Shown here one piece after another: positions 1 through 47,132 of a stretch of DNA of 47,132 bases. The notes beneath the pieces are model-generated. The model saw only the letters and a program-made list of their open reading frames with translations. It searched no databases and had not been told where the DNA came from. The number at the start of each line of letters is the position of its first letter. Position 1 is the first letter of the stretch. Both the position numbers and the translations under genes were made by a program. Origin of the DNA: Nitrospirota bacterium (GTDB lineage: Bacteria > Nitrospirota > 9FT-COMBO-42-15 > HDB-SIOI813); NCBI GenBank assembly GCA_016212215.1, contig JACRGV010000080.1:1-47132 (forward strand), written 5' to 3'.

Positions 1-30
1 CCCTCCCCCGTCAAGGGGGAGGGAACCTAT
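1..30. repeat. Partial palindromic repeat core at window edge
   Basis: The window opens inside a palindrome, CCCTCCCCC-gtcaa-GGGGGAGGG. The same core occurs at 26701-26730 inside the SNF2 gene and at 31460-31490, so this is a truncated member of the dispersed repeat family described below. Confidence 0.7.
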
Positions 31-195
31 ATTGACCGCAACTACTTTGTTATTCCATAATTATGACGGATTTCTTATGCCTGCATAATATCATCACTAC
101 CTTATTTCAAGCCACCTCATGGTTGTTTTCCTATAATTTTTACCCACTCACTTCCACGAAGACCCTTTATTTGAATGTTTGAAATATAATCTGCA
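31..195. other. Intergenic stretch, nothing recognised
   Basis: No credible open frame, RNA gene or strong hairpin was seen between the edge repeat and the promoter at 196. Confidence 0.4.
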
Positions 196-224
196 TTGAC
201 AAAGCAAAATCGGGCTGTTATCCT
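196..224 (+). promoter_or_regulatory. Sigma-70-like promoter of the Met-rich protein gene
   Basis: TTGACA at 196-201 and TATCCT at 219-224 are separated by exactly 17 bp. The predicted transcript start near 231 leaves a leader of roughly 110 nt before the ATG at 340. Confidence 0.6.
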
Positions 225-339
225 GAACAAAGTAAGCTCCCCAGGACAGTAACTTTTCACTATTTTCATTCACCATTGTAAGTCAGAGGCTTTAAGCGAA
301 GGTTGTTACCAACTTTTATACAGAAAGGAAGTGAGTACC

Positions 340-684
340 ATGAAAAGAGTATTCGTTGTACTTTTTGCTGTACTTATTGTTTCTGCTATAGCAGTCCCTT
401 CAATAGCTAAGGACAAAGGAAAGATGGACAGCGGGATGATGTCTGGCGACAGGCAGATGATGTGGAAGGAGCATCATGAGATGATAAATAACATGATGTC
501 CATGATGAAGGATTTGATGGGTATGATGAAAGAGATTACCCATCAGGCCACTTCTGAGCAGAAAAAGAAACTCGATGACATGATGATGAAGATGGACAAC
601 ATGATGACTAAGAACAATGATATGATGATGAAGATGAAAGATAAGATGATGATGGATAAGAAAGATAAAAAGGATGATTATTAA
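340..684 (+). CDS. Exported Met/Lys-rich small protein
   Basis: The 114-residue product starts with a clear signal peptide (MKRVFVVLFAVLIVSAIAV, cleavage probably near AKDKG). The mature part is almost entirely Met, Lys and Asp in repeats such as MMSMMKD and MMMKMD, probably one long amphipathic helix. I chose the ATG at 340 because AAGGAA at 325-330 sits 9 nt upstream; the in-frame GTG at 331 touches that ribosome site. It has its own promoter and a strong terminator, so it is a single-gene unit. Met-rich periplasmic proteins can bind copper or silver or scavenge oxidants, but no defined family was recognised, so the function is only a suggestion. The neighbouring slt gene converges on it and gives no functional hint. 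Confidence 0.8.
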   Translation: MKRVFVVLFAVLIVSAIAVPSIAKDKGKMDSGMMSGDRQMMWKEHHEMINNMMSMMKDLMGMMKEITHQATSEQKKKLDDMMMKMDNMMTKNNDMMMKMKDKMMMDKKDKKDDY

Positions 685-694
685 ATACCATAAT

Positions 695-740
695 AAGGGG
701 ATTTATTTTTTTATATCATGAAAAATAAATCCCCTTTTTT
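695..740 (+). terminator. Rho-independent terminator
   Basis: A near-perfect stem of AAGGGGATTTATTTTT (695-710) and AAAAATAAATCCCC (721-734) is followed by a run of seven T. It ends the Met-rich gene and reaches the stop codon of the convergent slt, so it may also act weakly on the other strand. Confidence 0.85.
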
Positions 741-3106
741 TAGGGGTTCATGATAAACATGATGTTTATCCGGACATATTCCCTATAGCTTGCAAATACC
801 TTTTTAACATAATCCCTTGTCTCTCTGTAAGGAATATCCTCAATAAACTCGTCGAGTTCAAACCCGGCTCGTTCTTTGATCCATTTCGTGACTGCATTAG
901 GACCGGCGTTGTAACTTGCGATTGCATAGATAATATTTCCGTTGAACCTTTTTATGAGGTCAGCAAAAAACTTTGCACCGAGTGAGATATTAAATTCAGG
1001 GTCAAACATGGTATGCCTTTCAACGCTGTCTCCGTTCTTAATTGCAGATGCGGTCTTTGGCATTACCTGCATCAGGCCGATTGCCCCTGAAGGAGAAACC
1101 GCCTCATTATTAAACCAGCTCTCTTCCCTGATAAGTGCAAAAAGGAGAAATGGGTCTAACTTATTTTCTCCCGCATATTTATTAACAAAGGTACTATAAC
1201 CATCAGGATACATCAACCTCCATAGGATGGGATTCTCCTCACTTTCACTATATACATTCTCTTTTGAAAAATTTGTGTAGAGAACGCTGAGTGCGGAATT
1301 ATATTCTTCGGATTGATATAGGAGTGATGAGAGTAATAGTGCCATCTCCTTGTCTTTTTCGTCTTTTAACTCCGGTTGAATCCAGCGAACCTCTTCAACA
1401 GCCTCATCTTTGAAGCCGAGGTAGAGGAGGAGTTTGATCTTGGAGTCAATAGTAGAAGAATATGTTTGAAGTGATTCACTCGAAAACACCGCCGGCGGGG
1501 TTGGAAAACACCGCCTATCCATTTCTATTAGGATAGGCGGGACATTCCTGTCCCTATCCGTTTCTACGAGGATAGGCGGGACATTCTTGTCCCGCTGATT
1601 TTCTTGGCCCTTTGTGAGCGACTCACTCATGGACGTTTCATTTGAAAATCCTCCTTGCACGGCCGCACACTTTCCATCAATCTTCCCTTCAGCAATGAAA
1701 CAATAAAACGACCCCTTATACTTGTTGCAAAGATGACATAAGGTATTTCCCATACCGGCTCCGTTACCCGTTGTTTCAAAGACCCTTGCCTTCCAGTATA
1801 GGGTTTTAGGGATATTCGCAGCATTCTCCTTACCATTATTAAGTATTGAATCAAATATTTTAATTGCCTTTGGGAATTTCTTTTCCTTATAAAGAAGCCA
1901 CCCCTTGGCCCACCGGCTGTCTAAGGCATAACTGCTATGCGGGTATTCTCTGATAATCCTGTCAAGGTATCTGAATGAGGTATCAATATCCTTCTTCTCT
2001 GCCCCATTCTTTTCTGCATAGTACATCCCTAACCTGTACATCACCTCAGGTCTCTTCTCTTTATCCCTGAAAGACCTGATGTATGTCTTACTTGCCTTTA
2101 CAAACGCCGCCTCTTTATCTTCTCTGAGATAATTACGCCCAAGTGAATACAACACCTCACCTGTCCTCTTATCATCAGGATAGTTATTCATAAAGAATTC
2201 TAATGCACCTTCTGCCTCACTCAACATTCTTGCATTGTAATAAGCCATGCTCAGTTTAAAATATGCATCCCTCTCCATTCCGGAGGTAAAACTTTCCCGG
2301 TACGAAAGAAACCTCTTAAATTCCAATGCCGCATCTTCATACAGGCCCGTCTTGTATAAGCTCTCCCCTCTTTTAAAAAATTCTGTATATTCAGAAACAG
2401 GTGGTGTATATCCCTCTTTTTTCAACCAATCCATCACCTTCTTTGCATGCCATGCAACACGGCTTGCCGGGTACTCAATCCATATTTTTTTCAGGTATGT
2501 AAATGCCGTTGGAATATTATCTTCCATTATATAACTCATCGCTATTCCATATACCGCATCAGGGGCTGATTTATCTTTATGAAAAAGAGCAAGGTATTCT
2601 TCATAATAGCCCCTTGCATACTCTATATCACCTGACGCAAGATACAGGTCAGCGGCCCTGATCAGAGATTTCTTTCTAAGAAGGCTGTCGGGAAATGTGG
2701 TGAACACTTTTTGATAAAACTCTGCAGCCTTGTAATAATCACCCTGCTTTTCATGTACCCCTGCAAGTGTAAATAAGGCGTAATCACTTATTAATGGATA
2801 TGTTGAATATGCCCTCTCAAGATAACCCTCACTTTCAGACAGCATGGATTCGGATTCGGACTGAGACATAAGGCTTCCTGCCATAAATGAGGATATACCG
2901 ATTACAGCCTGATCTTTGCCTTCAAACCTGCCTGAAATATCCTTGTAAAGCTGAATCGCCTCTTCAGTTTTCCCAGCCTTGAAGACCTCCATTGCATGAT
3001 TAAGGCATTGATACGGTTCAGTGCAAGTATCATTCTCTGCATAAGAATTTGCAGAGAATAAAAAAATGAATGATAATAGCAGGAATAAAAAATAGCGGAT
3101 ATTCAT
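740..3106 (-). CDS. slt: Soluble lytic murein transglycosylase with TPR-like repeats
   Basis: The 788-residue product cleaves the glycan MurNAc-GlcNAc bond of peptidoglycan with 1,6-anhydro formation, in the periplasm. A signal peptide (residues 1-23) is followed by about 450 residues of TPR-like helical repeats, as in Slt70. The C-terminal SLT domain has the catalytic Glu in ALIREESWF, then GLMQVMP and IASYNAGPNAV. Residues about 486-544 do not belong to the family: they are the translation of a palindromic repeat (1475-1650) read in frame, including RDKNVPPI twice. The insert lies between the helical region and the catalytic domain, so activity could survive. The start at 3106 lacks a Shine-Dalgarno but has a -10 box 9 nt upstream, pointing to a leaderless or nearly leaderless mRNA. 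It is divergent from rlmN. Confidence 0.93.
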   Translation of the reverse strand: MNIRYFLFLLLSFIFLFSANSYAENDTCTEPYQCLNHAMEVFKAGKTEEAIQLYKDISGRFEGKDQAVIGISSFMAGSLMSQSESESMLSESEGYLERAYSTYPLISDYALFTLAGVHEKQGDYYKAAEFYQKVFTTFPDSLLRKKSLIRAADLYLASGDIEYARGYYEEYLALFHKDKSAPDAVYGIAMSYIMEDNIPTAFTYLKKIWIEYPASRVAWHAKKVMDWLKKEGYTPPVSEYTEFFKRGESLYKTGLYEDAALEFKRFLSYRESFTSGMERDAYFKLSMAYYNARMLSEAEGALEFFMNNYPDDKRTGEVLYSLGRNYLREDKEAAFVKASKTYIRSFRDKEKRPEVMYRLGMYYAEKNGAEKKDIDTSFRYLDRIIREYPHSSYALDSRWAKGWLLYKEKKFPKAIKIFDSILNNGKENAANIPKTLYWKARVFETTGNGAGMGNTLCHLCNKYKGSFYCFIAEGKIDGKCAAVQGGFSNETSMSESLTKGQENQRDKNVPPILVETDRDRNVPPILIEMDRRCFPTPPAVFSSESLQTYSSTIDSKIKLLLYLGFKDEAVEEVRWIQPELKDEKDKEMALLLSSLLYQSEEYNSALSVLYTNFSKENVYSESEENPILWRLMYPDGYSTFVNKYAGENKLDPFLLFALIREESWFNNEAVSPSGAIGLMQVMPKTASAIKNGDSVERHTMFDPEFNISLGAKFFADLIKRFNGNIIYAIASYNAGPNAVTKWIKERAGFELDEFIEDIPYRETRDYVKKVFASYREYVRINIMFIMNP
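1475..1650 (-). repeat. Palindromic repeat copy R1, in frame inside slt
   Basis: The copy has the family ends (TTCACTCGAAAA and ATTTGAAAAT) and core A. The block from ATTTCTA to TGTCCC is present twice in tandem, giving two GGATAGGCGGGACATTC units. It is read through in frame as FSNETSMS..LTK..RDKNVPPI..RDRNVPPI..DRRCFPTPP. Confidence 0.9.
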
Positions 3107-3115
3107 AGAAGAAGG

Positions 3116-3144
3116 ATTATAGCAATATCTTTAACCGCTGTCAG
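3116..3144 (-). promoter_or_regulatory. Promoter of slt, nearly leaderless
   Basis: On the minus strand CTGACA (3139-3144), 17 bp and TATAAT (3116-3121) form a strong promoter with an extended -10 (TGC before TATAAT). Only 9 nt separate the -10 box from the slt ATG. Confidence 0.65.
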
Positions 3145-3157
3145 CAGGGGAGTGAAA

Positions 3158-4189
3158 ATGATAGACCTTAGAAGTCTTAGTATATCTGAAATGGAAGAAC
3201 TGGCTGAGGGGCTTAATCTTCAGCGATACAGGGGAAAACAGCTTTTTCACTGGGTTTATGGAAAGGCAGTGGACTCTATTGAAGGTATGACAAACCTGTC
3301 CAAAGAGACCCGTTTGATGCTGGCTCAAAAGGCTTATGTCAGTAAACTTGAGGTAATTAAAAGACAGACTTCAATTGACGGTACAGAGAAATTCCTTTTT
3401 GGTTTAGAAGACGGACATAGTGTTGAGAGTGTCCTGATACCGGACGATGACAGACTGACTATTTGTATATCAACACAGGTGGGATGTGGAATGGGGTGTG
3501 CATTTTGTTTGACTGCAAAAGGGGGGTTTGAAAGGAACCTGAAAACATCAGAGATAATAAATCAGTTTCTTTCAGCACGGAAAGAACTACCGCCAAATAA
3601 GAGGATTACAAACATTGTGATAATGGGCATGGGTGAACCGCTTGCAAATTTTAATAACCTGATAAAGGCTTTAGAGATATTAACAAACACGCTTGGGGTC
3701 AATATAGGGGCAGGGAGAATTACAGTTTCCACATCAGGCTTAATTCCCGGTATAAAAAAACTGGGGGCAAGCGGTTTGAACGTAAACCTTGCCATATCCC
3801 TTAACGCATCAACAGATGAACAGCGTAATATCATAATGCCGATTAATAAAAAGTATCCTCTTAATGACCTCATTAAAACGTGCAGGGAATTTCCATTAAA
3901 ACAGAGAAAAAAGATCAGCATTGAGTATGTACTTTTAGATGGTTTAAACAACTCTCCTGAAGACGCAAGGCGGGTCGCAAAACTGCTGAAGGGGTTGCGA
4001 TGTAAGATTAATCTTATACCCTTTAACGAATTTCCAAGGTCAGAGTTTAAAAGACCGTCAGAATCTTCCGTCCTAAACTTTCAGGAGATTCTTGTAAATA
4101 ATCACTACTCTGTATTTATAAGAAAAAGCCGTGGGGCTGATATACTTGCAGCCTGCGGCCAGCTTCGGGAACAAGTTACAGTACAATAA
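3158..4189 (+). CDS. rlmN: Dual-specificity rRNA/tRNA adenine-C2 methyltransferase RlmN
   Basis: This radical-SAM enzyme methylates C2 of A2503 in 23S rRNA and of A37 in some tRNAs, working through an S-adenosylmethionine-derived methyl on a Cys. The cluster-binding motif C-x3-C-x2-C is visible as GCGMGCAFC about 110 residues in. The late methyl-accepting Cys is in ILAACGQLR near the C-terminus. GMGEPLANF and the IPFNEFP region are family signatures, and 343-345 residues is the usual length. An in-frame GTG lies at 3152, but AGGGGA at 3146-3151 is well spaced only for the ATG at 3158. The gene is divergent from slt with about 50 bp shared between them. Confidence 0.95.
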   Translation: MIDLRSLSISEMEELAEGLNLQRYRGKQLFHWVYGKAVDSIEGMTNLSKETRLMLAQKAYVSKLEVIKRQTSIDGTEKFLFGLEDGHSVESVLIPDDDRLTICISTQVGCGMGCAFCLTAKGGFERNLKTSEIINQFLSARKELPPNKRITNIVIMGMGEPLANFNNLIKALEILTNTLGVNIGAGRITVSTSGLIPGIKKLGASGLNVNLAISLNASTDEQRNIIMPINKKYPLNDLIKTCREFPLKQRKKISIEYVLLDGLNNSPEDARRVAKLLKGLRCKINLIPFNEFPRSEFKRPSESSVLNFQEILVNNHYSVFIRKSRGADILAACGQLREQVTVQ

Positions 4190-4232
4190 ATAAGCTTATA
4201 TCTTCGTATCAAAAACAATACATACAAAATAC

Positions 4233-4256
4233 AACTGTTGCATTTTTGCAACAGTT
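4233..4256. other. Perfect inverted repeat between rlmN and lpxC
   Basis: AACTGTTGCA (4233-4242) and TGCAACAGTT (4247-4256) are perfect 10-bp arms around TTTT. No T-run follows, so it is a weak terminator candidate for rlmN. Because it lies about 60 bp upstream of the sigma-54 promoter it could equally be an operator or activator site. Confidence 0.5.
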
Positions 4257-4315
4257 ACCTGCTGTCCTTTAACCCAACGTATTGAAAACACTACAATTTT
4301 CATCCAGTAAATTCA

Positions 4316-4331
4316 TGGCACAATTATTGCT
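4316..4331 (+). promoter_or_regulatory. Sigma-54 (-24/-12) promoter of lpxC
   Basis: TGGCAC (4316-4321), five bases and TTGCT (4327-4331) match the RpoN consensus, with the invariant GG and GC exactly 10 bp apart. Transcription would start near 4342, about 14 nt before the lpxC ATG. No comparable sigma-70 hexamer pair was found at this spacing. Confidence 0.6.
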
Positions 4332-4355
4332 CAATTCCCTATCGAAAGGATAATA

Positions 4356-5225
4356 ATGAGATACCAGCGTACTATAAAAAATTCAATCGAACTTCCGGGG
4401 ATTGGCCTTCATACAGGAAAGACCGTTTCCCTTAAACTATCACCTGCACCGACTGACACAGGGATAATGTTTACAAGGACAGATAAAAACTCTACGATTA
4501 CAGCCCATGTGGATAATGTTGTTGCTACTGATTATTCATCTACACTTGGATGGAACGGTTCAAGTGTACAGACAGTAGAACATTTGCTTGCTGCTGCCGC
4601 CGGTCTTAATATAGATAATCTGTATGTTGAACTCAATTCTTCTGAAGTCCCTATAATGGACGGCAGTGCACAGCCTTATGTGAAGCTAATGCTGAAAAGC
4701 GGGATAATACAGCAGGATAAGATCAAATCTCACATAAAGATACTTGATACAGTAGAGATTAGAGAAAAGGATAAGTTTATAAAAATAGAACCTTCTCCAT
4801 TCCCGTGCATCACTTACATCATGGATTACGACCATCCAATGTTGAATAAACAGGAGTTTGTGTATCACTATTCAATTGAGAGCTTCGTTAAAGATATTGC
4901 ACCTGCCCGCACCTTCGGATTCCTAAAAGATGTAGCAGCACTGCAAAAGATGGGGTTGGGAATGGGTGGGTCGCTTGAAAATGTGGTTGTGCTGAATGAT
5001 GATACTATATTAAATAAAGAAGGTCTGCGATTTAAAGATGAATTCATCAGACATAAGGTCCTCGACCTTATCGGGGATATGTCCCTGATGTCCATGTCAT
5101 TCATTGGACATATAACCGCTTACCGTTCAGGCCACAACCTGAATACAAGACTCGCCTCTGCTATCCTTTCATGTAAAGATAAGTGGGTTGAAGCAGGACA
5201 AAATCAGCCGGATTTAAAGGTTTAA
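4356..5225 (+). CDS. lpxC: UDP-3-O-acyl-N-acetylglucosamine deacetylase
   Basis: LpxC is the committed, zinc-dependent step of lipid A synthesis in the cytoplasm, so the host should be Gram-negative with lipopolysaccharide. Family residues are all present: IGLHTGK near the start, E75-H76 in QTVEHLLAA, H233 and D237 in RHKVLDLIGD as zinc ligands, and the GHITAYRSGHNLN segment with H260. Length (289) is slightly below the usual 300 or so. GAAAGGA about 6 nt before ATG 4356 supports the start. It stands alone, not in the usual ftsZ or lpxA context, behind a sigma-54-type promoter. Confidence 0.96.
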   Translation: MRYQRTIKNSIELPGIGLHTGKTVSLKLSPAPTDTGIMFTRTDKNSTITAHVDNVVATDYSSTLGWNGSSVQTVEHLLAAAAGLNIDNLYVELNSSEVPIMDGSAQPYVKLMLKSGIIQQDKIKSHIKILDTVEIREKDKFIKIEPSPFPCITYIMDYDHPMLNKQEFVYHYSIESFVKDIAPARTFGFLKDVAALQKMGLGMGGSLENVVVLNDDTILNKEGLRFKDEFIRHKVLDLIGDMSLMSMSFIGHITAYRSGHNLNTRLASAILSCKDKWVEAGQNQPDLKV

Positions 5226-5240
5226 GACTTCACGTAAGCG

Positions 5241-5382
5241 GACGGCTTTGTAAAAAGCTACACACCCACAAGTGGGTACCCGAAGGCGCACAAATCCTGA
5301 GGAATGAGGCGTACTTGTAGTTACGCCGCAATGACGAAGGATGCAGTGCAACGCCGCAGATGGAGTTTTTTACAAAGCCGTC
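5241..5382. repeat. 142-bp MITE-like element
   Basis: 19-bp terminal inverted repeats, GACGGCTTTGTAAAAAGCT (5241-5259) and its complement at 5364-5382, match at 18 of 19 positions. The interior has no coding frame and contains a small CACCCAC/GTGGGT hairpin. It starts 15 bp after the lpxC stop. Confidence 0.65.
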
Positions 5383-5390
5383 AAAATTAA

Positions 5391-5418
5391 GGGGGCCTAT
5401 ATTACATAACAGGCCCCC
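5391..5418. terminator. Hairpin terminator between lpxC and the convergent small gene
   Basis: GGGGGCCT (5391-5398) and AGGCCCCC (5411-5418) form an 8-bp GC stem with a 12-nt loop. The flanks are AT-rich on both sides, so it could serve both converging units, although the T-tracts are weak. Confidence 0.65.
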
Positions 5419-5444
5419 AATATTTAAGAATGGCACTACAAAAA

Positions 5445-5588
5445 CTACTTCTTCTTTGTTGCAGGTTTCTTTGCAGCAGCAACGGGTTTCTTTGCAGCAG
5501 CAGGTTTCTTTGTAGCAGCCTTCTTTTTTGCAGTTGCTGATGTAGTTGTTGTTTTTTTAGCCGGGGCCTTCTTTTTTACTGTAGACAA
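5445..5588 (-). CDS. Lys/Ala-rich histone H1-like small protein
   Basis: This 47-residue frame begins with TTG at 5586-5588, 9 nt after a perfect AGGAGG Shine-Dalgarno (5596-5601), and ends at TAG 5445. The product is almost only Lys, Ala, Thr and Pro, with repeated units of the type AAAKKP and ATKKK, like the tails of bacterial histone H1-like and AlgP-type DNA-binding proteins. It is strongly basic with no hydrophobic core, so it is probably disordered and nucleic-acid binding. Its ribosome site overlaps the 3' end of the HARE-HTH gene, so the two are surely co-transcribed. Family assignment rests on composition only. Confidence 0.75.
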   Translation of the reverse strand: MSTVKKKAPAKKTTTTSATAKKKAATKKPAAAKKPVAAAKKPATKKK

Positions 5589-5594
5589 TGTATA

Positions 5595-6098
5595 TCACCT
5601 CCTTTCCTCTCTTTGCACCTCAAGATCTGCGAGGCGGTAAGTATTTGGTGCGATTCTCAAAAACCTTTTGTCCCTGTTAAGTGAAATTGACACGGATGTT
5701 ATCGGAGTCTTACTCCGTATCTTCACCCCTCCTTCAAGAAGCCGTTGATATATATCCTTTGCATGAAGTGATGCACCTTCTTCCTTCAGCAAAATAAAAG
5801 CTGCCTCAGGTATACTCAATCCCGCAAACCTGAAAGTACTTAGTAAGAAATCCTTTGCATCTTCCTGACCTTTAATTGCCTCTTTATCTAACTCACCTGC
5901 CAGTACCTGCGGATATGATGTACGCGCCTTGTTTTTCTCAACCTTAAAGAGTGTCTCTGCTAACTCAAGATATTTCCTTGCAGTCTTTATCTCATCATCT
6001 ATCCGGTCACGTTTTTTTAGAAGCTCTGTCAGTTTGTTTTTATAAATTGTTATACGCTGTTCCAGTCCGCCAAGGATATCCTCTAATAATTCTTCCAT
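5595..6098 (-). CDS. Coiled-coil protein with HARE-HTH-like C-terminal domain
   Basis: The 167-residue protein has an N-terminal coiled coil (about residues 5-60, rich in Lys, Glu and Leu heptads). Its C-terminal segment, SIPEAAFILLKEEGASLHAKD through NTYRLAD, resembles the HARE-HTH domain (HB1, ASXL, restriction endonuclease helix-turn-helix) also seen in RNA polymerase delta. Such domains are thought to bind DNA or chromatin proteins. The ATG at 6098 is preferred over the in-frame ATG at 6122: it has GGGAG 5 nt upstream, and the promoter at 6128-6157 predicts a transcript start near 6121, too late for the upper ATG. It forms an operon with the Lys/Ala-rich protein, which suggests a nucleoid role (inference). 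Confidence 0.75.
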   Translation of the reverse strand: MEELLEDILGGLEQRITIYKNKLTELLKKRDRIDDEIKTARKYLELAETLFKVEKNKARTSYPQVLAGELDKEAIKGQEDAKDFLLSTFRFAGLSIPEAAFILLKEEGASLHAKDIYQRLLEGGVKIRSKTPITSVSISLNRDKRFLRIAPNTYRLADLEVQREERR

Positions 6099-6127
6099 TA
6101 ACTCTCCCTGTAAAACATACATTCACT

Positions 6128-6157
6128 ACTATACATGTAATAAAGATTTGTTGTCAA
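6128..6157 (-). promoter_or_regulatory. Promoter of the HARE-HTH / basic protein operon
   Basis: Minus-strand TTGACA (6152-6157), 18 bp and TATAGT (6128-6133). The position of the -10 box rules out the first in-frame ATG at 6122 as a start codon. Confidence 0.65.
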
Positions 6158-6362
6158 GCAATTTCTTTCTATTTAACATTGTATGAAGATTGTATGCTTA
6201 CTTGCATCATAACTTTTCGTCTACTGATGAAAATACTTAAATTCCACAGGGTTATACGAATGTATGGAGAATGTAAGGCATTAGAGTTGGCCTGAAATAA
6301 TACATACATAAATGGCTTTATTATGAACTGTAAAGAAAAGATTGAAAAAACTGGCCAATACA
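6158..6362. other. Intergenic stretch, no gene seen
   Basis: AT-rich sequence with short open frames on both strands that show no protein-like composition and no ribosome sites. Confidence 0.4.
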
Positions 6363-6410
6363 AAAGGACCCTGCAGGGTCAGGATATTATATTAATTTGC
6401 AGGATCCTTT
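6363..6410 (-). terminator. Stem-loop downstream of the small winged-helix gene
   Basis: AAAGGACCCTGCA (6363-6375) and TGCAGGATCCTTT (6398-6410) pair over 13 positions with one G-U-type mismatch. On the minus strand the stem ends in CCTTTTG, a short T-tract. Confidence 0.55.
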
Positions 6411-6432
6411 AAGAATTGTAGAAGATAAGAAA

Positions 6433-6448
6433 GGGGGGGGGGGGGGGG
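6433..6448. repeat. Homopolymer of 16 G
   Basis: An uninterrupted run of 16 G lies 14 bp beyond the stop codon of the 86-residue gene. Such tracts slip in replication and in sequencing, so the length is uncertain. Confidence 0.8.
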
Positions 6449-6462
6449 TTACATCTGATACA

Positions 6463-6723
6463 TCATACATCCTGCCAGAGATATTCATTCATGCATGAAT
6501 CTGTTACTGGAATCTGAGTCAGTACATTGTTTCCCGTTAAAAAATAATCTCTTCCGCATTTTTTCATATTAAGCTGGTTGCTTGCCACCATATTGTCTAT
6601 GGCTAAAAAGATAAGATTGTAGGAGACATCAAGATTTTGTTCTAATTCAAAGAGGGTCATACCGCCGTTTTGTTCTACAAGTTCTAAAATCTGCCTTGAT
6701 ACATCATACACCGGTTCTTTCAT
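6463..6723 (-). CDS. Small winged-helix-like protein, hypothetical
   Basis: The 86-residue product begins MKEPVYDVSRQILELVEQ, followed by GGMTLFELEQNLDVSYNLI and AIDNMVASNQL, the spacing of a winged helix-turn-helix with recognition helix around residues 30-45. An aromatic beta-wing (CGRDYFLTG) follows. GGAGA 5 nt before the ATG supports the start. It stands alone, with a stem-loop 50 bp downstream and a poly-G tract between. It could be a DNA-binding regulator, but no named family was recognised. Confidence 0.7.
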   Translation of the reverse strand: MKEPVYDVSRQILELVEQNGGMTLFELEQNLDVSYNLIFLAIDNMVASNQLNMKKCGRDYFLTGNNVLTQIPVTDSCMNEYLWQDV

Positions 6724-6956
6724 AACATTCTCCTTTTCTGGTTATTACCCTAATTTCTTAATATTATTAATATGATAAGAAGTACCTATTTCAAACGGCA
6801 TACCAGTTTGTAAACTTTAGAACTATTTTTAATAATCCTTATTTTACAAGGAGTTACGATAGAGAACATACCAGTTACAAGATGCTTCAACTTAGTTTAT
6901 AGTCAATATAATGACATGCTGCGTCAATTCATACACTAAAATTCATTAAAATTCCC

Positions 6957-6985
6957 TTGACCCTCATGTATGCATTATGTTATTT
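6957..6985 (+). promoter_or_regulatory. Promoter of tRNA-Val
   Basis: TTGACC (6957-6962), 17 bp and TTATTT (6980-6985), about 50 bp upstream of the tRNA 5' end. Confidence 0.5.
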
Positions 6986-7036
6986 ATACAAACACGCGTT
7001 CAAGGTTGTTGTTGTATTAATAATTACAAATCATTC

Positions 7037-7111
7037 GGGCGATTAGCTCAGTGGTAGAGCGCTTCCTTCACACGGAAGAGGCCGCAGGTTCGATACCTGC
7101 ATCGCCCACCA
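7037..7111 (+). tRNA. tRNA-Val (anticodon CAC)
   Basis: The acceptor stem is GGGCGAT/ATCGCCC, the D-arm GCTC..GAGC, and the anticodon stem CTTCC/GGAAG carries loop TTCACAC. The T-arm GCAGG-TTCGATA-CCTGC is standard and CCA is encoded. Anticodon CAC reads GTG. Confidence 0.95.
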
Positions 7112-7164
7112 ATGAAATCAATGGGTTACGTTACTCTCCCACGCAGCTAAGCATCTAAATTGTA

Positions 7165-8367
7165 ATGTACGACATTTTAAAAATATTCATCTCTTTCATC
7201 CTTATAGTTATTCTAATCAGGCGCAAGATTAATCTTGGTATTGCCATGTCTGTTGGGGCAGTCTTACTTGCACTCACATATCTACTGCCTGTCAGAGTTA
7301 TAGGGGATGTTTTCATTAAGACAGTAACGTCTTACACAACCATTCAGCTCGTTGCATCACTGGGGTTGATAATGGTTATGGAAAATATCATGAGGAAGAC
7401 TGAGACGTTTAAGCAGATGATGGAAGGGCTGAAGAAGACGGTGCGGGATGCGAGGATAGTGCTTGCGGCGCCGCCTGCAATTATTGGGATGGTACCGTCA
7501 ATTGGAGGGGCATACTTTTCAGCGCCCCTTGTTGAAGAAGCAAGCAGTGAGATTACAATAACACAGGAGAGAAAAGGCTTTATCAACTACTGGTTCAGGC
7601 ATATATGGGAATATATACTCCCGACATATCCCGGATTAATACTGGCCTCAGCGATTACTCATATCTCTTTGGCTACATTAATCCTTTATCAACTGCCATT
7701 TTCAATCATGGTAATTATCACAGGCAGTATCTTCTGTTTCAAAGGGCTTGTTTTTGAAAAAAAGAGTTCCCGGCAGAAAAGACACGGCAGGGATTTAAAG
7801 ATGCTGATTGCAAGTCTTTTTCCTATAGCATTTATTATTCTTGCAGTAGCCATATTCCACATTGACATAGCATTGACAATGGCCGTTGTTGTATTCCTAT
7901 TATTCATCTATCACCGCTATCCTTTAAAGAAGATAGCTAACACCCTTAAAGACAGCATATCGTGGAATATACTTTTTATAATGGTAGGTGTTATATTCTT
8001 CAAGGAGATGCTCGGCACCACCGGGGCAGTGAAAGGAATGTCGGTTTATTTATCCGGTACAGGCTTCCCGCTTATAATACTATTTTTTATACTGCCGTTT
8101 ATGGTAGGATTTCTTACAGGCTTAACCATAGCATTTGTTGGAACTACTTTTCCATTGCTTATTTCAATGAGCGGCGGGTTTATAGATACAGGTAATATGG
8201 CATTCGCCTTTGCAAGCGGGTTTGCCGGTGTGATGTTCTCGCCGGTTCACATGTGCTTTGTACTTACAGGTGAATACTTCAGGGCTGATAAGGGTACTAT
8301 ATACAGGTACATGCTGATTCCGAGCAGTCTGGTGATGCTGGCGGCGGTTGTGGAGTGGGTGTTGTGA
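7165..8367 (+). CDS. DUF401-family integral membrane protein
   Basis: The 400-residue protein is hydrophobic throughout, with about ten predicted membrane segments beginning at residue 4. The segment APPAIIGMVPSIGGAYFSAP and the GFLTGLTIAFVGTTFPLL stretch are characteristic of the DUF401 family, which is organised like the ion-transporter-type anion permeases (GntP/CitM-like). The substrate is not known for the family. The ATG at 7165 has no evident Shine-Dalgarno. The gene lies between tRNA-Val and der, separated from der by a heptamer repeat array. Confidence 0.85.
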   Translation: MYDILKIFISFILIVILIRRKINLGIAMSVGAVLLALTYLLPVRVIGDVFIKTVTSYTTIQLVASLGLIMVMENIMRKTETFKQMMEGLKKTVRDARIVLAAPPAIIGMVPSIGGAYFSAPLVEEASSEITITQERKGFINYWFRHIWEYILPTYPGLILASAITHISLATLILYQLPFSIMVIITGSIFCFKGLVFEKKSSRQKRHGRDLKMLIASLFPIAFIILAVAIFHIDIALTMAVVVFLLFIYHRYPLKKIANTLKDSISWNILFIMVGVIFFKEMLGTTGAVKGMSVYLSGTGFPLIILFFILPFMVGFLTGLTIAFVGTTFPLLISMSGGFIDTGNMAFAFASGFAGVMFSPVHMCFVLTGEYFRADKGTIYRYMLIPSSLVMLAAVVEWVL

Positions 8368-8369
8368 AG

Positions 8370-8440
8370 AACTAAGAAGTTAGAGGCAAGAAGCAAGAGG
8401 TTAGAAGCAAGAAGTTAGAAGTAAGAAATCAGACGTAAGA
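8370..8440 (+). repeat. Degenerate heptamer array, GAAGYAA type
   Basis: Runs of AAGAAGT, TAGAAGC and AAGAAGC-like 7-mers follow directly on the permease stop codon. The complementary TTCTTRC heptamers occur at 31505-31632 and 40614-40756. Confidence 0.75.
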
Positions 8441-8466
8441 TAAACATAAACAGAAAGTTAGGGAAC

Positions 8467-9789
8467 ATGGCAAAATCAGTTATTGCAATTATAGGAAGGC
8501 CGAATGTTGGGAAGTCTACTCTGTTCAACCGGATAGCGGGAAAGCGGATGGCTATTGTGGAAGATATACCCGGTGTAACAAGGGACCGGAATTATGCACA
8601 CATTTCATACTTTGGAAAAGAGTTTACTCTTGTAGACACAGGCGGGCTTGAACCTGAAACATCAGACCTCATACTGACGCAGATGAGGGGGCAGGCCAAG
8701 ATAGCCATAGAAGAGGCTGATATTATAATATTCTTAATGGACGGAAAAGAAGGGAGTACATCTTCTGACGTTGACATTATAGAGATGCTGAGGAAGGTGA
8801 AAAAGCCTGTATATTATGTCCTTAATAAGATTGATAATAAAAAGATAGAGGATAATGTCGCAGATTTCTATAAGTTCGGGATTGATAAATTCTACCCCAT
8901 ATCTGCTGAACATGGGCGATGTGTTGATGAACTGCTGGATGATATATGTTTATCCCTGCCCTCTGCATTACCGGAAGAAAATGCTGCTGAATACCCAAAG
9001 ATAGCTGTGGTCGGTAAACCGAATGCAGGCAAGTCAACCCTGATAAACAGACTGCTTGGGAAAGACCGGCTTGTTACAAGCCCAATACCGGGTACAACAA
9101 GGGATTCAATAGACACTATTGTTACTTATTACCAAAAGGAATATCTGTTCATTGATACTGCAGGTATCAGGAAAAAGGCAAAGGTTCTAAAGGGGATTGA
9201 ATCATACAGCGTTGTACGGTCACTCAGGAGTATTGAACGGTGTGATATTGCCATAGTGCTTGTTGATGCAGTAGAGGGTCTAACGGACCAGGATTTAAAG
9301 ATTATCAGATATATAGAAGAGGCGGAAAAGGGATGTATTATTGCAATCAACAAGTGGGATATTGTTGAAAAAGACCATAACACTATGGAGCAATATACAA
9401 AGAACATAAAAACAATACACCGCCATCTTGACCACCTGCCGTTATTATTCTTATCAGCACTAACCGGAACACGTGTTCAAAAGGTTTATGCTGAGATAGA
9501 CAGGATTATGGAAGAATACCAGCGTCATATAACAACCGGAGAACTTAACAGATTTATCGGAAGCCTGGCAGACCATTTACCGGTTGCAACATATCGTGGG
9601 AAGCCGCTGAAATTATACTATGCAACACAGGCAGGTGTACGGCCCCCTGAGTTTGTAATGTTTGTAAACCACCCGGAGGCAATGAGTACGAATGTTGTCA
9701 GGTTTTTAGAAAACAATATCCGTGAAAAGTGGGGATTCATCGGAGTACCGATTAGAATAGTTGTGAGAAAAAGACTTTCAAGCAGATAA
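8467..9789 (+). CDS. der: Ribosome biogenesis GTPase Der (EngA)
   Basis: Der is a double GTPase needed for assembly of the 50S subunit. G domain 1 shows GRPNVGKST (residues 9-17), DTGG and NKID. G domain 2 shows GKPNAGKST (about 183-191), DTAGI and NKWD. The C-terminal KH-like domain ends in the usual FVNHPE...NNIREKWGFIGVPIRI motif. The length of 440 is typical. AGGGA about 5 nt before the ATG supports the start. It could share a transcript with the upstream permease. Confidence 0.97.
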   Translation: MAKSVIAIIGRPNVGKSTLFNRIAGKRMAIVEDIPGVTRDRNYAHISYFGKEFTLVDTGGLEPETSDLILTQMRGQAKIAIEEADIIIFLMDGKEGSTSSDVDIIEMLRKVKKPVYYVLNKIDNKKIEDNVADFYKFGIDKFYPISAEHGRCVDELLDDICLSLPSALPEENAAEYPKIAVVGKPNAGKSTLINRLLGKDRLVTSPIPGTTRDSIDTIVTYYQKEYLFIDTAGIRKKAKVLKGIESYSVVRSLRSIERCDIAIVLVDAVEGLTDQDLKIIRYIEEAEKGCIIAINKWDIVEKDHNTMEQYTKNIKTIHRHLDHLPLLFLSALTGTRVQKVYAEIDRIMEEYQRHITTGELNRFIGSLADHLPVATYRGKPLKLYYATQAGVRPPEFVMFVNHPEAMSTNVVRFLENNIREKWGFIGVPIRIVVRKRLSSR

Positions 9790-9830
9790 ATATAGATTCC
9801 CGATTAAAAACTTCGGAAATGACAATACTG

Positions 9831-12800
9831 TTATTCTTTAGTAACCTTCCCGACTACATTCTCTATGCTATCCGTAAAAAACACATACGGAGTAGTCGAA
9901 TCAGTAGTCATGCTGACAATATTATTATACCTTACTACCTCCCTAACTCCGGGAATAAAAGAAGATTGCCCCTTTTTGCCTGAGAAGGTTAATGCCTCTC
10001 CTGTATTTTTGTTTACCCTTCTTATAACATTATTCCCGCTGTCTGCCACATAAAGATGGTCCCCGTCAACGGTTATTCCCTTTGGATAAGTAAACCTTGC
10101 ATCAAACCCGAAAGCATCATTATATCCTGATTCTTTCGGCATACCTGCTATGGTTTTAACCTCTCCTGTTACTCTGAGAATTTTCCTTATTGTATGATTC
10201 CCTGTATCAGTAACATAAAGATACTGCCCGTCAGAAGTTATACCGCGTGGGTCATTAAACCCGGCAGCAGCGCCTGTACTATCAGTTGTCCCAGGTGACC
10301 CGACATTAGTAACATAATCACTTAATCCTGCTACAAGCCCAACATAACCGTTTATTATATTAACCCTCCTAATAAGATGGTTACCGGAATCAGCAACATA
10401 TAAATGGTCGGCAACAAAGCATATCCCTCTTGGAAAATTAAATAAAGGAGACCCGAACCTGCTATCCATAAATCCGGCAATACCAGGACTGCCGGCCAAT
10501 GTCGTTACCTCTTTAGTTGCTACTACAATCTTCCTGATTGAATGATTACCTGTGTCTGCTACATAAATATTACCATTACCATCAGCGGAAATCCCGACAG
10601 GACGGTTAAATTGAGCTGAATACCCAGCGCTGTACCTGTAGCCCTGAGACCCTACTGTACCTGCAATAATTATTAACGGTGACCCGAATAAATCACCTAT
10701 CTCCACTATACGAATAATTTGATTCCCTTTATCTGCAACATAAAATGTATTACCTGAGATATCTCCACCTGAAGGGGACTTCAATGGGATACCTTTGTTT
10801 TTTGTAAAGTAGAGTGTCTTTGTCTCACCTGTCACTTTATCCACCCTTCTAACACTGTTGCTCTTTGTATCCATAACATACAGGTATGTTCCGTCTGTAC
10901 TTATAGCAGTAGGTCCATTAAAGGAAGTTGTCCTACCTGTGCCGTCTGAGGAATCACCCAAGGAACTGGTTCCGGCAGGCTGACCTGTACACTTCAAATT
11001 TGTTGTAGTTGACCCGCTTGTTGTAGTAGACTCTTCTATACAACTCATATCGCCGGCAAGAAAGGAAACCTTTCCTGTAGTAAGGTCTATCTTCCTCATC
11101 ACATGGTTTCCTGTATCTGAGATGTAGAGTATCTCATTATCCCATAAGATACCCGAAGGGGAATTAAATAACGGCACTCCATCCTTACTGTCAAGTAATC
11201 CACTGCTCCCCGGTGATCCTGCTACTGTGGCAACTGCACCAGTCAAGGGTGACACTATCCTTATAACGTGATTACCTGTGTCGGCAACATATAGAAAGGT
11301 GCCATCTGTAGTTATATCACCGGGAGAGCTGAACCTTGCATTACTTTCTTCTCCCTCAGCTCTGTTACGCCATCCGGATTCCCCCTTCTCTCCTGCAACA
11401 GTAGTAACTTCTGCTGTTACGGTATTAACAGCCCGAATTACATGATTCCCTGTGTCAGCAATATACAGCATGTCTCCGGATCTAACCCCTCTGGTAGGGG
11501 CATTAAATCTTGCATTCCTGCCGACTCCGTCAAGAGTTCCTGCACTTCCCGGATAACCGGCAAATGTTCGTACCTCGCCTGATGCTATATTCATCCTCCT
11601 TACTACATTATTATCCGTATCTATTATATAAATATTCTCTTTAGACTCATCAATTATAATGTCAGTTGGGGAACTGAACAGGGCAGGGCTTTCTGAGCTA
11701 TCCGCTGTCCCCGGAACACCGGGAGTCCCTGAAAGTGTGCTGACTTCTCCGGTGATAATATTTATCATGCGTATTGTGCTGTTATAAGTATCAGCAACAT
11801 AGAGTATATTCCCTTCTTTAATTATTCCGCCGGGGGTATTAAACGTGCTGGTATCACCAAGCCCATCCGATGTTCCCTGGTTTGGAGCATTTCCTGCCAA
11901 TGTAACTACTTCTCCTGTATACCAGTTTATCTTTCTGATGGTATGATTAGAAACCTCTGTTATATATATATAATCACCTATTACATCCACATCAGAAGGG
12001 GAGTTTAATTTTGCGACTTCATAAGACCCATCCGTTGAACCTGACTGAAAGGGAATGCCTACAAATGTACCGACGGAATAATTTTGCAAATTCAGTACCC
12101 GGATAACATCATTACCATAATCTGCAACAAAAACCTCTCCATCAACAACACGTAAACCATACGGATAACTAAATCTTGCTGCACCAAATGAACCATCTTT
12201 ATAGTCCGGCTCATTTGCCTTACCGGCTAATGTGAAAACATTACCCGTTGAAGGGTCTAATACCCTGATCATGTGATTATATGTATCAGCTATAAATAAA
12301 TACTGCCCATCATTATCTATACCAAGAGGATAGTTAAATTTCGCCTCCATACCTGTCCCATCAGTGCTTCCAATCTTTCCTGGGGTACCTGCAATAGTGT
12401 CAGTATAACCCGTGTCCTTATTAACCCTCCTTATCGTATGACTGTCGGTATCGGCAACATACAACAGATCACCCATAAGTGTTAAAGATGCAGGGCCGTT
12501 AAATGTTGCATCAGCACCTGCACCGTTTGAGTAACCGTTCTGTCCCCATTTCCCTGCTAATGTTACAACATTTCCTGTACTTACTTCTATTTTCCGGATG
12601 GTGTGATTTTTTGTATCAGCAACATATAAATATTTCCCATCTGTCTCAATTCCTTCAGGGGCGTTAAATCTTGCAGACATTCCAATACCGTCATTTACTC
12701 CGGGAAAACCCGGATAACCGGCAAATGTTGATACAGTTCCTGTAAGTGTATCTATTGATCTTATGGCATGGTTGTTTTGATCTGCGACATAAAGGTTGTT

Positions 12801-13046
12801 ACCGATTGCAACAATACCTCGGGGAGTGTTAAATCTGGCATCAGAACCTAAACCATCAGAAGTCCCGTAGCCCCCTGAAAGACCGGCTATAGTCTGCATA
12901 TCGCCGCCGCGTATGCTTGACGCACCCTCTAAAGACGGGCCTACAGTGCTGTACTCACTGGAACAACCCGCAAGAATTGCAATAAGGATGTATCCTGTTA
13001 TTATTCTGAAGAGTAATCTTGATGTCAAAACCTGGTCTCTGACCAT
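9831..13046 (-). CDS. NHL-repeat lipoprotein, about 18 repeats
   Basis: A hydrophobic leader with the lipobox LAGC (residues about 25-28) predicts a lipoprotein. The rest is about 18 tandem NHL units of 50-60 residues built on F-N-x-P-x-G-I, LYVADTGNHxIRxI and TGxVxTxAG. Eighteen units would fit three six-bladed propellers or a continuous multi-propeller. Unit 12 has a Ser/Thr-rich insert with two Cys. The ATG at 13046 directly follows an in-frame TTG; neither has a clear Shine-Dalgarno. NHL propellers bind proteins, RNA or polysaccharide; here the surface location suggests extracellular or outer membrane binding (inference). It converges with der and is transcribed alone. Confidence 0.9.
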   Translation of the reverse strand: MVRDQVLTSRLLFRIITGYILIAILAGCSSEYSTVGPSLEGASSIRGGDMQTIAGLSGGYGTSDGLGSDARFNTPRGIVAIGNNLYVADQNNHAIRSIDTLTGTVSTFAGYPGFPGVNDGIGMSARFNAPEGIETDGKYLYVADTKNHTIRKIEVSTGNVVTLAGKWGQNGYSNGAGADATFNGPASLTLMGDLLYVADTDSHTIRRVNKDTGYTDTIAGTPGKIGSTDGTGMEAKFNYPLGIDNDGQYLFIADTYNHMIRVLDPSTGNVFTLAGKANEPDYKDGSFGAARFSYPYGLRVVDGEVFVADYGNDVIRVLNLQNYSVGTFVGIPFQSGSTDGSYEVAKLNSPSDVDVIGDYIYITEVSNHTIRKINWYTGEVVTLAGNAPNQGTSDGLGDTSTFNTPGGIIKEGNILYVADTYNSTIRMINIITGEVSTLSGTPGVPGTADSSESPALFSSPTDIIIDESKENIYIIDTDNNVVRRMNIASGEVRTFAGYPGSAGTLDGVGRNARFNAPTRGVRSGDMLYIADTGNHVIRAVNTVTAEVTTVAGEKGESGWRNRAEGEESNARFSSPGDITTDGTFLYVADTGNHVIRIVSPLTGAVATVAGSPGSSGLLDSKDGVPLFNSPSGILWDNEILYISDTGNHVMRKIDLTTGKVSFLAGDMSCIEESTTTSGSTTTNLKCTGQPAGTSSLGDSSDGTGRTTSFNGPTAISTDGTYLYVMDTKSNSVRRVDKVTGETKTLYFTKNKGIPLKSPSGGDISGNTFYVADKGNQIIRIVEIGDLFGSPLIIIAGTVGSQGYRYSAGYSAQFNRPVGISADGNGNIYVADTGNHSIRKIVVATKEVTTLAGSPGIAGFMDSRFGSPLFNFPRGICFVADHLYVADSGNHLIRRVNIINGYVGLVAGLSDYVTNVGSPGTTDSTGAAAGFNDPRGITSDGQYLYVTDTGNHTIRKILRVTGEVKTIAGMPKESGYNDAFGFDARFTYPKGITVDGDHLYVADSGNNVIRRVNKNTGEALTFSGKKGQSSFIPGVREVVRYNNIVSMTTDSTTPYVFFTDSIENVVGKVTKE

Positions 13047-13380
13047 CAATAATATTTATGTTGCAATAATCATACCACAGCATGAATTGAAACAAAAATA
13101 TGTCAGAGTTTATACAGTCCCCCGGACTTGCCTACAGCAGCAGAATAATAATCCCCAACTTTTATCTGCGATTAAACTGTAATCGTAACAGGTTCAGTAA
13201 TATTATTCCTGTCGATTTCAAGGCTTGAGCATGGACGTCATTCCTTTTATTGACGTTATTGACACAGTAGGGGGCGGGTCTTGGGTTGACAAACTTATTT
13301 AATTTGACATCAAAAAATGTATCTGTTAGGTTAGACCCACAACAGCAAAGAAGATTCATTAATGCATTTTCAATAAAAAT
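13047..13380. other. Divergent intergenic region
   Basis: Upstream of both the NHL gene (minus) and the AlbA_2 gene (plus). Two TTGACA hexamers lie at about 13285-13310, pointing right, but no good -10 partner was found. An open minus-strand frame across 13162-13431 shows no family features. Confidence 0.4.
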
Positions 13381-14538
13381 ATGAAGACATCTGAAATAAA
13401 AGAAATAATAGCAAAAGGTGAAGGCCATCATACAGAATTTAAGGAGATGATTATAGATAATGAAGAGACGGCAAAAACGATAACAAGTTTTGCCAATACT
13501 GACGGGGGGAAAATATTTTTGGGTGTCGCCGATAATGGTGACATAACCGGGATTGAGGATGTTGATGAAACAATAAGAAGGATAGATGATATTGCATTTA
13601 ACAGGTGTGAACCGCCCATCACCGTATTACAGGAGACTGTTAATATTGATGACAAGATGGTTCTTATTGTAAATATCCCAAAGGGTGAGCAGAGACCATA
13701 CAGAACAATAAAAGGCATTTACTATGTCAGGAGCGCAAACCGGTGCAGGCAGGCATCAAGGGAAGAACTGCTAAGATTATTTCAGTCAGCAGGAGATGTA
13801 TTCTATGACGAAACAGAAATTTATAAGGCTGCGATAGATGACCTTGACCGATATTTTTTCAAATCATTTGTAAAGGAATACTTAAAATTGGAGGCTACCG
13901 AAAGGCTGTCTGAGAATTATATGAGAAATTTAAGGGTACTGTCGTCAGGAGGAAAACCTACACTTACAGGACTTCTGTTTTTTGGAGAAAACCCTCAGAG
14001 TTTTTATCCGCACGCAAAAGTGGTTGCAGCCTATATAGACGGTAAAGATATATCTGTACCTCCGATGGATAAAAAGGAAATTACAGGAAAGATGCATCAG
14101 GTACTTGAGAACTCCATGAATTTTCTGAGGTTGTATCTGACGGAAGAACATAGGATAAAAGACCTTGAACCTGAGGTATTCCCTGAAATCCCTACTGAGG
14201 CTCTACGTGAGGCACTCGTGAATGCTGTTGCCCATCGCGATTACACCATCAGTTCTCCTATCAGAATATTTATCTTCCGAGATCGGATAGAGTTCCGAAC
14301 ACCGGGAAAACTTCCTAATACTGTGACAATAGAGAGCATGAAAATGGGCGGCGCTCATGTACTGAGAAATCCTACAATATACAATCTTCTTGCCAAGATG
14401 GGCCTTGTAACAGATATAGGAAGCGGTGTATTAAGAATTATAGAGTCCGTAAAAAAGGCAATTCAAAAAGAAGTAAAATTCGATTTGATTGATACTGAAT
14501 TCATCCTTACAATCCCAAGAAAAAAACCTGCGGAGTAA
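13381..14538 (+). CDS. AlbA_2 (Schlafen-like) domain protein with HATPase_c_4
   Basis: Residues 10-130 form an AlbA_2 domain: HTEFKEMI, then TITSFANTDGGKIFLGVADNG and a YYVRSANRCRQAS segment. This is the divergent AAA_4/Schlafen fold implicated in nucleic-acid binding. A middle winged-helix region is followed by the C-terminal HATPase_c_4 motif IPTEALREALVNAVAHRDY, with GSGVLRI near the end. These proteins were formerly labelled RecG-like transcription regulators and often sit beside mobile or defence genes. A second, unrelated-length member is encoded at 29867-31321. No Shine-Dalgarno precedes ATG 13381, so the mRNA may be leaderless. Confidence 0.88.
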   Translation: MKTSEIKEIIAKGEGHHTEFKEMIIDNEETAKTITSFANTDGGKIFLGVADNGDITGIEDVDETIRRIDDIAFNRCEPPITVLQETVNIDDKMVLIVNIPKGEQRPYRTIKGIYYVRSANRCRQASREELLRLFQSAGDVFYDETEIYKAAIDDLDRYFFKSFVKEYLKLEATERLSENYMRNLRVLSSGGKPTLTGLLFFGENPQSFYPHAKVVAAYIDGKDISVPPMDKKEITGKMHQVLENSMNFLRLYLTEEHRIKDLEPEVFPEIPTEALREALVNAVAHRDYTISSPIRIFIFRDRIEFRTPGKLPNTVTIESMKMGGAHVLRNPTIYNLLAKMGLVTDIGSGVLRIIESVKKAIQKEVKFDLIDTEFILTIPRKKPAE

Positions 14539-14692
14539 TAACGCCCTCCGTTCTGTAAGAACAAAGTGCGTTTAATCTATCCTATCTGAAACATTGCCCT
14601 CTTTTTAGTTGTAAATTTTGGGAGACATTATATTAGAACTATAAACCGGTTTCAATCGCCGGAATTAGGTATGTTTTGTAAAAGCAATTGAG
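14539..14692. other. Intergenic stretch, nothing recognised
   Basis: Follows the AlbA_2 stop codon; no frame, hairpin or RNA was identified. Confidence 0.4.
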
Positions 14693-14822
14693 GATGAACT
14701 CCCATGAACCGAGGGTTTCACAAAGGGACATGAAAATCAGCGGGACAAGAAAGTCCCGCCTATCCTCGTAGAAATGGATAGGCGGGGTTTTCTTACCCCG
14801 CCGGAAGTTATTTTCGGATGAA
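14693..14822 (-). repeat. Palindromic repeat copy R2 (core A)
   Basis: Complete copy in the orientation opposite to most intergenic copies. It has flank GATGAACTCCCATGAACC, core AGCGGGACAAGAAAGTCCCGC...GGCGGGG and terminal TTTTCGGATGAAC. Confidence 0.85.
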
Positions 14823-14971
14823 CGTAGGTATTTTTACCTGCTGATTATCTTTCTGTTGCACGCCTCGTATATGGCCTGGGGGCAGGAGTTGACGTGGAGT
14901 TTTTCATAAGTGTTTTTTATGGGGGTGTGTAGGTGAGGCAAGCACTATTTATTTTATTTCGTGTAATACGA

Positions 14972-15172
14972 TTACAACAACAAGTCCATTATTTCAGTAA
15001 AAATGTCCCTTAATAAGGGAGGTTCTGCGGCGGATACTTTACCATCAGAGAGGTGTTTGTGTCCGGATGCGTCAATCTCAGGCTTATGTCTGGCATTATC
15101 ATAGCGGAATATTAACACCCCATCTGGTTTTTGATAATGAAAGGAATAATTAAATTTTTCAATTTTATATCT
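14972..15172 (-). pseudogene. TumE-like (DUF6516) toxin fragment truncated by a MITE
   Basis: A minus-strand frame with no start codon ends at TAA 14972. It reads NYSFHYQKPDGVLIFRYDN, then ARHKPEIDASGHKHLSDG and LLRDIFTEIMDLLL. The pattern Y-S-x-H-Y, FRYDN-x-x-H-x-P-E and GHKHL matches my memory of the C-terminal two thirds of DUF6516 toxins of TumE/TumA modules (about 110 residues). The frame runs straight into the terminal inverted repeat of the element at 15172, and no N-terminal part or antitoxin was found on its far side. The gene is therefore dead or a relic of a deletion at the element. Confidence 0.65.
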
Positions 15173-15358
15173 AAGGGTCTGTCATGAAATAACTTGTGCA
15201 TATAGGCGCTCAGATTTCAGTCAGGTTTGAGTGCGGCCGATTGAGCAAACCCGAAGGCGTAGTTGAATCTAAACTGAGGGGTTGCGATTGAGGAGCACAC
15301 AAAGACGACCGGAAGATGAGATGCATAAATGTATAGGTTATTTTATGACAGACCCTTA
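15172..15358. mobile_element. 187-bp MITE with 22-bp terminal inverted repeats
   Basis: The left end TAAGGGTCTGTCATGAAATA (15172 onward) and the right end (15336-15358, read in reverse) match except for one base in about 21. The interior has no open frame of note. The right end supplies the TAA stop codon of the pilX-like gene, and the left end truncates the TumE-like gene. No clear target duplication was seen. Confidence 0.75.
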
Positions 15359-15868
15359 CTCTAACCGCCATGTACCCTGCCGTATTTTTACTCCGATACC
15401 TTCTTCATATAGCTCGGCTGTTATAGTCCTTTTAAGCCTTCCTGAAATACCGGTACTTGTTACAGTACAGATAGCACCTGGGGTAGATGGGGCATAGACA
15501 CTGAGATTGAAATCTTCTGCGGGATATATAATATCAGGAACATCTTTTGTTCCAGTGTACTGGCTTACCCCTCCTTCATTAAAAAATGAGGTGTTTCCAA
15601 TCATACGTTTATTAAAGAAATCCGCCGGATTACCTCCAAATCTGTCAGGATAATTAAACCAGTAAAGGCCCTCGGCTATCCCTGAATCAGCACGGTAAAA
15701 TGCCCGTGCATCTGCCTCAATGCTCCTTGATAAAACCGCCTCTGTATACGCAGAATATAGGGATGAGACCCCGATTATCGTCAGCAGGAGTAGGAACATA
15801 AGGGTCATCAGCATAGCTGCCCCGCTCCGGTCATAGATAATTTCTAAGTGTGACTGAAGTCTTCGCAC
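15356..15868 (-). CDS. PilX-like minor pilin / pilus assembly protein
   Basis: The core reads RSGAAMLMTLMFLLLLTIIG, the G-x-A-hydrophobic N-terminal helix of PilX-type minor pilins, followed by SSLYSAYTEAVLSRSIEADA and FYRADSGIAEGLYW. The longer frame to 15943 overlaps pilW too far. GTG 15868 is preferred because GGAGG lies 4 nt upstream, giving 170 residues and a 38-nt overlap with pilW. The stop codon lies in the terminal repeat of the MITE, so the natural C-terminus may have been altered. It is the last gene of the minor pilin operon; no pilY1 follows. Confidence 0.8.
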   Translation of the reverse strand: MRRLQSHLEIIYDRSGAAMLMTLMFLLLLTIIGVSSLYSAYTEAVLSRSIEADARAFYRADSGIAEGLYWFNYPDRFGGNPADFFNKRMIGNTSFFNEGGVSQYTGTKDVPDIIYPAEDFNLSVYAPSTPGAICTVTSTGISGRLKRTITAELYEEGIGVKIRQGTWRLE

Positions 15869-16604
15869 TACGCCTCCAATAGCCGCCATTTTCATTAAGG
15901 TGCATGTCTTTTCTAAAGCTTTCCACAGAGAGTGAAATATCAATCCTGATAATGTCTGATGAGTTAACCGGCGTATTGTTTGATCTGTCTTTATATGAAA
16001 AAGTCAGCCCGTCTGCAGGAATATTTTCTGCAAGAGATTCCCATGTACCCTTGTCAATCTTTCTCTGGAACTCTTTTCTTGAACTGTTATATCTGTAGGA
16101 GATAGTATTTATGAGGTTAATCCTGCTGCCTGCAATAAAAGTTTCATTAACAGGGGAACTCAGGATTACAGAATTGTTTGTTCCATTTTCTGAAAGTGTA
16201 TGTTCCTCACATCTATTGATATTGACCTTATCACATAAGACGATTACATCATCTTTTTTAAAAGTTGTTCCGGTACTGTTCATTACATTGAGGATGTTTT
16301 GTTCCGGTACTGCATCAGATACAAGTGAGGTTGCAATATCCCTGATATTTGCCCTGAAAATAAGCTCCTCTTTTTTAAATTTGGTTATCCCGTTTATCTG
16401 AGCAGGCAATCCATATCCTGTCTGTATCAGTTCCCTGTTAACAATATTTAGGACATTCCTGAGTGTCTGCTGAATTTCCGTATCCGCCTCCTGCACTGCA
16501 TATAAGTGATGTTCTGAGATAAAGAATTTACTGAAGGTTAGAACAGCAAACACAAATATCGCCATTGTTATCATAAGCTCGATAAGAGAATATCCTTTAC
16601 TCAT
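15831..16604 (-). CDS. PilW-like minor type IV pilin
   Basis: MSKG|YSLIELMITMAIFVF is a type III prepilin signal: Gly at -1, Glu at +5 and a long hydrophobic helix. It should be processed by PilD and enter the pilus tip complex. The remaining 230 residues are beta-rich and end in RRSAKTSVTLRNYL, typical of PilW family ends. The ATG at 16604 is chosen because it gives the canonical four-residue leader and has GGGGGT upstream, 4 nt after the pilV stop. The longer frame to 16667 would add an unlikely 21 residues. Confidence 0.88.
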   Translation of the reverse strand: MSKGYSLIELMITMAIFVFAVLTFSKFFISEHHLYAVQEADTEIQQTLRNVLNIVNRELIQTGYGLPAQINGITKFKKEELIFRANIRDIATSLVSDAVPEQNILNVMNSTGTTFKKDDVIVLCDKVNINRCEEHTLSENGTNNSVILSSPVNETFIAGSRINLINTISYRYNSSRKEFQRKIDKGTWESLAENIPADGLTFSYKDRSNNTPVNSSDIIRIDISLSVESFRKDMHLNENGGYWRRSAKTSVTLRNYL

Positions 16605-16608
16605 TCCA

Positions 16609-16977
16609 TTAACCCCCATCAAACCTAACGGCGGTAAGAACAATCTCACGGTTACTATCCCCTTCATTCCATGTTGCAGTAACTTTCAAAGTTGAAAGCC
16701 CCTGCATAGGCACATCCTTTTTCAGTGACCATTCGCATGTTATTGTTGATTCCGGAAGATCAGCGCAAGTATCACCTGTGCCGGTCTGTAAAACAGAACC
16801 CCTAAGCAATTCCATCTGTGCCTTTGCGGCCTGTACAGCAGTGAATGAATTGTTTCCGTTTGCGATTGACCTTTTGCCGATAATAAGCATTTCTGCAATA
16901 CTAAGTGAACATACACAAAAGATCGTAAGTGCAAAAAGTACTTCAAGAAGTGTGAAGCCGTTTTTGTTCAAAGCCAT
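16609..16977 (-). CDS. PilV-like minor type IV pilin
   Basis: MALNKNG|FTLLEVLFALTIF is a prepilin leader with Glu at +5. The rest is a short pilin (about 115 mature residues) with two Cys (DTCADL and ITCEW) that may form a disulfide, and the strand TLKVTATW typical of PilV. The ATG at 16977 overlaps the end of fimT by 10 nt, showing translational coupling. A longer start at 16998 would add MEMGWRE before the leader and is less likely. Confidence 0.88.
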   Translation of the reverse strand: MALNKNGFTLLEVLFALTIFCVCSLSIAEMLIIGKRSIANGNNSFTAVQAAKAQMELLRGSVLQTGTGDTCADLPESTITCEWSLKKDVPMQGLSTLKVTATWNEGDSNREIVLTAVRFDGG

Positions 16978-17456
16978 CTCTCGCCATCCCATCTCCATAT
17001 CTTCACCCTTCCGGTTATTGTTAGACTTAATGCACGGGTTTCATTTCTATCATTGGTTATGTATATTGTCCCCAGACTGTTGCTTCCCTGCGGATGAAAG
17101 GTAATTTTATTTGAAGGAAAGGTAACACCGTCTGCCTCCGGTGTCTCAACAGGATTAGCAGGAGGACCAAGCACTCCTGCTGAAAAACCGAATCGAATCC
17201 CCGGAGGAAGATTAATTATCCTTCCTGTAATGTTGTAAAAATTATTGGCAGAATCAAAATTAACAGTGTAACTCTGCCGCTCAATGACAGACCTCATCTT
17301 CATCTCCCGCAGGTCAGTTGATATTTGCCTTGCAAATGACTGAAGATATAACCTATCCGTAAATGCAGAAATATCTGATACAGCAAGGGCAGATAAAATG
17401 CCGATGATTGCGAGCACTATTAAAATTTCTAAAAAAGTAAAACCTTTTTTATTCAC
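16968..17456 (-). CDS. FimT/GspH-type minor pilin
   Basis: MNKKG|FTFLEILIVLAIIGILSA is a canonical prepilin signal with Glu at +5. The 162-residue protein has the GspH/FimT layout, with RQISTDLREMKMRSVIERQS after the helix and a C-terminal beta domain. It is the first gene of the fimT-pilV-pilW-pilX operon. The start codon is GTG and lies in the terminal TTCAC of repeat copy R3. The Shine-Dalgarno GGAGG, 9 nt upstream, also comes from that repeat. Confidence 0.9.
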   Translation of the reverse strand: MNKKGFTFLEILIVLAIIGILSALAVSDISAFTDRLYLQSFARQISTDLREMKMRSVIERQSYTVNFDSANNFYNITGRIINLPPGIRFGFSAGVLGPPANPVETPEADGVTFPSNKITFHPQGSNSLGTIYITNDRNETRALSLTITGRVKIWRWDGERWL

Positions 17457-17575
17457 CCGAAATTACCTCCGGCGGGGTAAGAAAACCCCGCCTATCCATT
17501 TCTATGAGGATAGGTGGGACATTCTTGTCCCGCTGATTTTCATGTCCCTTTGTAAGCCGAAGGCTCATGTGAGTT
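17452..17575 (+). repeat. Palindromic repeat copy R3 (core A), at the fimT start
   Basis: TTCACCCGAAAT end, CCTCCGGCGGGG, core A and the GCCGAAGGC hairpin flank. On the minus strand it carries the GGAGG ribosome site and the GTG start of fimT. Confidence 0.85.
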
Positions 17576-17750
17576 TTTAAGAATAAACTTTGTTATTTGA
17601 CAGTTATTAGTCAAGTAGTTTTGATGTTGATTTTTTGTTCAAGGGTTTTATTTTTTACCTTGAATCCGGAAGGTATGAAGCGAAGATATTTATTGGATAC
17701 CATGACATCGAACTTCTGTCAACTTATCTGCAAACTTTTCTGTAAACTGT

Positions 17751-17779
17751 TTGACGTGCTTATTCAGAATTGTTAATAT
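17751..17779 (+). promoter_or_regulatory. Promoter of tRNA-Ser
   Basis: TTGACG (17751-17756), 17 bp and TAATAT (17774-17779), 50 bp before the tRNA. Confidence 0.7.
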
Positions 17780-17828
17780 GCCGGTAGCAACAAGCCATTA
17801 TGCTACAAGTAGTTGCGAAGCAAATCAC

Positions 17829-17920
17829 GGAGAGATGGCCGAGTCCGGTTGAAGGCGGCTGCCTCGAAAGCAGTTGTGGGTGAAAATCCACCGGGGGTTC
17901 AAATCCCTCTCTCTCCGCCA
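17829..17920 (+). tRNA. tRNA-Ser (anticodon CGA)
   Basis: 92 nt with acceptor GGAGAGA/TCTCTCC, the long variable arm of class II tRNAs (TTGTGGGTGAAAATCCACC), and anticodon loop CTCGAAA giving CGA, which reads TCG. CCA is encoded. Confidence 0.95.
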
Positions 17921-17932
17921 TATATCAATGAG

Positions 17933-18150
17933 CTACGCAATTAAGTGAGGTGCAATAACAGAGACAAACACGAAAGGCTTTGAGCCGGTGTTCATTGCCC
18001 CATGCACCTGCCCCGGTTTGGCCAACGCTATTTCTCCGGCTTTAAGCTGTGCAAACACTCCCCCTTCCTGAGTACCACTGACCGGACTGGTTTATCAGTT
18101 GACGGGCAGATAAATTCCGCAATAGAAAACATTCTTCTTTCCTCTGCCAT
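17933..18150 (-). pseudogene. Cupin-domain protein with internal deletion and frameshift
   Basis: The 5' part begins with ATG 18150 behind GGAGGGAGG and reads MAEERRMFSIAEFICPSTDK and PVRSVV. The 3' part, in another frame, reads SGTQEGGVFAQLKAGEIALA, KPGQVHGAMNTG and FVFVSVIAPHL. These are the two ends of a small cupin protein. The central part with the HxH metal motif and about 50 residues is missing, with the junction near GTGGTACTCAG. No functional product is expected, although the ribosome site is still intact. Confidence 0.75.
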
Positions 18151-18190
18151 AGCCTCCCTCCGTTACCTTATTTAAAAATATACTAAAGCT

Positions 18191-19402
18191 TCAATAATCA
18201 GTGCATACTGTTTTTTTTCTAACCAATGTAATGAATACAATGAATAACGACGCAGAAAGGCCGGCTGTTATAGACCCTAAGTAGAATGTCGCAGACGGGG
18301 AAATATGATCCCATAGCCATCCGCCGATAAGGCTTGCAGGGAACATTGCTATCCCGACTATTGTGTTATAGATGCCGAAGGCAGTGGCCTTAAATTCCTG
18401 CGGTATGATGGTCGCGAGAAGTGCCTTCTGTATGCCCTCTGTAAGCCCCATAAATACGCCGTAGAAAGCAAAAAGAATCCAAATGGTTGCAGCATCCTCT
18501 GCGACTGCAAATCCGTAATAAAGGATGGCAAAGAGAACAAATCCTATAAGCAGCACCCTCTTCTTGCCGAACCTGTCCGCTGCAATACCGGAAGGAATTG
18601 CAGATATGGAGTATATGAGATTGAATAAAAGGTATACAACAGGGATCATAATGTCTTGAATCCCTTTCTGTTCAGCCCTCAATATCAGGAATACATCACT
18701 CGAATTTCCTACGGCAAATATGGCTGCAATAAGGACAAAGAACTTGAATCTCCAATCAAAATGTTTGAGTGTAAGTCTGGGCCTGCCGGATTGCCCTGTT
18801 GTTGGTTTCTTTGTTTCCCTGATGAAAAAGATTATCAGGAGGACGGCTATGATTCCAGGAATGATTGAAAGCCAGAAGACCGTGCGGTAGTTATTAGGGA
18901 AATTTCCGAGCAGAAAAAATGCAAGGGCAGGACCTGCTACAGCGCCCATTGTATCCAATGAACGGTGGAAGCTGAAGGCCCTTCCAAGGAACTCCTTTTC
19001 TGTAGACTCTACAATCAGCGCATCTCTTGGGGCTGTACGGATACCTTTTCCAAACCTGTCGGCAAACCTGAAACCGAGCACGTGCTGCCAGATTGTGGCA
19101 AGGGCAATGATGGGTCTTGTAAGAGTCGAAATACCGTAACCTACTGCCATCAGCCACTTACGGTTTCCCATCCTGTCCGAGAGATAACCCGATAAAACCT
19201 TTAGTATGCTTGCTGTTGATTCTGCAATACCTTCAATAAGGCCGATTGCAGATTTGCTGACACCAAGGGTGTTTGCAAGGAAAAGGGGGACGATAGGATA
19301 GATCATCTCGGAGCTTATATCCATAAACAAGCTAACGAGGCCGCTGACAAATACATTCCGGATGGTGCCGAAGACTTTCTTTTTTTTTGGCTTCATATTC
19401 AT
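18191..19402 (-). CDS. MFS transporter, 12 transmembrane segments
   Basis: The 403-residue product has the MFS layout. SGYLSDRMGNRKWLM in loop 2-3 is the MFS signature (G-x-x-x-D-R-x-G-R-R), and GIAADRFGKKRVLL is its pseudo-repeat in loop 8-9. RFADRFGKGIRTAPRDALI lies after segment 4 and is typical of a subfamily often found with PadR regulators in soil and subsurface bacteria. The substrate is unknown; efflux is the likely role. The padR gene 115 bp upstream on the same strand probably controls it. No strong Shine-Dalgarno precedes ATG 19402. Confidence 0.9.
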   Translation of the reverse strand: MNMKPKKKKVFGTIRNVFVSGLVSLFMDISSEMIYPIVPLFLANTLGVSKSAIGLIEGIAESTASILKVLSGYLSDRMGNRKWLMAVGYGISTLTRPIIALATIWQHVLGFRFADRFGKGIRTAPRDALIVESTEKEFLGRAFSFHRSLDTMGAVAGPALAFFLLGNFPNNYRTVFWLSIIPGIIAVLLIIFFIRETKKPTTGQSGRPRLTLKHFDWRFKFFVLIAAIFAVGNSSDVFLILRAEQKGIQDIMIPVVYLLFNLIYSISAIPSGIAADRFGKKRVLLIGFVLFAILYYGFAVAEDAATIWILFAFYGVFMGLTEGIQKALLATIIPQEFKATAFGIYNTIVGIAMFPASLIGGWLWDHISPSATFYLGSITAGLSASLFIVFITLVRKKTVCTDY

Positions 19403-19517
19403 AGTAATAGTGGCGTTGTCGGCATGGCAATAATAATAAATGGTCGGCCAGTCGTACAGTGGCAGGAGTTGCAGGCCGCGATGGATTCGTTGAATGAATC
19501 TCCTTATATTTTTATGT

Positions 19518-19811
19518 TCACAACACTTCGTCTACCAGTGCCTTGATTTTGTGCCTCGCCTCTTCCAGCACCTTTACACCCCTTCTGGTAGTCTGGTAAT
19601 ACTTGCGGATTTTACCCTCAACAAGTTTTTGTTGCGATTTAAGAAAACCTTGTTCTTCCATGGTGTGTAAAATGGGATAAAGAGTCCCAGGGCTAAGATT
19701 GTATCCGTGATGGGACAGTTCATTGATTATCCAAAGCCCGTAGATCGGTTCCTTAGAAGCGTGGTGCAGGATATGCACCTTGATAAATCCGAGAAAGAAT
19801 TTACGTATCAT
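19518..19811 (-). CDS. PadR-family transcriptional regulator
   Basis: The 97-residue protein is a short PadR-type winged helix: ILHHASKEPIYGLWIINEL, then LSPGTLYPILHTMEEQGFL (recognition helix and wing), and KIRKYYQTTRRGVKVL. PadR proteins repress transporter or stress genes on effector binding. It precedes the MFS gene in the same direction and likely represses both. A CTTTC-N7-GAAAG inverted repeat at about 19829-19845, just upstream, is a possible operator (weak). Confidence 0.9.
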   Translation of the reverse strand: MIRKFFLGFIKVHILHHASKEPIYGLWIINELSHHGYNLSPGTLYPILHTMEEQGFLKSQQKLVEGKIRKYYQTTRRGVKVLEEARHKIKALVDEVL

Positions 19812-20177
19812 ATTAAATTATCACTTTCCGTTATCGAAAGGCAATATAACAAACCTGAAGAAGATAGTCAAACTATTTTGGGGGATTTTTGGGAATATCG
19901 GCAATTCTATTTGAATTATTTCTCCATTGCAAATGCGGAACGTGTAAAACAGGAAAAAGCGGTTCATAGCCGCTAATTTAAATATGAGAAAGTCTATGAT
20001 TGCTTCTTTGATTTTGATAAAACGCTTTTATAATTTTGTATATATAGCTTCCTTGTTATAAGGTCTCTGTGATGGAAGTAGAGAAGGAAGTTAAAATGAA
20101 TGTCCCTCATCAGGTTATATATTCAGATGATGAGGGACGGAGCAGGTTTTCAGGCAGACCGCATAAAGCGGGTCATT
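19812..20177. other. Intergenic region with an inverted repeat
   Basis: GTCCCTCATC (20102-20111) and GATGAGGGAC (20129-20138) form a perfect 10-bp stem with a 17-nt loop. It lies downstream of the 31-residue gene on the minus strand and could end its transcript. The plus-strand frame starting at 20069 runs through the decamer repeat and lacks family features, so it is not called. Confidence 0.45.
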
Positions 20178-20224
20178 GGATTACTGGGGATTACTGGGGA
20201 TTACTGGGGATTACTGGGGATTAC
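20178..20224. repeat. Tandem decamer repeat, GGATTACTGG x about 4.5
   Basis: Four to five exact copies of a 10-bp unit abut the stop codon of the small membrane protein gene. The last unit changes to GGATTACAG, which includes that stop codon. Confidence 0.85.
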
Positions 20225-20316
20225 AGTAAGAACTGTCCGCCGGTTAACATAGCAACTGCTAAAACCAGTGTAATTACTGCGTGGGCGATAAAAGCCTTCT
20301 TTTCATCTCTTTCCAT
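20221..20316 (-). CDS. 31-residue single-span membrane microprotein
   Basis: ATG at 20314-20316 follows an AGGAGG site (about 10 nt upstream, within a long purine-rich leader) and the frame ends with TAA at 20221. The product has a charged head (MERDEKKAFIAH) and one hydrophobic segment (AVITLVLAVAMLTGG) ending QFLL. It should be an inner membrane protein with the N-terminus in the cytoplasm. A TATAAT lies about 80 bp upstream (20399-20404). It follows hepT in the same direction but probably has its own promoter. No family was recognised; small subunits of oxidases and small toxins both have this look. Confidence 0.6.
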   Translation of the reverse strand: MERDEKKAFIAHAVITLVLAVAMLTGGQFLL

Positions 20317-20481
20317 TGTATTTTTTCCTCCTTTCGTTTTTCTTCTTTCTTTATTGTTTAGTACCTTATTTATTTTCTTTATGAATAGATTATATCTATG
20401 CAGGATTAAGGGGAAATTAAAGGTTATTCAGGAAGGATGGCATTGCAGTAAAGTGTCACTGTTGTTCTGATACAGATTACG

Positions 20482-20907
20482 TTAGGGAAGCCTGTTGAGA
20501 TAATCAGCTATATATTTGGAGAATTTTTCAAAATCAGGAAGGTCTTTTTGAAGGTGACGATGTATTTCTTCTAAATCTATTTTAGTATACTCATGCACAA
20601 GAATATTTCTTAAACCTGCTACAGGAGAGAAAGAATACGCAAATTCATCCGGTATTATTCCAGCCTCTCCAAGTATATCAATACTCTCCTTGTATTCCTC
20701 CGGTTTACGGAGTTCAAGTTCAGAAATCATCATCTCGGCAACATCTATTACACATTCGGCAGAAAGGTGCATGTATCTCTCAACAGCCCCTCTCAAGGTG
20801 TGATCTCTCTTTAGGTCTTCCATAGTGGAGTTCCGGTAACCATTAAGATATCCCACATATTCTCTCAGGTTATTTAACTTCCTACTCACTTTCTCTTTAA
20901 ACGTCAT
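20482..20907 (-). CDS. hepT: HepT-like ribonuclease toxin
   Basis: The 141-residue DUF86/HepT protein carries the catalytic RX4HXY motif as RNILVHEY near residues 104-111. HepT proteins are HEPN-type RNases neutralised by their MntA partner through AMP transfer onto the motif Tyr. The start overlaps the mntA stop as ATGA, with a GGAGGG about 11 nt upstream. Helical content and length are normal, and nothing suggests inactivation. Confidence 0.92.
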   Translation of the reverse strand: MTFKEKVSRKLNNLREYVGYLNGYRNSTMEDLKRDHTLRGAVERYMHLSAECVIDVAEMMISELELRKPEEYKESIDILGEAGIIPDEFAYSFSPVAGLRNILVHEYTKIDLEEIHRHLQKDLPDFEKFSKYIADYLNRLP

Positions 20908-21326
20908 TTCCGGGCAAACCCTCCGGACGACATTTTCTGAAGTACCACCTCTGCATGTCTTTTATCATAGTATCTCCTGTCAAGATACCTGGACAATATA
21001 TCCAGCTCCATATCAACTTTTGCAGGTCTGTCACTGCAGAATAGTAATTTCCCATGCCTGATGATTTCATAAGAAAGCTGTATAGGTGACTCATTCAATA
21101 CAACAAGGTCAACCCTTTTACCCATTATGGCTGACACATCATTTGAGAGCCTGAGTCTCAGATCAAAACGGTCTGCCTTCTTAATATCTGTATGTATAAA
21201 CACAGCAACATCTATGTCACTCAACACACCAGCCACACCTTTTGCCTCGGAGCCGAAAATGTAGGCAGTAACAACGTGATATTTCTTAAGGCACCCTTCT
21301 ATCTTTTGAATATCCTCCTCATTCAT
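20904..21326 (-). CDS. mntA: MntA-type nucleotidyltransferase antitoxin
   Basis: The 140-residue protein has the minimal nucleotidyltransferase motif GS-x10-D-x-D as GSEAKGVAGVLSDID (about residues 25-39), the AMP-transferring site that silences HepT. It precedes and overlaps hepT by 4 nt. TATAAT lies only 7 nt before the ATG and there is no ribosome site, so translation probably starts on a leaderless transcript. The pair lies at the distal end of the defence-like block. Confidence 0.92.
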   Translation of the reverse strand: MNEEDIQKIEGCLKKYHVVTAYIFGSEAKGVAGVLSDIDVAVFIHTDIKKADRFDLRLRLSNDVSAIMGKRVDLVVLNESPIQLSYEIIRHGKLLFCSDRPAKVDMELDILSRYLDRRYYDKRHAEVVLQKMSSGGFARK

Positions 21327-21333
21327 GAGAGAT

Positions 21334-21339
21334 ATTATA
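21334..21339 (-). promoter_or_regulatory. Extended -10 box of mntA-hepT
   Basis: Minus-strand TTGC-TATAAT ends 7 nt before the mntA ATG. The -35 hexamer is poor (TATATT at 17 bp), as is common for extended -10 promoters. Confidence 0.5.
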
Positions 21340-21549
21340 GCAATACGATTTTAAAAAATATACCAAAACTTGAAGCCGCCAAAGCAGTTTTAGCCGGAAG
21401 TTGCACATGTGCAGGAGGGGTTTTGAATTATCACTTCTCATATCTATCCTTCAAAAATGCAATACCTGTATAGGCTCACTCACCTGCTCAGCAATTGTTC
21501 CCTTAGACAAGGTGGTAACAGCGGGGATTTCTTGTTGTAAACTTATAAT

Positions 21550-21852
21550 TCAAGACTTGGTACTGCTGTAGCCCATCTTTTTATACGTCTCATGCTTCAT
21601 TAGTAGTTCACGATTTGCCCGATAACTTTCTTTATTAATAACATCAAGCCTCGCATTAAGATCACATAGGTTCGCTGCATCATTAGCTGACAATGAGCAT
21701 TTCACATAATATGACCCTTTGACCCCATCTTGAAATATAACAATAGGCATTTTATAGTTGGATTCTATTGGGATTATGATTGACAAAAAATGGGAAACAG
21801 AATCTTTTATTTTCGTTTGAGTAGTGGCATTTGAATCAAATAGTATTTCCAT
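21550..21852 (-). CDS. Hypothetical protein of the defence-like block
   Basis: Start ATG 21852 has GGAGGG 6 nt upstream, giving 100 residues; the longer frame from 21897 lacks a site. The sequence has a beta-rich centre (MPIVIFQDGVKGSYYVKCSL) and a C-terminal helix, AANLCDLNARLDVINKESYR. The SANDAANLCDLNARLD stretch faintly recalls the end of DGQHR/DndB-like proteins, but too little is present to assign it. It lies in the same direction as the EVE gene, about 130 bp beyond it. Confidence 0.65.
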   Translation of the reverse strand: MEILFDSNATTQTKIKDSVSHFLSIIIPIESNYKMPIVIFQDGVKGSYYVKCSLSANDAANLCDLNARLDVINKESYRANRELLMKHETYKKMGYSSTKS

Positions 21853-21893
21853 CGTAGACCCTCCTCTAATCATTCTTTCTATTATTTTTCTCC

Positions 21894-21975
21894 TCAAATT
21901 AACCCAATCTCCTCCTTTGTCAGCCCATAAAACCCTTAACCCAGCCGGGCTGTTTCCTCTTCAAGGCGTGGGATG
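21894..21975 (-). pseudogene. Possible C-terminal remnant of a DNA methyltransferase
   Basis: Between the EVE stop and the next gene one frame reads DIPRLEEETARLG and, after a frame break, GFYGLTKEEIGLI followed by a stop. The YGLT-x-EEI ending is common at the C-terminus of type II N6-adenine methyltransferases and parallels VYELYGLNADDIGEV at the end of the methyltransferase at 22391. It may be a relic of a duplicated or replaced gene. The stretch is very short and the call is weak. Confidence 0.3.
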
Positions 21976-21980
21976 TCGCT

Positions 21981-22391
21981 TCAATGCCTTGCCCCAAGAC
22001 TGACAATGTACTCAAACACCGCTCTTTCAAGCTGCATAACAGACAATCTCGGCTGTTTGACCAAGGGGATATGCTGCAAGTCCGGTTCTAACTTAATCTG
22101 ATCCAAAGTTACTGGGTGCTCAAAGGTTTGGACCGGTTCAAAATCAACGGCAAGCCAGTTTGTGGCGGCGGTAGTCGGGTCGGGAAATGGCGATTTAGCA
22201 ACTTGCATGATGCCGAATATCTGTTTGCCTGACGGGCCGTGATAATAGAGGGCTTCATCTCCATGTGCCATCCGGGCAATATTGTTTTTTGCCTGGTGGT
22301 TGCGGATTCCGTAGAGCTTGAAGGTGCCTTTCATCAGGACATCCCCCCATGAGCGGGTACGGAAAGGTGATTTAACCAACCAGTATTGCAT
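21981..22391 (-). CDS. EVE-domain protein
   Basis: The 136-residue product is one EVE domain: YWLVKSPF at the start, GIRNHQAKNNIARMAHGD and ALYYHGPSGKQIFGIMQV. EVE domains are PUA/YTH-like folds that bind modified bases in DNA or RNA, and they often accompany restriction systems. Its ATG overlaps the stop codon of the methyltransferase gene as TGATG, so translation is coupled. That is strong evidence that the two products act together. The length matches stand-alone EVE proteins. Confidence 0.93.
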   Translation of the reverse strand: MQYWLVKSPFRTRSWGDVLMKGTFKLYGIRNHQAKNNIARMAHGDEALYYHGPSGKQIFGIMQVAKSPFPDPTTAATNWLAVDFEPVQTFEHPVTLDQIKLEPDLQHIPLVKQPRLSVMQLERAVFEYIVSLGARH

Positions 22392-25300
22392 CAGTCGTTT
22401 CCATGTTTGGGTTGTGAATTGTTATTCTGTGCTTTGGCCAGCTTTGGATAGCGCCGTATGTACCAGTTTTCTACCTCACCGATGTCATCTGCGTTCAGTC
22501 CGTACAATTCATAAACTAATCTATCTATCTCATGTTGCTGTTTTTCGTAATTATACTCAGGGTTAATTTTTAAACTTTCAATTACCTCAGAAACAATCGA
22601 GTTTAATTTATTACCACCAAGAATAACCATCGGAATATCTTCAATATCTTGTGCATTAGAGTTGACTGTGTGATTGATCATGCTATTGAAAAGATATCTA
22701 ACCAGTTTGCTACATAAAATACCGAGTAAGGCAATTTTATCTATGCTATCTTTTGGGAAAATAACCTGAAACCCATTTTGGAACAATTGCAACTTAGTAT
22801 ATCTGAAGAGAGGTGAGTAAATGCCAGCGGCAGTTACACCAACCCCATCAGAAAAATACCTATGCTGATTTCTTAGTGCATTTTTGGGTCTTAATTCACT
22901 CACTGTTGCTCTGTCCCAAGGAAAATAAAAATCTGTCGGATAAAAATAATTATTAAATTGGTTATTATCTTTAATGGTTTCACCGCCTTTTTCAAATTCT
23001 AAATAATATGGTGTCTTATCATTCTTTATAATAATTCCATTAGCTTTCTCTTCACTCGAGAGTTGCCTTTTTACAATCAAGTCACCATTTACTTTGTCAT
23101 ACCCACCTGACCCCGATAAAGATCGTATGTACTTTTTATTGTCATATGATTTGATTCCCCCACAAATTTCAACTAACAGATATTTCAAAGTAGCAAGCTG
23201 TAAAAGCTTATTATTAATTTCAACAAGTCTGCACTGGATTTTATCATCTCCAATTGATAAATAGTTGGTGGGTGCAATCACATTATTCATAATGCAAAAT
23301 AACTTCGGCGAAGCCACAAAGAAGGGAATATTGGAATTGGTCATTATTAGTGACTGTGGGTAATAGTAGATGGCGTATTCAGGGTTAGAAACATTCTCCC
23401 GCTCTCTGAAGCCTTCAGTAGAGGTGAGAACTTCAATGAAGCGCTCATGCTCGTCATGTATACTGATGTTGGTCATGTCAACCATCTGGCAGTGATGGCC
23501 CGGGTCTATAAACATTTTGTCCAGCGGTATCTTAGTTGGATAAACGTTTCGCTCGCACACAATGATGGCGGTGTTGACCGTTGCCTTGAATGTATCGGGA
23601 TGCACTCGGATCATTTTGTGGATATAATTGTGCATCATCTGCTGACGCAGTTCCTTGTGGCTCTTGATGGTCATAAAGGTGTCGGAGACGATGAAGGAGA
23701 GGACGCCGCCTGGTTTTAGCGGTGTCGCATTCTGTCCGTTCCCCAGAAAGCGTGCAATGAAGGCGCCGTAGGGGTCTTTGGAGCTCAAGTCCAGCTTTTG
23801 TTTGATAGCATCAGGAATATCGGTGCCGCCATAGGGTGGATTGCCGATTACGATATCAAAAGGCTTGTGGATCAATTCAGGGAAAAATAGATCAAGGTTG
23901 AAGAACGGAGCGCATAGATTCCCGTGCTGGAACCACTTCTTCAGGAGTTCCCTGTTCCGTATGCTCTCTGATTTCTGGTCATTCATTTTTTTACCGGTAA
24001 TCCGTTGGGCGAAGTCAGGGAAATAGGTCGCCAATGTATCCGCAACATTTGTGGCTATGGCGGTCTTGTCCTCCCGTGTCAAATTGGGTTTGTAGTAGCT
24101 CTCCTTTGCGTTGCGCAGGTGGGTGAAAACCGATTCGTTGAAAAGACCAACATCCACTTCCATCAGTGAATCGGCGCAAATAACTTTTGTTTCGATATTG
24201 GGAAGAGGGGTGATGTGATAGTTTTCCTGCGGCAGGCTTTTATCAATCTTCTGCTCAATCAGCAATGAGATGAAGAAGCGCAGCTTGGTGATCAGTGTCG
24301 CAAGCGGCTGATTGTCAATTCCGTAAATGGCATTCTTGATGATACCCAGCTTCCTGGGATAGTCCTCCATATGTTGCTTGAGGATCTTCGCAAAGTTTTC
24401 CCTCTGGAACCTATCTTCTATTTTGGATAACTGCCTTTCGAGCCATAAATCGTTTTCAGGATCAACTTTCTTCAATAAGCTGACAATCCTGTGGAGCATC
24501 CCCATGGGAAATGCACCGGAACCGCAGGCAGGGTCCAGCACCTTGACGGAATCAAGGGCATCAACGGTCAGAACCTTGAATTTAGTATCCTGGTCTTCGA
24601 TCCGATCGAAGTAGATCAAATCGTTCAGCTTCTTCACAAACCCGGCCTGTCCCTGCTGCTTAAAGTAGTTGGAGAGATAGATAAGGAGGGACTCGTTGAC
24701 CATGTAGTCAATTACCTTCCGGGGTGTATAGTAAGAGCCCGATTCCTTCCTCGCGTTCTTGGCCACCTTCTCGTCCGGGTCAATTTCCGCAAGGAGGTTT
24801 TCAAAGACAAGGCCAAGCAACTCCGGGTCAAGGGCAACCTCTTCCTCAAGTGGGGTACTTTCATCCACGGTGAAGACAAACTGTGACAGAATCTTGTTCA
24901 AACCATGAGTTTCTCTTGCATTTCTGCCTGTGCCTACCTGAAGGCTATTGGCATAAAAAAGCTCATTGGGTATGTAGAGAGGACCGTCTTCAATGGTCTC
25001 GTTGTAATTATCCTCCTCAAGCCTGTCAAACAGGCCGCCGTTGAGAAATGGTATGGCGTCGAAAAGCTTGTAGTCAAAATTATCCGGCAGATACTTCTTC
25101 CCAAGATATTCGGCCTTTCTTTTTACCGGATTCATGGGAGAGTTAAGGCAGCTCAGGAAGATATTCTGGAGTATGCCCCGATAGTAGCTATTCTCCTTGA
25201 TGAAATCATTATCTGTCTTCCTTACCAGTACCAGGAATTTGTCAAGATGGTCATGAAGTTCTATTAATCTGGGATTGATAAGTCCTCTTTCCTTCAGGAA

Positions 25301-26116
25301 CCAGCAGAATATCATCCGGCATATCAATCTAACGGTGAAATTCTTTACATTTTCCTTGTCATCCTTATAATATTCCGGTCGTATGGGGAGTTTTATCGTG
25401 TTGGTAGCGTAATAGTACCAGGCGGAAATCTTTGTATAAAACTCTCTGTTTAATTCCTTGGTGTCAAGCACCTTGACGAAGGCCTTGTAGAGGCCGTCCA
25501 TCGTGGTAATAGCGCCGTATTTGGCAAGTAACTGAGGGAAGGCAAACTGTAAAAGTATTTCTACATGAGCATGATGAGGATTCGTGATGTTGATATCTTT
25601 GATGAGCGATACCTTTTTCAGGAGGACGTCTTTCGTGCTATCCAGCTTGTTTGGCCTGCGGTCAATAATGGATACGGTCAGCGAATTTCCATGTTTGAAA
25701 AGCAGAATAACAGGCATGCGAAATAGACGGTTCACCTCGCGGGTGATACGGCTAAGGCCAGTTCGGCTGTAATGAGGTTTGATAAGTTCAATAGCGAAGA
25801 AGAGATATGACTCTATGACGGCATTGTCAACCCGCTTTATGTTGAATAATGAAGTCTGTTTCAGCACCTCTTCTTTTGAAAGCTGGAATAGAAGGTCAAC
25901 ATAATCCCAATCTGCCACAATCGCATTTCTATCATTAAATTTGGATTGAATATCAATCCATGATTCCTTGAAAGTATTATAGGTGGGTTTATCAAGAGGG
26001 GCCTGCCTTTCAGTATTGTAGCCAAGTGTTTGAAAAAGGTGTAAGGCATTTGCAGTAAGACTGCCACTGGCAAATGCTTCGATGGATTGTTTGATGCCTG
26101 CTTTAAAATCTTTCAC
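22391..26116 (-). CDS. Large N6-adenine-type DNA methyltransferase (Eco57I-like)
   Basis: The 1241-residue protein has an N-terminal region of about 430 residues with NRLFRMPVILLFKHG and IIDRRPNK, possibly nuclease-related but without a PD-(D/E)xK motif I can point to. The methyltransferase core follows: GSYYTPRKVIDYMV (motif X, about 455), DPACGSGAFPMGML (motif I, about 525) and IGNPPYGG (motif IV, about 753). A long C-terminal target-recognition region ends in YELYGLNADDIGEVE. It resembles the modification subunit found beside helicases in BREX, DISARM and type IIG-like systems. GTG 26116 is the start and overlaps the end of repeat copy R14; a G-run from the repeat lies about 10 nt upstream. 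Confidence 0.9.
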   Translation of the reverse strand: MKDFKAGIKQSIEAFASGSLTANALHLFQTLGYNTERQAPLDKPTYNTFKESWIDIQSKFNDRNAIVADWDYVDLLFQLSKEEVLKQTSLFNIKRVDNAVIESYLFFAIELIKPHYSRTGLSRITREVNRLFRMPVILLFKHGNSLTVSIIDRRPNKLDSTKDVLLKKVSLIKDINITNPHHAHVEILLQFAFPQLLAKYGAITTMDGLYKAFVKVLDTKELNREFYTKISAWYYYATNTIKLPIRPEYYKDDKENVKNFTVRLICRMIFCWFLKERGLINPRLIELHDHLDKFLVLVRKTDNDFIKENSYYRGILQNIFLSCLNSPMNPVKRKAEYLGKKYLPDNFDYKLFDAIPFLNGGLFDRLEEDNYNETIEDGPLYIPNELFYANSLQVGTGRNARETHGLNKILSQFVFTVDESTPLEEEVALDPELLGLVFENLLAEIDPDEKVAKNARKESGSYYTPRKVIDYMVNESLLIYLSNYFKQQGQAGFVKKLNDLIYFDRIEDQDTKFKVLTVDALDSVKVLDPACGSGAFPMGMLHRIVSLLKKVDPENDLWLERQLSKIEDRFQRENFAKILKQHMEDYPRKLGIIKNAIYGIDNQPLATLITKLRFFISLLIEQKIDKSLPQENYHITPLPNIETKVICADSLMEVDVGLFNESVFTHLRNAKESYYKPNLTREDKTAIATNVADTLATYFPDFAQRITGKKMNDQKSESIRNRELLKKWFQHGNLCAPFFNLDLFFPELIHKPFDIVIGNPPYGGTDIPDAIKQKLDLSSKDPYGAFIARFLGNGQNATPLKPGGVLSFIVSDTFMTIKSHKELRQQMMHNYIHKMIRVHPDTFKATVNTAIIVCERNVYPTKIPLDKMFIDPGHHCQMVDMTNISIHDEHERFIEVLTSTEGFRERENVSNPEYAIYYYPQSLIMTNSNIPFFVASPKLFCIMNNVIAPTNYLSIGDDKIQCRLVEINNKLLQLATLKYLLVEICGGIKSYDNKKYIRSLSGSGGYDKVNGDLIVKRQLSSEEKANGIIIKNDKTPYYLEFEKGGETIKDNNQFNNYFYPTDFYFPWDRATVSELRPKNALRNQHRYFSDGVGVTAAGIYSPLFRYTKLQLFQNGFQVIFPKDSIDKIALLGILCSKLVRYLFNSMINHTVNSNAQDIEDIPMVILGGNKLNSIVSEVIESLKINPEYNYEKQQHEIDRLVYELYGLNADDIGEVENWYIRRYPKLAKAQNNNSQPKHGND

Positions 26117-26205
26117 AAGAAAATAACCCCCCCATGCCCCCCCTTAAACTAAGGGGGGGATTTTTATTCTCCTTTGTAGGCGGTATGCGCATGAAGTTTT
26201 CCCTC
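26112..26205 (+). repeat. Palindromic repeat copy R14 (core C), at the methyltransferase start
   Basis: TTCACAAGAAAATA end, CCCCCCC-CATG-CCCCCCC and AAGGGGGGG palindrome, then TCCTTTGTAGGCGG flank. It aligns base for base with the copy at 27277. It fills the 130-bp gap between the helicase and methyltransferase genes. Confidence 0.8.
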
Positions 26206-26246
26206 GAATTCGGGGGAATTAGACTTGTATGTTTCTTCATATTATC

Positions 26247-29200
26247 CTACTTTATCACTAACCAAGTGACCAGTTCAAAATTGTTCATATCGCTCACCTG
26301 TTTTGATTTTGGGATGAGTAATGCTCCACGGTCTGTTGTCAGTTTTTGATTGCTTTTCTTTTTAAATATTGTGTTGATTTCATGAATGGCCCGGCTGAGC
26401 AATTTGGTGTATTGCCCCATATCTTCACCCTGCCTTGTTTCGCTGTTAAAGAGTTCGCACAGTTCTTCATAAGGTTCTCTCCTGCCCTGACACATCAGGC
26501 GATAAATCTCCAAAATTTGCTTTGCATTGATGTAATTGAAACGTACGGTTCCATCATCCCGGATATACACAAGAAAGTATGGTTGCAATGGATTGATCTC
26601 TTCGTTGCCCTCTGTGTCACCCTTCTGTTTCAGGCAATATACAACACCTGGTTTGATGATTTCTTTTTCACTCGAAAATCTCCGATGCTCACCCCCACCC
26701 TGACCCTCCCCCGTCAAGGGGGAGGGAATATTAGCTGCCCGTGTTGAATCTAAGAAATCTGAATGTTTTCCAGATGGCGATGGTACTACGGCATACAGAC
26801 CGAATGGGGCATCTTCTAATTTTTCACGGTTGTTTTCTATAAAGTTCATCAACTCAATCCTGAAATCGTCCAATGTGAAATCAGTCAGAGAAATACTTTC
26901 ATTCCTTTCATCTTCCATGTCAAGCACCTCATTCCTGAGTCTCTTCAACTGCTGATCCCGGTATTTCAGGTCTTCTTCAATCAGTTCTTCAATCTGCTCT
27001 GCATTCAGGATGTTATCTTCGCCTGTGGCTGTCACATCTACCAACGCCATTCTGGCCTCCACACGCTCTTTCAGATTGATGTAATTGTCAAGGTCTTCGG
27101 TGGGCCAGAAGTTTACTAACTGTATCTTATTATTCTTACTACCCAAACGGTCAATACGTCCAAAACGCTGAATTATACGAACGGGATTCCAGTGAATGTC
27201 GTAATTGATGAGGAAATCACAGTCCTGCAGGTTCTGTCCTTCGCTGATACAGTCTGTAGCAATCAATATATCAATCTCATCTGAAAATACCCCCCCATCC
27301 CCCCCCTTGTTAAGGGGGGGATTTCCATTGTCCTTTGTGAGCGCCCCGCTCATAGACGTTTCATTTGAGAATCCCCGTTTCAAATCCCCCCAGCCCCCCT
27401 TTTCTAAAGGGGGGTATAGTATTCCCCCTTTCATCTTATCTCTGTTCTTGGAGATAGGAGAGAAATTGGTAAGGATGCTTGCGAAATCGTTTTTACCAAA
27501 GGTGGTCTGTGTGGCTGTCCCTTCAATTAGTGCAATGTTCAAACATAGACCTTCATTTACCCAGTCTTTAAGGTGTTTGTAGAGGTATTGGGCTGTGTCA
27601 GCAAAGGCTGTAAAGACGATTACCTTTTTGTTGCCGTTGTTTAACGGTTGCTGCACTTTGTCGGCAATTAGTTTTTTGAGGTCTTTGAGTTTTGCATCTC
27701 TGTCGGGGGTTACTGCTACTGCATTGTTGTATAGGTCAATAAGCGCTTCTTTGTCTTTTCGTAAATTCTCTAACCAATCATCCAGATCCAGATCTGCCAG
27801 ATCAAATTTTAATTTTTTACCTACCTGCCATTGCTCTGATTCATCAGTGATTTCTTCTAACTCATCTTCATCAGGCGAAAGTGTCTCTAATTCTTCTTCC
27901 TGCGATTTAAGTTTTGCCTGTTGAAATGCAGTGATTTTATTTTCCAGGTTTTCAATCTTCCGAATGGTCCTGTCCATTGAGATTTCAAACGATTCTATAG
28001 AGCTTTCCAGACGCTTGAGAAAATTTACCTTCATCATCCCGATCAAAAAATGCTCACGGTCGCTCTGCTTGAACCCTAACACACCAGTCGTGGCTGCTAA
28101 TGCTTCATATTTTTTTATCATTTCCGGTTTCACGTATGCAGAAGGGTTGAACACCGAAAGTTTGTATTGGAGTATCCTCTTGTTCAATGCATCGTAAGTA
28201 AAGAAGCGGTCTTTGATGTCAATGTTCGGATAAATGGAGTGCGGTTTTAACCGTTCAGGGAATTGCCATATAGTATTAATATTGTAAAAGCCCTTTATGT
28301 GTTTTCTGCTCCGTGCAATAGTGAGTTCATCCAGCAGTTTGAAGAAGGATGAATCAAGACGCTCAAGTAACTGTTTGACTGTCCTGTCAGGGTTCTTTTT
28401 GTGGTCAGCCCAGAGGGTGAATTGTGTCTGGGCATTCTTTAGTGAAAGGGCGATGTCTCTGATTTGTGTGCTTTCAAAGAGTGCATCATTCCTGCCTTCA
28501 GTAATGAGCGATATCTGATTTCTCAGATCACGAAGGTTATTGTTGACAGGCGTTGCAGAGAGCATCAGCACTTTGGTCTTAACTCCCGATTTGATGATTT
28601 TCTCCATCAGCCATTTGGCACGATTCATCCTGATAGTACCGTCTTCTCTGGTCTTCTCCATAGGGTTGCCGCGGAAATTGTGGCTCTCATCAATCACTAC
28701 CAAGTCATAAGCCCCCCAGTTGTAATTCTCCAGGTCAATTCCATTGGCATCCGATTTACCGGTAATCCTGCCGAGGTCTGTATGATATAAGACCGTGTAG
28801 TTAAAACGGTCCCTTGTAAATGGGTTCAGTGAATTGTTCTGGCTGGCCTGATAAATTGTCCAGTTGGCTGAAAGTTTCTTCGGGCAGAGTACTAGGACAC
28901 GGGAGTTCAATAATTCAAAGTATCTGATGACTGCCAATGCCTCAAAGGTCTTACCCAGCCCCACGCTGTCGGCAATGATACATCCGTTATGTTTCAGGAT
29001 TTTGTTGATTGCGCCTTTTACACCATCTTTCTGAAAGTCATAAAGCATATCCCAGATTTCGCTATCAAAAAAACCTGTTTTTTCAGTCAGCAGCCCGCCT
29101 TTCTTTTGCTCGTCAAGATAGCCTTCGAATATATGGAAGAGTGTTTTGAAGTAAATAAATTCAGGTTCATTCTCAACATAAAACTCTTCTAAATATTGCA

Positions 29201-29792
29201 GGACCTGATCCTTTACATCTTCAACCAGCCCGGTATTATCATCCCACAATTCATTGAACCAGTTTTTGAGGTCATACAGATCTCTCCTGTCCTGAATGAC
29301 CATATTCAATTCAATGTTCGGGCTGCCTCCCATGCCAAGACCGTTTACTGTAAAGTTGGAACTTCCCATTACAGATTCTTTCACACCATTAGTGTTTTCA
29401 ATCAGGTATAGCTTGCCGTGAAGAAAGTTCGGCTTGACCATAGATTTGATGTCCACCTTCTGCCTGATCCATTCGGAGCAATCTCTGGCAATGGCCTTTT
29501 GAGTCAAACGACTTTGGATGGGAATTACGAGCTTATCATCTTCAATCTTGAAATCCCGTTTATTGGTCTTGGCAGGGTCAAGTGATTTGATGAATGTTGG
29601 TTCGCCAAAAAGGAATCTGAGATGGTTTATCTGGTCAAGTTGAGTCTTGAGATGGTTGTACGCATAAATAGTAAAGTAGGCCGAGACAACAGATAAATCA
29701 GCCTGTGGCTTCAAGTTGTCAATGAGAAATTGTCCGACCGAACCATGTTTATGATTGTCTTTTATAGAGGATGAGTTTGTGCTTGTCGTCAT
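26247..29792 (-). CDS. PLD nuclease-like / SNF2 helicase fusion
   Basis: The 1181-residue protein joins a single-HKD phospholipase D-like domain (HGKLYLIE near 120, GSSNFT near 145) to a full SNF2/SF2 motor. Motor motifs are ADSVGLGKT (Walker A, about 272), VIDESHNF (DESH), LSATPVNN and QRFGRIDRLGS (motif VI). Two segments are repeat-derived: residues about 789-839, just before motif V (DILIATDCISEGQNL), and about 1020-1042. Both are open in frame, so the protein may still fold. PLD-SNF2 proteins next to large methyltransferases occur in restriction-like defence loci. The start is uncertain: ATG 29792 or TTG 29858, neither with a ribosome site. The gene follows the AlbA_2 gene closely. Confidence 0.88.
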   Translation of the reverse strand: MTTSTNSSSIKDNHKHGSVGQFLIDNLKPQADLSVVSAYFTIYAYNHLKTQLDQINHLRFLFGEPTFIKSLDPAKTNKRDFKIEDDKLVIPIQSRLTQKAIARDCSEWIRQKVDIKSMVKPNFLHGKLYLIENTNGVKESVMGSSNFTVNGLGMGGSPNIELNMVIQDRRDLYDLKNWFNELWDDNTGLVEDVKDQVLQYLEEFYVENEPEFIYFKTLFHIFEGYLDEQKKGGLLTEKTGFFDSEIWDMLYDFQKDGVKGAINKILKHNGCIIADSVGLGKTFEALAVIRYFELLNSRVLVLCPKKLSANWTIYQASQNNSLNPFTRDRFNYTVLYHTDLGRITGKSDANGIDLENYNWGAYDLVVIDESHNFRGNPMEKTREDGTIRMNRAKWLMEKIIKSGVKTKVLMLSATPVNNNLRDLRNQISLITEGRNDALFESTQIRDIALSLKNAQTQFTLWADHKKNPDRTVKQLLERLDSSFFKLLDELTIARSRKHIKGFYNINTIWQFPERLKPHSIYPNIDIKDRFFTYDALNKRILQYKLSVFNPSAYVKPEMIKKYEALAATTGVLGFKQSDREHFLIGMMKVNFLKRLESSIESFEISMDRTIRKIENLENKITAFQQAKLKSQEEELETLSPDEDELEEITDESEQWQVGKKLKFDLADLDLDDWLENLRKDKEALIDLYNNAVAVTPDRDAKLKDLKKLIADKVQQPLNNGNKKVIVFTAFADTAQYLYKHLKDWVNEGLCLNIALIEGTATQTTFGKNDFASILTNFSPISKNRDKMKGGILYPPLEKGGWGDLKRGFSNETSMSGALTKDNGNPPLNKGGDGGVFSDEIDILIATDCISEGQNLQDCDFLINYDIHWNPVRIIQRFGRIDRLGSKNNKIQLVNFWPTEDLDNYINLKERVEARMALVDVTATGEDNILNAEQIEELIEEDLKYRDQQLKRLRNEVLDMEDERNESISLTDFTLDDFRIELMNFIENNREKLEDAPFGLYAVVPSPSGKHSDFLDSTRAANIPSPLTGEGQGGGEHRRFSSEKEIIKPGVVYCLKQKGDTEGNEEINPLQPYFLVYIRDDGTVRFNYINAKQILEIYRLMCQGRREPYEELCELFNSETRQGEDMGQYTKLLSRAIHEINTIFKKKSNQKLTTDRGALLIPKSKQVSDMNNFELVTWLVIK
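26667..26735 (+). repeat. Palindromic repeat copy R13 (core D), in frame inside the helicase gene
   Basis: TTCACTCGAAAATC end plus CCCTCCCCC-gtcaa-GGGGGAGGG core. It is translated on the other strand as IPSPLTGEGQGGGEHRRFSS. Confidence 0.8.
27277..27427 (+). repeat. Palindromic repeat copy R12 (core C plus a second core), in frame inside the helicase gene
   Basis: A complete unit with C/G-run core and TGAGCGCCCCGCTCA hairpin flank (27277-27375) is followed by a second C/G palindrome (27376-27427). The minus strand reads YPPLEKGGWGDLK, then GFSNETSMSGALTK and NPPLNKGGDGGVFS. FSNETSMS is identical to the peptide in slt. Confidence 0.85.
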
Positions 29793-29866
29793 ATTTATCA
29801 ATGACAGGATATTGTTTTTTATTGTGAGTAAATTAGCAGGATGAGGGTAGGTTGTCAATCAGAAAT

Positions 29867-31321
29867 TCAGGTATCCTGAACTTTACTTGTGGGGAAGGAT
29901 ACCAGTAAGTTCTCCAATATTTTTCCTCCTTCATCAGTCAGGCGATACTTCTGTTTGCTGCTGGTAGGTTTATCGGGGATGGTCATTTCCATCAATCGTG
30001 CCTCTATAAGAGGGTTAAGTACCTGGTGCCTAAACTTGGTGCGGTCAGTTCGCCCTGCTATGGTCATGAGTTCTGTTATTCCAGTCTCATTCAAACACTT
30101 ACGTAGTATATCAACCTGGTGCCGACTTAGTGCCAACCTGGTGCCGACTTGTTCGGCGACTTGTGGGGTAACTTCGGAGGCGGCCATAGTAACAGCCTTA
30201 TAAACCGTCACCATGAAACCGCCGCAAAATTCTTTAAACTCAGGATCAGGAAGGCCGTATGCCTTAAATGCCTTGAGTATCCTTGTGATACCTGATCCGT
30301 ATTTCTCTATCAGCCCGGCTGCTCTGAATACTTCCGCCACTTTCTTGTTTCGGACATTTGAAATATAGGTGCCCTTTAATAACTGTTCAATAGTGGTGCC
30401 TTCCGGTAATCCCCCCGGATTAAAAATCTCTATCTTATCATCGAATACCTTTATGACGGAGTCTGCTGTACTTGTATAGTCCCGGTGGATAATTGCATTG
30501 ATAACTATTTCCCGGATTGCGTCAAGCGGATAGTCCCAGCGTTCTTCCCGCTGTGGTCTGCCGGTAATAATGTATGCCTTGTTGATATGTTTTTTAATAA
30601 AGTTCATGACGCCATCTACCTCTGATAAGAGGTCGCCTTTCAAAGTGGCGCCATCTTTGATAATGATGTCCGTCTGAAACCTGCCGAGTTCAATGGTACT
30701 GATAAATGACTCTCCTGCCATAAAGAGGAGAAAACAGCCGTAGGTAATCTTCCCTTCCCGCATCAATTCAAATTTCTGTAATACGGTAAGGGGATCGTCC
30801 ATAATCTGAGTTTCTTTGATTGCATTGGCCCGCTCAATAAAATTCTGAACCTTGGTAAAGGAAATATCTTTTTCAGAGTGGTATTCGTCAACATGAAAAT
30901 CCCAGCTTGAGTTAAAAGTGCGGAGATGCATGTTGACTACTTCAGAAACTGAAAGCTGATGATTGGCGTTTTTGATGCGTTTATAGTATCTCCCCTTACA
31001 TGCAACAGGTTTTATCGGGGATTCCGGCACCGAGAATATAACAACCTGCTTTCCCTTCAGAGAGATTATTTCCGCATCAGGGATAAGCGCGTTGGATGTG
31101 AGCTGCTTCGTCTGATTTATCCAGGTCTGAATCGTTTCTTTGTTAAGCTGGACTCCTGCAACTTTTCCATTATCAGATACCCCTACAAAGACCTTCCCAC
31201 CCTTGGCATTGGCAAATGCAGCAAGCGTCTCAATCACTTCCCGGTCAAAGCTGCTTTTGAACTCCACAGTTTCAGATTCACCGGAGGGAATAACCTTTCT
31301 TCTCTTTGAATCTTTTGTCAA
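29867..31321 (-). CDS. AlbA_2 / HATPase_c_4 protein heading the defence-like block
   Basis: The AlbA_2 domain is near the N-terminus: SETVEFKSSFDREVIETLAA, FANAKGGKVFVGVSDNG and YYKRIKNANHQLSVSE. The HATPase_c_4 motif DAIREIVINAIIHRDY is central, with GLIEKYGSGITRIL after it. A C-terminal winged helix (LMTIAGRTDRTKFRHQVLNP) suggests DNA binding. TTG 31321 is preferred because AGGA lies 8 nt upstream; an upstream TTG at 31393 is also in frame. Such proteins often regulate or serve restriction and defence loci. The helicase frame opens 8 bp after its stop codon. Confidence 0.85.
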   Translation of the reverse strand: MTKDSKRRKVIPSGESETVEFKSSFDREVIETLAAFANAKGGKVFVGVSDNGKVAGVQLNKETIQTWINQTKQLTSNALIPDAEIISLKGKQVVIFSVPESPIKPVACKGRYYKRIKNANHQLSVSEVVNMHLRTFNSSWDFHVDEYHSEKDISFTKVQNFIERANAIKETQIMDDPLTVLQKFELMREGKITYGCFLLFMAGESFISTIELGRFQTDIIIKDGATLKGDLLSEVDGVMNFIKKHINKAYIITGRPQREERWDYPLDAIREIVINAIIHRDYTSTADSVIKVFDDKIEIFNPGGLPEGTTIEQLLKGTYISNVRNKKVAEVFRAAGLIEKYGSGITRILKAFKAYGLPDPEFKEFCGGFMVTVYKAVTMAASEVTPQVAEQVGTRLALSRHQVDILRKCLNETGITELMTIAGRTDRTKFRHQVLNPLIEARLMEMTIPDKPTSSKQKYRLTDEGGKILENLLVSFPTSKVQDT

Positions 31322-31449
31322 TCGGGTTTTCCTCAGATTCTCAATATGATTTTCTTCTGAGGTTAAAGTAGCAGGATGGAATTTTGCTGTCAATAGTCTT
31401 TTATAGAAGTGTCAATATTCAACTGCAGGTGAACACATGTATGCTTTTC

Positions 31450-31492
31450 TCACCCCCACCCTGACCCTCCCCCGTCAAGGGGGAGGGAATAT
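31450..31492 (+). repeat. Repeat core D copy R15
   Basis: CACCCCCACCCTGACCCTCC and its palindromic partner GTCAAGGGGGAGGGAATAT, nearly identical to the core inside the helicase gene at 26691-26730. Confidence 0.8.
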
Positions 31493-31504
31493 CTTAGGTA
31501 TGTA

Positions 31505-31632
31505 TCTTCTAACTTCTTGCTTCTTGCTTCTTGCTTCTAACTTCTTACTTCTTGCCTCTTGCTTCTTGCTTCTTGCCTCTTGCCTCTTGCTTCTTGCTTC
31601 TTGCCTCTTGCTTCTAACTTCTTACTTCTTCC
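31505..31632. repeat. Heptamer array, TTCTTGC / TTCTTAC / TTCTAAC
   Basis: About 17 seven-base units follow one another with three main variants. The array runs into the last codons of glyS and supplies its stop (GGG AAG AAG TAA on the minus strand). Confidence 0.9.
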
Positions 31633-33718
31633 CCTCTGCCGTTCCCTCCACAACTATCTGCGTAAAATCCGCCAGCGTAAGAAACAGTGATTTGAGGTTA
31701 TTCAGAAGTCCGAGGCGGTTGTTCTTCAATGCCTCGTCCTTATCCATCACCAGTACCTTGTCAAAGAACAGGTCCACGTACTGTTTCAGTCCTGACATGA
31801 AGATGAAGGCATTTTCATATTCAATGTCAACCTCTGCCTGAAGCACCTTTTCTCTTATATCAAGATACGCTGTAAAAAGATTCTTCTCCTCATTTTCCCT
31901 CAATAACTCTTCTATAACCTCACCCCTGAAATCAGGAGGGATTATATTCATAACCCTTTTAAACGACACCATCAGCGGCTCAAACTCCCCTCTCTGTCTG
32001 AACCTGTCGAGTGACCTGACTCTTAAATATGAATCATAAGGGTCTTCAATTCCGGTCTGCAGTACCGCCCTGACACAGTCGTACCTGAAACCTTCTGTCA
32101 CAAGCAGTGTATTCAGCCTCTCTCTAAAAAACTCCAGTACATCCTTCAAAATCTTGTTATGTTTATCACTGCTGAGCTTGTCTCCATAAACAGTTATGCA
32201 CTTCCAGACAACCTTGGATAGTGATACAAAGTGTCTGCCGTTTACAAGTATATTGAGTACCCCCAATGCCTGCCGCCTCAAAGCCAGAGGGTCATTAGAG
32301 CCTGTAGGAATATTACCAATGCCGAAACACCCGACAATATTATCGCCCTTATCAGCTATAGCAAGTATCTTTCCTGCACGTGTCGCAGGAAGTACATCGC
32401 CTGCAAACTTAGGCAGATAGTGTTCAGCAATTGCAGAGGCAACATCACGATCCTCACCCTGCCTTACAGCATACTCAAATCCCATAATCCCCTGAAGTTC
32501 AGGGAACTCGCCCACCATATCTGTCATCAGGTCAGCCTTGGATAATTGGGCCGCCCTTTTAGCAGTATCTCTAATATCACCCCACTCCATCAGGCCGCAT
32601 AACTGTTCACTTAATTCCGTCAGCCTATGCACCTTATCCGACATCGTACCAAGCTTGTTCATAAACACAACCTGCTTCAACCTATCTGCATACTCTTCCA
32701 ACCTCTTCCTGCTGTCTGAATCAAAGAAGAACTTTGCATCAGAGAGCCTTGCCCTGATTACCCTTTCATAACCGTTCCGTATTATATTGACATCCTTTGG
32801 AACTGTATTGCTTATGCCAATGAAATATGGAAGGAGCTTACCATCTTCCCCTTCAATAGAAAAACAGCGCTGATGCTCCCTCATAACTGTTATCAAAACA
32901 TCTTTAGGTAAAGTTAAAAAAACATCATCAAATCTTCCGCAGATAGCAAGCGGATATTCCGTAAGAAAGGTTGTTTCATTGAGCAATTCTTCATCATGAA
33001 TTACCCTGCCCACCTTTTCCACTTCAATCTCTGCAATCTGCTTTTCGATAAGACTGCGCCTCTTTGCCGGTTCCGCTATTACAAAATTCTTCTCCAGCGA
33101 TTCTGTATAATCATCTATCCCCTTTACACTAAATGGTTGAGGCTTCATAAAGTGATGGCCAAAAGAAATATCGCCGCCCTCCAACCCTGCAAACTTAACC
33201 TGAAGGAGTTCCCCGTTTAATAAGGACAAAACCCATCTGACCGGCCTTGCAAATCTGGCACCTGAGTTATTCCATCTCATCGCCTTAGGGAATGTTATCG
33301 CGGAGAGAATATCCTCAAGAACATTCGGGAGTATATCTTTTGTCTTCTTCCCTGTCTCATGTTTCTCAATAAATATATACTCACCTTTGGCTGTATTCTT
33401 TATCCTGAGGTCAGAGACATCTACACCTTGTCCCTTCGCAAAACCAGCCGCCGCCTTCGTTGGATTCCCATCTTTATCATACGCCGCACTCTTAGGCGGA
33501 CCAACGACCTCTGTGGTATTATCCTGCTGAACTTCTGCCAGCCCCCTTGCAATCAGGACAAGCCGCCTCGGTGTACCATAAACAGCAGTATCCATGAACT
33601 GAATCCTGTTCTCTATAAATAACCTCTCAGCAGACTCCCTCATCATAGCAATAGCAGGAGGAATAAACCTAGCCGGAATCTCTTCAGTACCTAATTCTAA
33701 AAGCAAGTCATTGGACAC
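31622..33718 (-). CDS. glyS: Glycyl-tRNA synthetase beta subunit
   Basis: The 698-residue protein begins SNDLLLELGTEEIPARFIPP, the standard GlyS start, and has the TPRRLVL, FPKAMRW and ARFARPVRW segments, then the HD-like region and C-terminal anticodon-binding part. GlyS works as alpha2beta2 with GlyQ to charge tRNA-Gly. GTG is the start, with AAAGGAG about 11 nt upstream. The usual upstream glyQ is not adjacent: a repeat-only stretch lies there, so glyQ must be elsewhere. The last residues (GKK) come from the heptamer array, so the C-terminus has been remodelled slightly. Confidence 0.96.
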   Translation of the reverse strand: MSNDLLLELGTEEIPARFIPPAIAMMRESAERLFIENRIQFMDTAVYGTPRRLVLIARGLAEVQQDNTTEVVGPPKSAAYDKDGNPTKAAAGFAKGQGVDVSDLRIKNTAKGEYIFIEKHETGKKTKDILPNVLEDILSAITFPKAMRWNNSGARFARPVRWVLSLLNGELLQVKFAGLEGGDISFGHHFMKPQPFSVKGIDDYTESLEKNFVIAEPAKRRSLIEKQIAEIEVEKVGRVIHDEELLNETTFLTEYPLAICGRFDDVFLTLPKDVLITVMREHQRCFSIEGEDGKLLPYFIGISNTVPKDVNIIRNGYERVIRARLSDAKFFFDSDSRKRLEEYADRLKQVVFMNKLGTMSDKVHRLTELSEQLCGLMEWGDIRDTAKRAAQLSKADLMTDMVGEFPELQGIMGFEYAVRQGEDRDVASAIAEHYLPKFAGDVLPATRAGKILAIADKGDNIVGCFGIGNIPTGSNDPLALRRQALGVLNILVNGRHFVSLSKVVWKCITVYGDKLSSDKHNKILKDVLEFFRERLNTLLVTEGFRYDCVRAVLQTGIEDPYDSYLRVRSLDRFRQRGEFEPLMVSFKRVMNIIPPDFRGEVIEELLRENEEKNLFTAYLDIREKVLQAEVDIEYENAFIFMSGLKQYVDLFFDKVLVMDKDEALKNNRLGLLNNLKSLFLTLADFTQIVVEGTAEGKK

Positions 33719-33740
33719 TTTTTTTAACTCTCCTTTATAT

Positions 33741-33867
33741 CACTCGAAAATTCTCTCCGGCGGGGTAAGAAAACCCCGCCTATCCATTTCTATGAGGATA
33801 GGCGGGACATTCTTCTCCCGCTGATTTTCATGGCCCTTTGTGAGGGCCCTGCTCATGGACGTTTCAC
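33741..33867 (+). repeat. Palindromic repeat copy R4 (core A)
   Basis: CACTCGAAAATT end, CCGGCGGGG, core A, then GATTTTCATGGCCCTTTGTG and GGGCCCTGCTCATGGACG flank. First copy of the 33.7-34.4 kb gene-free stretch. Confidence 0.9.
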
Positions 33868-34004
33868 CTATAAGAAGCAGAAGTCAGCAGTATTAGCATA
33901 ACTGCCCTTCAGCGCTATGAGATTATAAGTAAATGAGGTAATTACTGTCAAGGAATTTGAACAGGAAACTCATTGAATAAACTGTCATCTAACGGGAGTT
34001 TACA

Positions 34005-34135
34005 GTTCAACCGAAAATTCTCTCCGGCGGGGTTGGAAAACCCCGCCTATCCATTTCCATGAGGATAGGCGGGACATTCCTGTCCCGCTGATTTTCATGG
34101 CCCTTTGTGAACCCTCGGTTCATGGGAGTTCATCC
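34005..34135 (+). repeat. Palindromic repeat copy R5 (core A)
   Basis: Complete copy with GAACCCTCGGTTC flank hairpin and GTTCATCC end. Between R4 and R5 (33868-34004) no gene is seen. Confidence 0.9.
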
Positions 34136-34144
34136 AAAAATGAC

Positions 34145-34225
34145 CCCAAGTAAGCAGTAAGCGGTAAGCAGTTAGCAGATAAAGACTGCCTTTCCTGTTT
34201 ACTGCTCACTGCTTACTGTTTACTA
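34145..34225. repeat. GTAAGCAGT-type short repeats with inverted partner
   Basis: AAGTAAGCAGTAAGCGGTAA (34145 onward) is mirrored by CTGCTCACTGCTTACTGTTT (34200 onward), so the block folds back on itself. It resembles the heptamer arrays but has a different unit. Confidence 0.65.
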
Positions 34226-34391
34226 TTTTCATTTCCCTTTGTGAGTACCCCGCTCATAACGGTTCATCCAAAAATCCCTTCCGGCGGGGTAAGAAAACCC
34301 CGCCTATCCATTTCTACGAGGATAGGCGGGACATTCTTGTCCCGTTGATTTTCATGGCCCTTTGTGAACCATGGCTCATGACGGTTCATCC
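34226..34391 (+). repeat. Palindromic repeat copy R6 (flank-only unit plus complete core A unit)
   Basis: A flank without core (TTTTCATTTCCCTTTGTGAG to GGTTCATCC, 34226-34269) is directly followed by a full unit (34263-34391). The two share the junction GGTTCATCC-AAAAATC. Confidence 0.9.
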
Positions 34392-34404
34392 GAAACTCTC
34401 TGCT

Positions 34405-35859
34405 TTAAATCCCAAGAGACTTCCACTTTTTATCTACCAGTTCTTTGATCTCAGTGGTCATCTCTATCTTGTTTCCCCATGGCCGGTTTACCTCTGGCGG
34501 GGATTTCATGGTGGCGTCTATGCCCATTTTGGCGCCGAGTTCGGGGAGTGGGGTTGAAAAATCTAGGTAGTCGAATGGTGTGTTCTCAATGACAAATGTA
34601 TCCCTGCCTGGGTCAACGCGGGTTGAGAGTGCCCATATAACGTCATCCCAGTTTCTGACATCAATATCATCATCCACAACGATAATATATTTTGTGTAGA
34701 GGAATTGTTTCAGGAATCCCCATAATCCCATCATCACCCTCTTTGCATGACCAGGAAATTCCTTCCTTATTGACACTACTGCAATCCTGTATGAAACAGC
34801 CTCCATCGGTAGGTGAAAGTCTGCTATTTCAGGGAACTGGTTTCTCAGAAGCGGCAGGAATATTCTGGTAAGTGCGAGGGCGATTATTGCATCTTCTTTT
34901 GGAGGGCGTCCTGTAATCGTTGAAAGATATATTGGATTGTTCCTGTGGGTTATACATTTTATCCTGAACACAGGAAACGACTCCTCTGTATTGTAGTATC
35001 CGGTATGGTCTGCGTAAGGCCCTTCAATCAATTCCTCACCCGGCAATACCTCGCCCTCAAGCACTATCTCACTTGATGCCGGCACCAGTAAATTAATGGT
35101 CTTGCACTGGACAAGCTCAATGGCCTCTTTACGAAGCAGGCCGGCAAAGTGAAATTCCCCGATCCTCTCAGGTACAGGAGTGACAGCGGCAATGGTTGTT
35201 GCAGGTTCGCACCCTATTGCAACAGAAACAGGCATCGGCACTTTCTTTTTCATCCATTCCCTGTAATGCTGCGCACCGCCCCGTGTCTGAAGCCATCTCA
35301 TTATAGTCCTGTCTCTCCCCACAACTTGCATCCTGTATACACCGACATTAAATGGCCCGCCATCCGGAGACTGTGTTATAACAAGCGGCCACGTTATAAG
35401 TGGTGCAACATCATCAGGCCAGCATGTCATAATGGGAAACTTTGACAGGTCTACATCCGCTCCTTTGATAACCACCTCCTGACAGACCGCACGGCTTACC
35501 GTCTTAGGCGTGAGGTTCATCAGCTTTGCAAAAAAAGGGAGCTTCTTTATCGCCTCAAATATCCCTTTAGGGGGTTCCGGCTGTTGAAGGTACGCGAGAA
35601 ATTGCCCGATCTCATCTAATCCAACCTCATCAGTCTCAAGCCCGAGGGCGACACGTTCCACTGTCCCATACAGATTTGCCGCTATGGGGACACTGTGACC
35701 TTTAACATTCTCGAACAGTACAGCAGTACCGCTTTTATGGAGCAGTCTGTCCAGTATCTCTGTAATCTCAAGATTAGGGTCTACCTCTGTCTTTACCCTT
35801 ACAAGCTGACCCTTCTTATCTATCGTATTGATAAAATCTCTCAAATCGTTATATGGCAT
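34405..35859 (-). CDS. ubiD: UbiD-family decarboxylase
   Basis: The 484-486-residue protein belongs to the prenylated-FMN-dependent UbiD family that removes the carboxyl group of 3-polyprenyl-4-hydroxybenzoate-type intermediates. Family segments are DLRDFINTIDKKGQLVRV, GVYRMQVVGRDR, EGPYADHTGYYNTEESFPVF and LGAKMGIDAT near the end. ATG 35859 (AGGG 5 nt upstream) or GTG 35865 is the start. Both are within 11 nt of the ubiA stop, so translation is coupled. UbiX, which makes the cofactor, is not in the window. Confidence 0.92.
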   Translation of the reverse strand: MPYNDLRDFINTIDKKGQLVRVKTEVDPNLEITEILDRLLHKSGTAVLFENVKGHSVPIAANLYGTVERVALGLETDEVGLDEIGQFLAYLQQPEPPKGIFEAIKKLPFFAKLMNLTPKTVSRAVCQEVVIKGADVDLSKFPIMTCWPDDVAPLITWPLVITQSPDGGPFNVGVYRMQVVGRDRTIMRWLQTRGGAQHYREWMKKKVPMPVSVAIGCEPATTIAAVTPVPERIGEFHFAGLLRKEAIELVQCKTINLLVPASSEIVLEGEVLPGEELIEGPYADHTGYYNTEESFPVFRIKCITHRNNPIYLSTITGRPPKEDAIIALALTRIFLPLLRNQFPEIADFHLPMEAVSYRIAVVSIRKEFPGHAKRVMMGLWGFLKQFLYTKYIIVVDDDIDVRNWDDVIWALSTRVDPGRDTFVIENTPFDYLDFSTPLPELGAKMGIDATMKSPPEVNRPWGNKIEMTTEIKELVDKKWKSLGI

Positions 35860-35869
35860 GTCCACCCTC

Positions 35870-36727
35870 TCATCCTGTTAATGTATCAGAAATAATTCCT
35901 ATCAGAATAATTATCCCTATCCAGATATGGGACTTGAAGAGGCGGAATAATCCTTCCCGTTCCAATCCCCTTCTAATCAGGATTACCTGATAAAGAAAGC
36001 CTAAGAAAACAAGGAAAACAGAGAACAGATATATTCGTCCCATTCCCGATATTAAACCTACTGCCGACAGTGTAACAATGGTCATCAGAAATATTACTGC
36101 AAGGGCAATATCCACATGATTACCAAAAAGTATGGCTGTTGATTTTACCCCGATCTTTAGATCATCCTCTATATCTACAAGGGCATAGATTGTATCATAT
36201 CCTGTAGCCCAGAATACAGTTGCAAGAAAGAAAAGCAATGAAGGTAATGATACCTCGTTCCTCACTGCCGCCCATGCCATTACTGCCCCCCATCCAAAGG
36301 CTGCACCAAGGAAAAGCTGTGGAAGTTGAATGTATCGTTTGGTAAATGGATATATAGCAGTTAAGGCGATTGCAACAAAAGAAAGCAGAAAAGCAAGTGT
36401 GTTCAGCATAAGCACAAGGGCCAGTGCTATCAGCAGTAATACAGACAGAACCACGAATGCCTCCTTTACGCTCAGCCTGCCTGATGCAAGAGGTCTCCCC
36501 TTTGTCCTTTCAACATAAGGGTCAAAGTTCCTGTCAGCAATGTCGTTTATTACACATCCGGCACTGCGGGTTATGAATGAACCTAAGATAAATATAATGA
36601 GATGTTTTAAAGATGGTTTACCATTCGATGCAAGAAACAGTGACCAGAGGGTGGGCATCATCAGAAGGAGTGTCCCGTACTGCTTATCAAGGCGAATCAG
36701 GTCAAAGACAGCCCTTACCTTTCCCAT
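35870..36727 (-). CDS. ubiA: UbiA-family polyprenyltransferase
   Basis: The 285-residue integral membrane protein has about eight helices. The prenyl-diphosphate site shows NDIADRNFD with TKGRPLASG after it (first Asp-rich motif), and DIEDDLKIG is the second. DKQYGTLLLMMPTLWSL is typical for 4-hydroxybenzoate polyprenyltransferases. It starts 2 nt after the ubiC-like stop, with GGGAAG as ribosome site. The place between a chorismate-lyase-like gene and ubiD makes 4-hydroxybenzoate the likely acceptor. Confidence 0.93.
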   Translation of the reverse strand: MGKVRAVFDLIRLDKQYGTLLLMMPTLWSLFLASNGKPSLKHLIIFILGSFITRSAGCVINDIADRNFDPYVERTKGRPLASGRLSVKEAFVVLSVLLLIALALVLMLNTLAFLLSFVAIALTAIYPFTKRYIQLPQLFLGAAFGWGAVMAWAAVRNEVSLPSLLFFLATVFWATGYDTIYALVDIEDDLKIGVKSTAILFGNHVDIALAVIFLMTIVTLSAVGLISGMGRIYLFSVFLVFLGFLYQVILIRRGLEREGLFRLFKSHIWIGIIILIGIISDTLTG

Positions 36728-36729
36728 AA

Positions 36730-37362
36730 TTACTTCCCGAAGTGCAAGGCTTCATTTAAACCGCCGCCTAAACCGCCATTCAGAACTTCCGGTGAAAACA
36801 CCTCAAATATTGCGGCATTAAACCCTTCGCCTCCACGCAGACGATAACACCTCGACCAGAAAACATTCTCATGTACTGCAAACTGTTCAGCAAGGTCATC
36901 ACTCTTCATCTGCACTATGAAAACCTGATCTTTTATAATCGGCATATTATATTCACCAAGGAGTATGCCCATCGGCTTATTCTTTCTGTCAATCCCCTTC
37001 TGTATCACACCCTCAATGTTTGATGAATCAATAACAGAATGGGCGTATACAATGTTATGCCCGTTACAGCACAGCCATGCATCACGGGCAGTAGCCTCTG
37101 CATCCTCTGTAGAATCAAGGTACTTCGCCATCTTTGCAGGCATATTTCCAAGCCGCTGGTCTTCAACCTGAACAGTAATCTCAGACAGATATAATGCACG
37201 CAGTATCCTTACAAGCGATCCGTCAGATAGAAGTGTAAGCCTTGTCAGCGGATTAACGTACCGGTCTTTACATGATGAGATAAAACCTTCTATATTCATC
37301 CACTTGTTAAAAGAGATGCGTTTGAACGGCAGACGTGATAAATAATAATTTTCTAAAAACAT
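36730..37362 (-). CDS. ubiC: Chorismate pyruvate-lyase-like protein (UbiC/DUF98 type)
   Basis: UbiC cuts chorismate to 4-hydroxybenzoate and pyruvate. The 210-residue product has the domain's course: NPLTRLTLLSDGSLVRIL, then ARDAWLCCNGHNIVYAHSVI (matching the LREILLCADG strand of UbiC), KPMGILLGEY, and AAIFEVFSPE with the late Glu. Sequence identity to E. coli UbiC appears low, so it may be the divergent DUF98 branch. It opens the ubiC-ubiA-ubiD operon. The start has no Shine-Dalgarno but has a -10-like box 7 nt upstream. Confidence 0.8.
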   Translation of the reverse strand: MFLENYYLSRLPFKRISFNKWMNIEGFISSCKDRYVNPLTRLTLLSDGSLVRILRALYLSEITVQVEDQRLGNMPAKMAKYLDSTEDAEATARDAWLCCNGHNIVYAHSVIDSSNIEGVIQKGIDRKNKPMGILLGEYNMPIIKDQVFIVQMKSDDLAEQFAVHENVFWSRCYRLRGGEGFNAAIFEVFSPEVLNGGLGGGLNEALHFGK

Positions 37363-37369
37363 ACCACAT

Positions 37370-37399
37370 AGAATAGAACAAAGGGATTTATCAAGTCAA
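37370..37399 (-). promoter_or_regulatory. Promoter of the quinone operon
   Basis: Minus-strand TTGACT (37394-37399), 18 bp and TATTCT (37370-37375), 7 nt before the ubiC-like ATG. Confidence 0.5.
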
Positions 37400-37422
37400 C
37401 TGGCAAATGGAATATTTGGCCG

Positions 37423-37572
37423 ATTCATCTGAAAATCAACCCCATCCCCACCCTAACCCTCCCCTTGAAGGGGAGGGAATCAACATAGCCCCCTCTCCCT
37501 CAGGGAGAGGGTTAGGGTGAGGGTGGGGTTTTCATTGCCATTTGTGAACCTACGGTTCATGGGAGTTCATCC
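37423..37572 (+). repeat. Palindromic repeat copy R7a (core B)
   Basis: It has the same flanks as the core A copies (TTCATCTGAAAATC and TTTTCATTGCCATTTGTGAA) but a different core: CCCCACCCTAACCCTCCCC and its long inverted partner GGTTAGGGTGAGGGTGGGG. Confidence 0.9.
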
Positions 37573-37650
37573 GAAAATCTCTCCGGCGGGGTAAGAAAAC
37601 CCCGCCTATCCATTTCCATGAGGATAGGCGGGACATTCTTGTCCCGCTCA
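37566..37650 (+). repeat. Palindromic repeat copy R7b (core A, truncated)
   Basis: Starts in the shared TTCATCCGAAAATC of R7a and runs through core A to GTCCCGCTCA. The right flank is missing and the kelch promoter begins 18 bp later. Confidence 0.9.
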
Positions 37651-37667
37651 CCAAAATAATTTTCCTA

Positions 37668-37696
37668 TTGACCCGCCTGATAACTTCACATACAAT
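37668..37696 (+). promoter_or_regulatory. Promoter of the kelch gene, leaderless
   Basis: TTGACC (37668-37673), exactly 17 bp and TACAAT (37691-37696). Only 8 nt separate the -10 box from the ATG at 37705. Confidence 0.7.
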
Positions 37697-37704
37697 ACGC
37701 AATC

Positions 37705-38613
37705 ATGTGGAAGATTATGCAGCCATTACAGACACCGCGGTCTCATCCTGCAACTGTTTCTTACAAGGGCAGGATATATGTTTTTGGGGGCGGCGGGCCG
37801 AATTTCCTTAGTCTTGACACTGTTGAGATTTATGACCCTGAGAGCAATACATGGACATGGGGTGCTTCTATGCCGACTCACCGTTCAGGGGCTGTGGCAG
37901 AAATTGTAAACGGCAAAGTCTATGTAACCGGAGGCGGTTATAAGAAGCCGGACGGCAAATTCAAATTTCTTCCGACTGTTGAGATATATGATCCTGAACA
38001 GGACAAATGGGAAAAAGGCCCTGATATGCTTATGCCGCATGATTATCCAGGTACAGCAGTATCAGGAAATAATATTTATATTATGGGCGGTCATCACCCT
38101 GATGCTACAGAAGGCGGCCCTTCTAAAGACCCTGGGTTCACATTCTGTGAGGTACTTGATGTTGGCATCGGAGAATGGAAAGAGATAGCACCGCTTTCAG
38201 TTCCAAGATTTGCTCTGAAGGGCGCTGTCCTTGAAGGCAATGTTATTGTTACCGGCGGGGTTGCGTTTGCCGCAAAAAGTCTGACTGAATATGACCTTAT
38301 TGACACCTATGACCCAAATAATAATGTATGGATAAAAAAAGAATGGCTTTCTCTTCCATGGCCTGCTGCGGCGCACGGTATTTGCGTGCATAAGGAATGT
38401 ATGTATATCTTCGGCGGTTACAGTACAGAAGGAATTCATACAAGGGCTGCCGGTTACTGTCCTGATATTAAGGAATGGCGGATGCTCCCCGCGATTGATA
38501 AACCCCGCGCTGCAATGGGTGTTGCTGTTGTTGATAATGATATTTACCTGATAGGCGGGTGGGAGGTTGACGGCAGAACGGTTATGGATACAGTAGCTTC
38601 CCTATCGCTATAG
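37705..38613 (+). CDS. Kelch-repeat beta-propeller protein
   Basis: The 302-residue protein contains six kelch units of about 45-50 residues with the GG doublet and downstream Y/W: RIYVFGGGGPN..EIYDPESNTW, KVYVTGGGYK..EIYDPEQDKW, NIYIMGGHHP, VIVTGGVAF..DTYDPNNNVW, CMYIFGGYST and DIYLIGGWEV. This would make one six-bladed propeller. There is no signal peptide, so it should be cytoplasmic. Kelch propellers are protein or sugar binders and some are sialate mutarotases; no catalytic residues can be assigned here. It is a single gene between two repeat copies with a leaderless-type promoter. Confidence 0.88.
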   Translation: MWKIMQPLQTPRSHPATVSYKGRIYVFGGGGPNFLSLDTVEIYDPESNTWTWGASMPTHRSGAVAEIVNGKVYVTGGGYKKPDGKFKFLPTVEIYDPEQDKWEKGPDMLMPHDYPGTAVSGNNIYIMGGHHPDATEGGPSKDPGFTFCEVLDVGIGEWKEIAPLSVPRFALKGAVLEGNVIVTGGVAFAAKSLTEYDLIDTYDPNNNVWIKKEWLSLPWPAAAHGICVHKECMYIFGGYSTEGIHTRAAGYCPDIKEWRMLPAIDKPRAAMGVAVVDNDIYLIGGWEVDGRTVMDTVASLSL

Positions 38614-38615
38614 TT

Positions 38616-38743
38616 GTTCACTCGAAAATCCCCTCCGGCGGGGTAAGAAAACCCCGCCTATCCATGTCTAAATTGAGGATAGGCGGGACATTCCTGTCCC
38701 GCTGATTTTCATTGTCCTTTGTCAGCCCACGGCTCAAGACCGG
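38616..38743 (+). repeat. Palindromic repeat copy R8 (core A)
   Basis: GTTCACTCGAAAATC end, core A with a 4-base expansion (ATGTCTAAATTGAGG) and CAGCCCACGGCTCA hairpin. It fills the gap between the kelch and SEC-C stop codons and ends 3 bp from the latter. Confidence 0.9.
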
Positions 38744-38746
38744 TTA

Positions 38747-39583
38747 TTACGCTCCATGACATTTCTTGTATTTCTTTCCACTGCCGCAGGAACAGGGGTC
38801 GTTGCGTCCCGGGGGTTTTGCCGATTCATTAAGGGTCTTGGATGAAAGAGCAGGGGCGTTTATTTCTACGTATACTTTAATCTTATCAATCAGTGCGTCT
38901 ACTGCCATTTCTGCTGATGTGTAACCTTCTCTGTAGTATTTTTCACTTACTGACTTTTCGATTTCTATCGCAGTTGTAATTTTAGATAGAGCATCCGAAG
39001 ATCCTTTCGGCGGGGTTAGAAAACCCCGCCTATCCAGTTTTATATTAACGATAGGCGGGACATTCTTGTCCCGCTCATTTTCCTCTCCCTTAGAAGATGC
39101 GGCAGCATAAATAATACGGCAGTATCCCTTCTCATTCGGTTTTGCATCCAATGAACCAAGATAGCCGCAGTGTTCAGGTCTTATATCATGGCCGCCAAGT
39201 ATAGCCGGATGGATAGTACATACATTATCTGAGGAAAGAAAAAGACATCTGAAGGCATACATAGCCCGCAGATTTATTAGGATTGTACTCCCGTTTACAG
39301 ATATGTTTTCTGCTATTATATTATATCGTTCAGGTGATTTAAACAGCGGTCTCGGAGGTCTTTCAGATGTTACATACCTTCCGACTACTCTTTGTTCTCT
39401 CTCTCTTATCCCCTTCAAAATCTCGTCTTTAAAATTACTGAGAAAATTACTGTTTCGACTGAGTCTCCAGTCTTTACTAACCTGATAGGCTATGATACCC
39501 CACCACGGGTCACAGCATTTCCCCTTGCAATATTCTATACATATTGAAGAGAATGATGATTGGTTTGATGAAGGATCTGTCAT
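38747..39583 (-). CDS. Cys-cluster protein with C-terminal SEC-C motif
   Basis: The 278-residue protein has an N-terminal YkgJ-like Cys cluster: CIEYCKGKCCDPWW, then RCLFLSSDNVCTIHP and RPEHCGYLG, a likely metal site. The C-terminal SEC-C zinc motif is PGRNDPCSCGSGKKYKKCHG. Residues about 164-198 are the in-frame translation of repeat R9, including RDKNVPPI and DRRGFLTPP, and separate the two metal regions. The protein follows the radical SAM gene by 34 bp on the same strand. Its role is unknown; SEC-C motifs bind zinc and ribosomes or SecB-like partners. Confidence 0.82.
   Translation of the reverse strand: MTDPSSNQSSFSSICIEYCKGKCCDPWWGIIAYQVSKDWRLSRNSNFLSNFKDEILKGIREREQRVVGRYVTSERPPRPLFKSPERYNIIAENISVNGSTILINLRAMYAFRCLFLSSDNVCTIHPAILGGHDIRPEHCGYLGSLDAKPNEKGYCRIIYAAASSKGEENERDKNVPPIVNIKLDRRGFLTPPKGSSDALSKITTAIEIEKSVSEKYYREGYTSAEMAVDALIDKIKVYVEINAPALSSKTLNESAKPPGRNDPCSCGSGKKYKKCHGA
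38992..39092 (+). repeat. Palindromic repeat copy R9 (core A), in frame inside the SEC-C gene
   Basis: CATCCGAAGATC end, TTCGGCGGGG, core A with altered loop (GTTTTATATTAACG) and GTCCCGCTCATTTTCC. The minus strand reads ERDKNVPPIVNIKLDRRGFL then TPP, the same frame as in slt. Confidence 0.9.
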
Positions 39584-39617
39584 ATTAGAGTTATTATGTG
39601 TAATTGCTTAGGTGACT

Positions 39618-40592
39618 TCATGGAACGAGTATAGATACTTTTGGGTATGTATCTTTAATTTTTGATTTTTCATTTTTTATTTTATTATATAGCTTTCCCT
39701 GATAAGAACCGCGTGAAGCAAGCTCTTTCTCTATCAAAGATATGAGTACCCTTTTTGATGTCTCCCATTTCGGTGCTACGAGAAACTCTCCTTTTAATTC
39801 TCCGGTGAGACGCTGTATGGCAATATCAGACGGAATTCTTTCAAGGAAATCGCATACAAGCTTTATATATTCATCCATTGCAAGAACCGGCACCTGCCCT
39901 GCCCTGTACATCTTTTCAAGGATCGTCTTTTCTGCAACATAAAGATGATGTATCTTCAATTCATCTATTTTAAAATTTCCAATAGCATCAGCAGTCTGCA
40001 TCATCATTTCCCGTGTTTCGCCGGGGAATCCTAAGATAATATGAGAACATACCCTCAGCCCTCTGAGTTTAGTGCGGTAAACTGCATCAACAAATTGTTC
40101 ATAAGAATGTCCCCTGTGCATCCTCACAAGTGTTTCATTGTGCATACTTTGAAGTCCTATCTCAACCCATAGATGAGTCTTTTGTGAATACTCAGCTAAC
40201 ATATCCAGTACATCATCAGGCAGGCAATCGGGCCTTGTCCCGATAGACAGACCGACTACCTCAGGAAATGAGAGCGCCTCGGCATACAGCTCTTTTAAGT
40301 GGCTTACAGGGCCATAAGTATTTGTGTACGCCTGAAAGTAGACAATAAATCTTTCAGCATTGAAATTATTCCTGTAGAATTCTATACCGTACTCTATCTG
40401 ATCCCGTACGGCCTTCCTCTCACCCTTTGAGTTAGGACTGAAACTCCTGTTCTCACAATATATACATCCACCAGTTCCGGCAGTACCATCCCTGTTAGGA
40501 CAAGTAAAACCGGCATCAAGTGCTATCTTATAGACTTTAAAAGGAAATATCTTTTTCAGATATTCACTGTATGAATAGTAGTATTTTCCCAA
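39618..40592 (-). CDS. TIGR01212-family radical SAM protein (YhcC-like)
   Basis: The 324-residue enzyme has the family's cluster site TCPNRDGTAGTGGCIYC (three Cys, the last pair C-x2-C), then YFQAYTNTYGP, GTRPDCLPDDVLD and EIGLQSMHNETL. The family has a radical SAM core like Elp3, but its reaction is not established. The start is TTG with AAGG 7 nt upstream. The last 20 residues (KIKNEKSKIKDTYPKVS) come from AT-rich repeat-like DNA and are not family sequence, so the C-terminus was extended. Confidence 0.9.
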   Translation of the reverse strand: MGKYYYSYSEYLKKIFPFKVYKIALDAGFTCPNRDGTAGTGGCIYCENRSFSPNSKGERKAVRDQIEYGIEFYRNNFNAERFIVYFQAYTNTYGPVSHLKELYAEALSFPEVVGLSIGTRPDCLPDDVLDMLAEYSQKTHLWVEIGLQSMHNETLVRMHRGHSYEQFVDAVYRTKLRGLRVCSHIILGFPGETREMMMQTADAIGNFKIDELKIHHLYVAEKTILEKMYRAGQVPVLAMDEYIKLVCDFLERIPSDIAIQRLTGELKGEFLVAPKWETSKRVLISLIEKELASRGSYQGKLYNKIKNEKSKIKDTYPKVSILVP

Positions 40593-40613
40593 CTCGTTAC
40601 CTTCCCTTTTTTG

Positions 40614-40756
40614 TTTCTTACTTCTTACCTCTTACTTCTTACCTCTTACTTCTTGCTTCTTACTTCTTGCTTCTTACTTCTTACTTCTTGCTTCTTGCTT
40701 CTTGCTTCTTACTTCTTACTTCTTGCTTCTTACTTCTTACTTCTTGCTTCTAACTT
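40614..40756. repeat. Heptamer array, TTCTTAC / TTCTTGC
   Basis: About 20 seven-base units between the radical SAM start and the PEBP stop. The last TTCTAAC-TTATC contains the PEBP stop codon (minus strand). Confidence 0.9.
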
Positions 40757-41318
40757 ATCTCCCATACTTCCCCATAATAACCGCTTTTCCCAGAACATGT
40801 CCTTTCATCCTTCCCTCGACATCTTCTTTCGATGCCTTTGGCCCGATTCCAAGGTTTGGGATATCGAGGGCGTATAGTGTAAAGAAATACCTGTGGACCG
40901 GTCCTTTAGGAGGGCAAGGCCCGCCGTAACCGGCACGTCTGAAGCTTGTGATCCCCTGTTTTGCGCCATTCGAAAGTGCCGGTTCTTTTGAGAGTCCTTC
41001 TAATAACTCCTTTGCCTCAGCAGGGATGTCATATAATATCCAGTGATTGAATGTCCCAACCGGTGCATCCGGGTCATCCATAATCAGCGTAAAACTTCCG
41101 ATACCTTCAGGTACTCCATCCCATGTAAGCCCGGGCGATTTGTCGGCCCCATCACATGTATAAGGTTTGGGTATCGTGCCTCCCTCTTTGAAAGCATCAC
41201 TCTTCAACGTGAAAATCATTTGCCCCCCTCCTTTCTGTGCCGGTAAACCGGAATTTGTAAATATGGCGAGTACACCAAGAGTCACACATAATAATAAGAT
41301 AATATAACGTTTATTCAT
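40755..41318 (-). CDS. Exported PEBP-family protein (YbhB/YbcL type)
   Basis: The 187-residue protein has a signal peptide (MNKRYIILLLCVTLGVLAIF) and a phosphatidylethanolamine-binding/Raf-inhibitor-like fold: YTCDGADKSPGLTWDGVP, the DPDAP motif, FNHWILYDIP, and GPCPPKGPVHRYFFTLYALD. Bacterial members bind small ligands; their role is undefined. ATG 41318 is preferred over the in-frame start at 41333 since AAGGA lies 5 nt upstream. Confidence 0.92.
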   Translation of the reverse strand: MNKRYIILLLCVTLGVLAIFTNSGLPAQKGGGQMIFTLKSDAFKEGGTIPKPYTCDGADKSPGLTWDGVPEGIGSFTLIMDDPDAPVGTFNHWILYDIPAEAKELLEGLSKEPALSNGAKQGITSFRRAGYGGPCPPKGPVHRYFFTLYALDIPNLGIGPKASKEDVEGRMKGHVLGKAVIMGKYGR

Positions 41319-41354
41319 AAAAATCCTTGCCAAAAAATACCCGCCCGATTCTCT

Positions 41355-41384
41355 ATTATAATCCTATAAAATATGATTATGCAA
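41355..41384 (-). promoter_or_regulatory. Promoter of the PEBP gene
   Basis: Minus-strand TTGCAT (41379-41384), 18 bp and TATAAT (41355-41360), about 35 bp before the ATG. Confidence 0.55.
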
Positions 41385-41401
41385 CCGCTGTTGCCTGGGT
41401 A

Positions 41402-41528
41402 CAGCAATTCTCTGTGAATCATATCTCCATTGCTAATACGGGACAAGAATGTCCCGCCTATCGCGATAGGCGGGGTTTTCTAACCCCGCTGTAAGAGCAT
41501 TTGCCCGATATTTCACCGAGAATTGCTG
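41402..41528. repeat. Palindromic repeat R10: core A inside a different inverted-repeat shell
   Basis: Outer arms CAGCAATTCTCTGTGAATCA (41402 onward) and its complement at 41507-41528 enclose a short core A (GGGACAAGAATGTCCCGCC and GGCGGGG). The usual flanks are absent. Confidence 0.8.
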
Positions 41529-41538
41529 ACATAGGTAT

Positions 41539-42777
41539 TCATTCAGTGCTCCTGCCCTTCTCTCTGCGAATAATGTCATTGGGGCTTACGTAAGAAGGGA
41601 CTGACATACGGATAATCTCCGTATTTTTACCGATTAATTTAGGGACTCCATTTTCATCTAACATCTCGCTAACCATAGCACGGCCGTCATCAATGCCTCT
41701 GCTGAGAAATTCTATTGAATCACCTACTGAAACCTTACTTTTCAGCAGGATTGTCGCATAACCATTGTGAATCTCTTTTACGATTCCCACAATGTCGTGG
41801 CTCATGCGATATGAGGATTTATCAATGTTATAGTCCGCTGCATCGGGTTCGCTGAAATACATCCCATTAGTGTAGCCACGGCTGCTGACCATGGCGAGCT
41901 CCCTTGCCCAGCGGGCGCGGTGTAATTCAAATCCGACCCTGTTGCTGAAACAGTCATCAATGGCCTCACGGTATGCCTTGACTACGCCGCCTACGTAATT
42001 GATCCCTTTCATGCGGCCCTCGATCTTGAAACTGTCAATGCCTGCCTCTACCAATTCAGGCACATGGTCAATGGTGCACAGGTCGCGGGAACTCATAACA
42101 TAAGTCCCCCTGTCGTCCTCCATAATAGGGAAATACTCACCGGGCCGCTTTTCCTCTACAAGATAATAATTCCAGCGGCATGAGTTGGTACACTCTCCAC
42201 TATTCGCACTACGGTCTGCCATGAAACTGCTCAGGTAACACCTACCGGAATAGGATATACATAAAGAGCCATGCACAAAGGCCTCCAGCTCCAGCGATAC
42301 CTTTTCCCTTATCTCCCGCACCTCTTTCAGGGAAAGCTCCCTTGCAAGTACAATGCCTGATGCCCCCAAATCCTGCCAGAAACGGGCACTCATATAATTT
42401 GTAATGTTTGCCTGAGTGCTGATGTGAAAAGGGATGCCGGGTGCATTTTCTTTAATGATTGATACAAGGCCGTGGTCCGACACCACGACAGCATCGGGTT
42501 TGATTTCTCCCAGAAGCCCGATATGCCCGCGAAGGGCCTGTATGTCATTGTTATGAGGAAATATATTGGCAGTGACATAAACCTTAACCCCGCGTTCACG
42601 GCAGTAGGCAACGGCGTCTTGGATGCCGGCAGCGTCGAAGTTTCCGGTCATAGCACGAAGGCTGAAACGGCCGTCACCCAGATAAACAGCATCAGCGCCA
42701 TAGTGCACAGCAGTCTTCAGCTTTTCAAAATTGCCGGCAGGGGCAAGAAGTTCCGGTTTCTTAGTTGTTATATTCAT
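41539..42777 (-). CDS. Peptidase U32-family protein (TrhP/RlhA-like)
   Basis: The 412-residue protein starts with KPELLAPAGNFEKLKTAVHY and GADAVYLG, the U32 hallmark. It has the conserved EAFVHGSLCISYSGRCYLS and NSGECTNSCRW Cys clusters, then DSFKIEGRMKG. U32 proteins of this size are RNA-modification enzymes (prephenate-dependent tRNA or 23S rRNA hydroxylation) with a 4Fe-4S cluster, not proteases; that is known for RlhA and TrhP and inferred here. No clear ribosome site precedes the ATG. Confidence 0.93.
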   Translation of the reverse strand: MNITTKKPELLAPAGNFEKLKTAVHYGADAVYLGDGRFSLRAMTGNFDAAGIQDAVAYCRERGVKVYVTANIFPHNNDIQALRGHIGLLGEIKPDAVVVSDHGLVSIIKENAPGIPFHISTQANITNYMSARFWQDLGASGIVLARELSLKEVREIREKVSLELEAFVHGSLCISYSGRCYLSSFMADRSANSGECTNSCRWNYYLVEEKRPGEYFPIMEDDRGTYVMSSRDLCTIDHVPELVEAGIDSFKIEGRMKGINYVGGVVKAYREAIDDCFSNRVGFELHRARWARELAMVSSRGYTNGMYFSEPDAADYNIDKSSYRMSHDIVGIVKEIHNGYATILLKSKVSVGDSIEFLSRGIDDGRAMVSEMLDENGVPKLIGKNTEIIRMSVPSYVSPNDIIRREKGRSTE

Positions 42778-42798
42778 AATGTGGGCAAAGTATCATAA

Positions 42799-42998
42799 CA
42801 GCGGGACTTTCTTGTCCCGCTGATTTTCATGGCCCTTTGTGAACCCTGGTTCATGTGGGTTCATCCGAAAATAAAACCCATCCCCACCCTACCCCTCCCC
42901 TTGAAGGGGAGGGAATAAACGTAGCCCCCTCTCCCTCAGGGAGAGGGTTAGGGTGAGGGTGGGGTTCTCATTGCCCTATGAACTCCTGCTCATGTGTG
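42799..42998 (+). repeat. Composite repeat copy R11 (core A fragment, then complete core B unit)
   Basis: It starts inside core A (CAGCGGGACTTTCTTGTCCC), continues through the standard flank and the shared TTCATCCGAAAAT junction, then a core B unit. The end (CTGCTCATGTGTG) contains the stop codon of the symporter gene. Confidence 0.9.
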
Positions 42999-44462
42999 TC
43001 TCTTTTTGCCTGCACTGCAAAAGGAGCTTACGACGAGGCCGACAACGAGGATAAGTATCGTTCCTATGACTATAATTAGCAGGTCGTGGAAGGGGCTGTG
43101 AAGCCAGGCCGGTAGACCGTTCCACTTAGGCGAAAAGGTCATCCAAAGTATCGAAAGGATGCCGATAGCTGTACCTGCTTTGGCGCCGGTATTGTTTGCC
43201 CTGCGTGAAATCAAACCGAGGAGGAACAATCCCACCATGCCGCCGCTGAATATGCCTGCGTATTTCCACCATACATCAAGGGCATTCTTTACGCTGATCA
43301 TTGCCAGTGCAGCGATGATACTGAGTATGCCGAATGAGAGAGTAGAAAGCCTTAGTACCCAGAGTGATTCACGTTCGCTTTTTGATTTCCTAAAATATCG
43401 TTCGTAAATATCACAATGAAAAAGTGTTGCGCTACAGTTGAGGTTGGAGTCCATTGCTGCAGCACAAATTGCCGCCAGCACCAGGCCTGTGAGTCCTACC
43501 GGCAACTGTGTCATAATGAAATGCGGGAACACGGCATCCGGTTTTATTCCGGCAGGGAGAATATCGTGTTGAGTCTTATAAAAGGCGAAGAGGGCAGTAC
43601 CTATGAAAAAAAACATTGCCCCTATCGGTATGTATAGAAGCGCCCCCATCCAGACGCTTTGCCTTGCTGCCCGGTCGGATTTGGCTGTGATATAGCGCTG
43701 CACGTAGGCCTGGTCAATACCGAAGTTTTGCAGATTAGTGATAAACCCATAAGCCAGAACAACCCAGAATGTTGACTCAGATATACTGGACGTCAGGTTG
43801 TAACTTCCCAGACTAAACTTGTTGTATCCGGCGGCAATATTGAAAATCTGAGACGGCCCTTGCGGCATATTAACAAGGAGAACCCCTATGCAAACCAATG
43901 GTCCTATTACGAGTATGAGACTTTGCAATGTCCCTGTCCATATTACACCCTCTGTACCGCCAAGCATCGGATATATAATAACAAGACCGCCTATGACAAT
44001 TATAAGGGTCTTTAAATCCCAGCCTAATACAGGCTGAATAGCAAGTGAGAGAAGATATAGAATCGTTCCAAGCCTCGTAAGCTGGATGAGCAGGAAACAG
44101 ATGACTGCATAAGTTCGTGCCCAGCCTCCGAAGCGGGTCTCAAGGTGATGATATGCGGAGATTGCATCTGATTTACGATAGAAAGGCACAAAGTATCTAA
44201 CCGACAACCATGCCGCAATCGGCAGCGACAAGGCAAAGACAAAGGGATTCCAGTTGTCTGAATAAGATTTTCCGGGGTTTGCAAGGAAGCTGATACTGCT
44301 GACATAAGAACCGAAAATGGACAAACCCACTGCCCAGCCCGGAAGCGACCGCCCCGCTGACATGAAATGCTCACTCGACTTGTTACGCCGTACAAACCAG
44401 CATCCGAATATGACAATCCCCACATTATAAATAAGAAGTATAGCAATATCTATTCGATGCAA
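42990..44462 (-). CDS. Sodium:solute symporter (SSS family)
   Basis: The 490-residue membrane protein has about 13 helices and the SSS pattern: RRNKSSEHFMSAGRSLPGWA and GLSIFGSYVSSISFLANPG in the first segments, YHHLETRFGGWAR, and GLVLAAICAAAMDSNLNCSATL with the sodium-site Ser/Asp region. The substrate cannot be assigned. The start is TTG (44462) with AAGGA 9 nt upstream. The last residues (KKRHT) and the stop codon lie at a repeat end. Confidence 0.93.
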   Translation of the reverse strand: MHRIDIAILLIYNVGIVIFGCWFVRRNKSSEHFMSAGRSLPGWAVGLSIFGSYVSSISFLANPGKSYSDNWNPFVFALSLPIAAWLSVRYFVPFYRKSDAISAYHHLETRFGGWARTYAVICFLLIQLTRLGTILYLLSLAIQPVLGWDLKTLIIVIGGLVIIYPMLGGTEGVIWTGTLQSLILVIGPLVCIGVLLVNMPQGPSQIFNIAAGYNKFSLGSYNLTSSISESTFWVVLAYGFITNLQNFGIDQAYVQRYITAKSDRAARQSVWMGALLYIPIGAMFFFIGTALFAFYKTQHDILPAGIKPDAVFPHFIMTQLPVGLTGLVLAAICAAAMDSNLNCSATLFHCDIYERYFRKSKSERESLWVLRLSTLSFGILSIIAALAMISVKNALDVWWKYAGIFSGGMVGLFLLGLISRRANNTGAKAGTAIGILSILWMTFSPKWNGLPAWLHSPFHDLLIIVIGTILILVVGLVVSSFCSAGKKRHT

Positions 44463-44531
44463 TAATGAATATCCTTATGACAATAATTTTGCCGGGCTTA
44501 GAGTTAGATTGAAGTCGTTATTGCATTGAAT

Positions 44532-44912
44532 TCATTTTACTAATGCATGTGGAAAATTTGGACTATCCGGATTAACTATTAATTTTCTATGGCATGGAGA
44601 TACAATTAAATCCATATCCTCCATCGGAACAGCACCGAGAAGAACTTCATCACCTGAAACTAATGCCCCAACAAAACAATTTCTGTTTTCAAAAAGTACT
44701 TCAATTGGACCGACATAAGGAACCATTTGTTTTCTACCATCTGCAGTTGTTACCTCACGCCGGCTGTTAGTCTCTAACTTGAGTTGAAGTGCAATATGAT
44801 CCGGTATACATAAAGTCAATGCTCCGGTATCAACCATTGCTGTAACTGTAATTATTTTGAGTTTCGGTAACCGGGGATTTTTCAACTTTATCTCCGCATG
44901 AACGTATCCCAT
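44532..44912 (-). CDS. Retropepsin-like (clan AA) aspartic protease domain protein
   Basis: The 126-residue protein shows the catalytic triad D28-T29-G30 in AMVDTGALTLCIP, followed by the flap-like RREVTTADGRKQMVPYVGP, and the hydrophobic LLGAVPMEDMDLIV near the end, the bacterial retropepsin-like pattern. It would act as a homodimer. AGGAGA about 7 nt before the ATG supports the start. It is monocistronic and cytoplasmic (no leader). Such stand-alone clan AA proteins are common in bacteria, and their targets are mostly unknown. Confidence 0.9.
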   Translation of the reverse strand: MGYVHAEIKLKNPRLPKLKIITVTAMVDTGALTLCIPDHIALQLKLETNSRREVTTADGRKQMVPYVGPIEVLFENRNCFVGALVSGDEVLLGAVPMEDMDLIVSPCHRKLIVNPDSPNFPHALVK

Positions 44913-45096
44913 AAATTATCTCCTATTAAAAATGGGGACTAATACCATTTATTACCGAGATGTTAGCCTTCATTAATGCTAAATAACCTGCCTCTCCCCA
45001 ATTATCAACATGACTGAAAAATCAGAACACAAATTTTTGATAATTATCCTTATTAATTAATTCAACCTTTCGTTTCTAAGATTTCTGCTGAAAGGA
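44913..45096. other. Intergenic stretch, nothing assigned
   Basis: Minus strand carries a short open stretch reading GEAGYLALMKANISVING with no recognised family. No RNA or repeat was seen. Confidence 0.3.
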
Positions 45097-45213
45097 TTAA
45101 GCCGGAATATAATAAACGCCTGCTCTAACTTGTCCGGCACCGTAAATAACAACAATTTTCCCTTTAAATAAGGAATTTTCTACACTCTTTTGGATAGTTC
45201 GATTAATAATCAT
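45097..45213 (-). pseudogene. N-terminal remnant of an AAA_14/DUF4143 ATPase
   Basis: ATG 45213 opens MIINRTIQKSVENSLFKGKI, then VVIYGAGQVRAGVYYIPA and a stop. AAA_14/DUF4143 ATPases start with MIxRxI...LFKGKxxxIYGARQVGKTT. Here the Walker A motif has decayed (GQVRAG for RQVGKTT) and the gene ends after 38 residues. The rest of the ATPase is not present downstream. Confidence 0.6.
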
Positions 45214-45409
45214 AACTTTGGATGAATCAACTAACCTAAATTACTATTATTTTGGTGAATAGTCAATGCTCAGATGTGATAATATGAAAATGTTTAGAGC
45301 AGTATTGAAATTTTGATTTGCCTGCTTTAAAACAGTACCTCGCCAAGTATCTCGTCTTGTAAACCTTGCTAAAGTATAGTTGTCTTTTATCTATAGCAGC
45401 TCGCATCGG

Positions 45410-45757
45410 GGAAAAGAGAGAAAAGAAAACAGGGGTAATCAGGGTATCGGGATACAAGAGACAAAAGGTACCGGCAGGGCAAGCTCAACATGGGCCCGCG
45501 TGATCCATCGCATCGTTAAAATAAATCGGGAAGTCAACCCGCTCCAATGTATTAAATGTGGTGGTAACATGCGGGCTATTGCGTTTATTACAGACTACCA
45601 GACTACAAAAAGCATACTAAAGCATATTGAGGAGGAGACCATCAGACCTCCTCCTTTAAGGGTGCAAATCCCAACAGCCAATATCCCTGACACCGTCTTT
45701 TGGGATTCCACCCCCTCTGCGGAGTCTTACTCACACGATACCGGGTATGCCAATTGA
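45410..45757 (+). pseudogene. IS91-like transposase C-terminal remnant
   Basis: The frame reads TWARVIHRIVKINREVNPLQ, CIKCGGNMRAIAFITDYQTT and KSILKHIEEE. The pattern Leu/Pro-Leu-x-C-x-x-C-G-G-x-M-R-x-I-x-F-I is the C-terminal zinc region of IS91/IS801-type transposases. The catalytic part (HUH and Tyr motifs) is missing, no start codon with a ribosome site is present, and about 70 bp after the stop the sequence is non-coding. Confidence 0.75.
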
Positions 45758-46085
45758 AAAATCCTCAAAAGTACTGCCCGACCGGTGTGCCCAAAAACAG
45801 AGTGTTCACCCCCGTTCCCGGTGGAAAAATCGACTAGGCAGTTCAAAATATGGAAATTTCACACATGCCCACCGCTGACAACCATTGAAAGACACCGAAA
45901 ACCCTAAAAATCTCCTTGACGACTTAGATTTTGTAGAGTAGCATGAGGCTCAGTTTTTTGATTTTCCTATATAATATAAGATGCACAAGCCATTGTTAAA
46001 TGGAAACTGGAGAAGGAAAAACAAGAATTTAATGCTATATACTTAGCAGGAAATCATAAAGAATCATAACAGGAGGTGATTTTAA
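45758..46085. other. Presumed IS91 3' end and promoter region of the next pair
   Basis: No gene. The first 150 bp presumably belong to the IS remnant. TTGACG near 45915 and a TATAAT near 45972 are possible promoter pieces for the pair at 46086, but spacing is poor. Confidence 0.35.
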
Positions 46086-46361
46086 ATGAAATTGCTTGAT
46101 TTAATCCCTGAAAATGAAATCAAGGAGGCGGTATTAAGTGAATATGAGAGAAGGCTTGTCTTATACAAACTTACTGATGAACGGTTAAAGAAGAAATATG
46201 TCATGAGTTTTAAAGAATTTGAAGAAAGAGAGATGGTGAAGGAAAAAGGCTTTTCATGGGAAGTAGAGAAGGATGCAATGGATTGGGAACATGCAGTTGA
46301 CGGCATCAGGTATTTGCAGGAAAAAATAAATAAAATTAAAGAATCTGATGATGGAAATTAA
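46086..46361 (+). CDS. Small helical protein of unknown two-gene module (first gene)
   Basis: 91 residues, highly charged and predicted helical, with KLLDLIPENEIKEAVLSEYE, MSFKEFEEREMVKEKGFSWE and VEKDAMDWEHAVDGIRYLQE. A perfect AGGAGGTGA lies 6 nt before the ATG. The stop overlaps the second gene by 14 nt. Short charged helical proteins in front of an overlapping small gene are typical of antitoxins, but no family was recognised. Confidence 0.75.
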   Translation: MKLLDLIPENEIKEAVLSEYERRLVLYKLTDERLKKKYVMSFKEFEEREMVKEKGFSWEVEKDAMDWEHAVDGIRYLQEKINKIKESDDGN

Positions 46362-46689
46362 AGATATAATCAAGAATCTGCAGGATGTTGCTATCAGGTA
46401 TGGGTTAAAGATTTTATATTTAGATTTTACTGATACTACGTTGATTTCAAGAATTGGATTTTCTCATGAAGTTTTTATACAGATTTATTCAAATACCAAA
46501 AAAGAAAAGTTAAATATGGCTCTCGTTATTGAGGAAGAGAGAATTTATGGAATAGATAAGGAAGGTGGTTTTTATCATGAACATCCCTTTGAAAATCCAG
46601 TCCTTCATATTGATATAAAGGAGATAAAAATTGAAGACTTTATAGAGAAGTGTCTTGAGCATCTTAAAAAGATGGGACTATTAGGGTAA
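46348..46689 (+). CDS. Small alpha/beta protein of unknown two-gene module (second gene)
   Basis: 113 residues with a beta-rich centre: RIGFSHEVFIQIYSNTKKEK, LNMALVIEEERIYGIDKEGG and FYHEHPFENP. The His-containing FYHEHPF after a strand pair is slightly reminiscent of DUF6516 (TumE-like) toxins, whose truncated member lies at 14972, but this is not an assignment. No own ribosome site was seen and it overlaps the first gene, so it is translationally coupled. It could be a toxin. Confidence 0.75.
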   Translation: MMEIKDIIKNLQDVAIRYGLKILYLDFTDTTLISRIGFSHEVFIQIYSNTKKEKLNMALVIEEERIYGIDKEGGFYHEHPFENPVLHIDIKEIKIEDFIEKCLEHLKKMGLLG

Positions 46690-46741
46690 ATAAAATTTTA
46701 ATATGCCCCCCGTCCTGTCGGGCAATATATGGTCTTAAGCT

Positions 46742-46960
46742 TTAGCCGATAGCGCCTGACTTTGGGATCATGAGTATTTTGCCTATTTTTAATATCAGCC
46801 ATCTTGGTGTAAATCTTAGTGAAAACACCAGTAATTTGTTATAGAGTCCGGCAACTACAACATTTTTCCCTTTAATTAAAGCCCTATATCCTATCTTTGC
46901 AACTTCATCGGGACTCATAACCATAGAGCTAAACGAGTCAATCCCTTTTTTAGTTGAAAT
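46742..46960 (-). pseudogene. C-terminal fragment of a short-chain dehydrogenase
   Basis: The frame ISTKKGIDSFSS-MVMSPDEVAKIGYRAL continues with KGKNVVVAGLYNKLLVFSL and LILKIGKILM, the usual end of SDR proteins of the YqjQ/DltE type. The Rossmann glycine motif and YxxxK are missing. An in-frame stop at 46961 sits before the fragment and an IS end begins about 30 bp further on. The remnant is therefore a truncated 3' end. Confidence 0.7.
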
Positions 46961-46991
46961 TCAGTTGACCTGTTTATTTGATATATATATA

Positions 46992-47132
46992 TGAGGCTCT
47001 TGCAAAAGTCTCCGTGACATCTGGTAAAACCGGCACAAAATTGGATTTTGCAATTTAAAAATCATCTATCGTACAAATTAGATCGTTAAATTACACTTTT
47101 TAAGCAATCCAAGCATTTTCAGGGCGTACTTC
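46992..47132. mobile_element. Edge of an insertion sequence, cut by the window end
   Basis: GAGGCTCTTGCAAAAGTCTC at about 46993 has the look of an IS terminal inverted repeat (complement GAGACTTTTGCAAGAGCCTC). On the minus strand KYALKMLGLLKKCNLTI followed by a stop could be the end of its transposase. The family cannot be fixed from the part present. Confidence 0.45.

Follow-up and report, generated by a model that had tools for sequence, protein, structure and literature searches.

Genes and features of the locus

Seven genes run in the same direction on the minus strand of the window (the whole stretch of DNA analysed, 47,132 nt), from position 20482 to 31321–31393, according to the open reading frame list and to PADLOC, Pfam and NCBIfam. 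The genes and gene features of this run, as described below, all lie on that strand. A preliminary description had assigned them to the AlbA_2, PLD-SNF2, N6 methylase, EVE, small unknown and MntA/HepT families, and the database profiles back these calls. It had also reported a one-direction run with short gaps and two coupled junctions. The common direction holds and both junctions are real (TGATG between the methylase and EVE genes, ATGA between mntA and hepT), but the gaps are not all short: 130 nt separate the helicase and methylase genes, a spacer occupied by a dispersed GC-rich repeat, and 223 nt lie between the orphan reading frame and mntA. Promoter and terminator scans gave results no better than shuffle level. 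An empty-site search at glyS revealed no flanking genes downstream of glyS common to relatives and, because relatives share none there, the borders of the island could not be set.

The first gene (29867–31321) encodes a cargo protein with AlbA_2 (Schlafen AlbA_2), HATPase_c_4 and winged-HTH domains (Pfam AlbA_2 3.2e-24, HATPase_c_4 3.6e-23). Its frame is open up to 31393, and the TTG at 31321 is the likely start, judged by a homologue from the same genus. About 17 copies of the 7-base tandem repeat CTTCTTG occupy 31513–31630. They run into the 3' end of glyS and lie 190 nt ahead of this likely start, where they possibly form a length-variable element ahead of the operon. A second AlbA_2/HATPase_c_4 protein of 385 aa is encoded in the window at 13381–14538.

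The first core gene (26247–29792) encodes an HKD(PLD)-SNF2 nuclease-motor, matched by the PADLOC model C3a139 'HKD+Snf2' at 8.5e-127. The protein has 1181 aa counted from the ATG, and the frame is open up to a TTG at 29858, which gives a 1203-aa reading. In that reading, the HKD nuclease domain spans residues 25–225 (29184–29786; Pfam PLDc_2 and RE_NgoFVII). Alignment revealed two in-frame insertions derived from dispersed repeats. One, directly ahead of helicase motif V (27270–27425), is not present in 99% of homologues and has a pLDDT below 50 at model residues 791–835; the other (26682–26738, AANIPSPLTGEGQGGGEHR) coincides with a low-pLDDT stretch at 1019–1038. Both fall in loops with predicted disorder, and they might impair the function of the window's motor. 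Further dispersed GC-rich palindromic repeats of this kind lie at 26130–26159, 37441–37524 and 42877–42960. The repeats, which sit in the motor gene and in spacers, encode peptides such as PPLEKGGWGD, PPLNKGGDGG and PSPLTGEGQGGG; similar peptides appeared at many other genome sites as side matches of the helicase tblastn search.

The second core gene (22391–26116) encodes a 1241-aa gamma-class N6 DNA methyltransferase with a C-terminal specificity region (Eco57I 4.3e-18; PADLOC REase_MTase_IIG 3.9e-47 and PglX 1.8e-22). Residues 1–210 (25487–26116) form a DUF4391-like N-terminal domain, supported by PF14335, hhalign and co-variation with the motor, while residues 851–1241 (22394–23566) form a target-recognition (TRD)/C-terminal region that is exchangeable, judging from co-variation and from identity to a related locus. 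The methylase gene overlaps, and is translationally coupled to, that of a 136-aa EVE-domain protein (21981–22391; Pfam EVE 5.8e-32). Directly after the EVE gene comes what is left of another family methylase, a decayed C-terminus (21897–21977, DIPRLEEETARLG*GFYGLTKEEIGLI).

Beyond the remnant lies an orphan small reading frame of 115 aa (21550–21897) that matches no family in PADLOC, Pfam or NCBIfam. It could alternatively encode 100 aa from an ATG at 21852, ahead of which stands GGAGG; a homologue was sought in 40 relatives and none was found. The run ends with a type VII toxin-antitoxin pair, both members of which exceed the curated NCBIfam cut-offs of 60 bits: the MntA adenylyltransferase antitoxin (20904–21326, 89.7 bits) and the HepT RNase toxin (20482–20907, 115.8 bits), in which the RxxxxH motif is present. 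Downstream of hepT, a perfect 10-base tandem repeat, GGATTACTGG, is present in 4.7 copies (20178–20224).

The motor and methylase across genomes

A scan of 84,980 species genomes with the window's helicase found more than 579 relatives, of which we took the best 80, so that loci were picked by similarity to this helicase. These 80 came from Desulfuromonadales, Ignavibacteria, Bacteroidota, Lentisphaerae, Spirochaetes, Verrucomicrobia, Cyanobacteria, Planctomycetes, Chloroflexi, Proteobacteria, Poribacteria, Cloacimonadota and others. Gene calling followed by all-against-all comparison revealed only helicase and methylase as general gene families near the relatives' modules, with no third conserved gene. 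Sixty-eight loci from other genomes, spanning many phyla, had 1.5 kb or more of sequence beyond the motor, and in 65 of 68 the methylase lay downstream of the motor on the same strand; the two genes were at most 60 nt apart in 38 and 0.6–2.5 kb apart, typically with one gene between them, in 20. A scan of viral contigs with the window's methylase found no relatives.

The neighbours change around this pair. Genes between or after the motor and methylase in relatives encode AlbA_2, YhcG/DUF1016, Fic, KilA-N, RhuM, PIN, MNT, Abi_2, SMC/RecF-like ATPase, TIR-TPR, GmrSD_N or EVE proteins. Three loci from different groups (L053, L054 and L131) carry motors 74–76% identical to the window's, and their neighbours differ. 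By sequence comparison, the conserved unit is therefore two genes, the HKD-SNF2 motor and the gamma-class N6 methylase, with the others as changing cargo. The four-gene system proposed at the outset, which included AlbA_2 and EVE, does not hold up: the pair recurs in distant genomes, the set of four does not, and AlbA_2 and EVE are swappable.

Catalytic motifs are well preserved in the pair. In the motor, H147 and K149 of the HKD motif are kept in 65 of 67 sequences and GSSN is invariant in the same alignment; HxK, GSSNxT, Walker A (DSVGLGKT), DESH, SEGQN and QRxGR are near-invariant. The motor has an SNF2/RapA fold, with a BrxHII-like core. Among family methylases, DPACGSGAF and NPPY are near-invariant and the C-terminus is highly variable. 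A motor, a nuclease and a methylase with an exchangeable TRD are all present, and the best reading of the pair on these sequence grounds is an ATP-dependent restriction-modification module. The restriction-like function suggested earlier for PLD-SNF2 and the methylase gains support from the near-universal pairing, the intact motifs and the TRD exchange.

The methylase N-terminal domain and Type III-linked motors

Distances between motors and whole methylases correlated with a mirror-tree r of 0.63, against a permutation null maximum of 0.27. The correlation with the motor was carried by the methylase N-terminus (r of 0.84 for residues 1–105 and 0.91 for residues 106–209); it ranged from 0.20 to 0.65 over the middle domain and reached 0.06 in the TRD and -0.07 at the C-terminus. 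The main clade alone gave the same trend, with segment r falling from 0.57 to 0.09. This pattern suggests that residues 1–210 are a motor-docking adaptor. The motors of the window and L053 are 80% identical; within their methylases, identity is 66% for the N-domain, 34–39% for the middle part and 15% for the TRD. High motor and low TRD identity, together with the drop in co-variation, point to methylases or their TRDs having been swapped among modules through recombination. The remnant downstream of EVE shows 59% identity over 27 residues to the methylase C-terminus of L036 (E 5.6e-8 in a 1391-protein set); it is probably the scar of an earlier methylase allele, a trace that a swap could leave.

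Residues 1–210 contain no conserved nuclease motif in the alignment and gave no nuclease fold match. The AlphaFold model of this domain is confident (pLDDT 82) and matched no solved fold in the PDB at E ≤ 0.001, so that nothing in it points to a nuclease. With neither motif nor fold match there, the 'Type IIG' label was ruled out for the methylase.

Pfam DUF4391 (PF14335) matches the N-domain weakly in 42 of 49 members. An hhalign comparison with standalone DUF4391 proteins gave 93% probability (E 2.5e-7) over 138 columns; the aligned region is 15% identical. When the N-domain profile was run one way by hmmsearch against nine DUF4391 proteins, it detected nothing. The Pfam and profile-profile comparisons suggest a remote relationship, in which the N-domain would be a distant relative of DUF4391.

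As a standalone protein, DUF4391 is encoded between a sister motor and the mod and res genes of Type III loci. The order helicase, DUF4391, site-specific methylase (mod), Res is found in two genomes of the window's phylum and on E. coli chromosomes, and on plasmids of Acinetobacter, E. coli, Enterococcus, Lactococcus and the archaeon Methanomethylovorans; some of these loci contain small extra genes (one or two in L161 and L163, two in L167). Their helicases score 993–1127 bits on the family profile of the window's motor, which places them in the same family. The HKD motif is gone in all ten Type III-linked motors examined. These ten form one clade with a support of 1.0, and the outer branches of the tree carry HKD. 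In the simplest reading, the nuclease would have been lost once the Type III Res took over cutting, with modest root support (0.33/0.82 for the main clade versus the DUF4391-linked group). Compared with the window, such loci share the motor family (about 1000 bits) and a DUF4391 partner; they differ in having a dead HKD, a separate DUF4391, a Type III Mod as methylase and Res as the cleaving enzyme.

The role of extra SNF2-type ATPases beside Type III restriction genes is an acknowledged open question (Murray et al., PMC8259958). We tentatively propose, with slightly less than even confidence, that DUF4391 is a general motor-methylase adaptor, which recruits an active HKD-SNF2 motor when fused to the methylase and a nuclease-lost motor to Type III Mod/Res when standing alone. 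If so, a single motor lineage would serve two classes of restriction system via one docking domain. The Type III locus of E. coli NCTC86 (L168, 16031–25448), possibly Eco86II, lacks DUF4391 and encodes a 1040-aa Mod together with an extra SNF2 ATPase of 963 aa. At 165 bits on the family profile, this ATPase is a more distant SNF2 protein and was ruled out as a family member; we therefore do not claim that the window explains the NCTC86 locus directly.

A candidate mechanism, its alternatives and known systems

We consider it likely that the two core proteins form an ATP-dependent restriction-modification module in which the methylase docks the HKD-SNF2 motor. The methylase would mark host sites, probably at N6-adenine, via its C-terminal recognition region, and its DUF4391-like N-terminal domain would dock the motor. 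Once the recognition region encounters an unmarked site, the SNF2 motor would engage the DNA; cutting would fall to the N-terminal HKD nuclease, which probably acts as a dimer. AlbA_2, EVE and MntA/HepT would be passengers, serving as back-up toxins, regulators or an added reader of modified bases. The sequences themselves display the pairing, the intact motifs, the co-variation of docking domain and motor, the exchange of recognition regions, the turnover of cargo and the loss of HKD in Type III-linked sisters; from these we infer physical docking, ATP-driven cleavage, the methylated base and restriction of phages.

The window may hold a decaying defence island, its own copy of the module being non-functional and only its relatives active, which is compatible with the restriction-modification reading. 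The repeat insertions in the motor, the repeat in the spacer before the methylase gene and the methylase remnant after EVE fit such decay, as does a copy from the same genus that has both an in-frame stop and a broken AlbA_2 gene. However, the core frames of the window are all open with intact motifs and both insertions fall in loops predicted to be disordered, so that we regard this as rather unlikely.

BREX-like exclusion, with a motor that remodels or blocks unmarked phage DNA and HKD not the main effector, seems improbable. The methylase does resemble PglX and BREX_1_MTaseX, the SNF2 core is RapA/BrxHII-like and HKD-less sister motors persist beside Type III genes. Yet HKD residues are near-invariant in all motors paired with a methylase, their loss is confined to loci that have a Type III Res nuclease, and the window contains no PglZ or BrxC partner. 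NCBIfam BREX methylase models score far below cut-off on the window's methylase. DISARM drmA/drmB (DUF1998) are likewise absent from the locus genes, as the preliminary description had stated for the partners of both systems. A PglZ-domain gene lies elsewhere in the genome (contig C34, G000 C34:17286–17795), where there may be a BREX-like locus, and the genome's sole MZB/DUF1998 match, on contig C17, is a broken frame.

That AlbA_2, PLD-SNF2, methylase and EVE work together, EVE reading the methylase's own mark, is improbable: co-direction, the TGATG overlap, EVE near family methylases in L107 and L119 and AlbA_2 genes near several other modules speak for it, but EVE is present in only 3 of 83 paired motor-methylase loci, and AlbA_2 can be exchanged for many other neighbours. 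Moreover, the reported ligand of EVE domains is modified cytosine (PMC7641849), which sits poorly with an N6 methylase of the NPPY class. The overlap of EVE with the modifier is itself particular to the window, another small gene standing between them in L107 and L119. Bell et al. predict the opposite logic, in which EVE in defence loci sees foreign modified cytosine and the mark of the host methylase is invisible to it (PMC7641849). An optional widening of target range by EVE, the only one found in a genome-wide search, would fit better than self-mark reading. As for AlbA_2, in the same-genus locus L035 the gene sits between motor and methylase and is frameshifted; it is 80–89% identical to the window's, whereas motor and methylase of the same-genus relative are 55% and 59% identical.

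Returning to the two-gene restriction-modification reading, profile searches for a named system in PADLOC, Pfam and NCBIfam returned only domain-level or C3a139 matches. C3a139 is the best database family for the motors of the window and its relatives, but it is a single-gene model, with neither a methylase partner nor a DUF4391 adaptor attached, and so labels a protein rather than a system. Among the open-access papers searched, none names C3a139 and none describes the two-gene core or DUF4391 in restriction; the module appears to lack an existing name.

The Type-2 BREX-related (Hma-like) systems, composed of HKD-SNF2, DUF499, DUF3780 and a methylase, share the helicase domain order, restriction-modification-like logic and HKD as effector (PMC12839542). 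However, DUF499 and DUF3780 have no match in the whole genome, and DUF499 is also not conserved near the relatives' modules. Two Type-2 motors score 159–181 bits on the family profile of the window's motor, versus at least 735 for members; their methylases have DPPY and are not matched by the profile of the family methylase. In PADLOC, the window's motor scores 79.6 bits for HmaA against 422.8 for C3a139. This label was ruled out, as the two DUF partners are missing and motor and methylase belong to other families. For ARMADA, no YprA gene was found in the locus and no third conserved gene in relatives.

Among PLD nucleases coupled to SF2 motors, SauUSI carries HxKx4E (PMC7913695), as does the window (HGKLYLIE), but is a Type IV enzyme with an SRA domain and no methylase; in CglI/NgoAVII, nuclease and motor are separate chains and recognition is by a B3 domain. 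Type ISP, Type IIG and PglX methylases share the order of gamma-class methylase and then TRD. Type ISP and Type IIG enzymes have an Mrr or PD-(D/E)XK nuclease within the methylase chain, and PglX needs PglZ/BrxC, whereas in the window both nuclease and motor belong to the methylase's partner protein.

The window carries a widespread two-gene relative of the Type III-linked motors, one whose motor still has its nuclease, and co-variation makes the methylase's docking domain separable from its specificity region. Many loci whose sole annotations at present are 'helicase-related protein' and 'N-6 DNA methylase' form a large class that could then be named and found, and precise, cheap tests are opened up by HKD mutants, DUF4391 deletion and domain swaps. 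The same genome contains two more SNF2/methylase loci, L033 (G000 C133), which has a methylase-first order, and L034 (G000 C64), as well as a third related SNF2 helicase (G000 C17:10702–13089).
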